Virus record (IMG/VR): IMGVR_UViG_3300002180_000027
Span: 1-40,871 of that record
Source of the DNA: a virus
Length of the DNA: 40,871 bases
Strand: one strand, 5' to 3'
Positions within the stretch are counted from its first letter, which is position 1, and the number at the start of each line of letters is the position of its first letter. The notes under the pieces were generated by a model. It made no database searches. It saw only the letters and a list, made by a program, of their open reading frames with translations, and was not told the DNA's origin. This document shows positions 1 to 40,871 of this stretch, in pieces. The translations under genes were made by a program, and so were the position numbers.

Positions 1-69
1 TTTTAGTAATTTGCTCCACCCGCTAGCACAAGGATTATGGTTTTTTATTTCATTTAATGTTGTTTTCAT
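1..69 (-). CDS. N-terminal part of a small conserved phage protein, cut by the window edge
   Basis: The first 23 codons (MKTTLNEIKNHNPCASGW...) are visible before the window ends. The start resembles a widespread small phage protein that begins with a helix followed by an H/N-P-C-x-x-GW motif; its function is unknown. The ATG overlaps the stop of the 66-191 gene as ATGA, so it is translationally coupled to it. Position 1 falls exactly on a codon boundary. If the window is a closed circle, the frame continues into the 24 codons at 40797-40871 and gives a 47-residue protein. I am fairly sure it is a gene; the join is an inference. Confidence 0.6.
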   Translation of the reverse strand, partial: MKTTLNEIKNHNPCASGWSKLLK

Positions 70-191
70 ATTATTAATTCTCCGCAAATTAAAAACACTG
101 TTAGGATAATCGTTCCCACAATAAGAGTAACTTCGACTGGCTTGATCTTCTCATTGGCTTCTTCAATTTCTTTGTTGAGATCGACTTTCAT
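66..191 (-). CDS. Small single-TM membrane protein (41 aa)
   Basis: A 41-residue frame with a charged amphipathic N-terminus (about residues 1-20, rich in K and E) and one hydrophobic segment (about 21-38, VTLIVGTIILTVFLICG). The layout suggests an inner-membrane protein with a cytoplasmic N-terminal helix. A GGA Shine-Dalgarno core lies about 7 nt before the ATG. Its stop overlaps the next start as ATGA. It follows the RHH and 45-aa membrane genes in one short operon. I do not recognise a family. Small phage membrane proteins in early operons often act on the host envelope or in exclusion, but nothing here proves that. Confidence 0.6.
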   Translation of the reverse strand: MKVDLNKEIEEANEKIKPVEVTLIVGTIILTVFLICGELII

Positions 192-201
192 ACATCATCC
201 A

Positions 202-339
202 TTAATATGCATCACTAAAACAGATAAATTGAAAGCTATTTTTTGAAAGCTCAAAGAATATAAGCAACAACAAGAAAACGGTTGCCGCTGGACAAAAGAC
301 TTTAAGCCATCCATGCATAAAAATTACAAAACTCTCCAT
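202..339 (-). CDS. Small membrane protein (45 aa)
   Basis: A 45-residue frame whose ATG overlaps the stop of the RHH gene (TGATG). GAGGG lies about 7 nt upstream. Residues about 13-31 are strongly hydrophobic (FCPAATVFLLLLIFFE), preceded by a short polar N-terminus and followed by a polar tail, so one TM helix is expected. It has two cysteines and no lipobox. Coupling to the RHH regulator suggests the two are co-expressed from the promoter at 557-585. The function is unknown. Confidence 0.6.
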   Translation of the reverse strand: MESFVIFMHGWLKVFCPAATVFLLLLIFFELSKNSFQFICFSDAY

Positions 340-527
340 CACTCTACCCTCTCCGAATCACAGCCTAGGCGTTTTAAATGCTCACTCACTAATCTTTCTA
401 AAACATCTGCCCTAGAACCAACCATAGAGTCAATAACGCTACCTACGCTCGGCTTAATTAATGCTGAGAATTGCAAAGTCTTTAACTCTCGATCTTCTAC
501 CTTTGGCCTTCCTAACTTCTTTTCCAT
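339..527 (-). CDS. Ribbon-helix-helix (Arc/Mnt/CopG-type) DNA-binding protein
   Basis: A 62-residue basic protein. A GRPK N-terminal tail is followed by a predicted beta strand (LQFSALIKP, about residues 18-26), helix A (SVGSVIDSM) and helix B (SRADVLERLVSEHLKRLG). This is the order of the ribbon-helix-helix fold, whose dimers insert the paired strands into the DNA major groove. Its length fits Arc-like repressors. P22 carries the RHH repressors Arc and Mnt next to the tailspike gene; here the gene also lies just downstream of the tailspike, though on the main coding strand. It heads a short operon of membrane proteins behind a promoter at 557-585, so autoregulation is likely but unproven. 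Confidence 0.7.
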   Translation of the reverse strand: MEKKLGRPKVEDRELKTLQFSALIKPSVGSVIDSMVGSRADVLERLVSEHLKRLGCDSERVE

Positions 528-556
528 TTTTCCGCCTTTATTATTGATGCGCTATT

Positions 557-585
557 AATATAATATAATATATAATTAAACGCAA
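557..585 (-). promoter_or_regulatory. Putative sigma70 promoter for the RHH/early operon
   Basis: Read on the minus strand, a TTGCGT -35 box (580-585) is followed after 17 nt by TATATT (557-562) in a very AT-rich spacer, about 30 nt before the RHH gene. The 528-657 gap holds no gene. Only a weak GATAA/TTATC hairpin follows the tailspike stop, so termination between the tail and early operons is uncertain. Confidence 0.5.
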
Positions 586-657
586 GCAGTATAACAATAC
601 AATTTAACTATGGTTGTGGTGTTTCTATAGGTTTAGATAATTAGTGTTATCACGTAG

Positions 658-2979
658 TTACTGAATAGCCCTAATTGACCACTGATTAGCAACACCAGTA
701 CTGAACATCGCTATGGGTGACGCGCCATTTGTAGCGGCCATTAAAAATACTTTATCGCCAGCTTGTAAGTCTAAATCCGTATCTACACTAAATGATTGAT
801 TGCCTGTTACTGTTGTATTAGTTTTATAGAATGGCGTATTAATAGCTGTAGCTCTGCCAAATCCAGGGCCAATTCTTAATAGTGTGGCCACTCCAGGGTC
901 GAACGTTATGGTGGCCTTAAAGTTGTACAGTCCATTGTGAGGTACTGTAAAGTTATCACAAGTCCATGTCCCTGCTGCATCATTAGCAACCCATGTGTCA
1001 GTAATTTCAAACGTGTCATCTGTGACGCTTGTCGCAACAAAAGATCCATTATAGCTAGTCGTTCCAATAATTGTGACTATGTCACTCTCTGCTAAACCAT
1101 GAGCAACATCAGTCACAACAACCTGACCACCACCACCGTCAGCAAAGGCTGATATTGAACCCGATAAATTTGTGTAGTAGCTGCCTCTGTCGTAAACCTC
1201 AGTAGGGAATGGCACTCTAGCCGCAAAAGTAAAGAAGCCAGAGTTTGGAATATCGTTAGAGCTTGATGAGCTAACTATGCAGCCTGTTAATAATTCATTA
1301 GAGAACGCTTGCCTCTGTGAGTTTTTAATTAAAATGCCTGTGGCTGATGCTGATATATTTTGATATAAGTCGGAATCAACGAAGCCAAAACCGGCATTAT
1401 CAGTAATAGATAAATTCAGCTCTACGTCTGCGATATTTCCGCTAGAGTTAAACTCTGTTATTACGCCTACATCAGTCTTTGCACCTCCTGCGTCTATTCT
1501 ATGATTTATTTCAAAATCACAATTTGCTACATTTTCAGAAGCGCCAGAGGCTATATCTACCGCAATCTTAGGCCAATATACATTCTCTGTATGTCCAGAG
1601 TTATAACGGTGTACAATGCGACATTTTTTAATGCTTAAGTATTGAACAGCCTGCGCTCTTATTCCATTTTCAGGATTATCAATCTCTAACGATTCAATAA
1701 CCGTCCTTATGTTCGCCCCTAAATCTCTAAACCCATCAATATTCCAACCTAAACAACTTCCCATTGATACATTCTTAAATGTATTAGCGGCCCCAAGCCC
1801 TCGAATACCACCAGAAACGCATCCTACGCCGCGCATTCTAATCACTCGACATAAATTAAACCCAACATAATTATCATTATTAAATAAATAACCGCCATTG
1901 TTATTGGCCTCTATTCCTGCGAAGTCACAATTAAACACATGATAAGGATCTGGATTTGTTCCACCAAAGAGCAATCTGTCAATATAAACACAATCACCGC
2001 CTATAGTATCCGCTTTCATATATCCAAAATCTGTATTTTGAAACCCTCTTAGTACTAAGCCGTGTTGAGCTGTATTAGTTGCCGACCCTGTTGTTCGACT
2101 AAATGTAATACCGCCTAGATGACCACCAAAGTAAAAAAAGCTTGTCGCTGTAAGCGCCGTTCCATTTGTGAACTTAAGAAATGGCGAATCTATATCTGCC
2201 GCATTAATAAATGTTACATTGTTATATCCCGCAGTTTCTATTATTGGAAATTGTACGGACGCTTGAGCGTTATCAAAATCTAAGACGCCTAGTGTTATTA
2301 GGTAGGTTCCTGCATCAATGAACCCTTTTTGTGTGTTGTCTATACAGTAATCAAAGAAAGCTTTCAACGCATTTGTATCGTTTGTTACGCCATCACCAGT
2401 AGCGCCCATTTGAGAAGATAAGAGCGTATCACTAATTCTCAAAACAAAACAAATAGCTGCATCTGCTGTAGATACGATAATATTGTACGTATTAGGTAAA
2501 TCGACATTAGGAGTGGTTCCAACCGCAACGGTGTCAAATATTCCGTCAGCTCTATCAGATACAATATATACCTCACCTATCTGGGGGCTGACCCTATTAA
2601 CCATTGCCGACCGCGTGGCGTTGATGTATCTATCTGAAACATTTGGATTACTTGTCAAACCTTGCGAATAAGTAAGCCCAGCAGCTACCGCAATGTTAAT
2701 GTAAGCCGCCGAAACGCCGCCGATAGTGTTTAAATCAATTATCCCAGCCTCTTCTACGACAAGCTGAAACTCATTGCCAGAAGCGTCAGAGCACTTGATA
2801 TCGTTCAAGGCTAGAAAGTCTTGACTTGCTGCGATAACGTTGCCAGTTGCCATTAATTTTGTGCCGCCAACGCCACCTCTCACATAGTAGCCTTGAGTTT
2901 CGACAATATCGTTAGCAGTATATCCGCCTGAATTTACGGCTGAGTTAATAAAGCTTTGGGTCGTATCGTATCTTTTCAT
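658..2979 (-). CDS. Tailspike: right-handed beta-helix appendage with a C-terminal jelly-roll-like tip
   Basis: A 773-residue virion appendage. Residues 1-190 look like an N-terminal anchoring region. MGATGDGVTNDTNALKAF (191-208) is the classic start of the pectate-lyase-3/phage-spike beta helix, and the long following stretch (about 210-600) has the irregular N/G/V-rich pattern of a parallel beta helix. A short conserved phage module follows (about 620-670: VTDVAHGLAESDIVTI, then YNGSF). The last roughly 100 residues (VPHNGLYNFKATITFDPG onward) resemble a C1q/TNF-like trimeric receptor-binding tip. The likely role is host-surface polysaccharide binding or depolymerisation; no catalytic residues can be assigned by eye. 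It is the last gene of the morphogenesis cluster. AGG lies 8 nt before the ATG. Confidence 0.8.
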   Translation of the reverse strand: MKRYDTTQSFINSAVNSGGYTANDIVETQGYYVRGGVGGTKLMATGNVIAASQDFLALNDIKCSDASGNEFQLVVEEAGIIDLNTIGGVSAAYINIAVAAGLTYSQGLTSNPNVSDRYINATRSAMVNRVSPQIGEVYIVSDRADGIFDTVAVGTTPNVDLPNTYNIIVSTADAAICFVLRISDTLLSSQMGATGDGVTNDTNALKAFFDYCIDNTQKGFIDAGTYLITLGVLDFDNAQASVQFPIIETAGYNNVTFINAADIDSPFLKFTNGTALTATSFFYFGGHLGGITFSRTTGSATNTAQHGLVLRGFQNTDFGYMKADTIGGDCVYIDRLLFGGTNPDPYHVFNCDFAGIEANNNGGYLFNNDNYVGFNLCRVIRMRGVGCVSGGIRGLGAANTFKNVSMGSCLGWNIDGFRDLGANIRTVIESLEIDNPENGIRAQAVQYLSIKKCRIVHRYNSGHTENVYWPKIAVDIASGASENVANCDFEINHRIDAGGAKTDVGVITEFNSSGNIADVELNLSITDNAGFGFVDSDLYQNISASATGILIKNSQRQAFSNELLTGCIVSSSSSNDIPNSGFFTFAARVPFPTEVYDRGSYYTNLSGSISAFADGGGGQVVVTDVAHGLAESDIVTIIGTTSYNGSFVATSVTDDTFEITDTWVANDAAGTWTCDNFTVPHNGLYNFKATITFDPGVATLLRIGPGFGRATAINTPFYKTNTTVTGNQSFSVDTDLDLQAGDKVFLMAATNGASPIAMFSTGVANQWSIRAIQ

Positions 2980-2988
2980 TTTTTATAC

Positions 2989-3351
2989 CTACAAAGGTGT
3001 TCCAGCAAATTCAAATGTTATTACAATATCAGCGGTTTCTTGGGCATTACTGTTACCAGTATCGGTGACAGTGAGTCGATAGCCGCCGCTTTTCAACTGT
3101 CCAGCAATGCCGCTTGTTGTGAATGTGGTCGAACTGTTAGTTGGTGAGTTGATTGTAAAAACACCACCAAACACATTGGTCCAAGCATACGTGAAAGGAC
3201 CAACACCACCAGTTACATTGCCACTGATAAGTACGGATGTTGCAGCTCCAGCCGGTAAGTCGCTTTTGAAGGCGCTGTCTGGCGTTAAAAATAAGCCGTA
3301 CACCTGAATGGCTACCGAAGCTCCAAACGCTTTAGATGCACCTATACTCAC
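2989..3351 (-). CDS. Ig/PKD-like small tail-associated protein
   Basis: About 120 residues. The second half has an Ig/PKD-like beta-sandwich pattern (GPFTYAWTNV, then GGYRLTVTDTGNSNAQ and IVITFEF), a fold phages use for virion decoration and surface binding. It sits between the head-binding adaptor and the tailspike, so a structural role in the tail tip is likely. Start choice: a GTG overlaps the upstream stop (GTGA) with AGGA 6 nt before it, giving tight coupling. An ATG at 3384 with GGAG 4 nt upstream is the alternative and would overlap the upstream gene by 37 nt. Confidence 0.65.
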   Translation of the reverse strand: MSIGASKAFGASVAIQVYGLFLTPDSAFKSDLPAGAATSVLISGNVTGGVGPFTYAWTNVFGGVFTINSPTNSSTTFTTSGIAGQLKSGGYRLTVTDTGNSNAQETADIVITFEFAGTPL

Positions 3352-4505
3352 GAGTAATCCTGACCGTAAGTGGACCCAATCCATGTGACTCCACCGTCTA
3401 AAGTGGTGAACCCAAAAAAATCAGAAGCTAATGCTGTAGCGGTTAATGTCGGCGCTGATCCGCTTGGCCAAATAATATTACCCGGCCAAGCAAGACTTCT
3501 ACTACCTGTGCCGTCCTGTGATATTTTAACGCTCACAGTTGTCACGTAGGCGGCGTTAGGGTTGAAGTTAACAATAACAAATGAAGATATATTTTCACTC
3601 AAAGTCACCTGTTGGACGGTGCCATTATTAATATCAACCGTTAAGGTTCCTGATGTTACGCTGGCTGTACCAAGCGTTTCACTGTAGTTCAGGAATCGGT
3701 AGTGATTCGTTTGCGCTGCAAGTTGCAAGGTCGTGTTTAGGTCAATGTAGTTGACACCATCATTTGATGGCCCTGTCACCTGAACCAAATACTTATCACC
3801 TCCAAGTCCGTCACCCTCTGCCAACATCCCGTTTAATGTAACGGTATCACCAGCCACCAAATCGCCACTAACGGCTGACGCTGCCGCATCTGAAAGTATT
3901 GGGTAGACAAGTAGTTGCTCGGCATTATTTATAGGCAATAACTGACCAGATGGGTCGTTCTGCCTTGCTATGATAGTGTCGCCAGCATTGTAGGATTGAG
4001 TTAGCTCAATAGTGGTTGAATTGGTAACAGTGTAATCTATATCTTTCGCCAAAAACCCTTGATCGCCAATTGTTGATTGAAGGTAAAAAACAGACTCGTT
4101 AGCGCCAAGATTGACAAGAATAACTGTTGTTTGACCTGCCAGTAGCGGTAAAGGCTCTATAGCCACAACACCACTAAAACCTGCACTACCACCCTCTGGG
4201 TTTTCTACAGACGGAACATAGAGCTTAGGAGCGTTTAGATTATTGTGAACAGTGAAAGAATAGTCGCCGGATATATCGAGGACAACAGGCTTTCCATTGT
4301 AAGTCGGATTGCCTCCCTGATTTGTTGCGACTGGCTGGCTTAAGCTAACTAGCGAACCATTCTCTAAAACAGCTTTAACAAGCTTCTGGTTGGATGGGTC
4401 GGTTGGATCGGTATCAACAACACCAAAATAAAGATTTGCATTAAATAACGCTCTTGACGTAGTTGGATCTGCCAAGTACATCAATGGATTTGATATCTGA
4501 GTCAT
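3348..4505 (-). CDS. P22 tailspike-type head-binding adaptor protein
   Basis: A 385-residue protein whose first roughly 105 residues match the P22 tailspike head-binding domain. It shows the NPLMYLADP start, LYFGVVDTDPTDPSNQK, LSQPVATNQGGNPTYNGKP and DYSFTVHNN. That domain docks trimeric spikes onto the gp4/gp10 tail machine. The middle (about 110-190) carries the common phage segment 'GDQGFLAKDIDYTVTN'. The C-terminus (LAWPGNIIWPSG to TWIGSTYG) resembles phage fibre tips. It lacks a beta-helix enzyme domain, so the spike is split: this protein anchors, and the 658-2979 protein probably binds the receptor. AGGCG lies 5-6 nt before the ATG. Confidence 0.8.
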   Translation of the reverse strand: MTQISNPLMYLADPTTSRALFNANLYFGVVDTDPTDPSNQKLVKAVLENGSLVSLSQPVATNQGGNPTYNGKPVVLDISGDYSFTVHNNLNAPKLYVPSVENPEGGSAGFSGVVAIEPLPLLAGQTTVILVNLGANESVFYLQSTIGDQGFLAKDIDYTVTNSTTIELTQSYNAGDTIIARQNDPSGQLLPINNAEQLLVYPILSDAAASAVSGDLVAGDTVTLNGMLAEGDGLGGDKYLVQVTGPSNDGVNYIDLNTTLQLAAQTNHYRFLNYSETLGTASVTSGTLTVDINNGTVQQVTLSENISSFVIVNFNPNAAYVTTVSVKISQDGTGSRSLAWPGNIIWPSGSAPTLTATALASDFFGFTTLDGGVTWIGSTYGQDYS

Positions 4506-4567
4506 TGTTTCGCCTTATAGTTTGGTTTATGGCTTTTGTCTATTGTAACACTTTAGAAATGGTTTTT

Positions 4568-4576
4568 TGCTATAAT
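4568..4576 (+). promoter_or_regulatory. Extended -10 promoter for the plus-strand membrane gene
   Basis: TGCTATAAT is a perfect TGn-TATAAT extended -10 element 30 nt upstream of the plus-strand ATG at 4606. No convincing -35 is seen at 17 nt, which extended -10 promoters do not need. It points against the surrounding late transcription, as expected for an independently expressed accessory (moron-like) gene. Confidence 0.55.
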
Positions 4577-4605
4577 GTAACTCTTACTAATAACTGGCTA
4601 AATTT

Positions 4606-4767
4606 ATGGAAGTTTATTTATTAATAACGCTAACGTTAGGTTTATTTGTTCACCTTAGGGATTCTAGGGATTTTATTGATTATATAAACCCAAGAATCAT
4701 AGTTAAACATGCACTAGTAGGACTCATTTGGCCAGTAGTTGTAATGAATTGGATATTCAATCATTAA
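4606..4767 (+). CDS. Plus-strand small two-TM membrane protein at the P22 sieA position
   Basis: A 53-residue frame in the opposite orientation to its neighbours. Two hydrophobic segments (about 2-15, VYLLITLTLGLFVHL; about 32-48, ALVGLIWPVVVMNWIF) flank a short polar loop with RDSRDF. It has its own extended -10 promoter and ends inside the 3' end of the gp16-like gene (tail-to-tail overlap, 4757-4767). P22 carries the superinfection-exclusion gene sieA and the immI region between gene 16 and gene 9. This gene lies between the corresponding genes here, so superinfection exclusion is a reasonable positional guess, not an assignment. It shares a G-x3-HL[K/R]xS-x6-NP...IWP pattern with the 17280-17435 protein. 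No clear Shine-Dalgarno is seen. Confidence 0.6.
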   Translation: MEVYLLITLTLGLFVHLRDSRDFIDYINPRIIVKHALVGLIWPVVVMNWIFNH

Positions 4768-6598
4768 GTAAGTCTTTTATAGCTTTAAAGGCACCCTCTT
4801 CGTTGACACCTCTGACTTTCTTGATTCCAGCCTCGGCCACCTTGATTGCCGCATCAGCCTTAGTGGCTGGTATAGCTTGCCTAATCTGCCCTTGAAAACT
4901 TGTTTTTGCTACTGGACCAAATACAGAGTCTAACTCATCTACAAATAAAACCTGAGTCAGTAAGTCGTCGTCAAAGCTTGATCCGTATTTTTTAGCGGTA
5001 GATTCAATATTGTTAACCGCATCTAGCAGCCTAACTCTTGATTGCGCATTACTCATTAACCGTCTTAATAAAGTTCCCGTTGCATCGTCCGCGCTTCCCG
5101 CAGATAAATTCATTTTTTTACCAGCGACATCCTGAAACGAGTTTAAAGCGTCAATTGTATCCGCATATTTTTGGTTTACAGCGTCATATTTAGGGAAACT
5201 TTCGTCTAGCGACTCGTCAACTTTACTTCTAAGCCGCTTTAAAACTCTTTCGGCACTGCCCTTTAGCCCTTCTCCAGACGAACCATAGGTCACATTTTCA
5301 TCAATAAATCTTTTTAATCGATGCATTTCGTGAGCGTCCGATGATTTAACAGACTTTAACCTACCAATTATTTGCCTAACAGCTTTCATTGATCCCCCCA
5401 GACCTTCTATATCAGAACCTTTAAATATAGGGCTCCCCACCTTATCAAAAGTAACCCCCATTTCATCCAAGGCATTTGAAAAGTCGTTAATTGCCGCGGT
5501 GTTATCAACCTTCTTACCTTTCAGGGTCTTAGCGACCTTATCAAGCTCTATACCTGATGATCTGTTAACGTCCCTGACCGCCTTAAATCTTTCCATAAGC
5601 GAGTCGCCAGCAATGGAGGACGGTCTATTTTTTACTGCATAAAGCGCATTTCTCTTACCTCTCTCCATAACATCAACCATCTTAAGCATTTTGGCTTTGT
5701 CGGCTGATGAAGAACCTTTCACCGCGGCAATTACGCCCTCATTAAACCCCTGCTTAATTGACTCAGATGCAATCTTATCTTTAACTATCTTGGGCGCTCC
5801 TGAGATAATTGAGTCCTCAAGTTTAAATTTTGCGGTAGCAACATCATCAGAACCAGCCTGAATTAACTCTGCAATCTTTTGCTTGGTTGGTGACTGGCTT
5901 CCTATTTTTTTTACCACTTTTCTAGTTGCTTTTGTGGCTTTCGGGATTACTTTAGATGCTATCTTTGGTGCTGAGCCAGCGCCTTTAAATCCAGCAACCT
6001 CTAAGGCCGTTTGTGGTCCAGCTATACTAAAAGCCTCGCCAATACCTTCGCCCACCTTCGCTCGCTCGCTTAACGACTGGTCAGATACCTGACTCACTGT
6101 CGCGCTGACTGGATCAGCAATGAACGCACCGGTTTGTTTCATGATGTCGGTAAACCCTGATTGAGCGCGCTTTAACTGGTCAACAATCGGCTTAAACACG
6201 ACGCTATCGCCTAATGAGGAAATCGTTTCACCTAACTTCCCAGCAACCTCTAGGCCGCTTTCAGATAAAGGTGTTTGAATATCTTTCTGCGCCTTCTGAA
6301 CCGCCTCTAAACCTTTCTGCGGATCTCCACTAACAATACTTGGGATAGCTGTCACACCACCAACAACTTGTGCAGGAATACTGGTTGCTATGTTTTGAGC
6401 TAAGTTTGCAGTGCCTGCGACATCAGAAGGCGTTATACCAAATAAGCTAATGTCTTCCATTGGATCGATTTGACTAAAATCAATTTCTTTGTTTTCTGGC
6501 TGCCTACTAGCCAATTCAGCTTGGATCTGCTCGATAGTGACGCCTTTTGACGGCTGCCTACTTGCTAATTCAGCTTGTATTTCTTCGATAGTTGCCAT
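4757..6598 (-). CDS. DNA ejection protein, P22 gp16-like
   Basis: A 613-residue, mostly helical protein in the gene 16 position, last of three ejection-type genes. The N-terminus carries two near-identical copies of I-E-[EQ]-I-Q-A-E-L-A-S-R-Q-P (about residues 4-15 and 22-33), a repeat often seen at the start of phage gp16-type transfer proteins. A hydrophobic/amphipathic stretch around 65-130 could insert in a membrane during injection. The rest is lysine-rich and helical. In P22, gp16 leaves the capsid with the DNA and is needed to get the genome across the inner membrane. The ATG overlaps the upstream stop by one base. No lysozyme motif is visible. Confidence 0.65.
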   Translation of the reverse strand: MATIEEIQAELASRQPSKGVTIEQIQAELASRQPENKEIDFSQIDPMEDISLFGITPSDVAGTANLAQNIATSIPAQVVGGVTAIPSIVSGDPQKGLEAVQKAQKDIQTPLSESGLEVAGKLGETISSLGDSVVFKPIVDQLKRAQSGFTDIMKQTGAFIADPVSATVSQVSDQSLSERAKVGEGIGEAFSIAGPQTALEVAGFKGAGSAPKIASKVIPKATKATRKVVKKIGSQSPTKQKIAELIQAGSDDVATAKFKLEDSIISGAPKIVKDKIASESIKQGFNEGVIAAVKGSSSADKAKMLKMVDVMERGKRNALYAVKNRPSSIAGDSLMERFKAVRDVNRSSGIELDKVAKTLKGKKVDNTAAINDFSNALDEMGVTFDKVGSPIFKGSDIEGLGGSMKAVRQIIGRLKSVKSSDAHEMHRLKRFIDENVTYGSSGEGLKGSAERVLKRLRSKVDESLDESFPKYDAVNQKYADTIDALNSFQDVAGKKMNLSAGSADDATGTLLRRLMSNAQSRVRLLDAVNNIESTAKKYGSSFDDDLLTQVLFVDELDSVFGPVAKTSFQGQIRQAIPATKADAAIKVAEAGIKKVRGVNEEGAFKAIKDLLND

Positions 6599-7818
6599 TA
6601 TTGACCTTGGTTAAGTAGGCTTTGTAATTGCTCGGGTGTCATATTTTTTAGCTGTTCAGGAGTTATTTGATCTATTGGTTTGACTTGTGGCTGTCCACCT
6701 TCAAGCTGATTCTGTTTTGTTTCTATATCCCTTCGCTTCTGATCCATAAAAGCATCTAACTGAGCTAGCTTTTCATCGGCTGTCGCGTCTGGATCGCCCA
6801 TCGTAGCTCGTAATGCGTCACCTTCCGGGACTGTAAAAGCAGCTCCAAAGGTTGGCTTCAATAACGGCAAGACTTGATTATCTATTATAGCTCTAAACTT
6901 AGCCCTCGCTGTTGATCCTTTCGTTGCGCCAAAACCAAACTCTTTAACTGCGGCATCAAATAACTTTCCACTCATTGTGCTTGTCACTAACGGTGCTAGT
7001 TGTCTTAATTGACCTATTGCATCTGTAAGACCCGGCAGTGCCGCATTCATTCTGCCTAAATCCGTTAAAACCTCACCCCGCTCTATCGCGGCTTTTTCAG
7101 CCAATTTAACAGCTTTCATTATTTTAGGCTTAAGTTTTATTTGAGACTTTAATTTCTCACCCTCTCTTGCACCGGCAATATCAGCCTCGTGACTTACGTC
7201 CAAATCAGATAGCCTGTCATCCTCTAGAATCCGCTCTTTTCCTGTGGATGTTTTTTTAGCTACTTGGCCAAGCTTAACTAAAGCAGAGCTTTTCTCAACC
7301 TCTGTCGAATTTGGGTTTTGAGCAATATCAAGAAGATTTGAAAATTCTCTTTGTCCAGCGGTCTTGCCACCTTTGAATTCTTTATGCAGCATAAAATTAG
7401 TGGCATCATCAAATTGCTCATTAGTTAAGTTCTGCTCATCCTCGCCAAAGTCGATATTTTCGTCTAAAAACGCCTGCTCTTTCAGCATCTCCCTTTGGTC
7501 CATATCAGCACTTTTCCACTGAGTAGCCCAGTCCAGAGTTTTCTTTTTTATTATTTTCGCTTGAGCAACGCCTTTCTCTTGTGTCATTTTATTGAAATGG
7601 TTATCTATCTCCATTCCTATCCCTGGATTTAATGCGAAAACTTGATCCATAGCATCACTATCACCCTGTCTGGCTTTCAGTATTAAGCCTTGCATTTGCT
7701 CTCGCTGAGATTTTAAATCAGCCTGTTTGCCCTGCTCTCTAAATTGATCGCCAAGGTTTTGAAGTGCTGCGCCCGGCCTGAATCCACCAAGCGGATTTAT
7801 GTTGTAATTAACTCGCAT
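6598..7818 (-). CDS. DNA ejection protein, P22 gp20-like
   Basis: A 406-residue, strongly helical, charged protein in the gene 20 position between gp7- and gp16-like genes. The N-terminus (INPLGGFRPGAALQNLGDQF) and the long alpha-helical body rich in K, E, Q and A resemble phage DNA-transfer proteins. A proline/glutamine-rich tail with ITPEQLKNMTPEQLQSLL repeats ends the protein. In P22, gp20 is a minor internal protein ejected with the DNA that helps form the trans-envelope conduit. I start it at the ATG at 7818, with GGAGG 9 nt upstream; a TTG six bases earlier is possible. The start sits just after the upstream TGA. Confidence 0.6.
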   Translation of the reverse strand: MRVNYNINPLGGFRPGAALQNLGDQFREQGKQADLKSQREQMQGLILKARQGDSDAMDQVFALNPGIGMEIDNHFNKMTQEKGVAQAKIIKKKTLDWATQWKSADMDQREMLKEQAFLDENIDFGEDEQNLTNEQFDDATNFMLHKEFKGGKTAGQREFSNLLDIAQNPNSTEVEKSSALVKLGQVAKKTSTGKERILEDDRLSDLDVSHEADIAGAREGEKLKSQIKLKPKIMKAVKLAEKAAIERGEVLTDLGRMNAALPGLTDAIGQLRQLAPLVTSTMSGKLFDAAVKEFGFGATKGSTARAKFRAIIDNQVLPLLKPTFGAAFTVPEGDALRATMGDPDATADEKLAQLDAFMDQKRRDIETKQNQLEGGQPQVKPIDQITPEQLKNMTPEQLQSLLNQGQ

Positions 7819-7820
7819 TA

Positions 7821-8402
7821 TCAACCGCCTCCACTAAACGGTTGCCAGCCTAAGCCGCTAGCCAACCCCAAACCACCACTAACCATACCCATAAGATTTC
7901 CAAATCCAGCTTGATTTGCGTTAGCAATGCCCATACCGGCCGAGCCGACATTTTGGCCCATTTGGTTTAATTGATTTGTGACAGCATTAGTATCAACAGG
8001 CATTCCCGCCAACCTAGATTGACCTTGCAAGCGTTGATTAACCATTTTATCAAGCAGGTTTACACCAACATTACCCATATCGATAGCGCCACTACCAGAG
8101 CGACTCATTCCGAGCGCCTGATTCCTGTCACCAACACCCTCTTGACCAGCTTTTAAAAGCCTAGAATATAACGGGCTTGATTGAACAGTATCAATAAGCT
8201 GATTCTGGGCATTAGCATCACCGCTATAAAAACCCTCTAGCCTGGGCAATATTCGATTACGCATATCAAGCAAAGGCTGGTTCGCTTCAATCTGATAGTC
8301 GAGACCTCTTTGTTGAAAACCTAGCTGCTCATCACTAGCCCGTCGGATATCTTTTCCGGGGTCGCCAAAAAGAGCTTTTGATATACTGCTAAATAAAGCC
8401 AT
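7821..8402 (-). CDS. DNA ejection protein, P22 gp7-like
   Basis: A 193-residue protein in the gene 7 position. The N-terminus (MALFSSISKALFGDPGKDI) is amphipathic. The middle is Q-rich (QRGLDYQIEANQPLLDMRNR), typical of podovirus internal proteins. The C-terminus is unusually G/A/M/N-rich (GMGIANANQAGFGNLMGM...), as in membrane-inserting ejection proteins. It is presumably packaged in the head and released with the DNA. The ATG at 8402 has GGTG 6 nt upstream; a GTG at 8411 is a weaker option. Its stop lies 2 nt from the next ATG. Confidence 0.55.
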   Translation of the reverse strand: MALFSSISKALFGDPGKDIRRASDEQLGFQQRGLDYQIEANQPLLDMRNRILPRLEGFYSGDANAQNQLIDTVQSSPLYSRLLKAGQEGVGDRNQALGMSRSGSGAIDMGNVGVNLLDKMVNQRLQGQSRLAGMPVDTNAVTNQLNQMGQNVGSAGMGIANANQAGFGNLMGMVSGGLGLASGLGWQPFSGGG

Positions 8403-8447
8403 AATATACACCTATATTAATTCGTCCTTCATAGTTTAACACAATTA

Positions 8448-8747
8448 TCACAGTGCAACCCATCCAGTAATCGAGCCCAATGTTTGGTTGTAATATTCAG
8501 TTGGTACGGAAGTGTCTATGTACTTTAGTGAGAAGTTGGCAGAGACAACCCCTTCCGGACTTCCAGTTCCAAATTGCGGAGATAGTGCACCAGTGTCGAA
8601 CAGATTATTTAAAGCGTTAACAGAGCCTATCAGGGAGTCGATATCGCTTTTCTTGCCTTGATAGTCTCTAAGCGCGGTTTCAGACCATTTCTCGTGATGC
8701 ATTCGACACTCTTCATCACCCTCTATAATTTGCTGAGAGTCAATCAT
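8448..8747 (-). CDS. Small tail protein in the needle (gp26) position, with a fibre-knob-like C-terminus
   Basis: A 99-residue protein between the gp10-like and gp7-like genes, where P22 has gp26 (tail needle) and gp14. Residues about 35-50 are helical (SDIDSLIGSVNALNNLF). The C-terminus (FGTGSPEGVVSANFSLKYID, then NQTLGSITGWVAL) follows the 'GxGxPEGVVxAxxGSLYxDT...GxTGWV' pattern found at the tips of many phage fibres and needle knobs. It may be a very short needle or plug, though it is much shorter than P22 gp26 (233 aa). The ATG has AAGGA 6 nt upstream and overlaps the gp10 stop by 8 nt. Confidence 0.5.
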   Translation of the reverse strand: MIDSQQIIEGDEECRMHHEKWSETALRDYQGKKSDIDSLIGSVNALNNLFDTGALSPQFGTGSPEGVVSANFSLKYIDTSVPTEYYNQTLGSITGWVAL

Positions 8748-10140
8748 GCTCAATCCTTAATCCGCTAAATACGGTCTTCCCGTCATTAACAGAGCGCAAC
8801 TTAATACTGAAATTATGCCGAACATAGCCAAGTGCAAATCCTGCAAACTGCTGATTATAGTCGCCGTGACTTGAGTATTCTACCGGAGTCTCTTGACCAA
8901 AAACCACACCATCAAAGCTCATTGATAGCAAAACGCTAATGTCATTAGTCTGGAATCCTGGTAGTGTGTCGAGTTCAAAGTTATTGATGCTTTTAGATTC
9001 TAAATTAACAAGAGGTGTATAGCATATTTCCTCAGCCTTTTCGCCGTATTGCAGGTTGCTGGTATCGTCAAGATAGCCGAGCTTTCCCTCTATAGCGTCT
9101 CCATACACCCACTTTGATGTTCGAGGGTCGAAAACGCCGTTACGACCTCGCCAGATAGCGTTACCTTGAACGTCCGACTTGATAATGGTCCAAGCCAAAT
9201 GATTTCCGAATTTCTTTGCCACATCGAAATGATACTCCAAAGTATCTCTTAAAAGCCTGACAATAAGGATTTTCTGTCTTTTTCTGGTTCTAGTTTCCAA
9301 AACTGCTTGCGATAGCTCATCTTCTGTATAGCCTTCCAGAATAATATCTATCTCTCTAGTTGCCACATTGGTTTCACTGCTACCCGTCAAAATGTGAATG
9401 CTTGGTGATTCATCCTTTCGATTCCCAAGCAAGAAAATTTGACCATCTAACTCAACCTTGCAGTGAGTACCGACAATGCCAACCCTTGAAAATCTGCCTT
9501 GAACTCTTGAAAATCTAAAGTTGTCGCCGCCATTATCTCTAAACCATGAGGTGGAATATCTATCAAAAACAACCAATTGATTTTGACTGTCAGCTAACAA
9601 TCCAAGCGTTCCGTCTGGAGCGAATTCGTTCGTACCAAATGATGAACCTTGAATGGCTTTCTCGTCGTTTGCTTCGGTATGGTAAATGTTTTCTCTATCG
9701 GTGAATACATAAATGCCGTTTATCCAAACAGCGTCGATAGGTGCAAAATTAGGAAATGCTGAATATGGCTGAGGCTCTAGCGTGTCGCCATTATAGAGCC
9801 AGAATTTATTACCAGAAAGGATGCCTTGAGTTTGAAACGAATAAGGGAGGCTGCACTGTCCGCTTCCGGTGATAATGCCTAAATCAGCAGTAACCCCGCT
9901 CTCATCGACAGATATAAGGTTATTGCCTGAAACCCTTAAGTGATTTTGTTGTCTTGAGTTCCATATGCCGCCACGATCAATACCAACATCATTAGCTAGC
10001 TCCGTCAATCCATCATGCGATATAAGGTAGCCTTGATCGCCTTTAACCTCTCTAACAACAATTGTGTAGTTAACAGGTAGGTTATCGCGGTAATCGGTAT
10101 TGCTTCCGGAACGATTTGCGCCTAATAATGGGATTTCCAT
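8740..10140 (-). CDS. P22 gp10-like packaged-DNA stabilisation (tail hub) protein
   Basis: A 466-residue protein aligning well with P22 gp10 from memory. The start (DYRDNLPVNYTIVVRE, then GYLISHDGL) matches the 'YIDYLPVN...GYLRSFPGI' block. The region SPSIHILTGSS...ILEGYTEDELSQAVLETRTR matches gp10's 'SVYIIGSG...ILRSYTADELADGVMESLRF', and YGDAIEGKLGYLD and the C-terminal 'LSMSFDGVVFGQE...' also correspond. gp10 forms the hexameric hub below gp4, closing the channel after packaging and carrying the spikes and needle. It has the usual length and follows the gp4-like gene directly. Confidence 0.85.
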   Translation of the reverse strand: MEIPLLGANRSGSNTDYRDNLPVNYTIVVREVKGDQGYLISHDGLTELANDVGIDRGGIWNSRQQNHLRVSGNNLISVDESGVTADLGIITGSGQCSLPYSFQTQGILSGNKFWLYNGDTLEPQPYSAFPNFAPIDAVWINGIYVFTDRENIYHTEANDEKAIQGSSFGTNEFAPDGTLGLLADSQNQLVVFDRYSTSWFRDNGGDNFRFSRVQGRFSRVGIVGTHCKVELDGQIFLLGNRKDESPSIHILTGSSETNVATREIDIILEGYTEDELSQAVLETRTRKRQKILIVRLLRDTLEYHFDVAKKFGNHLAWTIIKSDVQGNAIWRGRNGVFDPRTSKWVYGDAIEGKLGYLDDTSNLQYGEKAEEICYTPLVNLESKSINNFELDTLPGFQTNDISVLLSMSFDGVVFGQETPVEYSSHGDYNQQFAGFALGYVRHNFSIKLRSVNDGKTVFSGLRIEHD

Positions 10141-10147
10141 CTTTATC

Positions 10148-10873
10148 CTATGTCGTACTTATTACATTGAATTCTATCTTTTGGGTGTCTGCTATTTCTG
10201 GAGTGCTTATCGAGGTGACTATATCTATTATCACCGACTGATCGCCAGCTTGAACAGCTTTGGCTTTATAGAAAACCTCTGTACTGTCGTTCTGGATTTG
10301 ATCTTCTGAAATTTCAAGACCGTCACTTGGTGTTATTGTGTAGCTAATGATTGTAGAGCCGAACTCTAGCCAGCTAGCCCAGCTTGTAATGTATTTGGAT
10401 ATGGCATTTAAATCAAGATTTTCGGTTGCACAATTTTGATCAAACTCTCGATCAACAGAGAAATATCTTGGCCTCCAGTAATCGTTTGTGTTTCCTTGCC
10501 CGTATGGTAAGTATGGCGTTGAATCTCTTTGCGTTAACTCGATATTGTAAAGCCCATCAAGAGAGTCTTTAGCGTCAGCTAAAACCTGTATTGGACAGTC
10601 TTTACCTATGTTAGAGCAAAGTCTTTTTGCAAGGTTATTAACGACGGCAAATATAGTATTGTCGTGAAGCCCAGAATCTTCGCCAGAATCGATATCAAAG
10701 TAACTTGGTGAAGGATTGTAGTTAACGCAAATGCCTTTGTTGACCCATGAAGCGATCATGGCATTCATTGTTTTGATACCCACAGTTATAAGGTTAGGGT
10801 CTGGATTTACAACCAAACCGCTAACCTTTAATAAACTGTAAGCCTCATTAACTATGTCGCCTTTATTTGGCAT
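10148..10873 (-). CDS. P22 gp4-like head-completion/portal adaptor with a C-terminal Ig-like extension
   Basis: A 241-residue protein. Residues 1-155 follow P22 gp4: MPNKGDIVNEAYSLL, IKTMNAMIASWVNKGI, a GEDSGLHDN stretch and a later A-D-A-K segment. gp4 binds the portal ring after packaging and builds the gp10 platform. Residues about 160-241 (WLEFGSTIISYTITPSDGLE..., VIIDIVTSISTPE) form an Ig-like beta-rich domain absent from the 166-residue P22 protein. Start: the ATG at 10873 matches the P22 start position; a TTG at 10912 would add 13 residues. The ATG overlaps the end of the 59-residue gene upstream. Confidence 0.8.
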   Translation of the reverse strand: MPNKGDIVNEAYSLLKVSGLVVNPDPNLITVGIKTMNAMIASWVNKGICVNYNPSPSYFDIDSGEDSGLHDNTIFAVVNNLAKRLCSNIGKDCPIQVLADAKDSLDGLYNIELTQRDSTPYLPYGQGNTNDYWRPRYFSVDREFDQNCATENLDLNAISKYITSWASWLEFGSTIISYTITPSDGLEISEDQIQNDSTEVFYKAKAVQAGDQSVIIDIVTSISTPEIADTQKIEFNVISTT

Positions 10874-11042
10874 TGGATTTCTTTTGACTTGACTTGCACG
10901 GAGCCGTCTCAAGCTCTTCTAGAGACTTGCACCATCCATCTTTAACACACCCAGATACTTCGCCCGAGTTTACACATTTCACCGAATAACTAAAGCCATC
11001 TTCGGTCTTGTATTCGCCACCAGCTTTAAAAACATGTTTCAT
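10863..11042 (-). CDS. Small conserved head-region protein (59 aa)
   Basis: A 59-residue frame with AAGGA about 7 nt before its ATG. It begins MKHVFKAGGEYKTEDGFSYS and continues VKCVNSGEVSGCVKDGW, a pattern I recognise from short phage proteins coded between the coat protein and the head-completion gene ('KHVFKxGGxWKTxDGxxYxVK...'). It has four cysteines. The role is unknown; the position suggests head completion. It is the first gene after the coat-gene terminator and overlaps the gp4-like start. Confidence 0.7.
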   Translation of the reverse strand: MKHVFKAGGEYKTEDGFSYSVKCVNSGEVSGCVKDGWCKSLEELETAPCKSSQKKSNAK

Positions 11043-11061
11043 AGTAATTCCTTTAAATTGT

Positions 11062-11086
11062 AAAAAAAGGACGCTCGAAAGCGCCC
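11062..11086 (-). terminator. Intrinsic terminator after the coat gene
   Basis: On the minus strand GGGCGCT-TTCG-AGCGTCC forms a 7-bp stem (one G-U pair) closed by a stable TTCG tetraloop and followed directly by seven or more T. It lies 8 nt after the coat stop. Partial termination here would lower expression of the downstream tail genes relative to scaffold and coat. Confidence 0.8.
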
Positions 11087-11093
11087 ATAAATA

Positions 11094-12362
11094 CTACTGA
11101 TTACTTAATATGCAACCAAGCTGATGAGGATAAACAACCTGAACATCATAAAACACGAGAGCTTTCATATTGAAAACTTCATTATGAGGGTCGTACCAGA
11201 AAGTCATTCTCATTGGCAAACCCTGCTCGGTAGTTGCTTCGATAGCTGTAACTCCAGCCCCATCTGATGGGATAGGCAGCTTACCTGGTACCAATACAGT
11301 CGATTCCGGCGTATAAAACAACGATGGAGGCGCGGAGGTGGTATTAAGCACTGTTACTGCGGCTCCTGCCGCCGCTTGAGCTGAGGCATTCCTGTATGGT
11401 CCAGTGATAACAATAGCTGGCTGAATAACCGGCGTAGCACCATTTTGAAGCTTGACGGTGAAGGTTAACAACTCTCCGGTATCTTGTCTTGTTTCTGGAT
11501 GAAGCAAGTTAACACCAGCTATTGTGAACTTTGTTCCTGTTGGCATCGTTGTATTCGTTGCCAAAGTAACAGCCAAAGTCATAGAGCGATTATCGAGATA
11601 AAAATCGTTAGCCGCATCATAAGTAGCTACTGTGTGAGACTGATTGCCATTGATTGTTAGCGCTGCCGCAGTTGGCGCAGCAAGATTAATCAAGTAATCA
11701 CTACGCATTGTGTCGAATGTAGCAATACCTGGAACACGAGCCTTTTCAAATGCTGTTTGAGGTGCGCCATCTCTACCAAGAAACTCTTTTTGACCTAAGT
11801 CTTTAGCCACCTGAGCATAGTCAGAGTTGCTTAAGAAGAGCTTTCTATCAAAAGCGCCTAAACCGTTATTGAGCATCTCGACTTCGGCATCAATTCCAGA
11901 CTGAAAGTCAAATGCTGTTGCGCTGGTTTTCACCATGCTCGCATTATCAATCATGGTTTGATAGCAGTCTAAGTCAATTGCGTTAGCAATATCACGCCCA
12001 AAGCCTTTAGCAACCTCAGAGCGCCTAGATGGAGAGCGTAAGCCCTTAGCATCAATTTGAGCCAGTACGCGCTTAGCTTTTCCGCGATTGACTGGAATAT
12101 ACCGATCAATCAAATCCTGAAAATCACCAGAGGTTGATACGATCCCGTCTTGCACATTGAATCTATACTCTTGAGGAATGTATTCTCGATCTGAGCCGCC
12201 AGTATTGGAGTTATCCGATGCATCTGCGGCCCTGTCATTATTCGCGTCGTTACTCATATTATAAAGATTCAAGTCTTTAGAAAGACTCATCTTCATTCCC
12301 GTGACCTCTGCGGATTCTTCCCACAAAGTGCACATTTTATCGTGCCCTAATTCGTTAGCCAT
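11094..12362 (-). CDS. Major capsid (coat) protein, P22 gp5-like
   Basis: A 422-residue protein, close to the 430 of P22 coat. Matching blocks: an FNVQDG...GDFQDLIDRYIPV region, FDRKLFLSNSDYAQVAKDLG before a GR motif (P22: '[23 protein letters not shown]'), then VPGIATFDTMRSDYL. An insertion-domain-like segment follows (DNRSMTLAVTL, then TGTKFTIAGVNLLHPETR; P22 has DNRFATVTLSA...GDKISFAGVKFL). The C-terminus carries the late coat strands (MRMTFWYDPHN...ALVFYDVQ). It is an HK97-fold shell subunit assembled around the scaffold. AGGTG lies 7 nt upstream of the ATG. It follows the scaffold gene, which is preceded by a strong promoter, and is closed by a terminator. Confidence 0.9.
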   Translation of the reverse strand: MANELGHDKMCTLWEESAEVTGMKMSLSKDLNLYNMSNDANNDRAADASDNSNTGGSDREYIPQEYRFNVQDGIVSTSGDFQDLIDRYIPVNRGKAKRVLAQIDAKGLRSPSRRSEVAKGFGRDIANAIDLDCYQTMIDNASMVKTSATAFDFQSGIDAEVEMLNNGLGAFDRKLFLSNSDYAQVAKDLGQKEFLGRDGAPQTAFEKARVPGIATFDTMRSDYLINLAAPTAAALTINGNQSHTVATYDAANDFYLDNRSMTLAVTLATNTTMPTGTKFTIAGVNLLHPETRQDTGELLTFTVKLQNGATPVIQPAIVITGPYRNASAQAAAGAAVTVLNTTSAPPSLFYTPESTVLVPGKLPIPSDGAGVTAIEATTEQGLPMRMTFWYDPHNEVFNMKALVFYDVQVVYPHQLGCILSNQ

Positions 12363-12372
12363 TATGTTTCAC

Positions 12373-13269
12373 CTATTTAGCGGCCTTATATCGATTGTAG
12401 TTTGCTTGTGACGGGTTTTTAATCCACGCCTCACGAAGTTTGTTAACTTTTGCAGACTTATGATCGATACTGCCTGAGTTATTAATTTCTGGTTCTGGTT
12501 TCGTATCTATCTTAGATTTAGATCGAGTTTTTACGCGCTTTGATGCCGAGTCCAAGATATCAACAATCTTAAAAGGGTTTTGGCTGTTACGCTCAATATC
12601 CTCAATAACACTGCTATCTTTACCCATAACAACAAGGGCTTTAGCTATATCGACATCCTTTTGCCGAGCTAAGTCTGATAAATAAAGGATTACCCCATCT
12701 GGATCAGTTACACCGCGGCCCTTTAATGTTTCCACCAGGTCGCTTTTGTCTGATTCGTATTGTGGCAGAGCCTTTTTTAACTCCTGCTCTCGATGAAATA
12801 AAAAATACTCAGCTTCATCGTTGGATTGATTTTGCTGAGGCTCTTTTTTTTTGTTTGGCTTTTTTTCTTGAGGCACTTCATAATAGCTTTTTACAGCTTT
12901 CTGGTACTCATCCTCATCATGGTTAAAGTCTTCCAGTGTCGGAGGCTTTCCTTTAACAATACTGCCAACCGTCCCTTTCAATTCATCAAGCTCACGCCTT
13001 AAATCGGCGTTAGCGCTTTTCTCGTTTTCTAATTCAAGATTTTTACGTTTACGTTTTTCCTGCTCTTTGCGAAATGCTGCATAAGATTGCTCTTGTGTCA
13101 TTTTCGACTTTTTAGGCTCTTTTTGGTCGCCTTCTCCATCGATATAAAACTCTAATGATCCGTTTTGTTCATCCTGTGGATTGGACTCTATTTCCTTTGA
13201 CTTGGTTTCCACAACCTCATCAAGTTGACCATCGTTATCTTGTATCTCTGACGTATTACCAGTATCCAT
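12373..13269 (-). CDS. Scaffolding protein
   Basis: A 298-residue, very hydrophilic protein between portal and coat, the P22 gp8 position and length (303 aa). The N-terminus is acidic (DNDGQLDEVVETK), the middle has a coiled coil (EKRKRKNLELENEKSANADL, then RRELDELKG) and the C-terminus is a short basic helix (KVNKLREAWIKNPSQANYN, then RYKAAK). In P22 the basic C-terminal helix-turn-helix binds coat and drives procapsid assembly. GAGG lies 9 nt before the ATG. Confidence 0.8.
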   Translation of the reverse strand: MDTGNTSEIQDNDGQLDEVVETKSKEIESNPQDEQNGSLEFYIDGEGDQKEPKKSKMTQEQSYAAFRKEQEKRKRKNLELENEKSANADLRRELDELKGTVGSIVKGKPPTLEDFNHDEDEYQKAVKSYYEVPQEKKPNKKKEPQQNQSNDEAEYFLFHREQELKKALPQYESDKSDLVETLKGRGVTDPDGVILYLSDLARQKDVDIAKALVVMGKDSSVIEDIERNSQNPFKIVDILDSASKRVKTRSKSKIDTKPEPEINNSGSIDHKSAKVNKLREAWIKNPSQANYNRYKAAK

Positions 13270-13299
13270 ATATTAAAACCTCGTTTATGGTGAACGAAA

Positions 13300-13323
13300 A
13301 TAGCGATATTTGCCCACCGCTAT
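13300..13323 (-). promoter_or_regulatory. Hairpin in the scaffold leader
   Basis: On the minus strand ATAGCG and CGCTAT flank a 12-nt loop, followed by TTTTCGTTC. It lies between the promoter at 13336-13365 and the scaffold start. It could be a weak terminator for portal-side transcription or an mRNA 5'-end stabiliser. Within the 147-nt gap (13270-13416) I see only this and the promoter. Confidence 0.3.
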
Positions 13324-13335
13324 AGGGCGTGATTG

Positions 13336-13365
13336 ATTATACTAAATTTTGGTGAGATTAGCCAA
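13336..13365 (-). promoter_or_regulatory. Sigma70-like promoter in front of scaffold and coat
   Basis: On the minus strand TTGGCT (13360-13365), an 18-nt spacer and a perfect TATAAT (13336-13341). It would give scaffold and coat extra transcripts; the terminator at 11062-11086 closes the unit. Confidence 0.6.
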
Positions 13366-13416
13366 TATGAGATTATATCGGCTATTTATTGGTTTGACTT
13401 ACTATAATTTGGTTAA

Positions 13417-15552
13417 TTAAGCAGTTTTGATTGGCTGAATAGAAACGAAATCATTTAACTGATTGCTGAATGTTTCGCCTGTTATTTTTTCAGTCTCGGA
13501 TATTTTCTTTACAGTATCAGCATTGGTGTTGGCAATATCTGAACGCTGCTTTTCCTCTGCCAAGATAACCTTATAGCCCTCTTGTTGGACTTTTTCGCTT
13601 TTAAGCTGTATCTCAGCCTGTCTATTCTGCTGTTCGAGCATATCAGCTTGACCTTTAAGCATTTCAGCCTGAGCCATAACCATAGCAGCGTCTGGCTGCT
13701 GTTCTTGTTGGGCTGCTTGCATTTGCTCCATTTTTTGCTGGACATACGCTTTCTCTTCCTCAGTTTCAGCCTCTGGATCTAAGCCAAGAGCAAGCATCGA
13801 GTCTATTATCATGTAATTTGCAACCTTTCTCGACCTACCGCCACCTTCACCAGTTGTCAGTGTGATAGCCTGATTCATCAATAACTGTCCTTGCGGAGCC
13901 TGGGTATCAGTAAACTGGAGCATTTTTAACGTTGTTTCTAGTTCGGCTTCTTTCTTGCTTTTGTAAGACTCTCCAGCTTTTACTTGAACACTGTATCGTC
14001 CTCTTGCTGAATTTTTGTATTGCCCATAGTCCCCGCCTTCCGACATTTCATACTGCATGGTTTCAACTTGAGATTGACTTCCGTCTGCCGCAACAACCCT
14101 TAATTTTCTCGGCTTAGTGAAGTAATAAGCTTGAGCCGCATCTATCCAACACTTACACGCTGATTTTATTGTGGCCATAGAGTTTTGCATTAGAATCTGA
14201 TACGTGTCGTCCTGCCGCTCATTAACCTGCTTTATGGCATCTGCCGAAGCATTTGATGGAACTGTTGATTGACCGGTACCAGCCATTTCGACCAGAGAGT
14301 TATCAAGCATCTGACCAGCGGTAGCTAGACCGCTACCCATTTCAGGGGGTTTCTGAGAACCGATCGGGCCAAAATGAATAGGGCTTCCGCTGAGGTCCTT
14401 AATGGGGTCGCTAAGAACAAAGGCTGCACCATCTATATCAGCTCTTTTCCTTTGGTCTTTATGTCTTGCGATCTGCTCAGGCGCGTACTCTGGCTTTTCA
14501 ACTTGCGGCGCTGCCATAATCTCCATCATTGATGAATAGAACGTATTGAGGAACATTTGTGGATCCCGACGCTTTCTAACTTCTCCGCAATAATACTCAA
14601 TACCGTTGATGACGGAATAATAACCATACTGAGGAATTATTGGGATGCGCTTAAACGCCGTAAGTCTTGGTTTTATCAAAAAGCCATCACCAGACAATAG
14701 TGCATACTCGACACGTTTAACCTTTTTCTTAGTGACACTATGCTTGTTTTCGTTCCTTAAGTCGTTAAGGTCTTCACGTGAAACCTTATTTCCTTGATCG
14801 TCCTTTATCCCATCGCCGGCGGTAATTCTAAATCCTTCGAAGTCATACACTGTTAGATTTTTGGTTACTACCTCGTAGTAATGAGCTAGATACGTATCTT
14901 TTTCGGTGTCTGTATTCCAGTCAAACCAGTTAACTTGTTGGTTGAATGACGGGATATCTACACCATACTCATCTTCAACCGATTTCCTGCTGGTTCTAAC
15001 TAACTGAACACACCATTTAGCATCTGACTTATCCTTTCTTACTGAGGGGCCAAATGCTACGGATGATGGGGCCGACAATATTGGCTCTAAACATAGATAT
15101 TGATGCTCTTGGTCTGGGTTTTCCTCATCCTCATACTTTGATACAACTTTGATTGCGCCAAAGCCGCCGTAAAACGCCTCAAAATCACTATTGTCAACCG
15201 CTTCAACACCGTCACTAGATTGAAAGTCGTTTCGCCATCTAGACTGCAATAGCTTGGCATCTTCATCGGTTGCCTCGTCTGAGTTAGATGTTATTTTCGC
15301 ATTCATCTCTAGGCGTTGCTTTTGGCCTAAAACTCTATTGATGCTGGCAAATATTTTATTAACCTCTGGTCTTGGCTTGTTTTTAAATTGCTTCGCTAGA
15401 TTTTGACCGCTAGATTGTCCAGCAAGACTACCCTTCCACATAGCGCCCTCAACAAATGCAAATTCTATATCATCTAGGCATAGTTTATTTCTATCGTAAC
15501 TTCCTTCAAAGCTGTCGCTTATATCGTTTCTAATATCAATAAATTCTTTCAT
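13417..15552 (-). CDS. Portal protein, P22 gp1-like
   Basis: A 711-residue protein (P22 portal: 725). The N-terminal part has the P22-type features of an early helix with FVEGAMWKGSL and the block INRVLGQKQRLEMNAKITSN. DFEAFYGGFGAIKVVSKYE and the central FKRIPIIPQYGYYSV...RDPQMFLNTFYSS continue the match. The last roughly 110 residues are a long helical, Q/E/K-rich segment (AQAEMLKGQADMLEQQNRQA onward) corresponding to the alpha-helical barrel of P22 portal, which projects into the capsid and senses headful packaging. It forms the dodecameric vertex that binds TerL and then gp4. It starts 8 nt after the TerL stop; the Shine-Dalgarno is weak. Confidence 0.88.
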   Translation of the reverse strand: MKEFIDIRNDISDSFEGSYDRNKLCLDDIEFAFVEGAMWKGSLAGQSSGQNLAKQFKNKPRPEVNKIFASINRVLGQKQRLEMNAKITSNSDEATDEDAKLLQSRWRNDFQSSDGVEAVDNSDFEAFYGGFGAIKVVSKYEDEENPDQEHQYLCLEPILSAPSSVAFGPSVRKDKSDAKWCVQLVRTSRKSVEDEYGVDIPSFNQQVNWFDWNTDTEKDTYLAHYYEVVTKNLTVYDFEGFRITAGDGIKDDQGNKVSREDLNDLRNENKHSVTKKKVKRVEYALLSGDGFLIKPRLTAFKRIPIIPQYGYYSVINGIEYYCGEVRKRRDPQMFLNTFYSSMMEIMAAPQVEKPEYAPEQIARHKDQRKRADIDGAAFVLSDPIKDLSGSPIHFGPIGSQKPPEMGSGLATAGQMLDNSLVEMAGTGQSTVPSNASADAIKQVNERQDDTYQILMQNSMATIKSACKCWIDAAQAYYFTKPRKLRVVAADGSQSQVETMQYEMSEGGDYGQYKNSARGRYSVQVKAGESYKSKKEAELETTLKMLQFTDTQAPQGQLLMNQAITLTTGEGGGRSRKVANYMIIDSMLALGLDPEAETEEEKAYVQQKMEQMQAAQQEQQPDAAMVMAQAEMLKGQADMLEQQNRQAEIQLKSEKVQQEGYKVILAEEKQRSDIANTNADTVKKISETEKITGETFSNQLNDFVSIQPIKTA

Positions 15553-15559
15553 ATGTTGA

Positions 15560-17245
15560 TTACCAGTAGTTTACCGTTGGCTCGTATAATTCATTAAGGT
15601 CAATTTCTTCTCTAATTGTAGCATGAATCCTTTCTGTCATCATTAAAGCGTCTGCGCAGTTTGGAGAGCGCACCTTGAACTTCTCTCGCATTTCTTTTTT
15701 AGTGTATAGCTCGAACCTTCCATCAGAGCGAGGCTTGATTGGCATTCGGCACAACTCAGACCTTAGAGTTGATAGATTTTCACAATCAGACGAAAAAGAA
15801 ATTACGTTGTCTGGGTCTGTCATTACACCCTTTTCAACTGCTAAATAGGTTCTATAAACCCTGTCTCTTAATTTTAAGTAGCATTGAGCGCGTAAATTAA
15901 GACAAACCTCTTCCCACTTTTTTTCAAACCTAACATTGGATGCGCCTGATGGCTCGTAAATCGAGTCATGGTTATCAACCTTAGATGCGCCGTTAAACTG
16001 GAACGCCTCGATACGCTTGTCAGATAATGCGCTATTAACATCTCTCTTAAGTGCGACACCCATGCCGCCAACATCCCATTCATATTGATCGGCATTCTCA
16101 CTACTTGCCAACCCGAGCGCCCAATCAGAACCCTCATTGACATCTAGGTCAGTTCTTTGGACGATGTTTGTTACTATATTGCCATGCCTGATAACCGTCG
16201 CTTTTGGATCCGAACCAAGGTCCGATGGATCGTGAGATACTTTCTTAATGCCAAGCCTTTTCAGCTTTAGCTTTTCCTCAGCATCAATACAGGCATCAAA
16301 CCATTCAGGCTTGATTAAACCGTTTTCAATATCGTCATTAAAGCCGCCTTCCCAAACCCACTCATAAGTCGATCGAGGTAGATGCTTTTTATCAAACAGT
16401 CTTTCATCCTCTAGCCCAGAATCACCAAACCAAGGGTTATCAGACGAGTTAATCTTAATAACGAGATGCATTTCATCCTCGTATATTCCTTTTGTGTCAA
16501 GTTCTGATTTGAATGGGACGATAAATCGCTTGCTAAAAGGATCTTCGCTTGATGCTGGATTAGCGCAAAAAGTCATTTGCACTTGCTCCATATCAATCTC
16601 AGAGCTACCTACCTCTTTTTGCTTGCCTGGTAAACCTTTCTTTGGCTTCTTTCGTCCTGTCGGGGTTAGAACTCTTAATGATGCCTCGCTAAGGAACTGA
16701 GCTTCCTCTATCCACCAATCCAAGAAACCAAAAGCCGACTTAACTGACTCTGGATTCCTGCTTAAACCTTGAAACCTGCACATAGCATCTTTATCGACAT
16801 GCTTAATCGTATTGTCTTTAATGTCAAAACCACCAAACTCCAGTCTACCTATTTCGTCCTTAAGTAGGGCGTGAACAGAGTCAGCCACAGAGCTTTGGAA
16901 TTCACGAATACACATAGTATTCCTGCCAAACTCACGCATTCCAATAATTGTTTTACTTCCCTCAGATATGGACTTCGATGAACCACGACCACCAATAAGG
17001 ATAATAAAACGCTTTGGCCTTAGAAAGATCGGTTTTAGTATTTCTGGGAAAAAGACATTCGGGTATTCGTTGGTTTCTACCCATTTAGATGATTTTACGT
17101 GATATCTGGAGGTTAATTCTTTGGTTTTTGGCGATACAAATCCGATCACCGTAGGTAATTCTGACTTTCTTCTCTTCTTTTCCCTAAGCAGCACTAAAAG
17201 CCTGTTCTTTTTCTGTCTTTCTTGTGAAATCTGGACGTTCTGCAA
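15560..17245 (-). CDS. Terminase large subunit
   Basis: A 561-residue packaging motor. Walker A is GGRGSSKS (about 85-92) and Walker B LDWWIEEA (about 175-182), with a coupling region TFCANPASS (about 226). The RNase H-like nuclease has acidic residues in SHDPSDLGSDPKAT (337-350), YEWDVGGMGVA (388-398) and SPNCADALMM (527-536). This set belongs to headful-type TerL proteins, which fits the P22-type portal. No ATG is available near the N-terminus. The best start is a TTG with GAGG 5 nt upstream, an uncommon codon that may limit synthesis. It lies 34 nt after a small membrane gene and 7 nt before portal. Confidence 0.9.
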   Translation of the reverse strand: MQNVQISQERQKKNRLLVLLREKKRRKSELPTVIGFVSPKTKELTSRYHVKSSKWVETNEYPNVFFPEILKPIFLRPKRFIILIGGRGSSKSISEGSKTIIGMREFGRNTMCIREFQSSVADSVHALLKDEIGRLEFGGFDIKDNTIKHVDKDAMCRFQGLSRNPESVKSAFGFLDWWIEEAQFLSEASLRVLTPTGRKKPKKGLPGKQKEVGSSEIDMEQVQMTFCANPASSEDPFSKRFIVPFKSELDTKGIYEDEMHLVIKINSSDNPWFGDSGLEDERLFDKKHLPRSTYEWVWEGGFNDDIENGLIKPEWFDACIDAEEKLKLKRLGIKKVSHDPSDLGSDPKATVIRHGNIVTNIVQRTDLDVNEGSDWALGLASSENADQYEWDVGGMGVALKRDVNSALSDKRIEAFQFNGASKVDNHDSIYEPSGASNVRFEKKWEEVCLNLRAQCYLKLRDRVYRTYLAVEKGVMTDPDNVISFSSDCENLSTLRSELCRMPIKPRSDGRFELYTKKEMREKFKVRSPNCADALMMTERIHATIREEIDLNELYEPTVNYW

Positions 17246-17279
17246 TATAACCTCGGAGAAAAACGACTAAATCGTCCAA

Positions 17280-17435
17280 CTATTTGACGAATATGATAGG
17301 CCAAATGAATGCAAACATAGCGGCATTTATGGCAAGATAGAACGGGTTTAGCGCTTGATGCCATGATTCTGACGCTTTAAGGTGGCAGAGAACCCCAATT
17401 ACTACGCCAATACCAAAATATAAGTTAATCATCAT
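17280..17435 (-). CDS. Small two-TM membrane protein between TerS and TerL (51 aa)
   Basis: A 51-residue frame beginning MMINLYFGIGVVIGVLCHL, with a second hydrophobic stretch about residues 31-49 (FYLAINAAMFAFIWPIIF) and a polar SESWHQALNP loop between. The first ATG is inside the last codons of TerS, with GAGGG 8 nt upstream. The pattern G-x3-HL[K/R]xS-x6-NP-x(11-12)-IWP is shared with the plus-strand protein at 4606-4767, so the two look like members of one small family. The function is unknown; the opening topology could suit a holin, antiholin or exclusion protein. Confidence 0.65.
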   Translation of the reverse strand: MMINLYFGIGVVIGVLCHLKASESWHQALNPFYLAINAAMFAFIWPIIFVK

Positions 17436-17916
17436 CTAATAAACCCTCAATTTCTTTATCTACATCATCCTCTGACATGTCGGTTACATCTTTTACGCCA
17501 ACAATCCCAGAATGCTTTGTTTCTTGGAACATTTTGTCACCGTACTTCTTTGGCTGCAACTTTGAAGCAAGCCATTTCCTGGTATCGAGTCTTAATCTTG
17601 TCCTTTGTACGTACTCTCCATTAGCCTTGTAGCCCTCGTTATCCTTATCGTTTACCTTCATCCAGTCGTTTCGACCATCATCAGCAATATCAATCATTTC
17701 ATCAGCAAAAGACTCTGCCGATTCTCGCTTAGCAATTTCGTAATGGTTCAGAAACTCTTGATTAGTCCTCAGCCACATAAATATTGTCGTCTTACAAGGA
17801 ATGTCGTCAGCCTCACAAATAGAGCGCATAGACTTTCCATCAGCCAACTGTGAGCATATTTTATCGGCTAACTCGCTAGTATATATGGTTGGCCTACCAT
17901 TCTTAGGCGCTGCCAT
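17425..17916 (-). CDS. Terminase small subunit
   Basis: A 163-residue protein. GRPTIYTSELADKICSQLAD, then GKSMRSICEADDIPCKTTIF followed by MWLR, is the N-terminal helix-turn-helix typical of small terminases. A central helical oligomerisation region (EFLNHYEIAKRESAESFADE, then MIDIADDG) and RLRLDTRKWLASKLQPKKYG follow, a conserved block of this family that is not homologous to P22 gp3. An acidic tail ends the protein. TerS rings recognise the packaging start site and stimulate TerL. GGAG lies 8 nt before the ATG. Confidence 0.85.
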   Translation of the reverse strand: MAAPKNGRPTIYTSELADKICSQLADGKSMRSICEADDIPCKTTIFMWLRTNQEFLNHYEIAKRESAESFADEMIDIADDGRNDWMKVNDKDNEGYKANGEYVQRTRLRLDTRKWLASKLQPKKYGDKMFQETKHSGIVGVKDVTDMSEDDVDKEIEGLLDDD

Positions 17917-17928
17917 TGTTATTTCTCC

Positions 17929-17947
17929 GCACCGTCAAAGGTGGTGC
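17929..17947 (-). promoter_or_regulatory. Hairpin abutting the TerS ribosome-binding site
   Basis: On the minus strand GCACC and GGTGC form a 5-bp stem whose 3' arm ends directly against the GGAG Shine-Dalgarno of terS. It could shield or present the ribosome-binding site. No promoter is evident in this short gap. Confidence 0.3.
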
Positions 17948-17970
17948 AAACCTATAAAAATGTTTTCTAT

Positions 17971-18408
17971 TTATTCCCACAACCCTTCTGTTATCGAGCA
18001 TTCAGGAAGAAAGCCCGGCTTTACAGGTACAGCAACGTCGGAATCAGAAGCGTTCAAATGAACACAAGATGCGTAGTCACGCGCAAGTTCTTTTTGATTG
18101 TTCGTCCAGCCTGATATTTCCTCTACGTCAACGAAAAGGCAAACCAAAGAAAGTAAGTCTTTTAAGGTCGCGTCAGCTTGTCTATCGATTGATTCGATGG
18201 AAGCTACTGCTAGTGCCGCAACCTGAATAAGGCGCTTCCTCGCTTTATCACTGCTATTCATGCCAGCCATTACCCGCGCCCAACCTGCGTAATCTTCGAT
18301 CAACTGAACAAAATCACGGGTACTATGTTGATCGTCATGATGTGCACCTCCCCATTTTTGATCCTGACGTTTACGCTCAGTATTTACCTCTAGTAAAATG
18401 TTATTCAT
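17971..18408 (-). CDS. MazG-like (NTP pyrophosphohydrolase-like) phage protein fused to a second conserved phage domain
   Basis: A 145-residue protein. Residues 1-70 carry VNTERKRQDQKWGGAHHDDQ followed by a helix and LIQVAALAVASIESIDR. This ER-x-RQD-x-KWGG-x2-HDD-x-H pattern is common in phages and resembles all-alpha NTP pyrophosphatases; the activity is an inference. Residues about 80-145 (WTNNQKELARDYASCVHLNA, then SDSDVAVP) match another short phage module ('HLxASDNDVxVPxxP') that I recall as separate. The two therefore look fused. AAGGA lies 8 nt upstream. It is the first gene before TerS. Confidence 0.55.
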   Translation of the reverse strand: MNNILLEVNTERKRQDQKWGGAHHDDQHSTRDFVQLIEDYAGWARVMAGMNSSDKARKRLIQVAALAVASIESIDRQADATLKDLLSLVCLFVDVEEISGWTNNQKELARDYASCVHLNASDSDVAVPVKPGFLPECSITEGLWE

Positions 18409-18479
18409 ATCGTGTTTTCCTTAATTTGTTCTTTTTCAATTAGATAAAGCGTCCTTGCAATTTAAATTCCTAATATGAT

Positions 18480-18719
18480 TTACATTGGCGGCTTACACAC
18501 CCACGGCCTGGTGTAGCATTTTCTACCGTTCTGATCAGTATCCTCGTTAGGGAACCCATCCGGGTAAAGTGTGCACTCCGGAAATGGGCTACACTTTCCT
18601 CCATCTGCATTTATCTCTGGTGAATCGCATAAGTATGGGTAACATCCTTTGAGATGGGCGCTAGCCATACAGCTAAAGGTAAGCAGTGCGAATGCAATAA
18701 TAGTGATAATAGTTTTCAT
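18480..18719 (-). CDS. Small secreted cysteine-rich protein
   Basis: A 79-residue protein with a Sec signal peptide (MKTIITIIAFALLTFSCMAS, cleavage likely after ASA). The mature domain of about 57 residues has six or more cysteines (GCYPYLCDS, KCSPFPECTLYP, KCYTRPWVC), which could form three disulfides in the periplasm. TFSC in the leader is a poor lipobox, so a soluble exported protein is more likely than a lipoprotein. Its ATG overlaps the upstream stop (ATGA) with AAGGA 6 nt before. I do not recognise a family; a disulfide-stabilised periplasmic effector or inhibitor is conceivable. Confidence 0.6.
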   Translation of the reverse strand: MKTIITIIAFALLTFSCMASAHLKGCYPYLCDSPEINADGGKCSPFPECTLYPDGFPNEDTDQNGRKCYTRPWVCKPPM

Positions 18720-19039
18720 GTTTTTTCCTTTTGGTTTGTCAACACAGTATTACGTTGATTCTTTCGCGTAAGCTCAGGCTCTTTTCTGTCGCCTCTAAGC
18801 CTTCTTATAATTTCAACCAACTCTCTACGCCCAACTTCTACAGCTTCGAAAATAACTGCTTTAGATCTTTTTGATTTGCATATGTCGTAATGAGGAAAGC
18901 TAGCCTCTGATTGAAACCATCTCCTGTCGACACCAATTTTATCAGCCATTGAATGCAGCTCATCAAGGGTGTCAGCCACCATGTGACACATAATCATCCG
19001 TCCAACCCTATAAATCGGCTTATCTACATAAACAGGCAC
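18716..19039 (-). CDS. DUF4031 family protein
   Basis: A 107-residue protein matching the DUF4031 signature almost throughout. It shows VYVDKPIYRVGRMIMCHMVA, then DTLDELHSMADKIGVDRRWF, then SFPHYDICKSKRSKAV and VEVGRRELVEIIRRLR. The family occurs in phages and bacteria and its function is unknown. The start is a GTG with GGATG about 6 nt upstream. It is coupled to the secreted cysteine-rich gene downstream through an ATGA overlap. Confidence 0.8.
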   Translation of the reverse strand: MPVYVDKPIYRVGRMIMCHMVADTLDELHSMADKIGVDRRWFQSEASFPHYDICKSKRSKAVIFEAVEVGRRELVEIIRRLRGDRKEPELTRKNQRNTVLTNQKEKT

Positions 19040-19078
19040 TTACATCCATCCCTCTATAAAGTTGCTGATTTTGCATAC

Positions 19079-19360
19079 TCATATGACCCGAGCATTTCCA
19101 AAGCCATGCACCTGAGCATTAGTATAGGCCCGAGCATTGACAGCAATCCGTTCATTGACATAGGCAGCTTGATCCTGTTCTGGAAAAAGGCAGTCGCCGC
19201 CCGCCTCAAGCAATATTTCGTCACGCAATTTCGCTAGCTTATTTTTCAGCTTAAAGTTTTCAGATACTAAACATCCCTCCCTTACTATGTGAGCATCCAA
19301 CTTCTCATTCAATCGTTCTATTTCGTTGTAGTTGAGCAGTTTACAGATAAAATTAATCAT
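19079..19360 (-). CDS. Coiled-coil protein ending in NARV-type repeats
   Basis: A 93-residue protein. Residues 10-55 form a coiled coil (NEIERLNEKLDAHIVREG, then ENFKLKNKLAKLRDEILLEA). The C-terminus (AVNARAYTNAQVHGFGNARV) shows the six-residue N-A-x-V-x-G type periodicity seen at full length in the 32914-33546 protein, on the same strand. The repeat stops after about three units, so it may be a truncated beta-helix tail. The function is unknown. It overlaps the 34-aa gene upstream by ATGATTAA. Confidence 0.5.
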   Translation of the reverse strand: MINFICKLLNYNEIERLNEKLDAHIVREGCLVSENFKLKNKLAKLRDEILLEAGGDCLFPEQDQAAYVNERIAVNARAYTNAQVHGFGNARVI

Positions 19361-19457
19361 TTTTATTTCCTTTTTTTGACGTATTAAATATCTTGTCGAA
19401 GTTGTCGTTATACCGCTTTTTGTCTACTGGTCTTGGTTTGTCGCCTTTACCGCTCAT
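19353..19457 (-). CDS. Very small conserved phage protein (GKGDxxRPxDxxxYxxNxDxIF type)
   Basis: A 34-residue frame, MSGKGDKPRPVDKKRYNDNF followed by DKIF. This matches a tiny, widely distributed phage protein ('KGDxRRPxDxxxYxxNyDrIF'), usually 25-40 residues and often missed. It overlaps the end of the upstream zinc protein (ATGAGCGGTAA) and the start of the downstream gene (ATGATTAA), so it is coupled on both sides. The function is unknown. Confidence 0.65.
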   Translation of the reverse strand: MSGKGDKPRPVDKKRYNDNFDKIFNTSKKGNKND

Positions 19458-19707
19458 CTTTGCTCATCCTCAAATCATCTTTAAGAAATTCAATTAGTTT
19501 AAATTCAACAACCTTGTTAATAAACTGCTTTTTAGTCATAGTTGAGGTGTGCCATTTTCCGCACTTACAGCATTGATATACAGACCTTAATTTATGAGTG
19601 TGGCCGCTGGTATCTTTAACGGCTTTTTTTGCGCTTCTCTTGCTTTCGTATGAACGCTTATAACATAACCTAGTGTAAAACTTCCCAGAAGGCGAAACTC
19701 TAATCAT
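19447..19707 (-). CDS. Small zinc-knuckle phage protein
   Basis: An 86-residue basic protein. YQCCKCGKWHTSTM (about 44-57) is a conserved phage metal-binding motif (C-x2-C...WH), preceded by a basic helix (YKRSYESKRSAKKAVKDTSG) that ends in H-x-LR. The family resembles small phage proteins with 'YxCxxCxxWHxT', of unknown role and probably nucleic-acid binding. It overlaps the HTH gene upstream by 4 nt. Confidence 0.6.
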   Translation of the reverse strand: MIRVSPSGKFYTRLCYKRSYESKRSAKKAVKDTSGHTHKLRSVYQCCKCGKWHTSTMTKKQFINKVVEFKLIEFLKDDLRMSKDER

Positions 19708-20099
19708 TCTTTCAAGTCTGTAAAATGCTGATCGATTTCTGACTTATATTCTGGATCGAGACAATAACAAAATGATCCAGCAGTGTTATTGCTAAGCCCA
19801 ACAATGCATTCAAAATGACTATCATCCATCTCTATCTTTGATGGTGCTCTACCAAAAACAGTTCCTGCCGGAATTACAATGTCTTTTAACAGTACCTTTT
19901 TCATTTGTACACCTCTTTTGTGGCTCTCTTGAGAAAACCGTTCTAAAGCTTCAATTTTTGATCTAAGCAATCCCGGGTTATATTTTATATATCGATAATA
20001 AGTTCTCCGGCTAATACCTAACGCTTTCAATCCTTCGGTTAGAGTGTAACCTTTAACCAATAAACTCCTAGTTGATCCATTCATAACCTTTGTTTCCAT
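19704..20099 (-). CDS. HTH protein with a second conserved domain and a strong internal start
   Basis: A 131-residue frame. Residues 10-45 form a helix-turn-helix (TLTEGLKALGISRRTYYRYI). From Met66 (19904) the sequence (MKKVLLKDIVIPAGTVFGRA...) reads like an independent small phage protein ('PAGTVFxxAPxKxE...GxxxxTAGSF'). Met66 has AGAGGTG about 6 nt upstream, a better Shine-Dalgarno than the first start has. Two products, a full-length form and a C-terminal 66-residue form, may therefore be made; alternatively the 5' part is a fused regulator. Confidence 0.6.
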   Translation of the reverse strand: METKVMNGSTRSLLVKGYTLTEGLKALGISRRTYYRYIKYNPGLLRSKIEALERFSQESHKRGVQMKKVLLKDIVIPAGTVFGRAPSKIEMDDSHFECIVGLSNNTAGSFCYCLDPEYKSEIDQHFTDLKE

Positions 20100-20146
20100 T
20101 TATATTTCATGAGCTAATAATGACATACTTTTAATGCCATGTAAAG

Positions 20147-20383
20147 TCAATCTTGGAAAATATATGTTACGTTCGGCTGTTTTGGATCAACGATTGTTTT
20201 GTTAGGCTGCTTTGGTTGAATGTTGGTTGTTGAATCTTGCTTGGACTGTACGTAGCTTATATTTTGTGGTTTAGCAGTTTGGTCGGTTGGTGTTGATGGC
20301 GGACCTTCTCTCCATACACCTTCACCCCATACTGTTTCAGCCCAAACGCCAGCCTTCCAAACACCATCGACAGATAAGCTCAT
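20147..20383 (-). CDS. VW-repeat small phage protein
   Basis: A 78-residue protein. The N-terminal half has GVW repeats (DGVWKAGVWAETVWGEGVW), a pattern I recall from small proteins next to phage structural genes. The C-terminal half is low-complexity with Q-x-KQxxxTxxxxPKQPN repeats. It overlaps the upstream 598-aa gene by 4 nt (ATGA), which suggests a virion-associated partner. The function is unknown. Confidence 0.55.
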   Translation of the reverse strand: MSLSVDGVWKAGVWAETVWGEGVWREGPPSTPTDQTAKPQNISYVQSKQDSTTNIQPKQPNKTIVDPKQPNVTYIFQD

Positions 20384-22176
20384 TGGACATCAAACGGGGT
20401 TCCGCTTCCGTCTCCTATGATTGTTACTCCGTTAATGGATTGAATGTCTACGCTAAAGCTGAATGCTGTTACGGTTCTAGTGCCAGAAGTCCATACATCT
20501 GCCGCAGTTATATTGTTTAATGCTGCGATAGCTACCCCATTAGCAGTTATTCCTGCATTATCTGGAGCGACAGTATTCCAATCTTGTGTGGTTAACGTAT
20601 AGCCTGTTTTTCCCACATTAAACCCTGTAGCTGTCAGCCAGTCACCTTGATTAATTTGGAGGTCATTAGTGTCAATAAGTATAGCGTCAACTACACCGTC
20701 AACAGTGTCAATCTTGGTTTCGATTGAAGCTTGATTTGCGCCAATGCTATCAGCTTGAACCGTGCCAACCGGTGTTAGATTATGTACTGCATCGGCTGTT
20801 TGCTGAGCTGTTAAACCGCCACCTCCACCAGCGCCAACATTGTCAACAACTTTAGCGGTTAACGCGTCGGAGTTGTCGTAGAAGGTGCTTATATTTGTGG
20901 CGAAGTTCGAAGGAGTAGTTTCTGTTATCAGGTTATTTAAAAAGCCTTGAGTTAGAGAGTCTACTGCACCAGCGCCGCTAATAACCATTGATCCCCAATT
21001 TGTCGGTGCTGCGTCAGCTATAGCTGTATCACACTCTGCGTTAATTTTCAGCATATTCAAATAGGCATCTTGATTTAGATTGCTCATGCCAGCCGTGTTA
21101 TCAGTTATAGTGCCTATCCCTCTCAGTGCAATAGTTGCATTAACACTGTTACTGGAATCGAATATCACTTGGCCAACCTGCTCTAGCGAGACGCTGTGAG
21201 ACGCGCTTAAGTCCCTTAAATCGACACCGCCTCTATGACCCCTCATTTGCAAGGTCCCGGAAGCCCCAGACCCTCTAACAATAGGTGCCGAAGTTCCAGC
21301 AACCAAACTAAAGCTATCGATAAAAGCATTGTCATTCGAGGTATCTATCGTAATATCGTCAACTATCCCGCAATCTATCGCAAACAGATGCAATGTCGTG
21401 GTTCCGGCACCTGGATCTTGCAGTGCGCATCTTTCAGCCTCTATCCTTGATGAGCCGCCTTGAGTTCCCTCGATAACCAAATTTAAAAATCTTGATCGGC
21501 TAACATCTTGAGAGCCGAGATTGATGGTGTTATCTGTCATTGATCCAAAACCAACAAACTCCCAATCAACATGGGTTGCTGCAAGTGTTAGGTTGGTGTT
21601 ATTGATTAGGTAATAAACTTCTATACCAAGAGAGTCAGCTAGCGTTCTGGCCGCTGTAAATGTTGAAACCGGATTACTGAATATACCGTCAACACCATCG
21701 ACCGTATTCGTATTAGCTGCACCATCATCAATATAAATGCCGAAACCTTCTGGTCCGTGATATCCATTTGTAAGCGTATTCCCGAGAATTGTGGAGATAT
21801 TTGCTGTGTGGTCACTTGTTTGAGCTGTGCCGCCAAGGTTGTTAAATGTGCCAGTAAATAGCGAATCGAAAGCGGTTGCTGTCAGCACCGTATAGGTGGA
21901 TTTAACAGCTAAAGCGCCCGCCACATGTACATACACCTCTAACATTCCAGCCGTATTAGTGTCCGTAGCATCTAACGCACACTGATAAACGCCATTAGAA
22001 ATAACAGTCGCGCCGCCTGAATTTTTGTTGATTAGAGTAGTGCCGCCATGCTTCCTAATCTTGATATCGGTGTTGTTGATAGTTAGACTATTCTCTTCCG
22101 TATCACCGTCAGTCGAGTCTAGGAGCTGGCCTAAGCTAATTTCTTGAGATGCTGTAGATTGTCGCAAAAATTGCAT
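20380..22176 (-). CDS. Probable virion protein (beta-rich appendage)
   Basis: A 598-residue protein. The N-terminus (MQFLRQSTASQEISLGQLLD, STDGDTEENSL, ISNGVYQCALDATDTNTAG, LEVYVHVAGALAV) matches a conserved phage module often annotated as a structural protein. The middle (about 200-400) has a parallel beta-helix-like N/G/T pattern, and the end is helical and asparagine-rich. It lies outside the tail cluster, with the 22177-22863 and VW-repeat genes. A side-fibre or decoration role is likely but not proven. Confidence 0.6.
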   Translation of the reverse strand: MQFLRQSTASQEISLGQLLDSTDGDTEENSLTINNTDIKIRKHGGTTLINKNSGGATVISNGVYQCALDATDTNTAGMLEVYVHVAGALAVKSTYTVLTATAFDSLFTGTFNNLGGTAQTSDHTANISTILGNTLTNGYHGPEGFGIYIDDGAANTNTVDGVDGIFSNPVSTFTAARTLADSLGIEVYYLINNTNLTLAATHVDWEFVGFGSMTDNTINLGSQDVSRSRFLNLVIEGTQGGSSRIEAERCALQDPGAGTTTLHLFAIDCGIVDDITIDTSNDNAFIDSFSLVAGTSAPIVRGSGASGTLQMRGHRGGVDLRDLSASHSVSLEQVGQVIFDSSNSVNATIALRGIGTITDNTAGMSNLNQDAYLNMLKINAECDTAIADAAPTNWGSMVISGAGAVDSLTQGFLNNLITETTPSNFATNISTFYDNSDALTAKVVDNVGAGGGGGLTAQQTADAVHNLTPVGTVQADSIGANQASIETKIDTVDGVVDAILIDTNDLQINQGDWLTATGFNVGKTGYTLTTQDWNTVAPDNAGITANGVAIAALNNITAADVWTSGTRTVTAFSFSVDIQSINGVTIIGDGSGTPFDVQ

Positions 22177-22863
22177 TTAGCTGATCCTTTGATTTCTTAA
22201 ATGATTCATTATAACAGGTATTGATACCGATGGGGCCGCTCCAGATGTTGGAAAAACTAGCGCGTTATGAGTGCCGGTTCTATTGCCCGTCACTGTTGAC
22301 GTTACGCTTGTCTCTGTGCCATCAGACACCTTGCTATACCAACGCCCTTGCGCCAAGTTGCCCATCTCACCAGTAATATCTAGCGTATATCCAGATGGAG
22401 CCGTATTTATTCCACCCGCATTAAATGCAATCCAATACAAAATCAAATCGCCTGTTGATGGCGATATCGTTAAAGCTGTTGGCGTTGTTGTATTGGTAAA
22501 GGCTAAGGATGTTCCTGTTGGGGCTGTTGATTGATGAGCGCCACTGCAAGTATACAAAACTGAGTCGCCATCACCGCTCGACACCATAGCACCAGACCAC
22601 GTTAGTGATTCAGCGCTAGAGCCGCTAGGGACTGATAAAATGTAATCCCCGTAAGTATAAGTGTTAGTTGAGCCGGGACTGTTTTCTTGAAAATAGCCAG
22701 AGGTGTAAGAATTTCCGGCGATAGTGTGAGTTAATATCGTCCTTCCGGAGTTTGAAGCTCTACCCATTCCAACAGATATTAAAACTTGATCTGAACCGCT
22801 TGGCGCTAACGTTGTGCTGTCACCGTTTTGTAGCTTTGCGCTGACCGATACAATGGCAACCAT
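22177..22863 (-). CDS. Beta-sandwich virion-like protein
   Basis: A 228-residue, S/T/G-rich beta protein of the kind found beside phage structural genes. Segments include SGSDQVLISVGMGRASNSG, SLTWSGAMVSSGDGDSVLY, GDLILYWIAFNAGG and WYSKVSDGTETSVTSTVTG, consistent with two jelly-roll-like sheets. It contains no enzyme motif. It directly precedes the 598-aa gene with no gap, suggesting a joint structural role such as decoration or fibre tip. Confidence 0.5.
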   Translation of the reverse strand: MVAIVSVSAKLQNGDSTTLAPSGSDQVLISVGMGRASNSGRTILTHTIAGNSYTSGYFQENSPGSTNTYTYGDYILSVPSGSSAESLTWSGAMVSSGDGDSVLYTCSGAHQSTAPTGTSLAFTNTTTPTALTISPSTGDLILYWIAFNAGGINTAPSGYTLDITGEMGNLAQGRWYSKVSDGTETSVTSTVTGNRTGTHNALVFPTSGAAPSVSIPVIMNHLRNQRIS

Positions 22864-23094
22864 TTAAGCACCTGTTATGACTAAATCGCCATTGGCTAGT
22901 GCTGCTCTGTAATTTTCCACAGTCCTAGCTTGCTGGTTTATTTGGTTGTATGCTGCGATTGCTTGACCTTGGTTTGATCGAGTTCCAGCATTCATTAAGC
23001 AGTTAGAGCATTCAGCGTAAAACTGTCCATCCTCACCTTCATAAGCTTGAACAGTGTTTCCGCACCCCAAATCTGTGATAAAACAATTGGCCAT
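22864..23094 (-). CDS. Lar-like zinc-ribbon protein
   Basis: A 76-residue protein. Cysteines in NCFITDLGCGN and FYAECSNCLM followed by NQGQAIAAYNQIN follow the Lar/restriction-alleviation zinc-ribbon layout ('C..C...WxVxCxxCxxxGP...EAIxAWN'). Lar modulates type I restriction in Rac/lambda-type phages, but many phage members are of unknown role. It abuts the exported beta-helix gene (1-nt gap). The match is by eye and the first cysteine pair is unusually spaced. Confidence 0.5.
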   Translation of the reverse strand: MANCFITDLGCGNTVQAYEGEDGQFYAECSNCLMNAGTRSNQGQAIAAYNQINQQARTVENYRAALANGDLVITGA

Positions 23095-23095
23095 T

Positions 23096-24361
23096 TTAGT
23101 TTGTTAAATACTCACTTAACGTTAAATCAGTTAAACACCAATCAGATTGACGTTCGCCGTCAGCGCACATATCCCGCTTTATTAAATCTTGATTAATGTA
23201 ATCGAAATTAACTACCGCCGAACCGTCGCATTCGTCAGAATTAAGCGGAGTGTTGATAGCTGTACAGTTTTCAGTTCTTACATTCTCGTATTGAGGCTTA
23301 ATCATAAACCCCTTACCAACATCTTTAATATACCAGTTTTTTAGTAAAATATCGTTTGAAGCTGTTCTTGCTTTTTGATCTGCTCTGAACGCAACATTAT
23401 TTCCAGTGTCGGGATTATGGTTAACTACAATATTACCTAAATATTGCACTCTTAGATTTTCTTGCTCTGTCGTTGAACTCATAGCGAAGTCCCCAAGATG
23501 CTCCATATACGTCTCAGGCTTGCCGTAATCGATTGATAGATTGCCCTGCCAAACCATATCAATACAGCTGTAATTTGAAAACGTGGCGTTTGGCTCTGTT
23601 GGTTCATTTGGAGCGGTTGAATCCCACCTAGCTACATTATCTTTAAAAGTAATATTGTTGCCGCCAAAGCATTGCACAATATATCGACCTTCTCCGTAAA
23701 ACCATGAATTACCAACAAAATGACCACTCCCAGTAACTTTTAACGGTATTTTGTGTTTATGGCTTCCTCCATGAGAGCAAGATGTGTTGATTAGCGTGTT
23801 ATTCGTTCCGTTGATCTCGCAAGCGTCTGACGTGCTGCTATTTGGGCTGTGCACTTTAATACCATCAACTGTAGAGCCTTCACCATTCATTGATAAAACA
23901 GCACTCCAAGGCTTATCACCTCCGACAAATTCAGCACCCCCAATAAATTCAGATACAATTGATATGCCGGATACCACATCTAGAGCGCCTACATACAACC
24001 CAGATTCCAAGCATAAATCGCCTGATATTGATAAATAGTTGGACGGATTTGCATTAACCGTGCATCGACTACCTGATGCTGGAGGATCAACTGGGATTGG
24101 TGGTATTTCTGGATCTGGCTCTGGTAGCGTCACAGCGATATTATTAACAACAATTGTAGCGTCAGGCCTAACTAGGTAATACACCCCATCAGGAAGCCTG
24201 CTAGCCTTCTCCATAGCCTCAACCTCTGACGTTGAGCGAGATACATTAGGTATTTCAACGCCATTTTCATCAACCAAGATCATTAAGGGCCTAGTTATGC
24301 CTACCTCAGAAAAGACATTAAAGCTAACAAAAATAGCGATCGTTAATATTAGGTATTTCAT
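23096..24361 (-). CDS. Exported right-handed beta-helix protein
   Basis: A 421-residue protein with a clear Sec signal peptide (MKYLILTIAIFVSFNVFS, then EVG). A short N-terminal domain (about 20-80) and a proline-rich linker (PEPDPEIPPIPVDPP) lead into a parallel beta helix (about 100-380: SGLYVGALDVVSGISIVS, NNTLINTSCSHGGSHKH, GNNITFKDNVARWDS, DILLKNWYIKDVGKGF). This fold is shared with pectate lyases and phage spikes. No lyase catalytic set is obvious. A signal peptide on a phage beta helix is unusual: the protein should act in the periplasm or outside the cell, not in the virion. It overlaps the ParB-like gene by ATGA. Confidence 0.65.
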   Translation of the reverse strand: MKYLILTIAIFVSFNVFSEVGITRPLMILVDENGVEIPNVSRSTSEVEAMEKASRLPDGVYYLVRPDATIVVNNIAVTLPEPDPEIPPIPVDPPASGSRCTVNANPSNYLSISGDLCLESGLYVGALDVVSGISIVSEFIGGAEFVGGDKPWSAVLSMNGEGSTVDGIKVHSPNSSTSDACEINGTNNTLINTSCSHGGSHKHKIPLKVTGSGHFVGNSWFYGEGRYIVQCFGGNNITFKDNVARWDSTAPNEPTEPNATFSNYSCIDMVWQGNLSIDYGKPETYMEHLGDFAMSSTTEQENLRVQYLGNIVVNHNPDTGNNVAFRADQKARTASNDILLKNWYIKDVGKGFMIKPQYENVRTENCTAINTPLNSDECDGSAVVNFDYINQDLIKRDMCADGERQSDWCLTDLTLSEYLTN

Positions 24362-24711
24362 TTATCACTCCTAACTCTGCATGGCTCTGGATTTTTGTCA
24401 AATCTAACCGCTTTTATCGATTTCATATTGTTTAACAGAGCGTGCATTATTCGATGCCTTCCATCCATAATCTCCCCGTCTTCATCCAGAATAATAGGGT
24501 AGCTCATATCTGCATCATTAACGCAACGCATGTGAGACACCATCTCTCTAAGTGTTAAATGCTCATATTTATTATAGACATTTAAATGCTTGAGAGGCAG
24601 GTCGAAAGATTTAAGGTCTTTTGCTAAAGTTATTAACCTAGCTACAAACCACTCGTTATAGCCAAGCCTACACATTTGACCTTCTTCTATCGTTATAAAT
24701 CTCTCAATCAT
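24358..24711 (-). CDS. ParB/Srx-like nuclease-fold phage protein
   Basis: A 117-residue protein with a ParB-N/sulfiredoxin-like core near the end: YPIILDEDGEIMDGRHRIMH, then A-L-L. The GRHR motif binds nucleotide in this fold. The N-terminal part (YNEWFVARLITLAKDLKSFD, then HLTLREMVSHMRCVNDADM) matches small phage ParB-like proteins. Possible roles are DNA binding or nucleotide hydrolysis; none is established. It overlaps the genes on both sides. Confidence 0.65.
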   Translation of the reverse strand: MIERFITIEEGQMCRLGYNEWFVARLITLAKDLKSFDLPLKHLNVYNKYEHLTLREMVSHMRCVNDADMSYPIILDEDGEIMDGRHRIMHALLNNMKSIKAVRFDKNPEPCRVRSDK

Positions 24712-24991
24712 TTCGCCTCCTATCGGCTGGCTGAGAAAGCGCTAAGCCACGGGCAGTTTTAGCTGCCTTTGATGTGTTTGAACTGTAAAGCGCTCTTAAT
24801 GCCGCATTACGCGACTTTTCGGTTATATTTCCAACAATCCCCACCACCTCTATTTGGCCTTTATTTCTTTTTAGTTGAAGCTCACCTAAAGCTTTTAGTT
24901 GTCGTTGAGCCTCATCTGACTTTAGAATTTCCGAGGATTTAACATGGATCACGCCAGCGCCCTCGATATTTATTTTTGGTTTGTAGCTCAT
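24704..24991 (-). CDS. Hypothetical protein
   Basis: A 95-residue basic protein that I do not recognise. Its N-terminus is beta-like (PKINIEGAGVIHVKSS) and the rest helical (EAQRQLKALGELQLKRNKG; SRNAALRALYSSNTSKAAK). The ATG shares one base with the stop of the lipoprotein gene (TGATG), and it overlaps the ParB-like gene downstream by 8 nt, so it is part of the lysis-to-accessory operon. Confidence 0.5.
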   Translation of the reverse strand: MSYKPKINIEGAGVIHVKSSEILKSDEAQRQLKALGELQLKRNKGQIEVVGIVGNITEKSRNAALRALYSSNTSKAAKTARGLALSQPADRRRND

Positions 24992-25239
24992 CAGTTTGCG
25001 TCTGGGTTAAAGTCGTCCACTGAATTACAAAGATCTGTCCAAATCTTAGATTTTTCAGGCGAGCCATAATGTCTCCGTATCGAACCCACGCTAGCCCCAT
25101 GACAGATAGTAAACTCAGCCGTATTGAGAGCTTCATCGTTAATTTCGCCCGCTTTATCTGCTAGGCCAATCAAGGTAGAGCAGCTCGATAAAAGCCCGTT
25201 TAATAGAAATGTCGCCAATACTAGCAATAGTTTTTTCAT
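24991..25239 (-). CDS. Outer-membrane-type lipoprotein, candidate o-spanin
   Basis: An 82-residue protein with a lipoprotein signal (MKKLLLVLATFLLNGLLSSC; LSSC lipobox, Cys20). The mature part (TAEFTICHGASVGSIRRHYG) matches a small phage lipoprotein family often found beside endolysin genes. Its place directly after the DUF5675 gene and single-TM proteins suggests a lysis role, possibly as outer-membrane spanin, although it lacks the proline-rich Rz1 pattern. Lipidation is a firm call; the spanin role is inferred. Confidence 0.6.
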   Translation of the reverse strand: MKKLLLVLATFLLNGLLSSCSTLIGLADKAGEINDEALNTAEFTICHGASVGSIRRHYGSPEKSKIWTDLCNSVDDFNPDAN

Positions 25240-25244
25240 GTGAA

Positions 25245-25625
25245 TTACCTTATTTCAATTGTGCCGGATGTTCCGGCTAGTTTAATTAACTTTTTTAATG
25301 TTGCTTTTGAATTGCTTACATCTGGTATTGAATCTCTGTTTATCCACCTAACCCCGTCGCCAATCAATATACAACCTTGAATTTGAGAGGTAAAGTTTCC
25401 TGCATGTAATTGGATGTATCGGCGCTTTGGCACGTCTCGAAGCTCTAACACAGGCCCATTGGATGGACTTTCTCTAAAATAATACTCGTAATTTCCAATA
25501 GGGATGCATGAAATATCTTGAACGTTGCCAATATCTGGAAGTTCTAGCGTGAAACATTGAAAGCCATTAAGCTCTAATCTGCCAATAGTGCAATCTTTGT
25601 TATGCCATCGGGTTATTTTGATCAT
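25245..25625 (-). CDS. DUF5675-type protein, candidate lysis enzyme
   Basis: A 126-residue protein matching the DUF5675 pattern: CTIGRLELNGFQCFTLELPD, then SCIPIGNYEY, VLELRDVPKRRYIQLHAGNF, QIQGCILIGDG and SIPDVSNSKATLKKL. H-x(8-10)-GCI resembles the His/Cys motif of YkuD L,D-transpeptidases; this is my inference. It lies in the lysis-like cassette between a TM/coiled-coil protein and a lipoprotein. No lysozyme, amidase or transglycosylase is found elsewhere in the window, making it the best endolysin candidate. It overlaps the upstream gene by 4 nt. Confidence 0.65.
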   Translation of the reverse strand: MIKITRWHNKDCTIGRLELNGFQCFTLELPDIGNVQDISCIPIGNYEYYFRESPSNGPVLELRDVPKRRYIQLHAGNFTSQIQGCILIGDGVRWINRDSIPDVSNSKATLKKLIKLAGTSGTIEIR

Positions 25626-25870
25626 CTATCCTCGGACTCCTCTAGCTTTTTAATGCGCTCTAAAGTGTATTTTTGAATGGCTGACAACTCTATAAGCTTG
25701 TCATTGTTTTTGATGATGTTCATCTGATTTCTTTCAATTGCGTCAATCTGCCTACTCATGGCCTCGGCGTAAGTGTCCAACTTGTTTGTGAATATGCCAA
25801 CACCAACAGCCGCCGCAACTAGGTTGGTTATGAAGAATATCGCTATTGGTATCCACCAGTTTTTATTCAC
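25622..25870 (-). CDS. Single-TM coiled-coil protein, candidate holin or inner-membrane spanin
   Basis: An 82-residue protein with an N-terminal TM helix (WWIPIAIFFITNLVAAAVGV, residues 5-24) followed by a coiled coil (LDTYAEAMSRQIDAIERNQM; TLERIKKLEESEDR). This layout fits either an Rz-type inner-membrane spanin or a small holin accessory. It lies directly before the DUF5675 gene and close to the lipoprotein gene. The function is inferred from layout and position only. Confidence 0.55.
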   Translation of the reverse strand: MNKNWWIPIAIFFITNLVAAAVGVGIFTNKLDTYAEAMSRQIDAIERNQMNIIKNNDKLIELSAIQKYTLERIKKLEESEDR

Positions 25871-26045
25871 TGGTTAATTTACTCATGGCTATTTTCATTC
25901 TTTTGATGTAACCCTCTTGGATTTGAATTACCTCTTCGGCCAACTCTGTATTTTGCTCTAGCTCGTCAATTACAGCCTCCGGCATATCTGACGTAGCTGT
26001 AGCATCAATTTTGCACAATAATATTTTACATCTTGCCGCGCTCAT
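25863..26045 (-). CDS. Small hypothetical protein in the lysis cassette
   Basis: A 60-residue protein with a short N-terminal hydrophobic stretch (CKILLCKIDATATSD) and an acidic helix (AVIDELEQNTELAEEVIQIQ). It is not recognised. It overlaps both neighbours (20 nt and 8 nt) and is therefore coupled to the TM proteins on either side. Confidence 0.5.
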   Translation of the reverse strand: MSAARCKILLCKIDATATSDMPEAVIDELEQNTELAEEVIQIQEGYIKRMKIAMSKLTSE

Positions 26046-26328
26046 CTTTCACCTTTAATTTATTTGGGTTTGTTGGGCCTGTCGTCAAATCACCTGGTTC
26101 GATGATGCCCTGCCTTATTAAAATTGCATTCTGGTCTTGTACGTGCATTTGCAGTATTCTAACCTCAGTTTTTGTTTCTTTAAACGTTTCTTGCAGTGCT
26201 GACAAACTAACCACAAGCCAAGCCAGCAATGTTGATATAAAGAACGAGAATACTATTAAGCCCACAAGGTAGCCTTTGTGCTCATCGTGAATTACGATAG
26301 TGCTCGAAGACCGCCTTTCCTTGTCCAT
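26026..26328 (-). CDS. Single-TM phage protein, holin-like
   Basis: A 100-residue protein with a cytoplasmic N-terminus, one TM segment (YLVGLIVFSFFISTLLAWLV, about 20-39) and a coiled coil (LSALQETFKETKTEVRILQM), then a proline-rich tail (EPGDLTTGPTNPNK). It resembles small phage membrane proteins coded in front of endolysin genes. A holin or antiholin role is plausible; one TM helix makes a class III-like topology. It starts 7 nt after the stop of the 55-residue gene. Confidence 0.5.
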   Translation of the reverse strand: MDKERRSSSTIVIHDEHKGYLVGLIVFSFFISTLLAWLVVSLSALQETFKETKTEVRILQMHVQDQNAILIRQGIIEPGDLTTGPTNPNKLKVKDERGKM

Positions 26329-26334
26329 TCTACA

Positions 26335-26502
26335 TTATGCTGCTTTTAGTGTTTGAAGGTTATAAAATTCTGAGACAATAATATCATTAAGCCGCGCTAT
26401 TGCTAGCGCAGTCTGAATACCGCCAATACCAACAAAGATAGGTATCTCTCCATTCTCTGTGTATATTCGCCAGCTTGAACTTTGGCAAATGACATAATGC
26501 AT
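26335..26502 (-). CDS. Small hypothetical protein (55 aa)
   Basis: A 55-residue frame (MHYVICQSSSWRIYTENGEI..., IGGIQTALAIARLNDIIVSE) ending just before the next gene. Its composition is protein-like. Its Shine-Dalgarno is weak. A competing out-of-frame ATG 14 nt upstream (26516) has AAAGG 7 nt before it but gives only 37 residues, so the two may overlap or the upstream one may be a leader. It is the first gene after the promoter at 26545-26573. Confidence 0.45.
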   Translation of the reverse strand: MHYVICQSSSWRIYTENGEIPIFVGIGGIQTALAIARLNDIIVSEFYNLQTLKAA

Positions 26503-26544
26503 TGTCTTGCTTTCATTTTAAGACCTTTGGTTTGTCGAGCTGGT

Positions 26545-26573
26545 ATTATAGCGGGTTTGGATGGCTATCTCAA
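26545..26573 (-). promoter_or_regulatory. Strong sigma70-like promoter for the lysis/late operon
   Basis: On the minus strand TTGAGA (26568-26573), exactly 17 nt, then a perfect TATAAT (26545-26550). It overlaps the end of the small lipoprotein gene and points into the lysis cassette. No matching promoter is seen for about 13 kb downstream, so it may also feed the morphogenesis genes. Confidence 0.65.
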
Positions 26574-26717
26574 ATTAGAAACTCTCCCACTCTTTCCCAT
26601 CCAGTGTTTGTTTGGCTTGAAATGCTTTGACGCGTGCGGAGGCGGCTGACCATATACAGCGAAATCGTTAGCGCAGCCAAGATAAAACAGTATTGTGAAT
26701 AACGTTGATTTGTACAT
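26565..26717 (-). CDS. Very small lipoprotein-like protein (50 aa)
   Basis: A 50-residue frame: basic start, hydrophobic core and a Cys at position 15 (MYKSTLFTILFYLGC), then a short mature part with GQPPPH and many basic residues. YLGC is a near-lipobox. Short, proline-containing lipoproteins next to lysis genes recall Rz1-type spanins, but it lies upstream of the holin-like genes. AAGGA lies 9 nt before the ATG, within an ACCAACC...AAGGA leader also seen at other genes. Confidence 0.5.
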   Translation of the reverse strand: MYKSTLFTILFYLGCANDFAVYGQPPPHASKHFKPNKHWMGKSGRVSNLR

Positions 26718-26783
26718 TGTTGTTTATCCTTTTTGGGTTGGTAGATTGCTATATATCGTCAACTCGCCGAAAATATGATTAAT

Positions 26784-26900
26784 TTATTTCTGTGTAGCGT
26801 GCACAGTTTTTCGATCTTCATCGTTATCCCCATTCTCATAAAGACCTAACAGAGCGTTTTTTAGATCGTCGCAAGTGTTTTCTATTTTATCCTCGGTCAT
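26784..26900 (-). CDS. Small acidic hypothetical protein (38 aa)
   Basis: A 38-residue frame (MTEDKIENTCDDLKNALLGL, then acidic YENGDNDEDR). The ATG overlaps the upstream stop (TAATG) with AAGGA 9 nt before. One predicted helix. Not recognised. About 65 nt follow before the small lipoprotein gene; I see no feature in them. Confidence 0.5.
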   Translation of the reverse strand: MTEDKIENTCDDLKNALLGLYENGDNDEDRKTVHATQK

Positions 26901-27166
26901 TATGTATATTCCTTATGGTTGGCCTTTTGTTCTTCGGCTATAGCATTCCAATCAAGCGCATACATCATATGCAAATCGAAACATTTTTGAGGTGTCTTGA
27001 ATGGCCAATATTTCAGATGGGACATATGCTCTTTACCCTCTTTAGTACAAGCATAATAAGGCCCGCCATATTCGTAACCGTCAGAAACATCTTCTCTATG
27101 AGAGCAATTCATGCAGCTTGTTAAAACTGGATCACCATTAAAATCTTCCACGAATTCGATCTTCAT
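26900..27166 (-). CDS. Small cysteine-containing phage protein
   Basis: An 88-residue protein with Cys residues in SCMNCSHRED, YYACTKEG and QKCFDLHMM, spaced as for a zinc site. The C-terminus ends EEQKANHKEYT. It resembles conserved hypothetical phage proteins but I assign no function. A TAAGGA sequence lies about 8 nt before the ATG inside the repeated ACCAACC...AAGGA leader. Confidence 0.55.
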   Translation of the reverse strand: MKIEFVEDFNGDPVLTSCMNCSHREDVSDGYEYGGPYYACTKEGKEHMSHLKYWPFKTPQKCFDLHMMYALDWNAIAEEQKANHKEYT

Positions 27167-27218
27167 TCCTCTATTCCTTATGGTTGTTGGTTAAAATTAG
27201 TTATGTTCTTTCCGTCCT

Positions 27219-27626
27219 TTAATTTTGCTCAAACCAAAATACGACTGGTTGAGTTATTTCTTTGATTAATCCAAACCTTTCCGCGGTTCTAAAATTTACG
27301 CTAGTTTTTCTTGCTCGATTCACTTGTAGAGAAATCTCTCGCCGAAACTCTTCAATTGATAAAACGCTTTTGAATAAGTTGCATGGCGCACATGATGGAA
27401 CCATATTATCCAGCGTGTGATTTTGTGGTTTTTGCATACCGGAGCCAATAAGCTTTTTTATCGAGGATGGGATTTTGCCAAAATCATTGCTTTTTGATTT
27501 GTAAGTTGTAGTCCTTAAAACTGGTTCAAAGTGATCTATATGCCAACCTTTTTCTGGAAGGTGCAATCCACAATACCAGCAAACCCCATTAGATTTCGCT
27601 CTTATTAATTCTCGCTGAGTGGCCAT
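27219..27626 (-). CDS. HNH endonuclease
   Basis: A 135-residue protein with CWYCG (16-20), GWHIDHFEPV (27-36), a central DNMVPSCAPCNLFKS and a helical end. The two CxxC pairs bind the structural zinc, and the H-N-H set (H31, N76-region, H-less third position replaced by the FKS helix) follows phage zinc HNH domains. It is far from the terminase genes, so a packaging role is less likely; it could be a homing or nin-region nuclease. It is preceded by the ACCAACCATAAGGAATAG leader. Confidence 0.75.
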   Translation of the reverse strand: MATQRELIRAKSNGVCWYCGLHLPEKGWHIDHFEPVLRTTTYKSKSNDFGKIPSSIKKLIGSGMQKPQNHTLDNMVPSCAPCNLFKSVLSIEEFRREISLQVNRARKTSVNFRTAERFGLIKEITQPVVFWFEQN

Positions 27627-27707
27627 TATCTATTCCTTATGGTTGGTTAGGTGTTCGTGGTTAGTTTCTTGGTTCATCTGTTAACTTTTACCAACTACTT
27701 AGGATTG

Positions 27708-28268
27708 CTAGGTAGTTCGTTTTGCATTTAATGCCTTAATTTTGCTTTTGTATTCTTCCTCGATTTGTAAATAATCGTCGCAAGTATATTTTTTGTTGAT
27801 TACTAGAGTTAACGCATCAAACCTTTTTATACCTATTCGTTCGATCAATCGTGGTGTGTATTCGGCTATATTTCCTGATAGGTGGTTATTGCATGGGCTG
27901 CATTGTTTATGGCAATTATCCTCATTAAACCTTAAATCAGATCTTGCGCCCACCGTTTTAAAGTGTCCCGCATGCCATTGACCCTTCCACAACTCAGTCT
28001 TATCGCAACTAATACAGCCCTTGTTAATGTCTCGCACCCTAATAAACCGGTTGAAATACTCTTGTGCGACCCTTTTTCTAAGTTTTATATCGCTAGCATA
28101 AAATACTTTTTTTCTTGCTACGTGTTTCTTTTTAGCCTTTTTAATGTCCTTCTGTCGATTCCATTCTATAGCGCAAGTAGGAGAGCAAACCCTAGCAGTC
28201 GTACTAAACGGTATGAATTCACCACTGCATATAGCGCATGCTTTGGGCTTTATCTCCTTGCTGTTCAT
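27708..28268 (-). CDS. ninG: NinG (Rap)-type recombination nuclease
   Basis: A 186-residue protein. The N-terminal zinc ribbon has ACAICSGEF and RVCSPTCAIEW (C-x2-C...C-x3-C). A helix rich in K follows (DIKKAKKKHVARKK). The C-terminal HNH-like core has GCISCDKTE, WHAGHFKTVGA, FNEDNCHKQCSPCNNHLSGN. This arrangement is characteristic of lambda NinG/Rap, a structure-specific endonuclease that resolves D-loops and Holliday junctions during phage recombination. The length fits (lambda: 204). The ATG overlaps the upstream stop (TAATG). Confidence 0.85.
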   Translation of the reverse strand: MNSKEIKPKACAICSGEFIPFSTTARVCSPTCAIEWNRQKDIKKAKKKHVARKKVFYASDIKLRKRVAQEYFNRFIRVRDINKGCISCDKTELWKGQWHAGHFKTVGARSDLRFNEDNCHKQCSPCNNHLSGNIAEYTPRLIERIGIKRFDALTLVINKKYTCDDYLQIEEEYKSKIKALNAKRTT

Positions 28269-28396
28269 TATTGGCTATTACCTTGAGCTAAACTACTATG
28301 AACATTATCCCAAAATATTCGATCACCAACAGTCATCAAATATCCCTCTCTCGACACATGCCACTCGTGATTGAATGGATACTCTAATCGTTTCAT
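28268..28396 (-). CDS. Small hypothetical protein (42 aa)
   Basis: A 42-residue frame (MKRLEYPFNHEWHVSREGYL, then MTVGDRIFWDN) between the NinB/Orf-like and NinG genes. GGAG lies about 9 nt before its ATG, and the stop overlaps the ninG start as TAATG. The H/W/Y-rich composition is protein-like. Not recognised. Confidence 0.6.
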   Translation of the reverse strand: MKRLEYPFNHEWHVSREGYLMTVGDRIFWDNVHSSLAQGNSQ

Positions 28397-28402
28397 TGTT
28401 AT

Positions 28403-28843
28403 TTACTCCTTATTGGCTGCTTTGATTGAAGCTTGCAAGTCAATTTTTTGGTTTTTATCAGGCCATGGAACGTGCATTCCATGCTCTGACAGCTTTAAAT
28501 TGATTGAATCGTATATTATCGGGTATTCGGTTGTTAGTGGCTTAGTGGTTGATTGCTGATTACATACAGCCATCTGCACGGGTCGCCATATTTCATCCTT
28601 AACAATATCTTTAGTCCATGAAACCTCAAAGCCTTCTTTAAAAAACTGCTTAAACGTCAAACCCTTTTCCCGCAATGCTTCTGCCACCCATCCACACCAT
28701 AGATTTAATGATGCGTTCTGAGTATTTGTTCTCTGCTTGCCGGTCTTAACATCTACTCTAAGATACTTATCTTTATCAAACATTTTTTTTAATTCTTCGA
28801 AATGCCTGTATAAAGACCTTTCACTGTCGATAATATCTTTCAC
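28403..28843 (-). CDS. NinB/Orf-like recombination mediator candidate
   Basis: A 146-residue protein. KTGKQRTNTQNASLNLWCGW (about 34-53) and DIVKDEIWRPVQMAVCNQQS (about 80-99), then YDSINLKLSEHG, follow a conserved phage family of the 'R[ST]xxQNAxLHxW' type. The RTxxQN-W motif recalls NinB/Orf, an SSB-interacting mediator in lambda Red recombination, but the overall match is partial. Its position in a nin-like block between HTH and NinG genes supports the guess. Confidence 0.5.
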   Translation of the reverse strand: MKDIIDSERSLYRHFEELKKMFDKDKYLRVDVKTGKQRTNTQNASLNLWCGWVAEALREKGLTFKQFFKEGFEVSWTKDIVKDEIWRPVQMAVCNQQSTTKPLTTEYPIIYDSINLKLSEHGMHVPWPDKNQKIDLQASIKAANKE

Positions 28844-29040
28844 TTGATAACCGTATAAGTCGCATAGGGTGAGTTTTTACCATTAGGCGTTAACACTGAA
28901 TCAATTCGCATGTTTGGACCTCTAAGCCTTCTAACCTGCTCCGCAAGGCCATAAATATTGAGCTTTCTAGCCGCTTGAGCTTTGGTGATACTTCCGTATC
29001 GATTTAAGTGAGCTTGTAATAGCTGTATTTTAGTTTTCAT
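28840..29040 (-). CDS. Small winged-HTH DNA-binding protein
   Basis: A 66-residue protein fitting a minimal winged helix: helix 1 (IQLLQAHLNRYG), helix-turn-helix (SITKAQAARKLNIYGLAEQV), then a basic wing (RRLRGPNMRIDSVLTPNGKN) and a final strand (YATYTVIK). Similar small proteins are common in phage early operons and may regulate them. It overlaps the upstream gene by 11 nt. Confidence 0.65.
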   Translation of the reverse strand: MKTKIQLLQAHLNRYGSITKAQAARKLNIYGLAEQVRRLRGPNMRIDSVLTPNGKNSPYATYTVIK

Positions 29041-29368
29041 GCTTCATCCTAATTCCAATGATTGCTTTAACGTGAGACTCTAAATAATTATGAAACACTT
29101 CGTCAATTGTTGCCATATTTTTTAGCTTAGACTTTCCGCTTGCTTTGATCTTAAATATCCTATCTGATGGCGTTTTAACTTTGCAGCGTTTAATTTTTTC
29201 TTTTACTCCAATAACTGCTAACTTGTCAAACAGCCTTCTTTCTCGGCCTCTGATTTTTTCGGTTTTCGCGTGCTTTGGAATTTCACCACTTTCTACAAGC
29301 TTGTCGAACTTGGTTATTCCGACTTCAAGCAGTCTTGCAGCTCTTGATCTTGTTATTAAAACAGCCAT
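29030..29368 (-). CDS. MerR/excisionase-like HTH protein
   Basis: A 112-residue protein when started at the ATG at 29368, which has AGGTGG 5 nt upstream and follows the previous TGA. Residues 1-45 (LITRSRAARLLEVGITKFDK, then LVESGEIPKH) form a MerR-type winged helix like those in excisionases and terminase-like small subunits. The rest is basic and helical. An earlier non-ATG start (29419) would add 17 residues inside the upstream gene and is unlikely. Confidence 0.6.
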   Translation of the reverse strand: MAVLITRSRAARLLEVGITKFDKLVESGEIPKHAKTEKIRGRERRLFDKLAVIGVKEKIKRCKVKTPSDRIFKIKASGKSKLKNMATIDEVFHNYLESHVKAIIGIRMKHEN

Positions 29369-29369
29369 T

Positions 29370-29720
29370 TCAACCACCTTTGTTTGTTGGCTTTGTGTTG
29401 CACTCAACAAATTCACCAACCTTATTTAGGCTATAATACGTATCTGCTTTAAGTTTTTTTCCGTCGATTATTGCTGACTTGATATGTATTAATTTAAAAT
29501 ATTTATCGCGATAAACTAATACTATTGCGCTACCAACAACGGCTTTTGCTTTTGAATCTTTACCAGAAGCCATAGCAATCGAATGATTGCCGGTATTGCT
29601 GGCTGCTGAATAATCGCCGGTATTGCTGGCGTGGCTTTTTTCTCCTTCTTGATATTTAAACTCTCGACACGTTAGGTCCTTATTAAACCCTTTGTATGTG
29701 GTTTTCTTTTTGTCGCCCAT
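29370..29720 (-). CDS. DUF7666-like phage protein with short beta-helix repeats
   Basis: A 116-residue protein. The start (TYKGFNKDLTCREFKYQEGE) matches the phage 'KGF...L.CRGFQYE.G' module. The middle has SNTGDYSAASNTGNHSIAMA repeats with G/N/A turns, as in short left-handed beta helices, and the C-terminus is beta-rich (VVGSAIVLVYRDKYFKLIHI). The function is unknown. AAGG lies about 10 nt before the ATG. Confidence 0.55.
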   Translation of the reverse strand: MGDKKKTTYKGFNKDLTCREFKYQEGEKSHASNTGDYSAASNTGNHSIAMASGKDSKAKAVVGSAIVLVYRDKYFKLIHIKSAIIDGKKLKADTYYSLNKVGEFVECNTKPTNKGG

Positions 29721-29726
29721 AATGTT

Positions 29727-29873
29727 TTACCTTTTTGTAAGATTGTTTACTAAATATATATGTCGGCGAAGCTGGGCCGGAATTTCACCAGCATAATCCA
29801 GGTTATTAATCTGTCGCTTTCCACCGCGTGAAGACCGGTGGTGATTCATTAAGCTACCAACTTCACCGCACAT
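29727..29873 (-). CDS. Possible small basic protein (48 aa)
   Basis: A 48-residue frame (MCGEVGSLMNHHRSSRGGKR...; NLDYAGEIPAQLRRHIYLVN) that runs up to the next gene and reads like a real basic protein. It has no convincing Shine-Dalgarno at the ATG (29873), at an earlier GTG (29903) or at the next ATG (29849). The DNA is richer in G+C than its surroundings and contains a CCACCG/CGGTGG hairpin (29821-29841). It may be coding, structured RNA or both. Confidence 0.35.
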   Translation of the reverse strand: MCGEVGSLMNHHRSSRGGKRQINNLDYAGEIPAQLRRHIYLVNNLTKR

Positions 29874-30105
29874 AAAAAACAGACCGATTAAGCGCGTCAC
29901 CCGCTAACAAACCGACTTTCACGGCATTGGGACACCACTCCCTCACAAGCAAATCACAAAGATGCTTGCACCAAGAAACCCCAATTAAGGGGCGCGTGGG
30001 AGGCTGTCAATCTCTAGGGCGTTACCCCTGCGCTATCATTATCTTATCCTCTTGTTGATGTGTTATTTAAGCAAATACGAGAGAATCATTTAACCTTGCT
30101 GATTT
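29874..30105 (-). other. Gene-poor stretch with several inverted repeats
   Basis: I see no convincing gene here. Hairpin-forming pairs are dense: CAAGCA/TGCTTG around 29946-29978, CCCC/GGGG around an AATTAA loop near 29980-29995, AGGG/CCCCT around 30015-30030, and GGGA/TCCC near 29928-29943. The minus strand carries CAGGGGTAACGCC, which recurs without one G in the other gene-free region (38617-38628). It could be a structured leader RNA or a regulatory region. No canonical tRNA can be folded. Confidence 0.4.
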
Positions 30106-30285
30106 TTATCTTTTTGTTATTTCCATAAGATGATTTGTGCGATCAATCTCTACTTCAATTTGTTGCCTCACCCCTAATCCGTGAGCAAGCTCAAGGGATA
30201 GCAACATCTCTTCAAAGGTTAGAGATTGACGCGAGCAAAGTCTCTTAGCTTGATTGAGTATATACCGCTTACTTTCATCGTTCAT
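30106..30285 (-). CDS. Small helical hypothetical protein (59 aa)
   Basis: A 59-residue frame (MNDESKRYILNQAKRLCSRQ; SLTFEEMLLSLELAHGLGVR, then QQIEVEID) with AAGG 9 nt before its ATG. It is amphipathic and all-helical with a possible HTH-like LTFEEMLLSLELAHG stretch. It directly follows the nucleotidyltransferase-like gene. Not recognised. Confidence 0.55.
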   Translation of the reverse strand: MNDESKRYILNQAKRLCSRQSLTFEEMLLSLELAHGLGVRQQIEVEIDRTNHLMEITKR

Positions 30286-30303
30286 TTTGCTTTACCTTAA
30301 TAG

Positions 30304-31137
30304 TTAAATAGTTTCTCGCTCTTCGAAATTCATCATTCGATCAACAACTTCACACAAGTATGAAGCGTCAAATTTAAAGCTTGGGTCGAGGTGTTGCTTG
30401 TCTGATATTGCGTTCATCACGGTGCCCATGTAAGCCATGTCAACGCCAACCAGTTGCTCCCTTAAAATATTCGGATCAAACAAATCCATCTCATTCAACT
30501 GTAGCGCCATCTTAATATAGTTGCCAAGGTGACAAGTCCAGTTTCTTTGTAGGAATTTTCTAGTTCTAAATATCGACGCTAAAGGGTACAAGCTTCCTTG
30601 GTACTGCAATTCTTTAGCTAAGATGCTTTCTAATGCTTTCGCGTTCGTTACAAGTCCTGCATCACGCGTCCAATAGTTTGTTGCATGAACAAAGTCATAG
30701 TTCTTATGTATTTCTTCGGGGTCGCCGTGAAAGCGAATAATTAACTGAATTTTATCGCTTAAAGTTACAGCATTAGGCGATATAAACACTGCTCTGTAGG
30801 GCTTTTTCTCACCCTCGTCACCATTATCCTCTGCAACACCATCAGACGTTACGTAAAACTCTACCCTGTCGCCTTCGGTCTTCACCTCAACGTAGGCCGC
30901 TGAACCAGTGCTGTTTAATTCGCTTGCATAATAATCCGCTACCGCTCTTGCAGTCTCGAAATTAGCAAAGTAAATATCATAGTCGTTTACAGGCTCTTGG
31001 AGAAACATTGAAGCGATACAGCCGCCGGTGACGATTGTATTTTTACGGCAGAGGTTCTGCAAATGCTCATCAGAAATTGAATCGATCCAATCATCTACTT
31101 TTTGTTTGATATTCTTTTTAATGGTTAGAGCTTTCAT
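30304..31137 (-). CDS. Nucleotidyltransferase-fold phage protein
   Basis: A 277-residue protein. TIVTGGCIASMFLQEPVNDY, then DIYF (about 34-57), is the pol-beta superfamily signature: a GG helix start and two acidic residues in D-Y-D. A third acidic strand may lie in AYVEVKTEGDRVEFYV (about 95-110). A helical half follows (IQLIIRFHGDPEEIHKNYDF, then VHATNYW; FLQRNWTCHLGNYIKMALQL). This resembles phage nucleotidyltransferase-like proteins of unknown substrate; RNA or protein nucleotidylation are options. It is coded after the recombination genes. GGAG lies about 8 nt upstream. Confidence 0.6.
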   Translation of the reverse strand: MKALTIKKNIKQKVDDWIDSISDEHLQNLCRKNTIVTGGCIASMFLQEPVNDYDIYFANFETARAVADYYASELNSTGSAAYVEVKTEGDRVEFYVTSDGVAEDNGDEGEKKPYRAVFISPNAVTLSDKIQLIIRFHGDPEEIHKNYDFVHATNYWTRDAGLVTNAKALESILAKELQYQGSLYPLASIFRTRKFLQRNWTCHLGNYIKMALQLNEMDLFDPNILREQLVGVDMAYMGTVMNAISDKQHLDPSFKFDASYLCEVVDRMMNFEERETI

Positions 31138-31151
31138 TTATTGCTCTCCAG

Positions 31152-32024
31152 TTAATAATTAATTGTGACGTTTGTTATCTCATTCTTTGCAATCGTTTGA
31201 ACGATTAATTTAGCAAGCTCATTGTTTATGCCTTCGATGTTGATTAACGCTTTCTTGGCTTGTCCACAAATCATAGAAACGTGTTTTTTATTACTCTTTA
31301 ACTTTGCTAATCTATTTAACTCTGCTTCTTTTTCGTCGATTTTAGCTTGTTTCTCTTGCTCTTGGAGTTCTTTTTGGTGATCGATTTCTCTTTGCTGTTC
31401 ATCTGTTTTTCGCTGCTTTTCTTCCTGTTCAGCTTTAATTTTTCTCAACTCATCAAGCTCTTCCTCTTGCTCTTTGCGCTGCTTGTCGTCAGCTTCCTGC
31501 TGAATAACTCTTCTAAGCTCAACCTGTAAAGCATCTAGAACACGATTTCTTTCTAAAGCGGCGTCTCTTGAAAACTCTGCAAAAGTCGCCTTGTCCGAAC
31601 AATCAATTTCTTCAACCTGTTCAATCCATTCAGAGATTGTTTCAGATGTTCCAGTTCTAGCCATATCAATAAAAACAGTCATTCCGTCGATCATTGCCAA
31701 AATCTTAGCAACCCTTCCCTCTTCAATCCGTTTATTTTCTGCATCGATTGACTTATAGGCCAGTTTTAACGGATCTTCTATTTTTGCTATCGCTATTTGA
31801 ATGCGTTTTGCCTCATCGTCGATCGCTCGGCATTTCTCAAGGGCTGGGCCTTTTATTTCTTTTCGCTTGGCCTCTAGGGCTATTCTGTATTTGCCAACCG
31901 CCTTAGCTCCAACCTTGCATGCTTTGTATCCTTCTTTGGTATTTGCGTCAGGCACGTCTTTATATTGAGTGGATAGCTCGTTTAGAGCCTCTACGACGAA
32001 TGAATATTCTGTTATTTGACTCAT
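31152..32024 (-). CDS. Coiled-coil recombination-associated protein (DUF1351-like)
   Basis: A 290-residue, highly charged protein. Residues 20-115 form helices with EAKRKEIKGPALEKCRAIDD, typical of phage DUF1351-like partners of annealing proteins. Residues about 170-245 are a long E/K/Q coiled coil. The last 50 residues (HVSMICGQAKKALINIEGIN; KLIVQTIAKNEITNVTINY) form a conserved C-terminal domain. It overlaps the annealing-protein gene upstream (ATGA), so it is probably a co-expressed partner. The exact role is unknown. Confidence 0.55.
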   Translation of the reverse strand: MSQITEYSFVVEALNELSTQYKDVPDANTKEGYKACKVGAKAVGKYRIALEAKRKEIKGPALEKCRAIDDEAKRIQIAIAKIEDPLKLAYKSIDAENKRIEEGRVAKILAMIDGMTVFIDMARTGTSETISEWIEQVEEIDCSDKATFAEFSRDAALERNRVLDALQVELRRVIQQEADDKQRKEQEEELDELRKIKAEQEEKQRKTDEQQREIDHQKELQEQEKQAKIDEKEAELNRLAKLKSNKKHVSMICGQAKKALINIEGINNELAKLIVQTIAKNEITNVTINY

Positions 32025-32791
32025 GCTAATTTTCCTTTTCGGTTGGTTGCTGATTCAGTTAAAGCGTCTACCATAGGTTGAGATTCGATATTAAGTTTTT
32101 TGCACTCGCGCCTAATATGCGAAACGTCTGATTTATAAAGCCCGTTAACCGCTGGTACGGTTGTTGCCGCTTCATACGTTTTTCTGGCATCAACCATGTA
32201 ACGGGATAGATTGTCTTTTATCGTTTTTTCTTTATCTTCCTGCTCCTTTTCTTCTTCTTGTTGAGACTTTAATTCAAGTTCCTGTTTATAGGTGATGTCG
32301 TCGAACTGCCCCAAATGAATATCAGCACCAATACCAAGCATTGATAAACACTTTTTAATCGCGTCTGTTAGTGATTTTTTAGGAGCCTCATCGTCTTGGT
32401 ACGGCCCCCATCTTGACTTCATAACAAATGGGGTATGGCCAAAATGAGGTATTTCTCCCTTTTGGTCGCCCAACCTATACCAGAGCTTAATTTTTATGGT
32501 GTGTGTAATTATGTTATGCTCAAAGTCAACTATTTTTTTATTGATGCTTGTAGAATATTTAAGAAGCGCGCCTTCATCATATCGTTCTTCTAATATATCC
32601 CAACCCCACCCCAACCCACACGGACCAAAAACCTCTGTAGCTCTCATGGCGCAATACATACCATTGATAGAGGTTAGATTATTTAATCCTGGCTTTGTCC
32701 ATTTGGGGTTTGTCTCCTTGACTGAATCCCATAATTCCATATTTTTATGGTTATTTTTATTTCTCTCTACCACTTCATCAATAACACTCAT
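32021..32791 (-). CDS. Rad52-family-like single-strand annealing protein
   Basis: A 256-residue protein. The N-terminal half shows WDSVKETNPKWTKPG, LTSINGMYCAMRATEVFGPC, GLGWGWDILEE and KKSLTDAIKKCLSMLGIGAD, then IHLGQFDD. This matches phage Rad52/22-type recombinases ('ATExFGPxGxGWG', 'xxTDAxKKALSxLGxGAD'). The C-terminal part is a linker rich in E/K and a helical domain, a typical SSB-interaction tail. It would anneal complementary ssDNA during replication and repair. No matching exonuclease gene is seen nearby. It overlaps neighbours on both sides. Confidence 0.7.
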   Translation of the reverse strand: MSVIDEVVERNKNNHKNMELWDSVKETNPKWTKPGLNNLTSINGMYCAMRATEVFGPCGLGWGWDILEERYDEGALLKYSTSINKKIVDFEHNIITHTIKIKLWYRLGDQKGEIPHFGHTPFVMKSRWGPYQDDEAPKKSLTDAIKKCLSMLGIGADIHLGQFDDITYKQELELKSQQEEEKEQEDKEKTIKDNLSRYMVDARKTYEAATTVPAVNGLYKSDVSHIRRECKKLNIESQPMVDALTESATNRKGKLA

Positions 32792-32913
32792 AACCCAAAC
32801 CCATCCAATATTGAATCAACAGACATAAACGTAAACGCCAAGCAAATGATAAATGAGATTTTTACTAGCCTCCAAGCCGCTCGGTTGTATTCTGCCTTCT
32901 TTTGTCTATTCAT
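32788..32913 (-). CDS. Small single-TM membrane protein (41 aa)
   Basis: A 41-residue frame: basic N-terminus (MNRQKKAEYNRAAWRLVK), one TM segment (ISFIICLAFTFMSV) and a short tail. The ATG follows the upstream TAA directly, with AGGA about 8 nt before, and the stop overlaps the annealing-protein start as ATGA. The positive-inside rule puts the N-terminus in the cytoplasm. Unknown function. Confidence 0.6.
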   Translation of the reverse strand: MNRQKKAEYNRAAWRLVKISFIICLAFTFMSVDSILDGFGL

Positions 32914-33546
32914 TTACCTATCCTCAGCCAGCATCAATATAAAATCTTTTGACTTTTCCCATAAATCAGCAGACACCTCTCCATCCATTTCTATTAGCTT
33001 CTTTCTACTTATTTTAGACCACTGTTTTATTGTTAGCTGTTTACAGCCTATTTTAATATGGTTATCCGTGATTGTTACATGGTAGTGGTTTGAACTTATC
33101 GTTAATACTTTTGAGGTAGCTTTAGCATTGCCAGACACCCGAGCATTGCCAGACACCCAAGCATTGCCAGACACCCAAGCATTGCCATACACCCAAGCAT
33201 TGCCATACACCCAAGCATTGCCAGACACCAGAACATTGCCAGACACCCGAGCATTGCCAGACACCCGAGCATTGCCATACACCCAAGCATTGCCATACAC
33301 CAGAACATTGCCAGACACCAGAGCATTGCCAGACACCAGAGCATTGCCATACACCCAAGCATTGCCAGACACCCGAGCATTGCCAGACACCCAAGCATTG
33401 CCAGACTGACTTAAATTACTCTCAGATTCTAACCACCCACCAACATCACCCACTGAAACAGATAAAAACGCTGTAACGCAAACTATCTGCCTTAAGGTAA
33501 TACCTGCAACAATTTTTTCTTTTCCGTTAAACTTGTACTTATTCAT
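32914..33546 (-). CDS. NAxVxG hexapeptide-repeat (beta-helix-like) phage protein
   Basis: A 210-residue protein when started at the ATG at 33546 (GGAG 8 nt upstream, overlapping the previous stop). Residues 1-45 (NKYKFNGKEKIVAGITLRQI; DVGGWLESESNLSQ) are a conserved phage cap. About 16 hexapeptide units [SY]GNA[WRLV]V follow (about 48-140), forming a regular coil or small beta solenoid. The C-terminal domain (HYHVTITDNHIKIGCKQLTI, then KQW) is also conserved. The function is unknown. The 18-bp DNA repeat makes copy-number change by slippage likely. Longer non-ATG N-terminal extensions overlap the upstream gene and are unlikely. Confidence 0.65.
   Translation of the reverse strand: MNKYKFNGKEKIVAGITLRQIVCVTAFLSVSVGDVGGWLESESNLSQSGNAWVSGNARVSGNAWVYGNALVSGNALVSGNVLVYGNAWVYGNARVSGNARVSGNVLVSGNAWVYGNAWVYGNAWVSGNAWVSGNARVSGNAKATSKVLTISSNHYHVTITDNHIKIGCKQLTIKQWSKISRKKLIEMDGEVSADLWEKSKDFILMLAEDR
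33124..33406 (-). repeat. 18-bp tandem repeat, 15 full copies plus a partial one
   Basis: On the plus strand the unit is agcattgcca[g/t]acacc[c/a][g/a], repeated 15 times and ending in a 13-nt sixteenth copy. Variation is confined to three positions, which change S/Y and W/R/L in the hexapeptide. The period keeps long open frames on both strands; those other frames are repeat artefacts, not genes. Confidence 0.9.
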
Positions 33547-33896
33547 TGATTTAGCTCCGACTGTCTGTGGTGAATATCCATACAATCTTCTGGCTCCACT
33601 TCCATTGCGTTGACCGCTTCGATATCTTCTATTTCTTCGAGAGCCTCTTCTATACAAGCGTTTATCTTGATTTTAACGTGTTTATTAATAACATCCTCCA
33701 TGCATTCATCTACTGCATACGCATCAATAAAATCACCAGTATCTACCATTCCACATAAATCACTTTTTATATGTTCGTAGCCTTCATCCAAATCGCCGGT
33801 AAGTAATTTTAAAAACTCTTGTGCCTTAGTAATTGATAGATTTGGCTGATACTCACCATCTTTAACAAACTGTTGGAATTTATCGAGCTTTCTCAT
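33543..33896 (-). CDS. Acidic hypothetical protein
   Basis: A 117-residue, strongly acidic helical protein (KAQEFLKLLTGDLDEGYEHI; CIEEALEEIEDIEAVNAMEV). It is the first gene behind the divergent promoter at 33941-33968 and is coupled to the repeat protein by an ATGA overlap. Acidic early phage proteins sometimes mimic DNA, but nothing specific is seen. GAGG-type Shine-Dalgarno (AGAGGAAAG) sits close to the ATG. Confidence 0.55.
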   Translation of the reverse strand: MRKLDKFQQFVKDGEYQPNLSITKAQEFLKLLTGDLDEGYEHIKSDLCGMVDTGDFIDAYAVDECMEDVINKHVKIKINACIEEALEEIEDIEAVNAMEVEPEDCMDIHHRQSELNQ

Positions 33897-33940
33897 TTTC
33901 CTTTCCTCTTATTAATTACTTAACTTTCTAGCTTGAATCT

Positions 33941-33968
33941 AATATACTATCTTTGAAACATATTACAA
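33941..33968 (-). promoter_or_regulatory. Promoter of the recombination operon
   Basis: On the minus strand TTGTAA (33963-33968), 16 nt, TATATT (33941-33946), 45 nt before the 33896 start. The -35 box lies inside the first copy of the 22-bp direct repeat, so a protein bound there would block RNA polymerase. Confidence 0.5.
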
Positions 33969-34004
33969 GTATATTTTAAACTTATTACAAGTATATTTTA
34001 AACT
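33961..34004. repeat. Perfect 22-bp direct repeat, probable operator
   Basis: Two adjoining identical copies of tattacaagtatattttaaac plus t. A 22-bp spacing (about two helical turns) puts both copies on one DNA face, as expected for cooperative binding by RHH dimers. It lies between the divergent genes at 33896 (minus) and 34023 (plus). Confidence 0.65.
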
Positions 34005-34022
34005 TATTTAATCGGAGTGAAT

Positions 34023-34175
34023 ATGAGCAACCCAGGAAATATAAAATTAGAAGTGCCGACCAATAAACAACTAAACGAGATATCAAGAAAACGGTATGCT
34101 GATAATAATTTAATTTGGCGTAAAAAAGACATTATCGCTGAATTAGTAGCTAAGGCTTATAAAAGGGAGTTATAA
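34023..34175 (+). CDS. Plus-strand ribbon-helix-helix (CopG-like) regulator
   Basis: A 50-residue frame, one of only two convincing plus-strand genes. NIKLEVP forms the ribbon strand, TNKQLNEISRKRYADNN helix A and RKKDIIAELVAKAYKREL helix B, the standard CopG/MetJ order. GGAG lies about 5 nt before the ATG. It is divergent from the recombination operon across a direct-repeat operator, and its end converges with the 34180-34785 methyltransferase gene. Autorepression plus repression of the 33.9-30.3 kb operon is the likely role. Confidence 0.65.
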   Translation: MSNPGNIKLEVPTNKQLNEISRKRYADNNLIWRKKDIIAELVAKAYKREL

Positions 34176-34179
34176 CAGC

Positions 34180-34785
34180 TTACCCCCATTGATCGGCCAT
34201 GGCTTTACTAATTCCAGGATAGAATTTTGATCGCTCTTTTCCACTGCCACCACCTAACCAGTGTATCCGGCTATACTTCTTGCCATCACTTGAAATAATA
34301 TATTCTGGCTCTACCCATGTTTTTTCGTTAAACATATCTGATTGGGGGAAGTGTTCTAGTTTGGGTAGATTCTTTAACCATAAACAGGTTGCTTTAGGTT
34401 CTGGATCACCAAAGTAGTAAGGGTGAATGATTTGGTCGGGCTTTCTATATAGGTTACTCATTATCCCTATTGGGTTTTCCATGGCTATTTTTGGAATAGG
34501 CGCATTAACTAATTTCATAAAGAAGTCGATTGAGGCTTGCTGCCTACCGTCTTTTATCTTTTTTTCAAACCATGCTGCGCCACTAACCGCTAAATCTGTG
34601 CAAGGGGGAAAGGCTATCATCATATCCCAGTTATCGTTTATTATTTCTAATACATCGCCTTTAATGTGCCACCAAGGCTTCCCGCCGCTGCAATCCTGGA
34701 TATCACAGCTATAAGCTTCATGGCCTCTTCGCCTAAACTCCTTACAAACAGCTTGAGACTCTTCGCAGGCCAAAATAACCCTCAT
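34180..34785 (-). CDS. C5-cytosine-methyltransferase-like protein
   Basis: A 201-residue protein. MRVILACEESQAVCKEF (motif I region), SCDI (motif II acidic), AFPPCTDLAVSGA with the PPC catalytic-type cysteine (about 58-70) and AMENPIGIMS (motif VI, ENP rather than ENV) follow a short phage 'DNA cytosine methyltransferase' family. The target-recognition and C-terminal motifs of full C5 enzymes are missing or reduced, so activity is uncertain. It could protect phage DNA against restriction. It is coupled to the 53-aa gene by ATGA. Confidence 0.65.
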   Translation of the reverse strand: MRVILACEESQAVCKEFRRRGHEAYSCDIQDCSGGKPWWHIKGDVLEIINDNWDMMIAFPPCTDLAVSGAAWFEKKIKDGRQQASIDFFMKLVNAPIPKIAMENPIGIMSNLYRKPDQIIHPYYFGDPEPKATCLWLKNLPKLEHFPQSDMFNEKTWVEPEYIISSDGKKYSRIHWLGGGSGKERSKFYPGISKAMADQWG

Positions 34786-34943
34786 AACACCTCTCTATCA
34801 TTAACCTGGTTAACCGCTTTAACAAATCCGCGCCTTCTGTTTGTTGGTAAGCTGTCACACCAGCTTCTTGCATGTTGGTATCTGATATCTTTAAATAGAT
34901 AGTTATGCCAAGCTTGTTTGTTTTCTTTGAAGTGGTCGATCAA
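34782..34943 (-). CDS. Small basic protein between the methyltransferases, TTG start (53 aa)
   Basis: A 53-residue frame with a TTG start that overlaps the upstream TGA (TTGA) and has AAAAGG 7 nt upstream. The stop overlaps the next ATG (ATGA). Sequence includes MIDHFKENKQAWHNYLFKDI and SWCDSLPTNRRRGFVKAVNQ. Its place between two DNA methyltransferases suggests a linked role, for example a modulator, but no family is recognised. Confidence 0.55.
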   Translation of the reverse strand: MIDHFKENKQAWHNYLFKDIRYQHARSWCDSLPTNRRRGFVKAVNQVNDREVL

Positions 34944-35566
34944 AACATGGCCTTTTGGCGTGTCTGGTCGTTAAATCTAGCTTTGCCAGCTTCAAAATAA
35001 TCCTTATCTAATTCACACCCCACAAAGTCAAAACCCCCGTAATAGGCTGCTATAGCGCTTGAACCGCTGCCAAGATGGGTATCCAGCACTCTGTCGCCAG
35101 CAGTCGCAAAGTTAGCCAATAGCCAGTCGTACAACTCTATAGGCTTTTGAGGTATATGTATTTTCTTCTCTGCACTAGTGCAGCCTTGCAAATTTCCATA
35201 ATACTTAAAACTAAAACACTTAGCCGGTTGCTTGAATGATGTCCATGCTAATTCCCCGTCTGAAAAATTAGGGACTGGATTTTGCTTATGCCAGAAAATA
35301 AAGCATTGCGTCGGTGGTAGTGGGAAATAATTACCACCCCATATAATGCGATTAACGCTAACCCTTTCAAGCTCATTAAAGTATTCTTGGTTGGGTATTG
35401 CATTATCCCAATCCCTCGGTCTATTCATCGCAAATCTGCCGTCTTTTCTTGGTCGCTCTTTAGCCATACCGAGGCCATAAGGCGGATCGACAATAGCTAA
35501 ATCAAAAGCGTTATCTTCTAGCGTTTTCATGTAAGTCATGCAATTTATATTTAATAATTCAATCAT
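34940..35566 (-). CDS. DNA adenine (N6/N4) methyltransferase, beta class
   Basis: A 208-residue protein. DPPYG (27-31) is the catalytic motif IV, and VLDTHLGSGSSAIAA (about 160-174) followed by FVGCELDKDYFE is the SAM-binding motif I/II. Motif IV preceding motif I defines the beta order. The central HIPQKPIELYDWLL helix is typical of phage adenine methyltransferases. It probably protects phage DNA from host restriction; no partner nuclease is coded nearby. AGG lies 9 nt before the ATG. Confidence 0.85.
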   Translation of the reverse strand: MIELLNINCMTYMKTLEDNAFDLAIVDPPYGLGMAKERPRKDGRFAMNRPRDWDNAIPNQEYFNELERVSVNRIIWGGNYFPLPPTQCFIFWHKQNPVPNFSDGELAWTSFKQPAKCFSFKYYGNLQGCTSAEKKIHIPQKPIELYDWLLANFATAGDRVLDTHLGSGSSAIAAYYGGFDFVGCELDKDYFEAGKARFNDQTRQKAMF

Positions 35567-35568
35567 TT

Positions 35569-35793
35569 CTATTTGCCTGGCTTAACTAAAGTTGCTTTCT
35601 CGCACATTAAAACCTTTGTAACTGGCATTCTATGCGGCTTGTATGGTGCGCACGCTTCAACATCAGCCTTTAATTGCTCGTCTATTGCAGCTTGTCCGGT
35701 TGTTTCGTTCCACCAAGGCTTTAACGCAGAAAGCAAAGTTAAGAAGAAACCTAGAAAGAACAGGAAGAGGATTGTTTTTATTAGGTTATCCAT
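35569..35793 (-). CDS. Single-TM membrane protein
   Basis: A 74-residue protein when started at the ATG at 35793, which overlaps the upstream stop and has AAGGAG about 10 nt before. One TM helix (IKTILFLFFLGFFLTLLSAL, residues 5-24) precedes a roughly 50-residue domain with two cysteines (EACAPYKPHRMPVTKVLMCE), probably periplasmic. Unknown function. Confidence 0.55.
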   Translation of the reverse strand: MDNLIKTILFLFFLGFFLTLLSALKPWWNETTGQAAIDEQLKADVEACAPYKPHRMPVTKVLMCEKATLVKPGK

Positions 35794-35983
35794 GATTGCA
35801 GAACTCCTTCGTCTCATCGATTAGTTTTTGGAGGTCGTGCGGTGTTAATAACTTATCTAAAGCTATCAACTCTTCTAGCTTACTAATGGGGATTGAGTTT
35901 TTTATAAATTCATTTTGTTTGGCTATTAAGTCACTAGCATCCTTTAACAATATCACTATTTTATTTTTATCTGTAGCTTTCAT
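35786..35983 (-). CDS. Small helical hypothetical protein
   Basis: A 65-residue, all-helical protein (KIVILLKDASDLIAKQNEFI; ISKLEELIALDKLLTPHDLQ). AGGAG lies 9 nt before the ATG. Not recognised. It is coupled to the TM gene downstream. Confidence 0.5.
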   Translation of the reverse strand: MKATDKNKIVILLKDASDLIAKQNEFIKNSIPISKLEELIALDKLLTPHDLQKLIDETKEFCNHG

Positions 35984-36039
35984 CCTCCTTCACTCCTATC
36001 TGTTTGAGTCGTACCAAGAAATAACCTCAACTTGAATTG

Positions 36040-36149
36040 TTAAATTAAGTCTTCTAAATCTATCCAATCGCCATCTATTTTTCAGTGATTGTTATTTCTT
36101 CGTGCTGGCCTCTCGGTATCTTTTCCCAAGCTTTAAATTCTATACTCAT
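36040..36149 (-). pseudogene. RNA-ligase N-terminal remnant with a -1 frame break
   Basis: An ATG with AGAGGA 7 nt upstream opens MSIEFKAWEKIPRGQHEEIT, then ITEK and a TAG (36075). In the -1 frame the same run reads ITEK-IDG, so the whole gives the TEKxDG nucleotidyl-transfer motif and preceding helix of phage RNA ligases. It continues WIDLEDLI and stops at 36040. A full ligase needs hundreds more residues, so this is a short vestige or, less likely, a 36-residue product of slippage at AAAAA. Confidence 0.45.
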
Positions 36150-36179
36150 TTTTGTTTCCTCTCTTGGTTTATTGGTTGG

Positions 36180-36473
36180 TTAAATAGGCGGTAATGCTGG
36201 ATATACTGACGTTAGGCCGTCTTTAGATGGTTTCGGCGTTCCAAATTCTTTAAACTCGTACCATCTAGAACCATCATCATAACTAACTTGATAGTTATTA
36301 CCGTCGACGCCGATAACTTGAGAGTAAAACCAGCTAATTACTTGATCATCTTTACCTGTAAAGTCGCTAGGGTGGTCGCCTCCCCAATCTAACGCGATAA
36401 AATCACCCTTAAGTGGTTTATCTGGAAGTAATATCATAGCGTTAACCATATTTAATAAACCTACCGCACTCAT
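36180..36473 (-). CDS. Hypothetical protein
   Basis: A 97-residue protein. LLPDKPLKGDFIALDWGGDH and WFYSQVIGVDGNNYQVSYDD, then GSRWYEF, suggest a small beta-barrel (SH3/Tudor-like) fold. The ATG overlaps the upstream stop (ATGA). Not recognised. Confidence 0.5.
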   Translation of the reverse strand: MSAVGLLNMVNAMILLPDKPLKGDFIALDWGGDHPSDFTGKDDQVISWFYSQVIGVDGNNYQVSYDDGSRWYEFKEFGTPKPSKDGLTSVYPALPPI

Positions 36474-36667
36474 TTTGTTAGCACCCTTTGATCTTTGGTT
36501 GTTTCGGCCCTTTCAAGATAAGCTTTAATAGCGCCCCATGTTGACTCATAATAACCGTGTTTATGGGTTTCCCCATTCTCTTCCCAGTATTGCCAGAAAG
36601 CATCACAAGCCTCGTGCGACAATGGAAAATTGTTTGATAGCGAGCTTTCTTTCACTCTATTCTCCAA
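36470..36667 (-). CDS. Small hypothetical protein
   Basis: A 65-residue acidic protein with SHEACDAFWQYWEENGETHK and STWGAIKAYLERAE, rich in W and H. It is not recognised. The 54-nt gap upstream holds only a short GGTC/GACC inverted repeat. Confidence 0.5.
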   Translation of the reverse strand: MENRVKESSLSNNFPLSHEACDAFWQYWEENGETHKHGYYESTWGAIKAYLERAETTKDQRVLTK

Positions 36668-36721
36668 GATTTAAATATAACGGTCACTAGACCTTGTGTT
36701 GATCCCCTTTTTCTAGATTGG

Positions 36722-37114
36722 TCAATCATCCTCTTGGGCGGTGCGAATAACACCATCATCACCAATAGACACAATCCTTGGGCCACAACTCCCGTAATTA
36801 GCTAACCATAAAGGCGTTGTCTCGCCCATAACATAATCGCCACCCTTATATCCTTGAAAGATTTTTCCCATAGCTGACTTGCACTGCTCTAGAAGCTCTG
36901 TTGCTGTTTTTGTTTCAACAGCTGGCTCAAAAGCTAAATCGCTATAATAACCACGATAACTATCAAGATCACCAAGCCCTTTTATTTCTTTTGGGGAATC
37001 GGCGGATTCTAGAAATTTAATTAGGTCGCCCAAGGTCATCTGCGTTGCGCTTCTTTCTTTTTGCAACGCCAAAGTCTGACCATCTATTATTGCTTGCATG
37101 TATGAAATTCTCAT
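36722..37114 (-). CDS. Conserved phage hypothetical protein
   Basis: A 130-residue protein matching a widespread phage family by eye: YMQAIIDGQTLALQKE at the start, MTLGDLIKFLES, SYRGYYSDLAFEP, TATELLEQCKSAMGKIFQGY and KGGDYVMGETTPLW. The family has no assigned function to my knowledge and is often found with early replication genes. AGGTG lies about 6 nt upstream of the first ATG; an ATG five codons later is possible. Confidence 0.65.
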   Translation of the reverse strand: MRISYMQAIIDGQTLALQKERSATQMTLGDLIKFLESADSPKEIKGLGDLDSYRGYYSDLAFEPAVETKTATELLEQCKSAMGKIFQGYKGGDYVMGETTPLWLANYGSCGPRIVSIGDDGVIRTAQEDD

Positions 37115-37167
37115 ATATCACCTATTAGTTGTTGTTAAATTAAATTTTTAGCCCATCTTTTGAGCTG

Positions 37168-37593
37168 TTAAAAATCATGATTCTTACGTAATTTCGCTAA
37201 TCCGTCTTTTGCAAATTCTTTGTATTCTTCTTGAGTGTGAGCTGCAATCTTTGGTTTGTATGGTCGATACGCCTGCTCATTGACTCGAGGTTTCTCTTTT
37301 TGCGACCATTTAATAAACTGGCCAATTGATGGAAAAAACGGGCTGCTGTGGCTTCTAGCGCCCTTTAACCCTAAATTGATTTTCTCTTGTGTTGTGATTT
37401 TTTCGTCAATTAAAGTCTCGAGCCATAACTCCTTAGTCTCGAGATATTCTTTCTCGGTCTTGAAGTTTTGCCGCCATGCTGGAAAGGTTAACTTTAAAGC
37501 CTTAAAGATTTGGTTAATAATATCCGCGCTCTCTAAAACCATGCTAGATTCTGATATTTCTTTGTCGAATTCGTTTATTAGTGATTTAGTCAT
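37168..37593 (-). CDS. Lambda P-like replication protein (helicase loader)
   Basis: A 141-residue protein. ADIINQIFKALKLTFPAWRQ (about 23-42), then TEKEYLETKELWLETLIDEK and SSPFFPSIGQFIKWSQ are hallmarks of the lambda P family, which delivers host DnaB helicase to the phage origin. It is shorter than lambda P (233 aa), with a basic C-terminal tail (KPKIAAHTQEEYKEFAKDG). It directly follows the O-like gene, sharing one base. There is no phage DnaB here, consistent with use of the host helicase. Confidence 0.75.
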   Translation of the reverse strand: MTKSLINEFDKEISESSMVLESADIINQIFKALKLTFPAWRQNFKTEKEYLETKELWLETLIDEKITTQEKINLGLKGARSHSSPFFPSIGQFIKWSQKEKPRVNEQAYRPYKPKIAAHTQEEYKEFAKDGLAKLRKNHDF

Positions 37594-38261
37594 TAGAAAG
37601 TCCTATCTGCCAATTTAGCGGCCCAACCAGTGCTCGAGTCATCAAAGCTTGGCTCGTTTTTATTAAAGTTTGATTTTATCCATTCCGCCTTAAATGATTT
37701 CCAGCCTCTTAATTCCCACTCAGTTAGTATTTGGTCATTAGTTAGGCCTAGCTTTCTTGCTGCACAAAATTCTTTAGCTAGGCCATTAATGACTCTTTGC
37801 GTGATAACGCCGCCTTTATTTTTTTTCCTTATCCTAGAAACCTCGAGCACTTCTGATTCAGACATAGTTAAATAAGTAAAATCCAAATCGTGAGCTATTA
37901 TCTTTTTACTCTCCTCTGTCTCTACTCTACTCTCCTCTGGTGCGTCAAGTTGCGGACATGGATTTATTTCTTGGTTGTCATGTGGTTGGCATGTGGTTGT
38001 CAAGAACCCTAACTCTATGAATTTATTGATATTTGGTTGCTTATCTAGCATGGCCATTCGCTGGATCATCTTTGGACTGTCTGGAATTTCGCCGTTTTTG
38101 TCAGCAGCAAGTAACCACATTGAAACTAGCTGACCTTTTTCAGAATCAGTTAGCTCGACCCATTGCTCGTTGGATAATAAATTGCGGTAAACTTTGATCC
38201 ACGGAGGAGTGCCGCGGTCTTTTCTAAAGGTCTGCCAAGCACTCCAATTAGTAATTAACAT
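37593..38261 (-). CDS. Phage replication initiator/replisome organiser-like protein
   Basis: A 222-residue protein. The N-terminal region (GTPPWIKVYRNLLSNEQWVE, LTDSEKGQLVSMWLLAADKN, GEIPDSPKMIQRMAMLDKQP) is the winged-helix domain common in phage replication proteins of the O/DnaD-like type. An Asp/Glu-rich linker follows, then a helical C-terminus (NDQILTEWELRGWKSFKAEW). It is expected to bind the origin and recruit the P-like loader coded next. The ATG at 38261 overlaps the NinH-like stop (TAATG); a TTG six bases earlier is less likely. Confidence 0.65.
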   Translation of the reverse strand: MLITNWSAWQTFRKDRGTPPWIKVYRNLLSNEQWVELTDSEKGQLVSMWLLAADKNGEIPDSPKMIQRMAMLDKQPNINKFIELGFLTTTCQPHDNQEINPCPQLDAPEESRVETEESKKIIAHDLDFTYLTMSESEVLEVSRIRKKNKGGVITQRVINGLAKEFCAARKLGLTNDQILTEWELRGWKSFKAEWIKSNFNKNEPSFDDSSTGWAAKLADRTF

Positions 38262-38458
38262 TAGCAAGTCTGATTATTATTTCTGGTTGATACCAATAGC
38301 TGCCAAACACCATTAACCATTCTTATTTGATGGTATTCGCCCTCAAGATCCGCCATGTATTTTCTAAGCGTGTTTCGACTAATTTTTAGCGATCTAGAAA
38401 GCTCAGACTGGTTTTGATGAAAATGTATGCTGTTTAGCAAATCTGTTACAGTTTCCAT
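38261..38458 (-). CDS. NinH-like Fis-type HTH protein
   Basis: A 65-residue protein. NQSELSRSLKISRNTLRKYM (about 17-36) is a Fis-like helix-turn-helix, followed by DLEGEYHQI. Lambda NinH shows the same order ('NQTEVARRLKCSRGTVRKYV...'). It may be an architectural or regulatory DNA-binding protein. It is the first gene behind the promoter/operator at 38487-38515 and is coupled to the initiator gene. AAGGA lies about 8 nt before the ATG. Confidence 0.65.
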   Translation of the reverse strand: METVTDLLNSIHFHQNQSELSRSLKISRNTLRKYMADLEGEYHQIRMVNGVWQLLVSTRNNNQTC

Positions 38459-38486
38459 ATTTAATCCTTATAGTTGGTCTGCGCTA

Positions 38487-38515
38487 AATATATACTGCAT
38501 AGTATAAATAATCAA
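38487..38515 (-). promoter_or_regulatory. Promoter with an overlapping palindromic operator for the replication genes
   Basis: On the minus strand TTGATT (38510-38515), 17 nt, TATATT (38487-38492). The spacer holds an inverted repeat, TATACT-N4-AGTATA (38491-38506), a typical operator size. A half-site GCAGTAT occurs again at 38529-38535. A repressor bound here would block the O/P-type genes. Confidence 0.55.
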
Positions 38516-38589
38516 CAACTTAAAGCGTGCAGTATTCAATTTTATTTGTGTGGACAGAATATAAAATGTCGTAATGACTGATAATAAGT

Positions 38590-38870
38590 GTTTAAGAACC
38601 TTATTCCGGCTTTTACGGCGTTACCCTGGAAGGTTTCTGTTGCGTAGGTCCCACACAACAACGCTTGATACTACATGTATTCTATTAAACACTGTAAACC
38701 TGCTTAGGAGAGCGATTTAGACAAGTTAGGTTGAGTTTACGCATAGCCTTGGCATTACTTGCAAATCCTTACACAATGAATAATTACTCTGTGTATCCGG
38801 GTGCAACTCAACTACCACTAAATCACTCTATTAAACAGGCTTATGTTTTCTGAAAGGCATAAAAGCCCTT
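38590..38870 (-). ncRNA. Large structured gene-free region, probable minus-strand structured RNA
   Basis: No gene is visible in 38516-38871. The minus strand can fold into a long rod: AAACA/TGTTT (38844-38848 with 38687-38691), AAGCCTG/CAGGTTT, a 12-bp stem (38818-38829 with 38709-38720), an 8-bp stem (38805-38812 with 38730-38737) and an inner TACACA/TGTGTA hairpin (38770-38795). A separate hairpin (38853-38870) follows the upstream stop, and AACCTT/AAGGTT closes another domain (38596-38636). Three stems contain a pair that is G-U in minus-strand RNA but would be A-C in plus-strand RNA. An origin of replication is the alternative. Confidence 0.5.
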
Positions 38871-38871
38871 A

Positions 38872-39276
38872 CTATTTTACCCCCTCCTCTTCCTTTTGCA
38901 AATGCTTAACTGCCATTGCGTATATTTCTTTGATTGTGGTCCAGCTTACCGGCACATCTTGCGGAATATCTCCAGCACCTCCACATGTTTCGCATATTTC
39001 ATCGTCGCGAATATCTTCAAACGCTCCATCGCAATCAGGACACTGGACGGGTATGCTTTCATGGAACTCACCAATCAACAGCGCTTTAGCCCCATTCTCC
39101 GCGGTTAGCTCGCTTGGCATTGGTATCCACTTCTCTTTGTTCAGTACAAAAGACACATTTTTACATGCTGTACTATGTATAACCTTTTTAGGTTTGCCGT
39201 TGCAATATTCAGCAGCTTGACGCATCTGTTTTTTGGTAAGGTCTTCGGTTTTAACTATGTCATAGGTGTTACTCAT
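38872..39276 (-). CDS. DnaJ-type zinc-finger phage protein
   Basis: A 134-residue protein. CPDCDGAF (about 80-87) and CETCGGAGD (about 96-104) form a DnaJ-like CxxCxG zinc site. The N-terminal half (DLTKKQMRQAAEYCNGKPKK; NVSFVLNKEKWIPMPSE) is a conserved phage domain. The C-terminal helix (WTTIKEIYAMAVKHLQKEEE) may mediate contacts. It is an early gene of unknown role, possibly binding nucleic acid or unfolded protein. Confidence 0.65.
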   Translation of the reverse strand: MSNTYDIVKTEDLTKKQMRQAAEYCNGKPKKVIHSTACKNVSFVLNKEKWIPMPSELTAENGAKALLIGEFHESIPVQCPDCDGAFEDIRDDEICETCGGAGDIPQDVPVSWTTIKEIYAMAVKHLQKEEEGVK

Positions 39277-39280
39277 TACA

Positions 39281-39631
39281 TTACCCCTTATGCTTTAAAC
39301 TGTGGTTGTAGATTTCGGTTAGCTTGTTTTTAGCTGCTCTAATTCGCGCCTTAATATTCGTCTCTTGCCTATGTAAATCCGACAACCTTTTTTCCTTGTC
39401 TCTTATTTGGCTATCTAACGTTTGATTTCTCCAGACTATGTTTTGTTGTTTATTAGCCCATTTATACATATAATCGAAGGCGTCCATTATCTTTCCGCAT
39501 CCGTCACATTCTAGACTTCTAGTGTGCTCATGAACTATTATCGTACCGTGAGCGCAACCATAAACAGTTGATCTTTTAGGCGATAAACCAACATTACCTA
39601 TTTGATGGATGTTGTTTTTCTCCTTACTCAT
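39281..39631 (-). CDS. Zinc-ribbon plus coiled-coil phage protein
   Basis: A 116-residue protein. VYGCAHGTIIVHEHTRSLEC, then DGCGKIMDAFDYMYKWA (about 23-59), contains two Cys/His ligands and CDGCG, a zinc ribbon seen in small early phage proteins. A coiled coil follows (DKEKRLSDLHRQETNIKARI, then RAAKNKL). It overlaps the next upstream gene by 4 nt. The function is unknown. Confidence 0.6.
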   Translation of the reverse strand: MSKEKNNIHQIGNVGLSPKRSTVYGCAHGTIIVHEHTRSLECDGCGKIMDAFDYMYKWANKQQNIVWRNQTLDSQIRDKEKRLSDLHRQETNIKARIRAAKNKLTEIYNHSLKHKG

Positions 39632-39960
39632 TGTTGTTTATCCTCTTTGATTGATAACTCGCCTTTAGCTTTACCGACAGCCCTTTCCCATAGCTTGGCC
39701 ACATCTTGCTCCATGTATTCTCCCTGAAAATGCGTGACTGCTCGCAAGGCTTGATAATAGCTTGATGGTCTTTTTTCTAGCTCTTTCAGTCTGGTTGCAG
39801 CCGTACTCATCACTAAGTCAGGGCAATAGTCAACTTCTGCGGGAACTCTCATGCAAAATTGACTTAAGTTTCCTTTTGTTATCTGGTCTGATAATTCCTC
39901 TAACCTGTTTATTAAAGCATCTAACGGAACCTCGTCACCGGACTTGTATTTGGTAGACAT
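39628..39960 (-). CDS. Hypothetical helical protein
   Basis: A 110-residue helical protein (LINRLEELSDQITKGNLSQF; VAKLWERAVGKAKGELSIKE). It shares a single base with the ABA-sandwich gene upstream. Not recognised. Confidence 0.5.
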   Translation of the reverse strand: MSTKYKSGDEVPLDALINRLEELSDQITKGNLSQFCMRVPAEVDYCPDLVMSTAATRLKELEKRPSSYYQALRAVTHFQGEYMEQDVAKLWERAVGKAKGELSIKEDKQQ

Positions 39961-40301
39961 TATTCTTTCTCCGCTTTAGCTTGTAGTACTTTGTATAGGC
40001 ATTCTGCTAGTGCGCGTTGCAGGGTTTTTGCATTTGTTACAAACGACTCACTATTATCTTTTGATACCATTCTTACTAACTGATGAACACCTTTATTGCT
40101 GGAATGTCTATTAAAGGTCTGACATTTTAGGCAATATTCCTCCACCAAAGGCATTAAATCTGACCAGTTGTTGCATGGGTCAAAGTCGTCATGCTTCATA
40201 GTGGCCAATCTTTTGTTGTTGTTTTCATCTACATAAAAATAAGCGTCTAAGCCTAACAATGCTGCAATTTTTATAGCTAGCGCTTGGTCAGTGAGATTCA
40301 T
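39960..40301 (-). CDS. Phage ABA-sandwich domain protein
   Basis: A 113-residue protein. KIAALLGLDAYFYVDENN, HDDFDPCNNWSDLMPLVEEY and the final RALAECLYKVLQAKAEK match the phage ABA-sandwich (DUF2591-like) family, small early proteins of unknown function with an alpha-beta-alpha fold. GGAAGGA lies about 8 nt before the ATG. It overlaps the 77-aa gene upstream. Confidence 0.75.
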   Translation of the reverse strand: MNLTDQALAIKIAALLGLDAYFYVDENNNKRLATMKHDDFDPCNNWSDLMPLVEEYCLKCQTFNRHSSNKGVHQLVRMVSKDNSESFVTNAKTLQRALAECLYKVLQAKAEKE

Positions 40302-40521
40302 TTTCTTTCCTTCCAGTTAACGGATTTGATTTCTTGATTAAGCAGCCTATTACACCTTGCAACTCATCATCAGCCTGTAAGCTCCTGTGAGCCTCTACCT
40401 CGTCTTTTCTAAGTTCGTCACGCAATCGCTCTAACATCATTCTTAACTCTTCGTAGTGGACGATACGGACGCCTGTGTCGTTTAATAAGTCGGTTAGCTT
40501 CTCGGATGCTGGTTTGCTCAT
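40288..40521 (-). CDS. Small helical hypothetical protein
   Basis: A 77-residue charged helical protein (EELRMMLERLRDELRKDEVE; LQGVIGCLIKKSN). An 85-nt gap separates it from the membrane gene upstream; it contains only a 15-codon frame without a Shine-Dalgarno. Not recognised. Confidence 0.5.
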   Translation of the reverse strand: MSKPASEKLTDLLNDTGVRIVHYEELRMMLERLRDELRKDEVEAHRSLQADDELQGVIGCLIKKSNPLTGRKENESH

Positions 40522-40606
40522 TTCTCTAGCTCTTTTAGTAGTGCGTCAGCTGCATCTTTAGCCATTTTTGCAGTCTTATCCCATCTTGATTATTAATAAA
40601 TTCATG

Positions 40607-40810
40607 TTAATTCCCGATTGTTGAGTAAAATAAAACAAGACACCAAAAACAGATAATCGCTATTGTCGATAAAACCCTGTTTCGATTAAATAAGATAATT
40701 GCATGTTTTCCGATAAACTGTAAAAAACCCGAGATTTTCCATGCTGCTACCGCCAAAATAGACACTGTGGCAAGGGCAAAGCCCCACCATATACTCTCAC
40801 TTGTTTTCAT
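40607..40810 (-). CDS. Small two-TM membrane protein
   Basis: A 67-residue protein started at the ATG at 40810 (an upstream TTG would add four residues). Two TM helices: WWGFALATVSILAVAAWKIS (about 8-27) and VLSTIAIICFWCLVLFYST (about 45-63), joined by a basic loop (GKHAIILFNRNR). It overlaps the gene entering from the right edge by 14 nt. Unknown function. Confidence 0.55.
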   Translation of the reverse strand: MKTSESIWWGFALATVSILAVAAWKISGFLQFIGKHAIILFNRNRVLSTIAIICFWCLVLFYSTIGN

Positions 40811-40871
40811 TTCTTTTACCAAAATGCTTAATAAATAAGTTTTTTATTTCTTCTCTTTTTTGCTTTCTAGC
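40797..40871 (-). CDS. C-terminal part of a small basic protein entering from the right edge
   Basis: An open frame from the window end, ARKQKREEIKNLFIKHFGKR, then NENK and TGA: a basic helix typical of a protein C-terminus. It begins exactly on a codon boundary at 40871. It is probably the rest of the gene cut at position 1, giving one 47-residue protein if the molecule is circular. Confidence 0.5.
   Translation of the reverse strand, partial: ARKQKREEIKNLFIKHFGKRNENK

Follow-up and report, generated by a model that had tools for sequence, protein, structure and literature searches.

The active sites of YkuD-type enzymes follow the full signature HX(14-17)[ST]HGCh[NR]. These enzymes act as L,D-transpeptidases (LDTs) and carboxypeptidases, and endopeptidase activity is described for LdtCd2/3 of C. 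difficile (PMC12729407). The PhaLP database of phage lytic proteins gives YkuD as a rare phage lytic domain with 10 entries (PF03734, PF10908 and cd16913), and DUF5675 was not found in the PhaLP passages searched, versus more than 560 viral contigs in the present analysis (PMC8310338). An LDT-like endolysin was proposed from synteny and HHpred for the Mu-like Vibrio phage Martha 12B12 in a 2022 paper (PMC9239132), and the concept of an LDT endolysin is therefore not wholly new. That proposal covers a single phage and a weak similarity, with no family name, conserved residues or experiment. Judged by genome position, the Martha 12B12 enzyme appears to be the DUF5675 gene L006:5914-6336. The T6SS effector Tlde1a (PF10908; PMC9638812) uses an LDT fold as an antibacterial weapon, as is proposed here for DUF5675, but it differs in its T6SS delivery, its immunity protein and its LD-carboxypeptidase (LD-CPase)/exchange chemistry, and DUF5675 has no above-cut-off match to its family. 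For ssDNA phages, an endolysin role has been proposed for the M15 peptidases of microviruses (PMC3394797), peptidoglycan hydrolysis has been demonstrated for the microviral protein Ebor Gp7 (PMC11980548), and gokushoviruses are noted to be without a known lysis gene (PMC7062461). The M15 enzymes and Gp7 are horizontally acquired wall-degrading enzymes, as DUF5675 would be, but they belong to families unrelated to DUF5675, and the activity of Gp7 is demonstrated whereas that of DUF5675 is putative.

In the literature searched, DUF5675 is named in two papers, neither of which gives it a function, and no demonstration of its muralytic activity was found. Here, a DUF5675 protein was analyzed in the 40,871-nt stretch of viral DNA that encodes it (the window). 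Computation established the family, predicted fold, conserved residues and genomic position of DUF5675 and its fusion to a muramidase, from which we infer a muralytic activity. DUF5675 is, with good confidence, the endolysin of this phage, a compact single-domain enzyme of the LDT (YkuD-type) fold with a Cys85/His74 active site that works by the mechanism proposed below, and the family very probably represents a widespread, putative kind of lysis enzyme. The family-wide identification of DUF5675, its active site, the fusion, the exclusion of classical lysins and the microvirus swap appear to be new.

The DUF5675 cassette of a P22-like podophage

The window is a linear 40.9-kb virus record without end repeats, so genes may be absent from it. 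Comparison of 67 plausible ORFs one by one with Pfam matched a P22-like portal and coat, an Sf6-like small terminase, a P22 tail factor (PF11650), lambda P and NinG, and the gene order and families identify a P22-like podophage. The first-pass annotation had recognized no classical endolysin, and this was borne out: the best 25 of the 29 Pfam families matched by the 67 ORFs at E ≤ 0.01 included no lysin family (the remaining four had E of about 0.005-0.01) in this possibly incomplete contig. An endolysin within the gp16-like protein (4757-6598) had been named beforehand as an outcome that speaks against the DUF5675 reading. This protein had no lysin match, and no endolysin was found there or elsewhere in the window.

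Two other window proteins were considered and rejected as the lysin. The 408-aa gp20-like ejection protein (6598-7824, minus strand) has no PDB match and matches PHROG 26675, which is labeled 'endolysin', but only over residues 212-372 of 408 and profile positions 436-597 of 643. The matched stretch is ejection-protein-like and without a lysozyme signature. This label falls on the C-terminal half of the ejection protein, and automatic pipelines may mis-annotate such phages. The P22 gp4-like tail factor (PF11650) was rejected as a release lysin because in P22 this protein is wall-active at entry. A short-repeat protein at 32914-33657 (SGNAWVSGNAR...) is unusual beside the replication genes and is probably the source of a YdcK beta-solenoid repeat match (1e-20).

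The DUF5675 gene occupies 25245-25625 on the minus strand, which also carries its cassette neighbors, NinG and the small terminase, and encodes a 126-aa predicted LDT-fold peptidoglycan peptidase and endolysin candidate. The protein matches PF18925 (DUF5675) with E = 3.4e-26 and 91.8 bits against a curated cut-off of 26.7 over profile positions 2-111 of 114, and PHROG 1501 (function unknown) with E = 5.9e-23. It has no signal peptide or TM segment. The first-pass annotation had placed the gene amid holin/spanin-like genes, and two one-helix proteins are indeed encoded upstream and a lipoprotein downstream. The cassette begins with a 100-aa protein with one TM helix (26026-26328), a holin or spanin candidate by sequence, followed by a 60-aa soluble protein (25863-26045) and an 82-aa protein with one N-terminal TM helix and a coil-like tail (25622-25870). 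The 82-aa gene overlaps the start of the DUF5675 gene, and its product is a candidate holin or inner-membrane spanin with a weak match to holin PHROG 9316 (E = 0.023). The downstream 82-aa lipoprotein (24991-25239) has a signal and an LLSSC lipobox, which make it an outer-membrane spanin candidate, and no convincing family match.

The genes from 26328 to 24991 are tightly packed and in part overlapping. They lie between NinG (27708-28268; Pfam NinG, 2.3e-48; PHROG 171; ORF assigned by sequence and place) and the Sf6-like small terminase (17425-17916; Pfam Sf6_terminase, 2.4e-39; PHROG 1482; ORF assigned by sequence), the downstream boundary of the lysis/late region. In lambda and P22, lysis is encoded in this interval from NinG to the small terminase. 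The order of a one-TM protein of ~95 aa, a 60-aa protein, a one-TM protein of ~82 aa and DUF5675 was found again in contigs L016 and L021. Homology is detectable for all four genes in L016, where the identities are 55% for the first protein, 38% for the 60-aa protein and 31% for the ~82-aa protein, and for all except the ~82-aa gene in L021 (43% and 34% for the first two).

Predicted fold and active site

The AF2 model of the window protein had a pLDDT of 86.7 and a pTM of 0.82 from a 60-sequence alignment, and the model of a divergent cellular homologue from Sphingobacterium had a pLDDT of 96.1. Foldseek alone gave no significant PDB match for either model, which counts against the endolysin reading. 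The top 1000 Foldseek chains from the PDB were re-aligned with VIA-align. This comparison with YkuD folds, named as a check in the first-pass annotation, put a block of LDT-fold structures on top for both independent models, and so the outcome named there as refuting, a structure with no relation to wall enzymes, did not arise. Ranks 1-19 for the window model were all LDT fold with Z of 7.7-9.3, and the next row had Z = 2.8; the matches included LdtMt1 (9.3), Bd1075 (9.3), Ldtfm (9.1), the LD-carboxypeptidases Pgp2 (8.8) and Csd6 (8.3), and DpaA (7.7). Ranks 1-22 for the Sphingobacterium model were all LDT fold with Z of 6.1-10.1, followed by 2.9. Its best match was the LD-carboxypeptidase Pgp2 (Z = 10.1, 111 residues, 20% identity), and DpaA and Tlde1a (Z = 8.7) were also among its LDT-fold matches. 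The predicted models thus give DUF5675 a YkuD-type fold. Sequence searches of the PDB returned nothing useful for the single window protein or for the DUF5675 profile, and matches of the profile to Sm-E (E = 0.2) were rejected as chance.

The first-pass annotation had noted an H...GCI motif reminiscent of LDT active sites. The motif is present in the window protein, which reads ...IQLHAGNFTSQIQGCILIG..., and in 148 diverse relatives H74, N77 and C85 are 99% conserved and G84 100%; this conservation indicates that the motif is not a chance occurrence. E28 and Y46 are 100% conserved in the same profile. The search patterns included TLE and SCIPxGxY, whose conservation is therefore biased, and the His and Cys motifs lie outside these patterns. 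Alignment of the 148-protein profile with the YkuD profile by hhalign gave E = 3e-6 and placed P-x-G-x-Y, I-x-x-H and G-C-I in register. In this alignment H74 (codon 25404-25406) and C85 (codon 25371-25373) pair with the catalytic residues of YkuD, which makes them the predicted catalytic His and nucleophilic Cys. In control alignments, E was at least 0.037 for 39 of the 40 YkuD profiles with shuffled columns and 0.34 for the reversed profile. The remaining shuffled profile gave an odd 24-column match with E = 9e-23, which is regarded as an artefact that arose from the shuffling of gap columns; the LDT structural match is independent of this anomaly.

DUF5675 shares the predicted fold, the motif order and the catalytic His and Cys with YkuD-type LDTs and LD-carboxypeptidases such as LdtMt1, Ldtfm, Pgp2 and Csd6 (PF03734), but not the full YkuD signature. 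The window protein has H-x10-GCILIG, a His-Cys spacing of only 11 residues, with no Ser/Thr-His ahead of GC and no Asn/Arg behind GC-hydrophobic, the last of which counts against the endolysin reading. DUF5675 proteins also differ from YkuD enzymes in being small and single-domain, and the phage copies have no signal peptide. The window protein had no PF03734 HMM match at E ≤ 0.1, and DUF5675 is therefore a distant YkuD relative and not a PF03734 member.

Lysis context in tailed phages and microviruses

Searches with tblastn found the DUF5675 family in 212-269 phage records, and an IMG/VR scan with a 4-sequence DUF5675 alignment found it in at least 564 stretches. The hosts include Vibrio, Campylobacter, Salinibacter, Cellulophaga, Rheinheimera, Microcystis and, for crAss-like phages, Bacteroides, and complete microviruses are among the carriers. 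Some crAss-like copies are annotated as transpeptidase, and most DUF5675 records say hypothetical.

Membrane proteins are overrepresented among the neighbors of DUF5675. Across 63 dereplicated viral loci, scored with a simple hydropathy predictor and ORF caller, TM segments were present in 59 of 90 small genes at ±1 versus 55 of 361 small genes farther away (p = 3e-20). Among 94 proteins scanned for families, nearly all ±1 neighbors and three of them encoded in the window, strong Pfam matches were limited to GTA_holin_3TM (5) and the lambda-type Phage_holin_3_1 (1). The same 94 proteins matched holin PHROGs 3427 (6), 126, 1296 and 1299, and Rz-like spanin PHROGs 2466, 1026 and 13 occur among DUF5675 neighbors. 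An annotated 3TM holin abuts DUF5675 in Vibrio phage 1.122.A. Mu-like ZX4290 has the order late activator, DUF5675, two genes, TraR, DUF2730 and terminase, which is the position of the endolysin in Mu, and DUF5675 lies within the lys locus of Mu-like Martha. In HP1/P2-like PE001, DUF5675 is followed by a 173-aa protein, a lipoprotein, a gene with the annotation 'in lys 3' region' and the tape measure, which is the HP1 lys position. The NinG phage 1.190.O also carries DUF5675, which counts for the endolysin position, and placement away from an obvious lysis cassette in some large phages, e.g. L182, counts against it.

Three Bacteroidota proteins fuse TM helices, a PF11860 N-acetylmuramidase (E = 1e-57 to 1e-63) and DUF5675 (L095:4585-6393, L096:4501-6387 and L101:4441-6324). 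Each would join a domain that cuts glycan to one that putatively cuts peptide, perhaps as a membrane-anchored bifunctional lysin that serves as a secretion or prophage lysis device.

Classical lysins are nearly excluded from DUF5675 carriers. Fifty DUF5675 records contained GH24 in none, Amidase_2 in none and M15_4 in one, and 46 random viral contigs contained GH24 in two, Amidase_2 in six and M15_4 in five, with 13 distinct carriers. The difference between 1/50 and 13/46 is significant for these three families (Fisher p = 2.6e-4), with control contigs of 24-110 kb drawn by arbitrary 14/15-mers and unmatched for host. These contigs replaced an earlier portal-based control set that was too small. 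GH19 was present in 0/50 DUF5675 records and was left uncounted because the search controls gave no signal.

In complete ssDNA genomes of 4.6-6.9 kb, DUF5675 is among very few accessory genes. MH992181, MW202581 and PV067912 each have an ORF of 26-30 aa with one hydrophobic segment (MTWLAQNWDSLMIVLNAIGTLFVVKKVK, MAWLRANWRTIITLLNTAGIAFLGVQ and MSFIVENAESIGIVFALIWNLFLQKTKAKK, respectively) that overlaps or abuts the DUF5675 3' end. Apis microvirus 3 encodes a mini-TM peptide of like kind in the same place with a GTG start (NWLADNWDAIMTLLNSVGILIVAKRKGVR); DUF5675 is not annotated in this genome, and an M15_4 peptidase (E = 7.6e-11) is encoded elsewhere. One microvirus thus pairs the mini-TM peptide with DUF5675 and another pairs it with M15_4, which looks like a wall-enzyme swap, and this is one case in which microviruses with an M15 endolysin and with DUF5675 have such a peptide in common. 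A membrane peptide of 28-30 aa is common to L382:2808-2898 and L003:3391-3477, which differ in their wall enzymes (M15_4 or DUF5675), and is a candidate mini-holin. The mini-TM peptides between capsid and pilot genes could be general microvirus features, and the other short hydrophobic peptides at other places in L009, L011 and L381 bear on this reading. These latter peptides (L009:3973-4056, L381:4616-4699 and L011:5333-5425) are of a second, Gly-rich hydrophobic kind of ~27-30 aa, and in two of the three genomes the peptide is directly upstream of DUF5675.

Proposed reaction and alternative roles

The proposal that DUF5675 is a different kind of wall-active lysis enzyme is supported by the predicted LDT fold and the muramidase fusion, the holin/spanin adjacency, the placement in lys loci and the near-exclusion of classical lysins. 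The endolysin would build up in the cytoplasm. The lack of an export signal implies that a holin must release it, and one or both neighboring membrane proteins may act as the holin that admits it to the periplasm. Cys85 would attack the stem-peptide bond that links meso-DAP at position 3 to D-Ala at position 4 and form a thioester, and water would resolve the thioester. With cross-linked stems as substrate, this L,D-endopeptidase reaction would open 4-3 cross-links. The downstream lipoprotein and a one-TM protein may form the spanin pair that completes outer-membrane disruption. Characterized YkuD enzymes mostly cross-link or trim, and LD-endopeptidase activity is reported for few, which counts against the endolysin reading. 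Within the lysin hypothesis, L,D-endopeptidase cleavage of existing cross-links is given about an even chance and is favored, with carboxypeptidase/exchange chemistry next.

A possible but doubtful version is an LDT-fold wall enzyme that lyses by LD-carboxypeptidase trimming of D-Ala4 and D-amino-acid exchange, so that further cross-links cannot be made and the cell bursts as it grows. This version falls within the lysin explanation, and the confidence placed in each overlaps. Tlde1a, an enzyme of altered LDT fold with both LD-CPase and exchange activity, is toxic to E. coli and shows that trimming and exchange by an LDT-fold enzyme can be lethal (PMC9638812), and the resemblance extends to the structural match of the second DUF5675 model (Z = 8.7) and to a sub-threshold PF10908 Tlde1 match of one microviral DUF5675 protein (E = 0.0095). 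Phage lysis, however, is usually fast and growth-independent, which favors cutting of existing cross-links, and the muramidase fusion and the exchange with M15 peptidase suggest degradation.

It is improbable that DUF5675 is a non-lytic wall enzyme for wall remodelling, a superinfection block or DpaA-like detachment of a Braun-type lipoprotein, with a true endolysin in an unrecognized protein. DpaA, which detaches Lpp, is among the fold matches, some large phages have DUF5675 far from recognizable lysis genes, and the window contig may be incomplete. Such a role fits poorly with the placement of DUF5675 exactly in lys loci adjoining holins, with the near-absence of classical lysins from the 50 records, and with its retention among so few accessory genes in complete microviruses. 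A shared fold shows no function and the Foldseek scores alone are insignificant, but a function away from the wall, for instance a structural role or action on another peptide in the cytoplasm, is highly improbable given the near-invariant Cys, His and Gly at catalytic positions, the muramidase fusion and the lysis-locus context.

On balance, we lean towards DUF5675 being a major overlooked LDT-fold endolysin class of tailed dsDNA phages and ssDNA microviruses, which with the 26-30-residue membrane peptide would be among the smallest holin-endolysin modules in gokushovirus-like microviruses and interchangeable with the M15 peptidase. If so, the fold of a cross-linking enzyme used as a lysin would represent a new lysis chemistry, Cys thioester attack at an L,D bond. 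Hundreds of phage genomes, those of many Vibrio and crAss-like phages among them, would have their missing endolysin named; lysis by gokushoviruses, which have no gene E, would become directly testable; and a very small wall-cutting domain of about 125 aa would be on offer.

Bacterial genomes contained 79 DUF5675 loci, mostly in Bacteroidota. The copies in L097, L099, L100, L102 and L108 (Flavobacteria and relatives) have an N-terminal signal-peptide-like segment and are therefore probably a Sec-exported cellular version. Cellular copies need not serve lysis, which counts against the endolysin reading. Many Flavobacteriia (L126-L171), among them Polaribacter, Lutibacter and Winogradskyella, have a conserved chromosomal subfamily with the motif HPAN..ELxGCIAPV. 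The His is lost in two of its members (L145 and L164), and the Cys is lost in L103 of another subfamily. In the jumbo Ralstonia phage RP31, a DUF5675 domain lies within a model of more than 1200 aa (BFVD A0A1L7N1E2_2), possibly a virion-associated wall enzyme.

Follow-up and report, generated by a model that had tools for sequence, protein, structure and literature searches.

The widest gene-free gap of a tightly packed phage genome probably holds a real, so far uncharacterised, strand-biased structured RNA of the early operon. The window analysed is a single virus record of 40,871 nt, from a phage whose packaging is of the P22 type. The large terminase is a 66-70% match to those of Vibrio phages 199E37-1 and PVA1 and a 63% match to those of Aeromonas phage 4_4512 and Shewanella phage ZP9. 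The minus strand is the coding strand for almost all of its genes, including those on both sides of the gap (Table 1). An earlier note on this DNA had described a gene-free region of about 410 nt upstream of NinH/O/P-like genes. The region is 413 nt in length and has no convincing open reading frame from the stop of the gene at 39276-38872 to the start of that at 38458-38261, and the naming of the downstream genes is borne out by matches to PF06322, phrog_678 and PF06992.

The ninH-like gene immediately precedes O and P, with an overlap of a few bases with O. Its protein has matches in E. coli phages (Nil3 and Stx phages), where ninH has another position, next to the Q region. Upstream of the O-like gene in the relative 199E37-1, the genes follow one another within 53 and 75 nt, and therefore the gap is not universal among such phages.

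Table 1. Features of the gap and its flanking genes, in window coordinates
Feature	Position	Strand	Basis or remarks
Gene-free region	38459-38871	-	413 nt, zinc-finger-like gene to ninH-like gene, both on minus strand
Structured RNA core, predicted closed fold	38605-38868	-	z -5.5 minus, -1.9 plus; GC 0.41
Forked rod	38697-38841	-	Inverted repeat I1; predicted pair list; z -5.8 minus, -4.0 plus
Rod helix, 10 bp	38841-38832/38706-38697	-	Predicted fold
Rod helix, 12 bp	38829-38818/38720-38709	-	Predicted fold
Rod helix, 3 bp	Between 12- and 8-bp helices	-	Predicted fold
Rod helix, 8 bp	38812-38805/38737-38730	-	Predicted fold
Two apical rod arms past 8-bp helix	38804-38761 and 38758-38741	-	Predicted fold
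Helix P1, 5' strand, GGCUUUUAUG	38858-38867	-	Pairs with 38608-38617 in predicted fold
Helix P1, 3' strand, CGUAAAAGCC	38608-38617	-	Pairs with 38858-38867 in predicted fold
Small hairpin 2	38672-38696	-	Predicted fold; alone at background
Hairpin 3 (38660-38651/38647-38638) and small side hairpin (38634-38623)	38618-38664	-	Alone at background
Promoter-like TTTGCA-17-TAAAAT	38874-38902	-	9/12 consensus matches; predicted +1 ~38867
Promoter-like TTGATT-17-TATATT	38487-38515	-	Upstream of ninH-like gene
Operator-like palindrome TATACTGCATAGTATA, 6-bp arms	38491-38506		Over the 38487-38515 promoter-like site; read from sequence
Related half-site TGCAGTAT	38528-38535		Of the operator-like palindrome; read from sequence
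Upstream gene, DnaJ-type zinc-finger segment	38872-39276	-	Pfam, sub-threshold
ninH-like gene, Fis-type HTH	38261-38458	-	Pfam PF06322, E 3e-10
Replication initiation O-like gene	37593-38267	-	phrog_678, E 4e-10
Replication protein P, helicase loader	37168-37593	-	PF06992, E 5e-25

Fold stability and strand bias

Folded as minus-strand RNA against shuffled controls, the check that had been proposed for it, the gap is more stable than its shuffles. The whole 413 nt has a predicted energy of -110.9 kcal/mol (z -3.9), which none of 100 shuffles equals; the plus strand gives z -2.4. A core, whose limits were set after the fold was seen so that the unbiased figure is that for the whole gap, folds at -87.7 kcal/mol on the minus strand (shuffles -62.6; 0 of 200 as good) and at -65.1 kcal/mol on the plus strand (9 of 200 as good). 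Its excess stability over shuffles, -25.1 kcal/mol, tops that of all 314 control segments of 260 nt tiled over both strands of the same phage (mean -1.1, sd 4.6, best -15.9). The G+C content is 0.41 in the core versus 0.28 in the tail that follows it (38459-38604). Pairing of the core with this tail brings a gain of -3.1 as against -2.1 +/- 2.0 with shuffled tails; the tail's share in the fold is non-significant and the core is therefore a self-contained unit. A refolding switch involving the downstream sequence was set aside, as the tail gain is no larger than with shuffled tails.

The excess of minus- over plus-strand stability is -16.6 kcal/mol for the core, beyond the most extreme of 157 control segments (-14.8; sd 4.9). 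As modelled, this favours, short of proof, a minus-strand RNA under selection rather than an inverted repeat in DNA. The earlier note had drawn attention to G-U pairs that favour the minus strand, and correctly so: 7 of the 51 pairs of the rod are G-U on that strand versus one juxtaposed A-C. The count is weak when taken alone because predicted folds select G-U pairs. Significance of the rod on the plus strand as well is expected of any inverted repeat.

The fold signal comes mainly from the 145-nt forked rod, whose energy is reached by 0 of 200 shuffles. A multi-stem rod with stems of 7, 12, 8 and 6 bp had been proposed from inspection. The rod itself stands and the proposal comes close, its 12- and 8-bp stems being exact, but the succession is 10, 12, 3 and 8 bp, after which the rod forks. 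The two separate hairpins also proposed do not rise above background, as the 92 nt beside the rod (38605-38696) folded alone give z -1.2. Helix P1, of 10 bp, closes the ends of the core, and 4 of 200 end-shuffles fold as well. It is lost in the 413-nt fold, where it competes with other pairings; a fold with P1 enforced has -107.2 versus -109.0, or 1.8 kcal/mol worse. In these predicted structures the rod is solid, P1 plausible and the side hairpins unproven. An exact 11-nt direct repeat, TCTATTAAACA, is present at 38681-38691 in hairpin 2 and at 38827-38837 in the rod; a search of viral contigs for paired copies of it gave unrelated matches only.

Transcription signals and a possible free RNA

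The predicted +1 of the promoter-like site at 38874-38902 coincides with the first base of P1. This is the sole extra support for the site, as its match is at chance level: five sigma-70-like sites are found in the region versus 3.1 expected by chance. Near-identical 13-mers, TTGCAAATCCTTA and TTGCAAATGCTTA, are found at 38759-38771, in the apical rod, and at 38896-38908, spanning the -35 of this putative promoter. The promoter-like site upstream of the ninH-like gene lies ~90 nt beyond the core, not directly at the end of the element as had been thought. Two candidate leader peptides, MPFRKHKPV from 38860 and MRKLNLTCLNRSPKQVYSV from 38744, are both short and unsupported, and a nut/boxA site was likewise rejected, boxA-like strings being found in the window only at chance frequency.

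A transcribed minus-strand RNA is the class of explanation best, if partly, supported, because the predicted fold energy is strand-asymmetric, the position in the early operon is co-directional and a promoter-like site is found at the 5' end. The earlier note had preferred a transcribed RNA to a cruciform, and the same evidence favours it in this respect. Most probably the element is structured and noncoding, and either stands free or acts in cis as a processing or leader element. Among the kinds it had listed, a simple or intrinsic attenuator is contradicted by the finding of no terminator-like site (a G+C-rich hairpin with a trailing U run) in 38200-39400, and a transcribed origin finds no support in a gap without DnaA boxes or iterons. 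The element is antisense to no likely gene in the window.

The chances appear even that the element is a structured noncoding RNA of ~260-280 nt that is expressed early and set free as a stable molecule of its own. Such an RNA would be made from the minus strand early in infection, either in the early (replication) operon or from a promoter inside it, and its transcription would start near 38867. The forked rod would be its defining part, and the two ends may pair and thereby close the molecule. It may be released by a nuclease that processes the transcript at the rod, or by Rho-dependent termination downstream. The RNA would act by its shape, through binding of a protein, another RNA or a host factor, and not as an mRNA. 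Several points weigh against a free RNA. No homologue was found and hence no covariation, and no Rfam family; in the predicted fold the rod alone is individually significant, the 3' hairpins not and P1 weakly so; the promoter-like site matches no better than chance allows, and the 3' end is not marked by an intrinsic terminator.

Homologues were sought in several ways. Rfam 15 gave no match at the gathering threshold with the window and none at E up to 5 with 38400-38950. By blastn, neither 50,697 phage records nor 72,556 plasmid records gave a match to the element. Exact-seed scans of viral contigs returned chance matches only, with unrelated flanks and no covariance-model score. Near-identical records are excluded from the sequences searched, such that absence of close relatives is not implied. 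The covariance model, based on this one sequence, was applied to 87 records (the window among them), to genomes of 369 Gammaproteobacteria and 398 Pseudomonadota, and to the loci retrieved. It recovered its own record at 343 bits as a positive control and had no convincing match in the 86 other phage and host records or the ~767 bacterial genomes; one marginal fragment of 14.7 bits (E 0.09) is taken as chance. The O-like protein led to 22 loci, none with the element, and had no match in genome contigs. The protein of the upstream gene and the NinH-like protein led to none, and there is no second copy in the phage. A new class of ~260-nt phage noncoding RNA, closed by end-pairing, with a forked rod, expressed early beside the replication genes and affecting, in trans, replication or defence of the host or of the phage, can be proposed only tentatively.

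Alternative explanations

The element may instead act in cis, as an intercistronic part of an early polycistronic mRNA, i.e. an RNase III processing site or a stability or pausing element that separates the upstream genes from ninH-O-P. We consider this less likely than a free RNA, although much fits it: the element is co-directional with and between genes of a single transcription unit, a single long rod (10+12+3+8 bp) is all that is significant by itself, no terminator intervenes between rod and ninH, and ninH-O-P have a promoter-like site of their own downstream. However, such a site would need neither a fork nor a closing helix nor a length of 264 nt, and P1 and the promoter-like site at its first base are left unexplained.

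A function at the DNA level is improbable, whether the inverted repeat is taken for an origin of replication, a site bound by protein or a small mobile element whose ends are inverted. The element adjoins the O and P genes, it contains inverted repeats of 26 and 15 nt, and the rod is significant on the plus strand too. The repeat arms, however, are imperfect and 97 nt apart, which is not cruciform-like, and the fold energy is strand-asymmetric. No DnaA box (TTWTNCACA) is found in the gap and no iteron array in 37590-39280, nor does a second copy in the phage or any match mark a mobile family. Origin and DNA-cruciform readings are weaker than a transcribed RNA, and nothing points to an origin. 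An integron attC site and a miniature transposon were rejected for want of a recombinase context, a second copy and, by eye, a target duplication; a retron was rejected as, by eye, there is no reverse transcriptase among the listed proteins.

Least probable is a functionless sequence, either decayed or an inverted repeat arisen by chance, which would accord with absence from relatives and with side hairpins at background, but not with 0 of 200 shuffles reaching the energy of core or rod, nor with the core being the most stable segment of the phage relative to shuffles.

Two other repeats were observed in the window. An AT-rich 22-bp tandem repeat, TATATTTTAAACTTATTACAAG, of 2.8 copies is present at 33948-34008, between the minus-strand genes 33543-33896 and 34180-34785. 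It resembles iterons or the sites of a regulator, and could be a candidate origin. An 18-nt repeat of 15.7 copies at 92% (33124-33406), inside gene 32914-33657 on the minus strand, encodes six-residue repeats (GNAWVS...) of the YdcK beta-solenoid type (PF18836). From its sequence the gene product looks recently expanded and is possibly length-variable.

Comparison with known systems

As a free RNA the element would be a new orphan among the phage noncoding RNAs of early infection, a class of which very few members are understood; as a processing element, it would be of an ordinary kind but an unusually large example. Early mRNAs of T7-like phages have intergenic RNase III processing sites. The element resembles these in having a long irregular hairpin in the intercistronic space of an early operon, but differs in that it is forked, is 145-264 nt in length and has a possible closing helix and its own promoter-like site. 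The put antitermination RNAs of HK022-type phages and the lambda nut sites are under ~100 nt and lie directly after early promoters. These too are structured RNAs in early transcripts, of lambdoid-type phages, but the element is larger than ~100 nt and the window has boxA-like strings only at chance level. GOLLD and ROOL are large structured RNAs of phages and prophages whose function is unknown; many GOLLD RNAs are >800 nt and they are often near tRNA islands (PMC12286853). Although the element is only ~264 nt, with no tRNA found in the window and no Rfam match even at E 5, it is similar to GOLLD and ROOL in that 38605-38868 appears to be a large, gene-free, structured RNA encoded by a phage.
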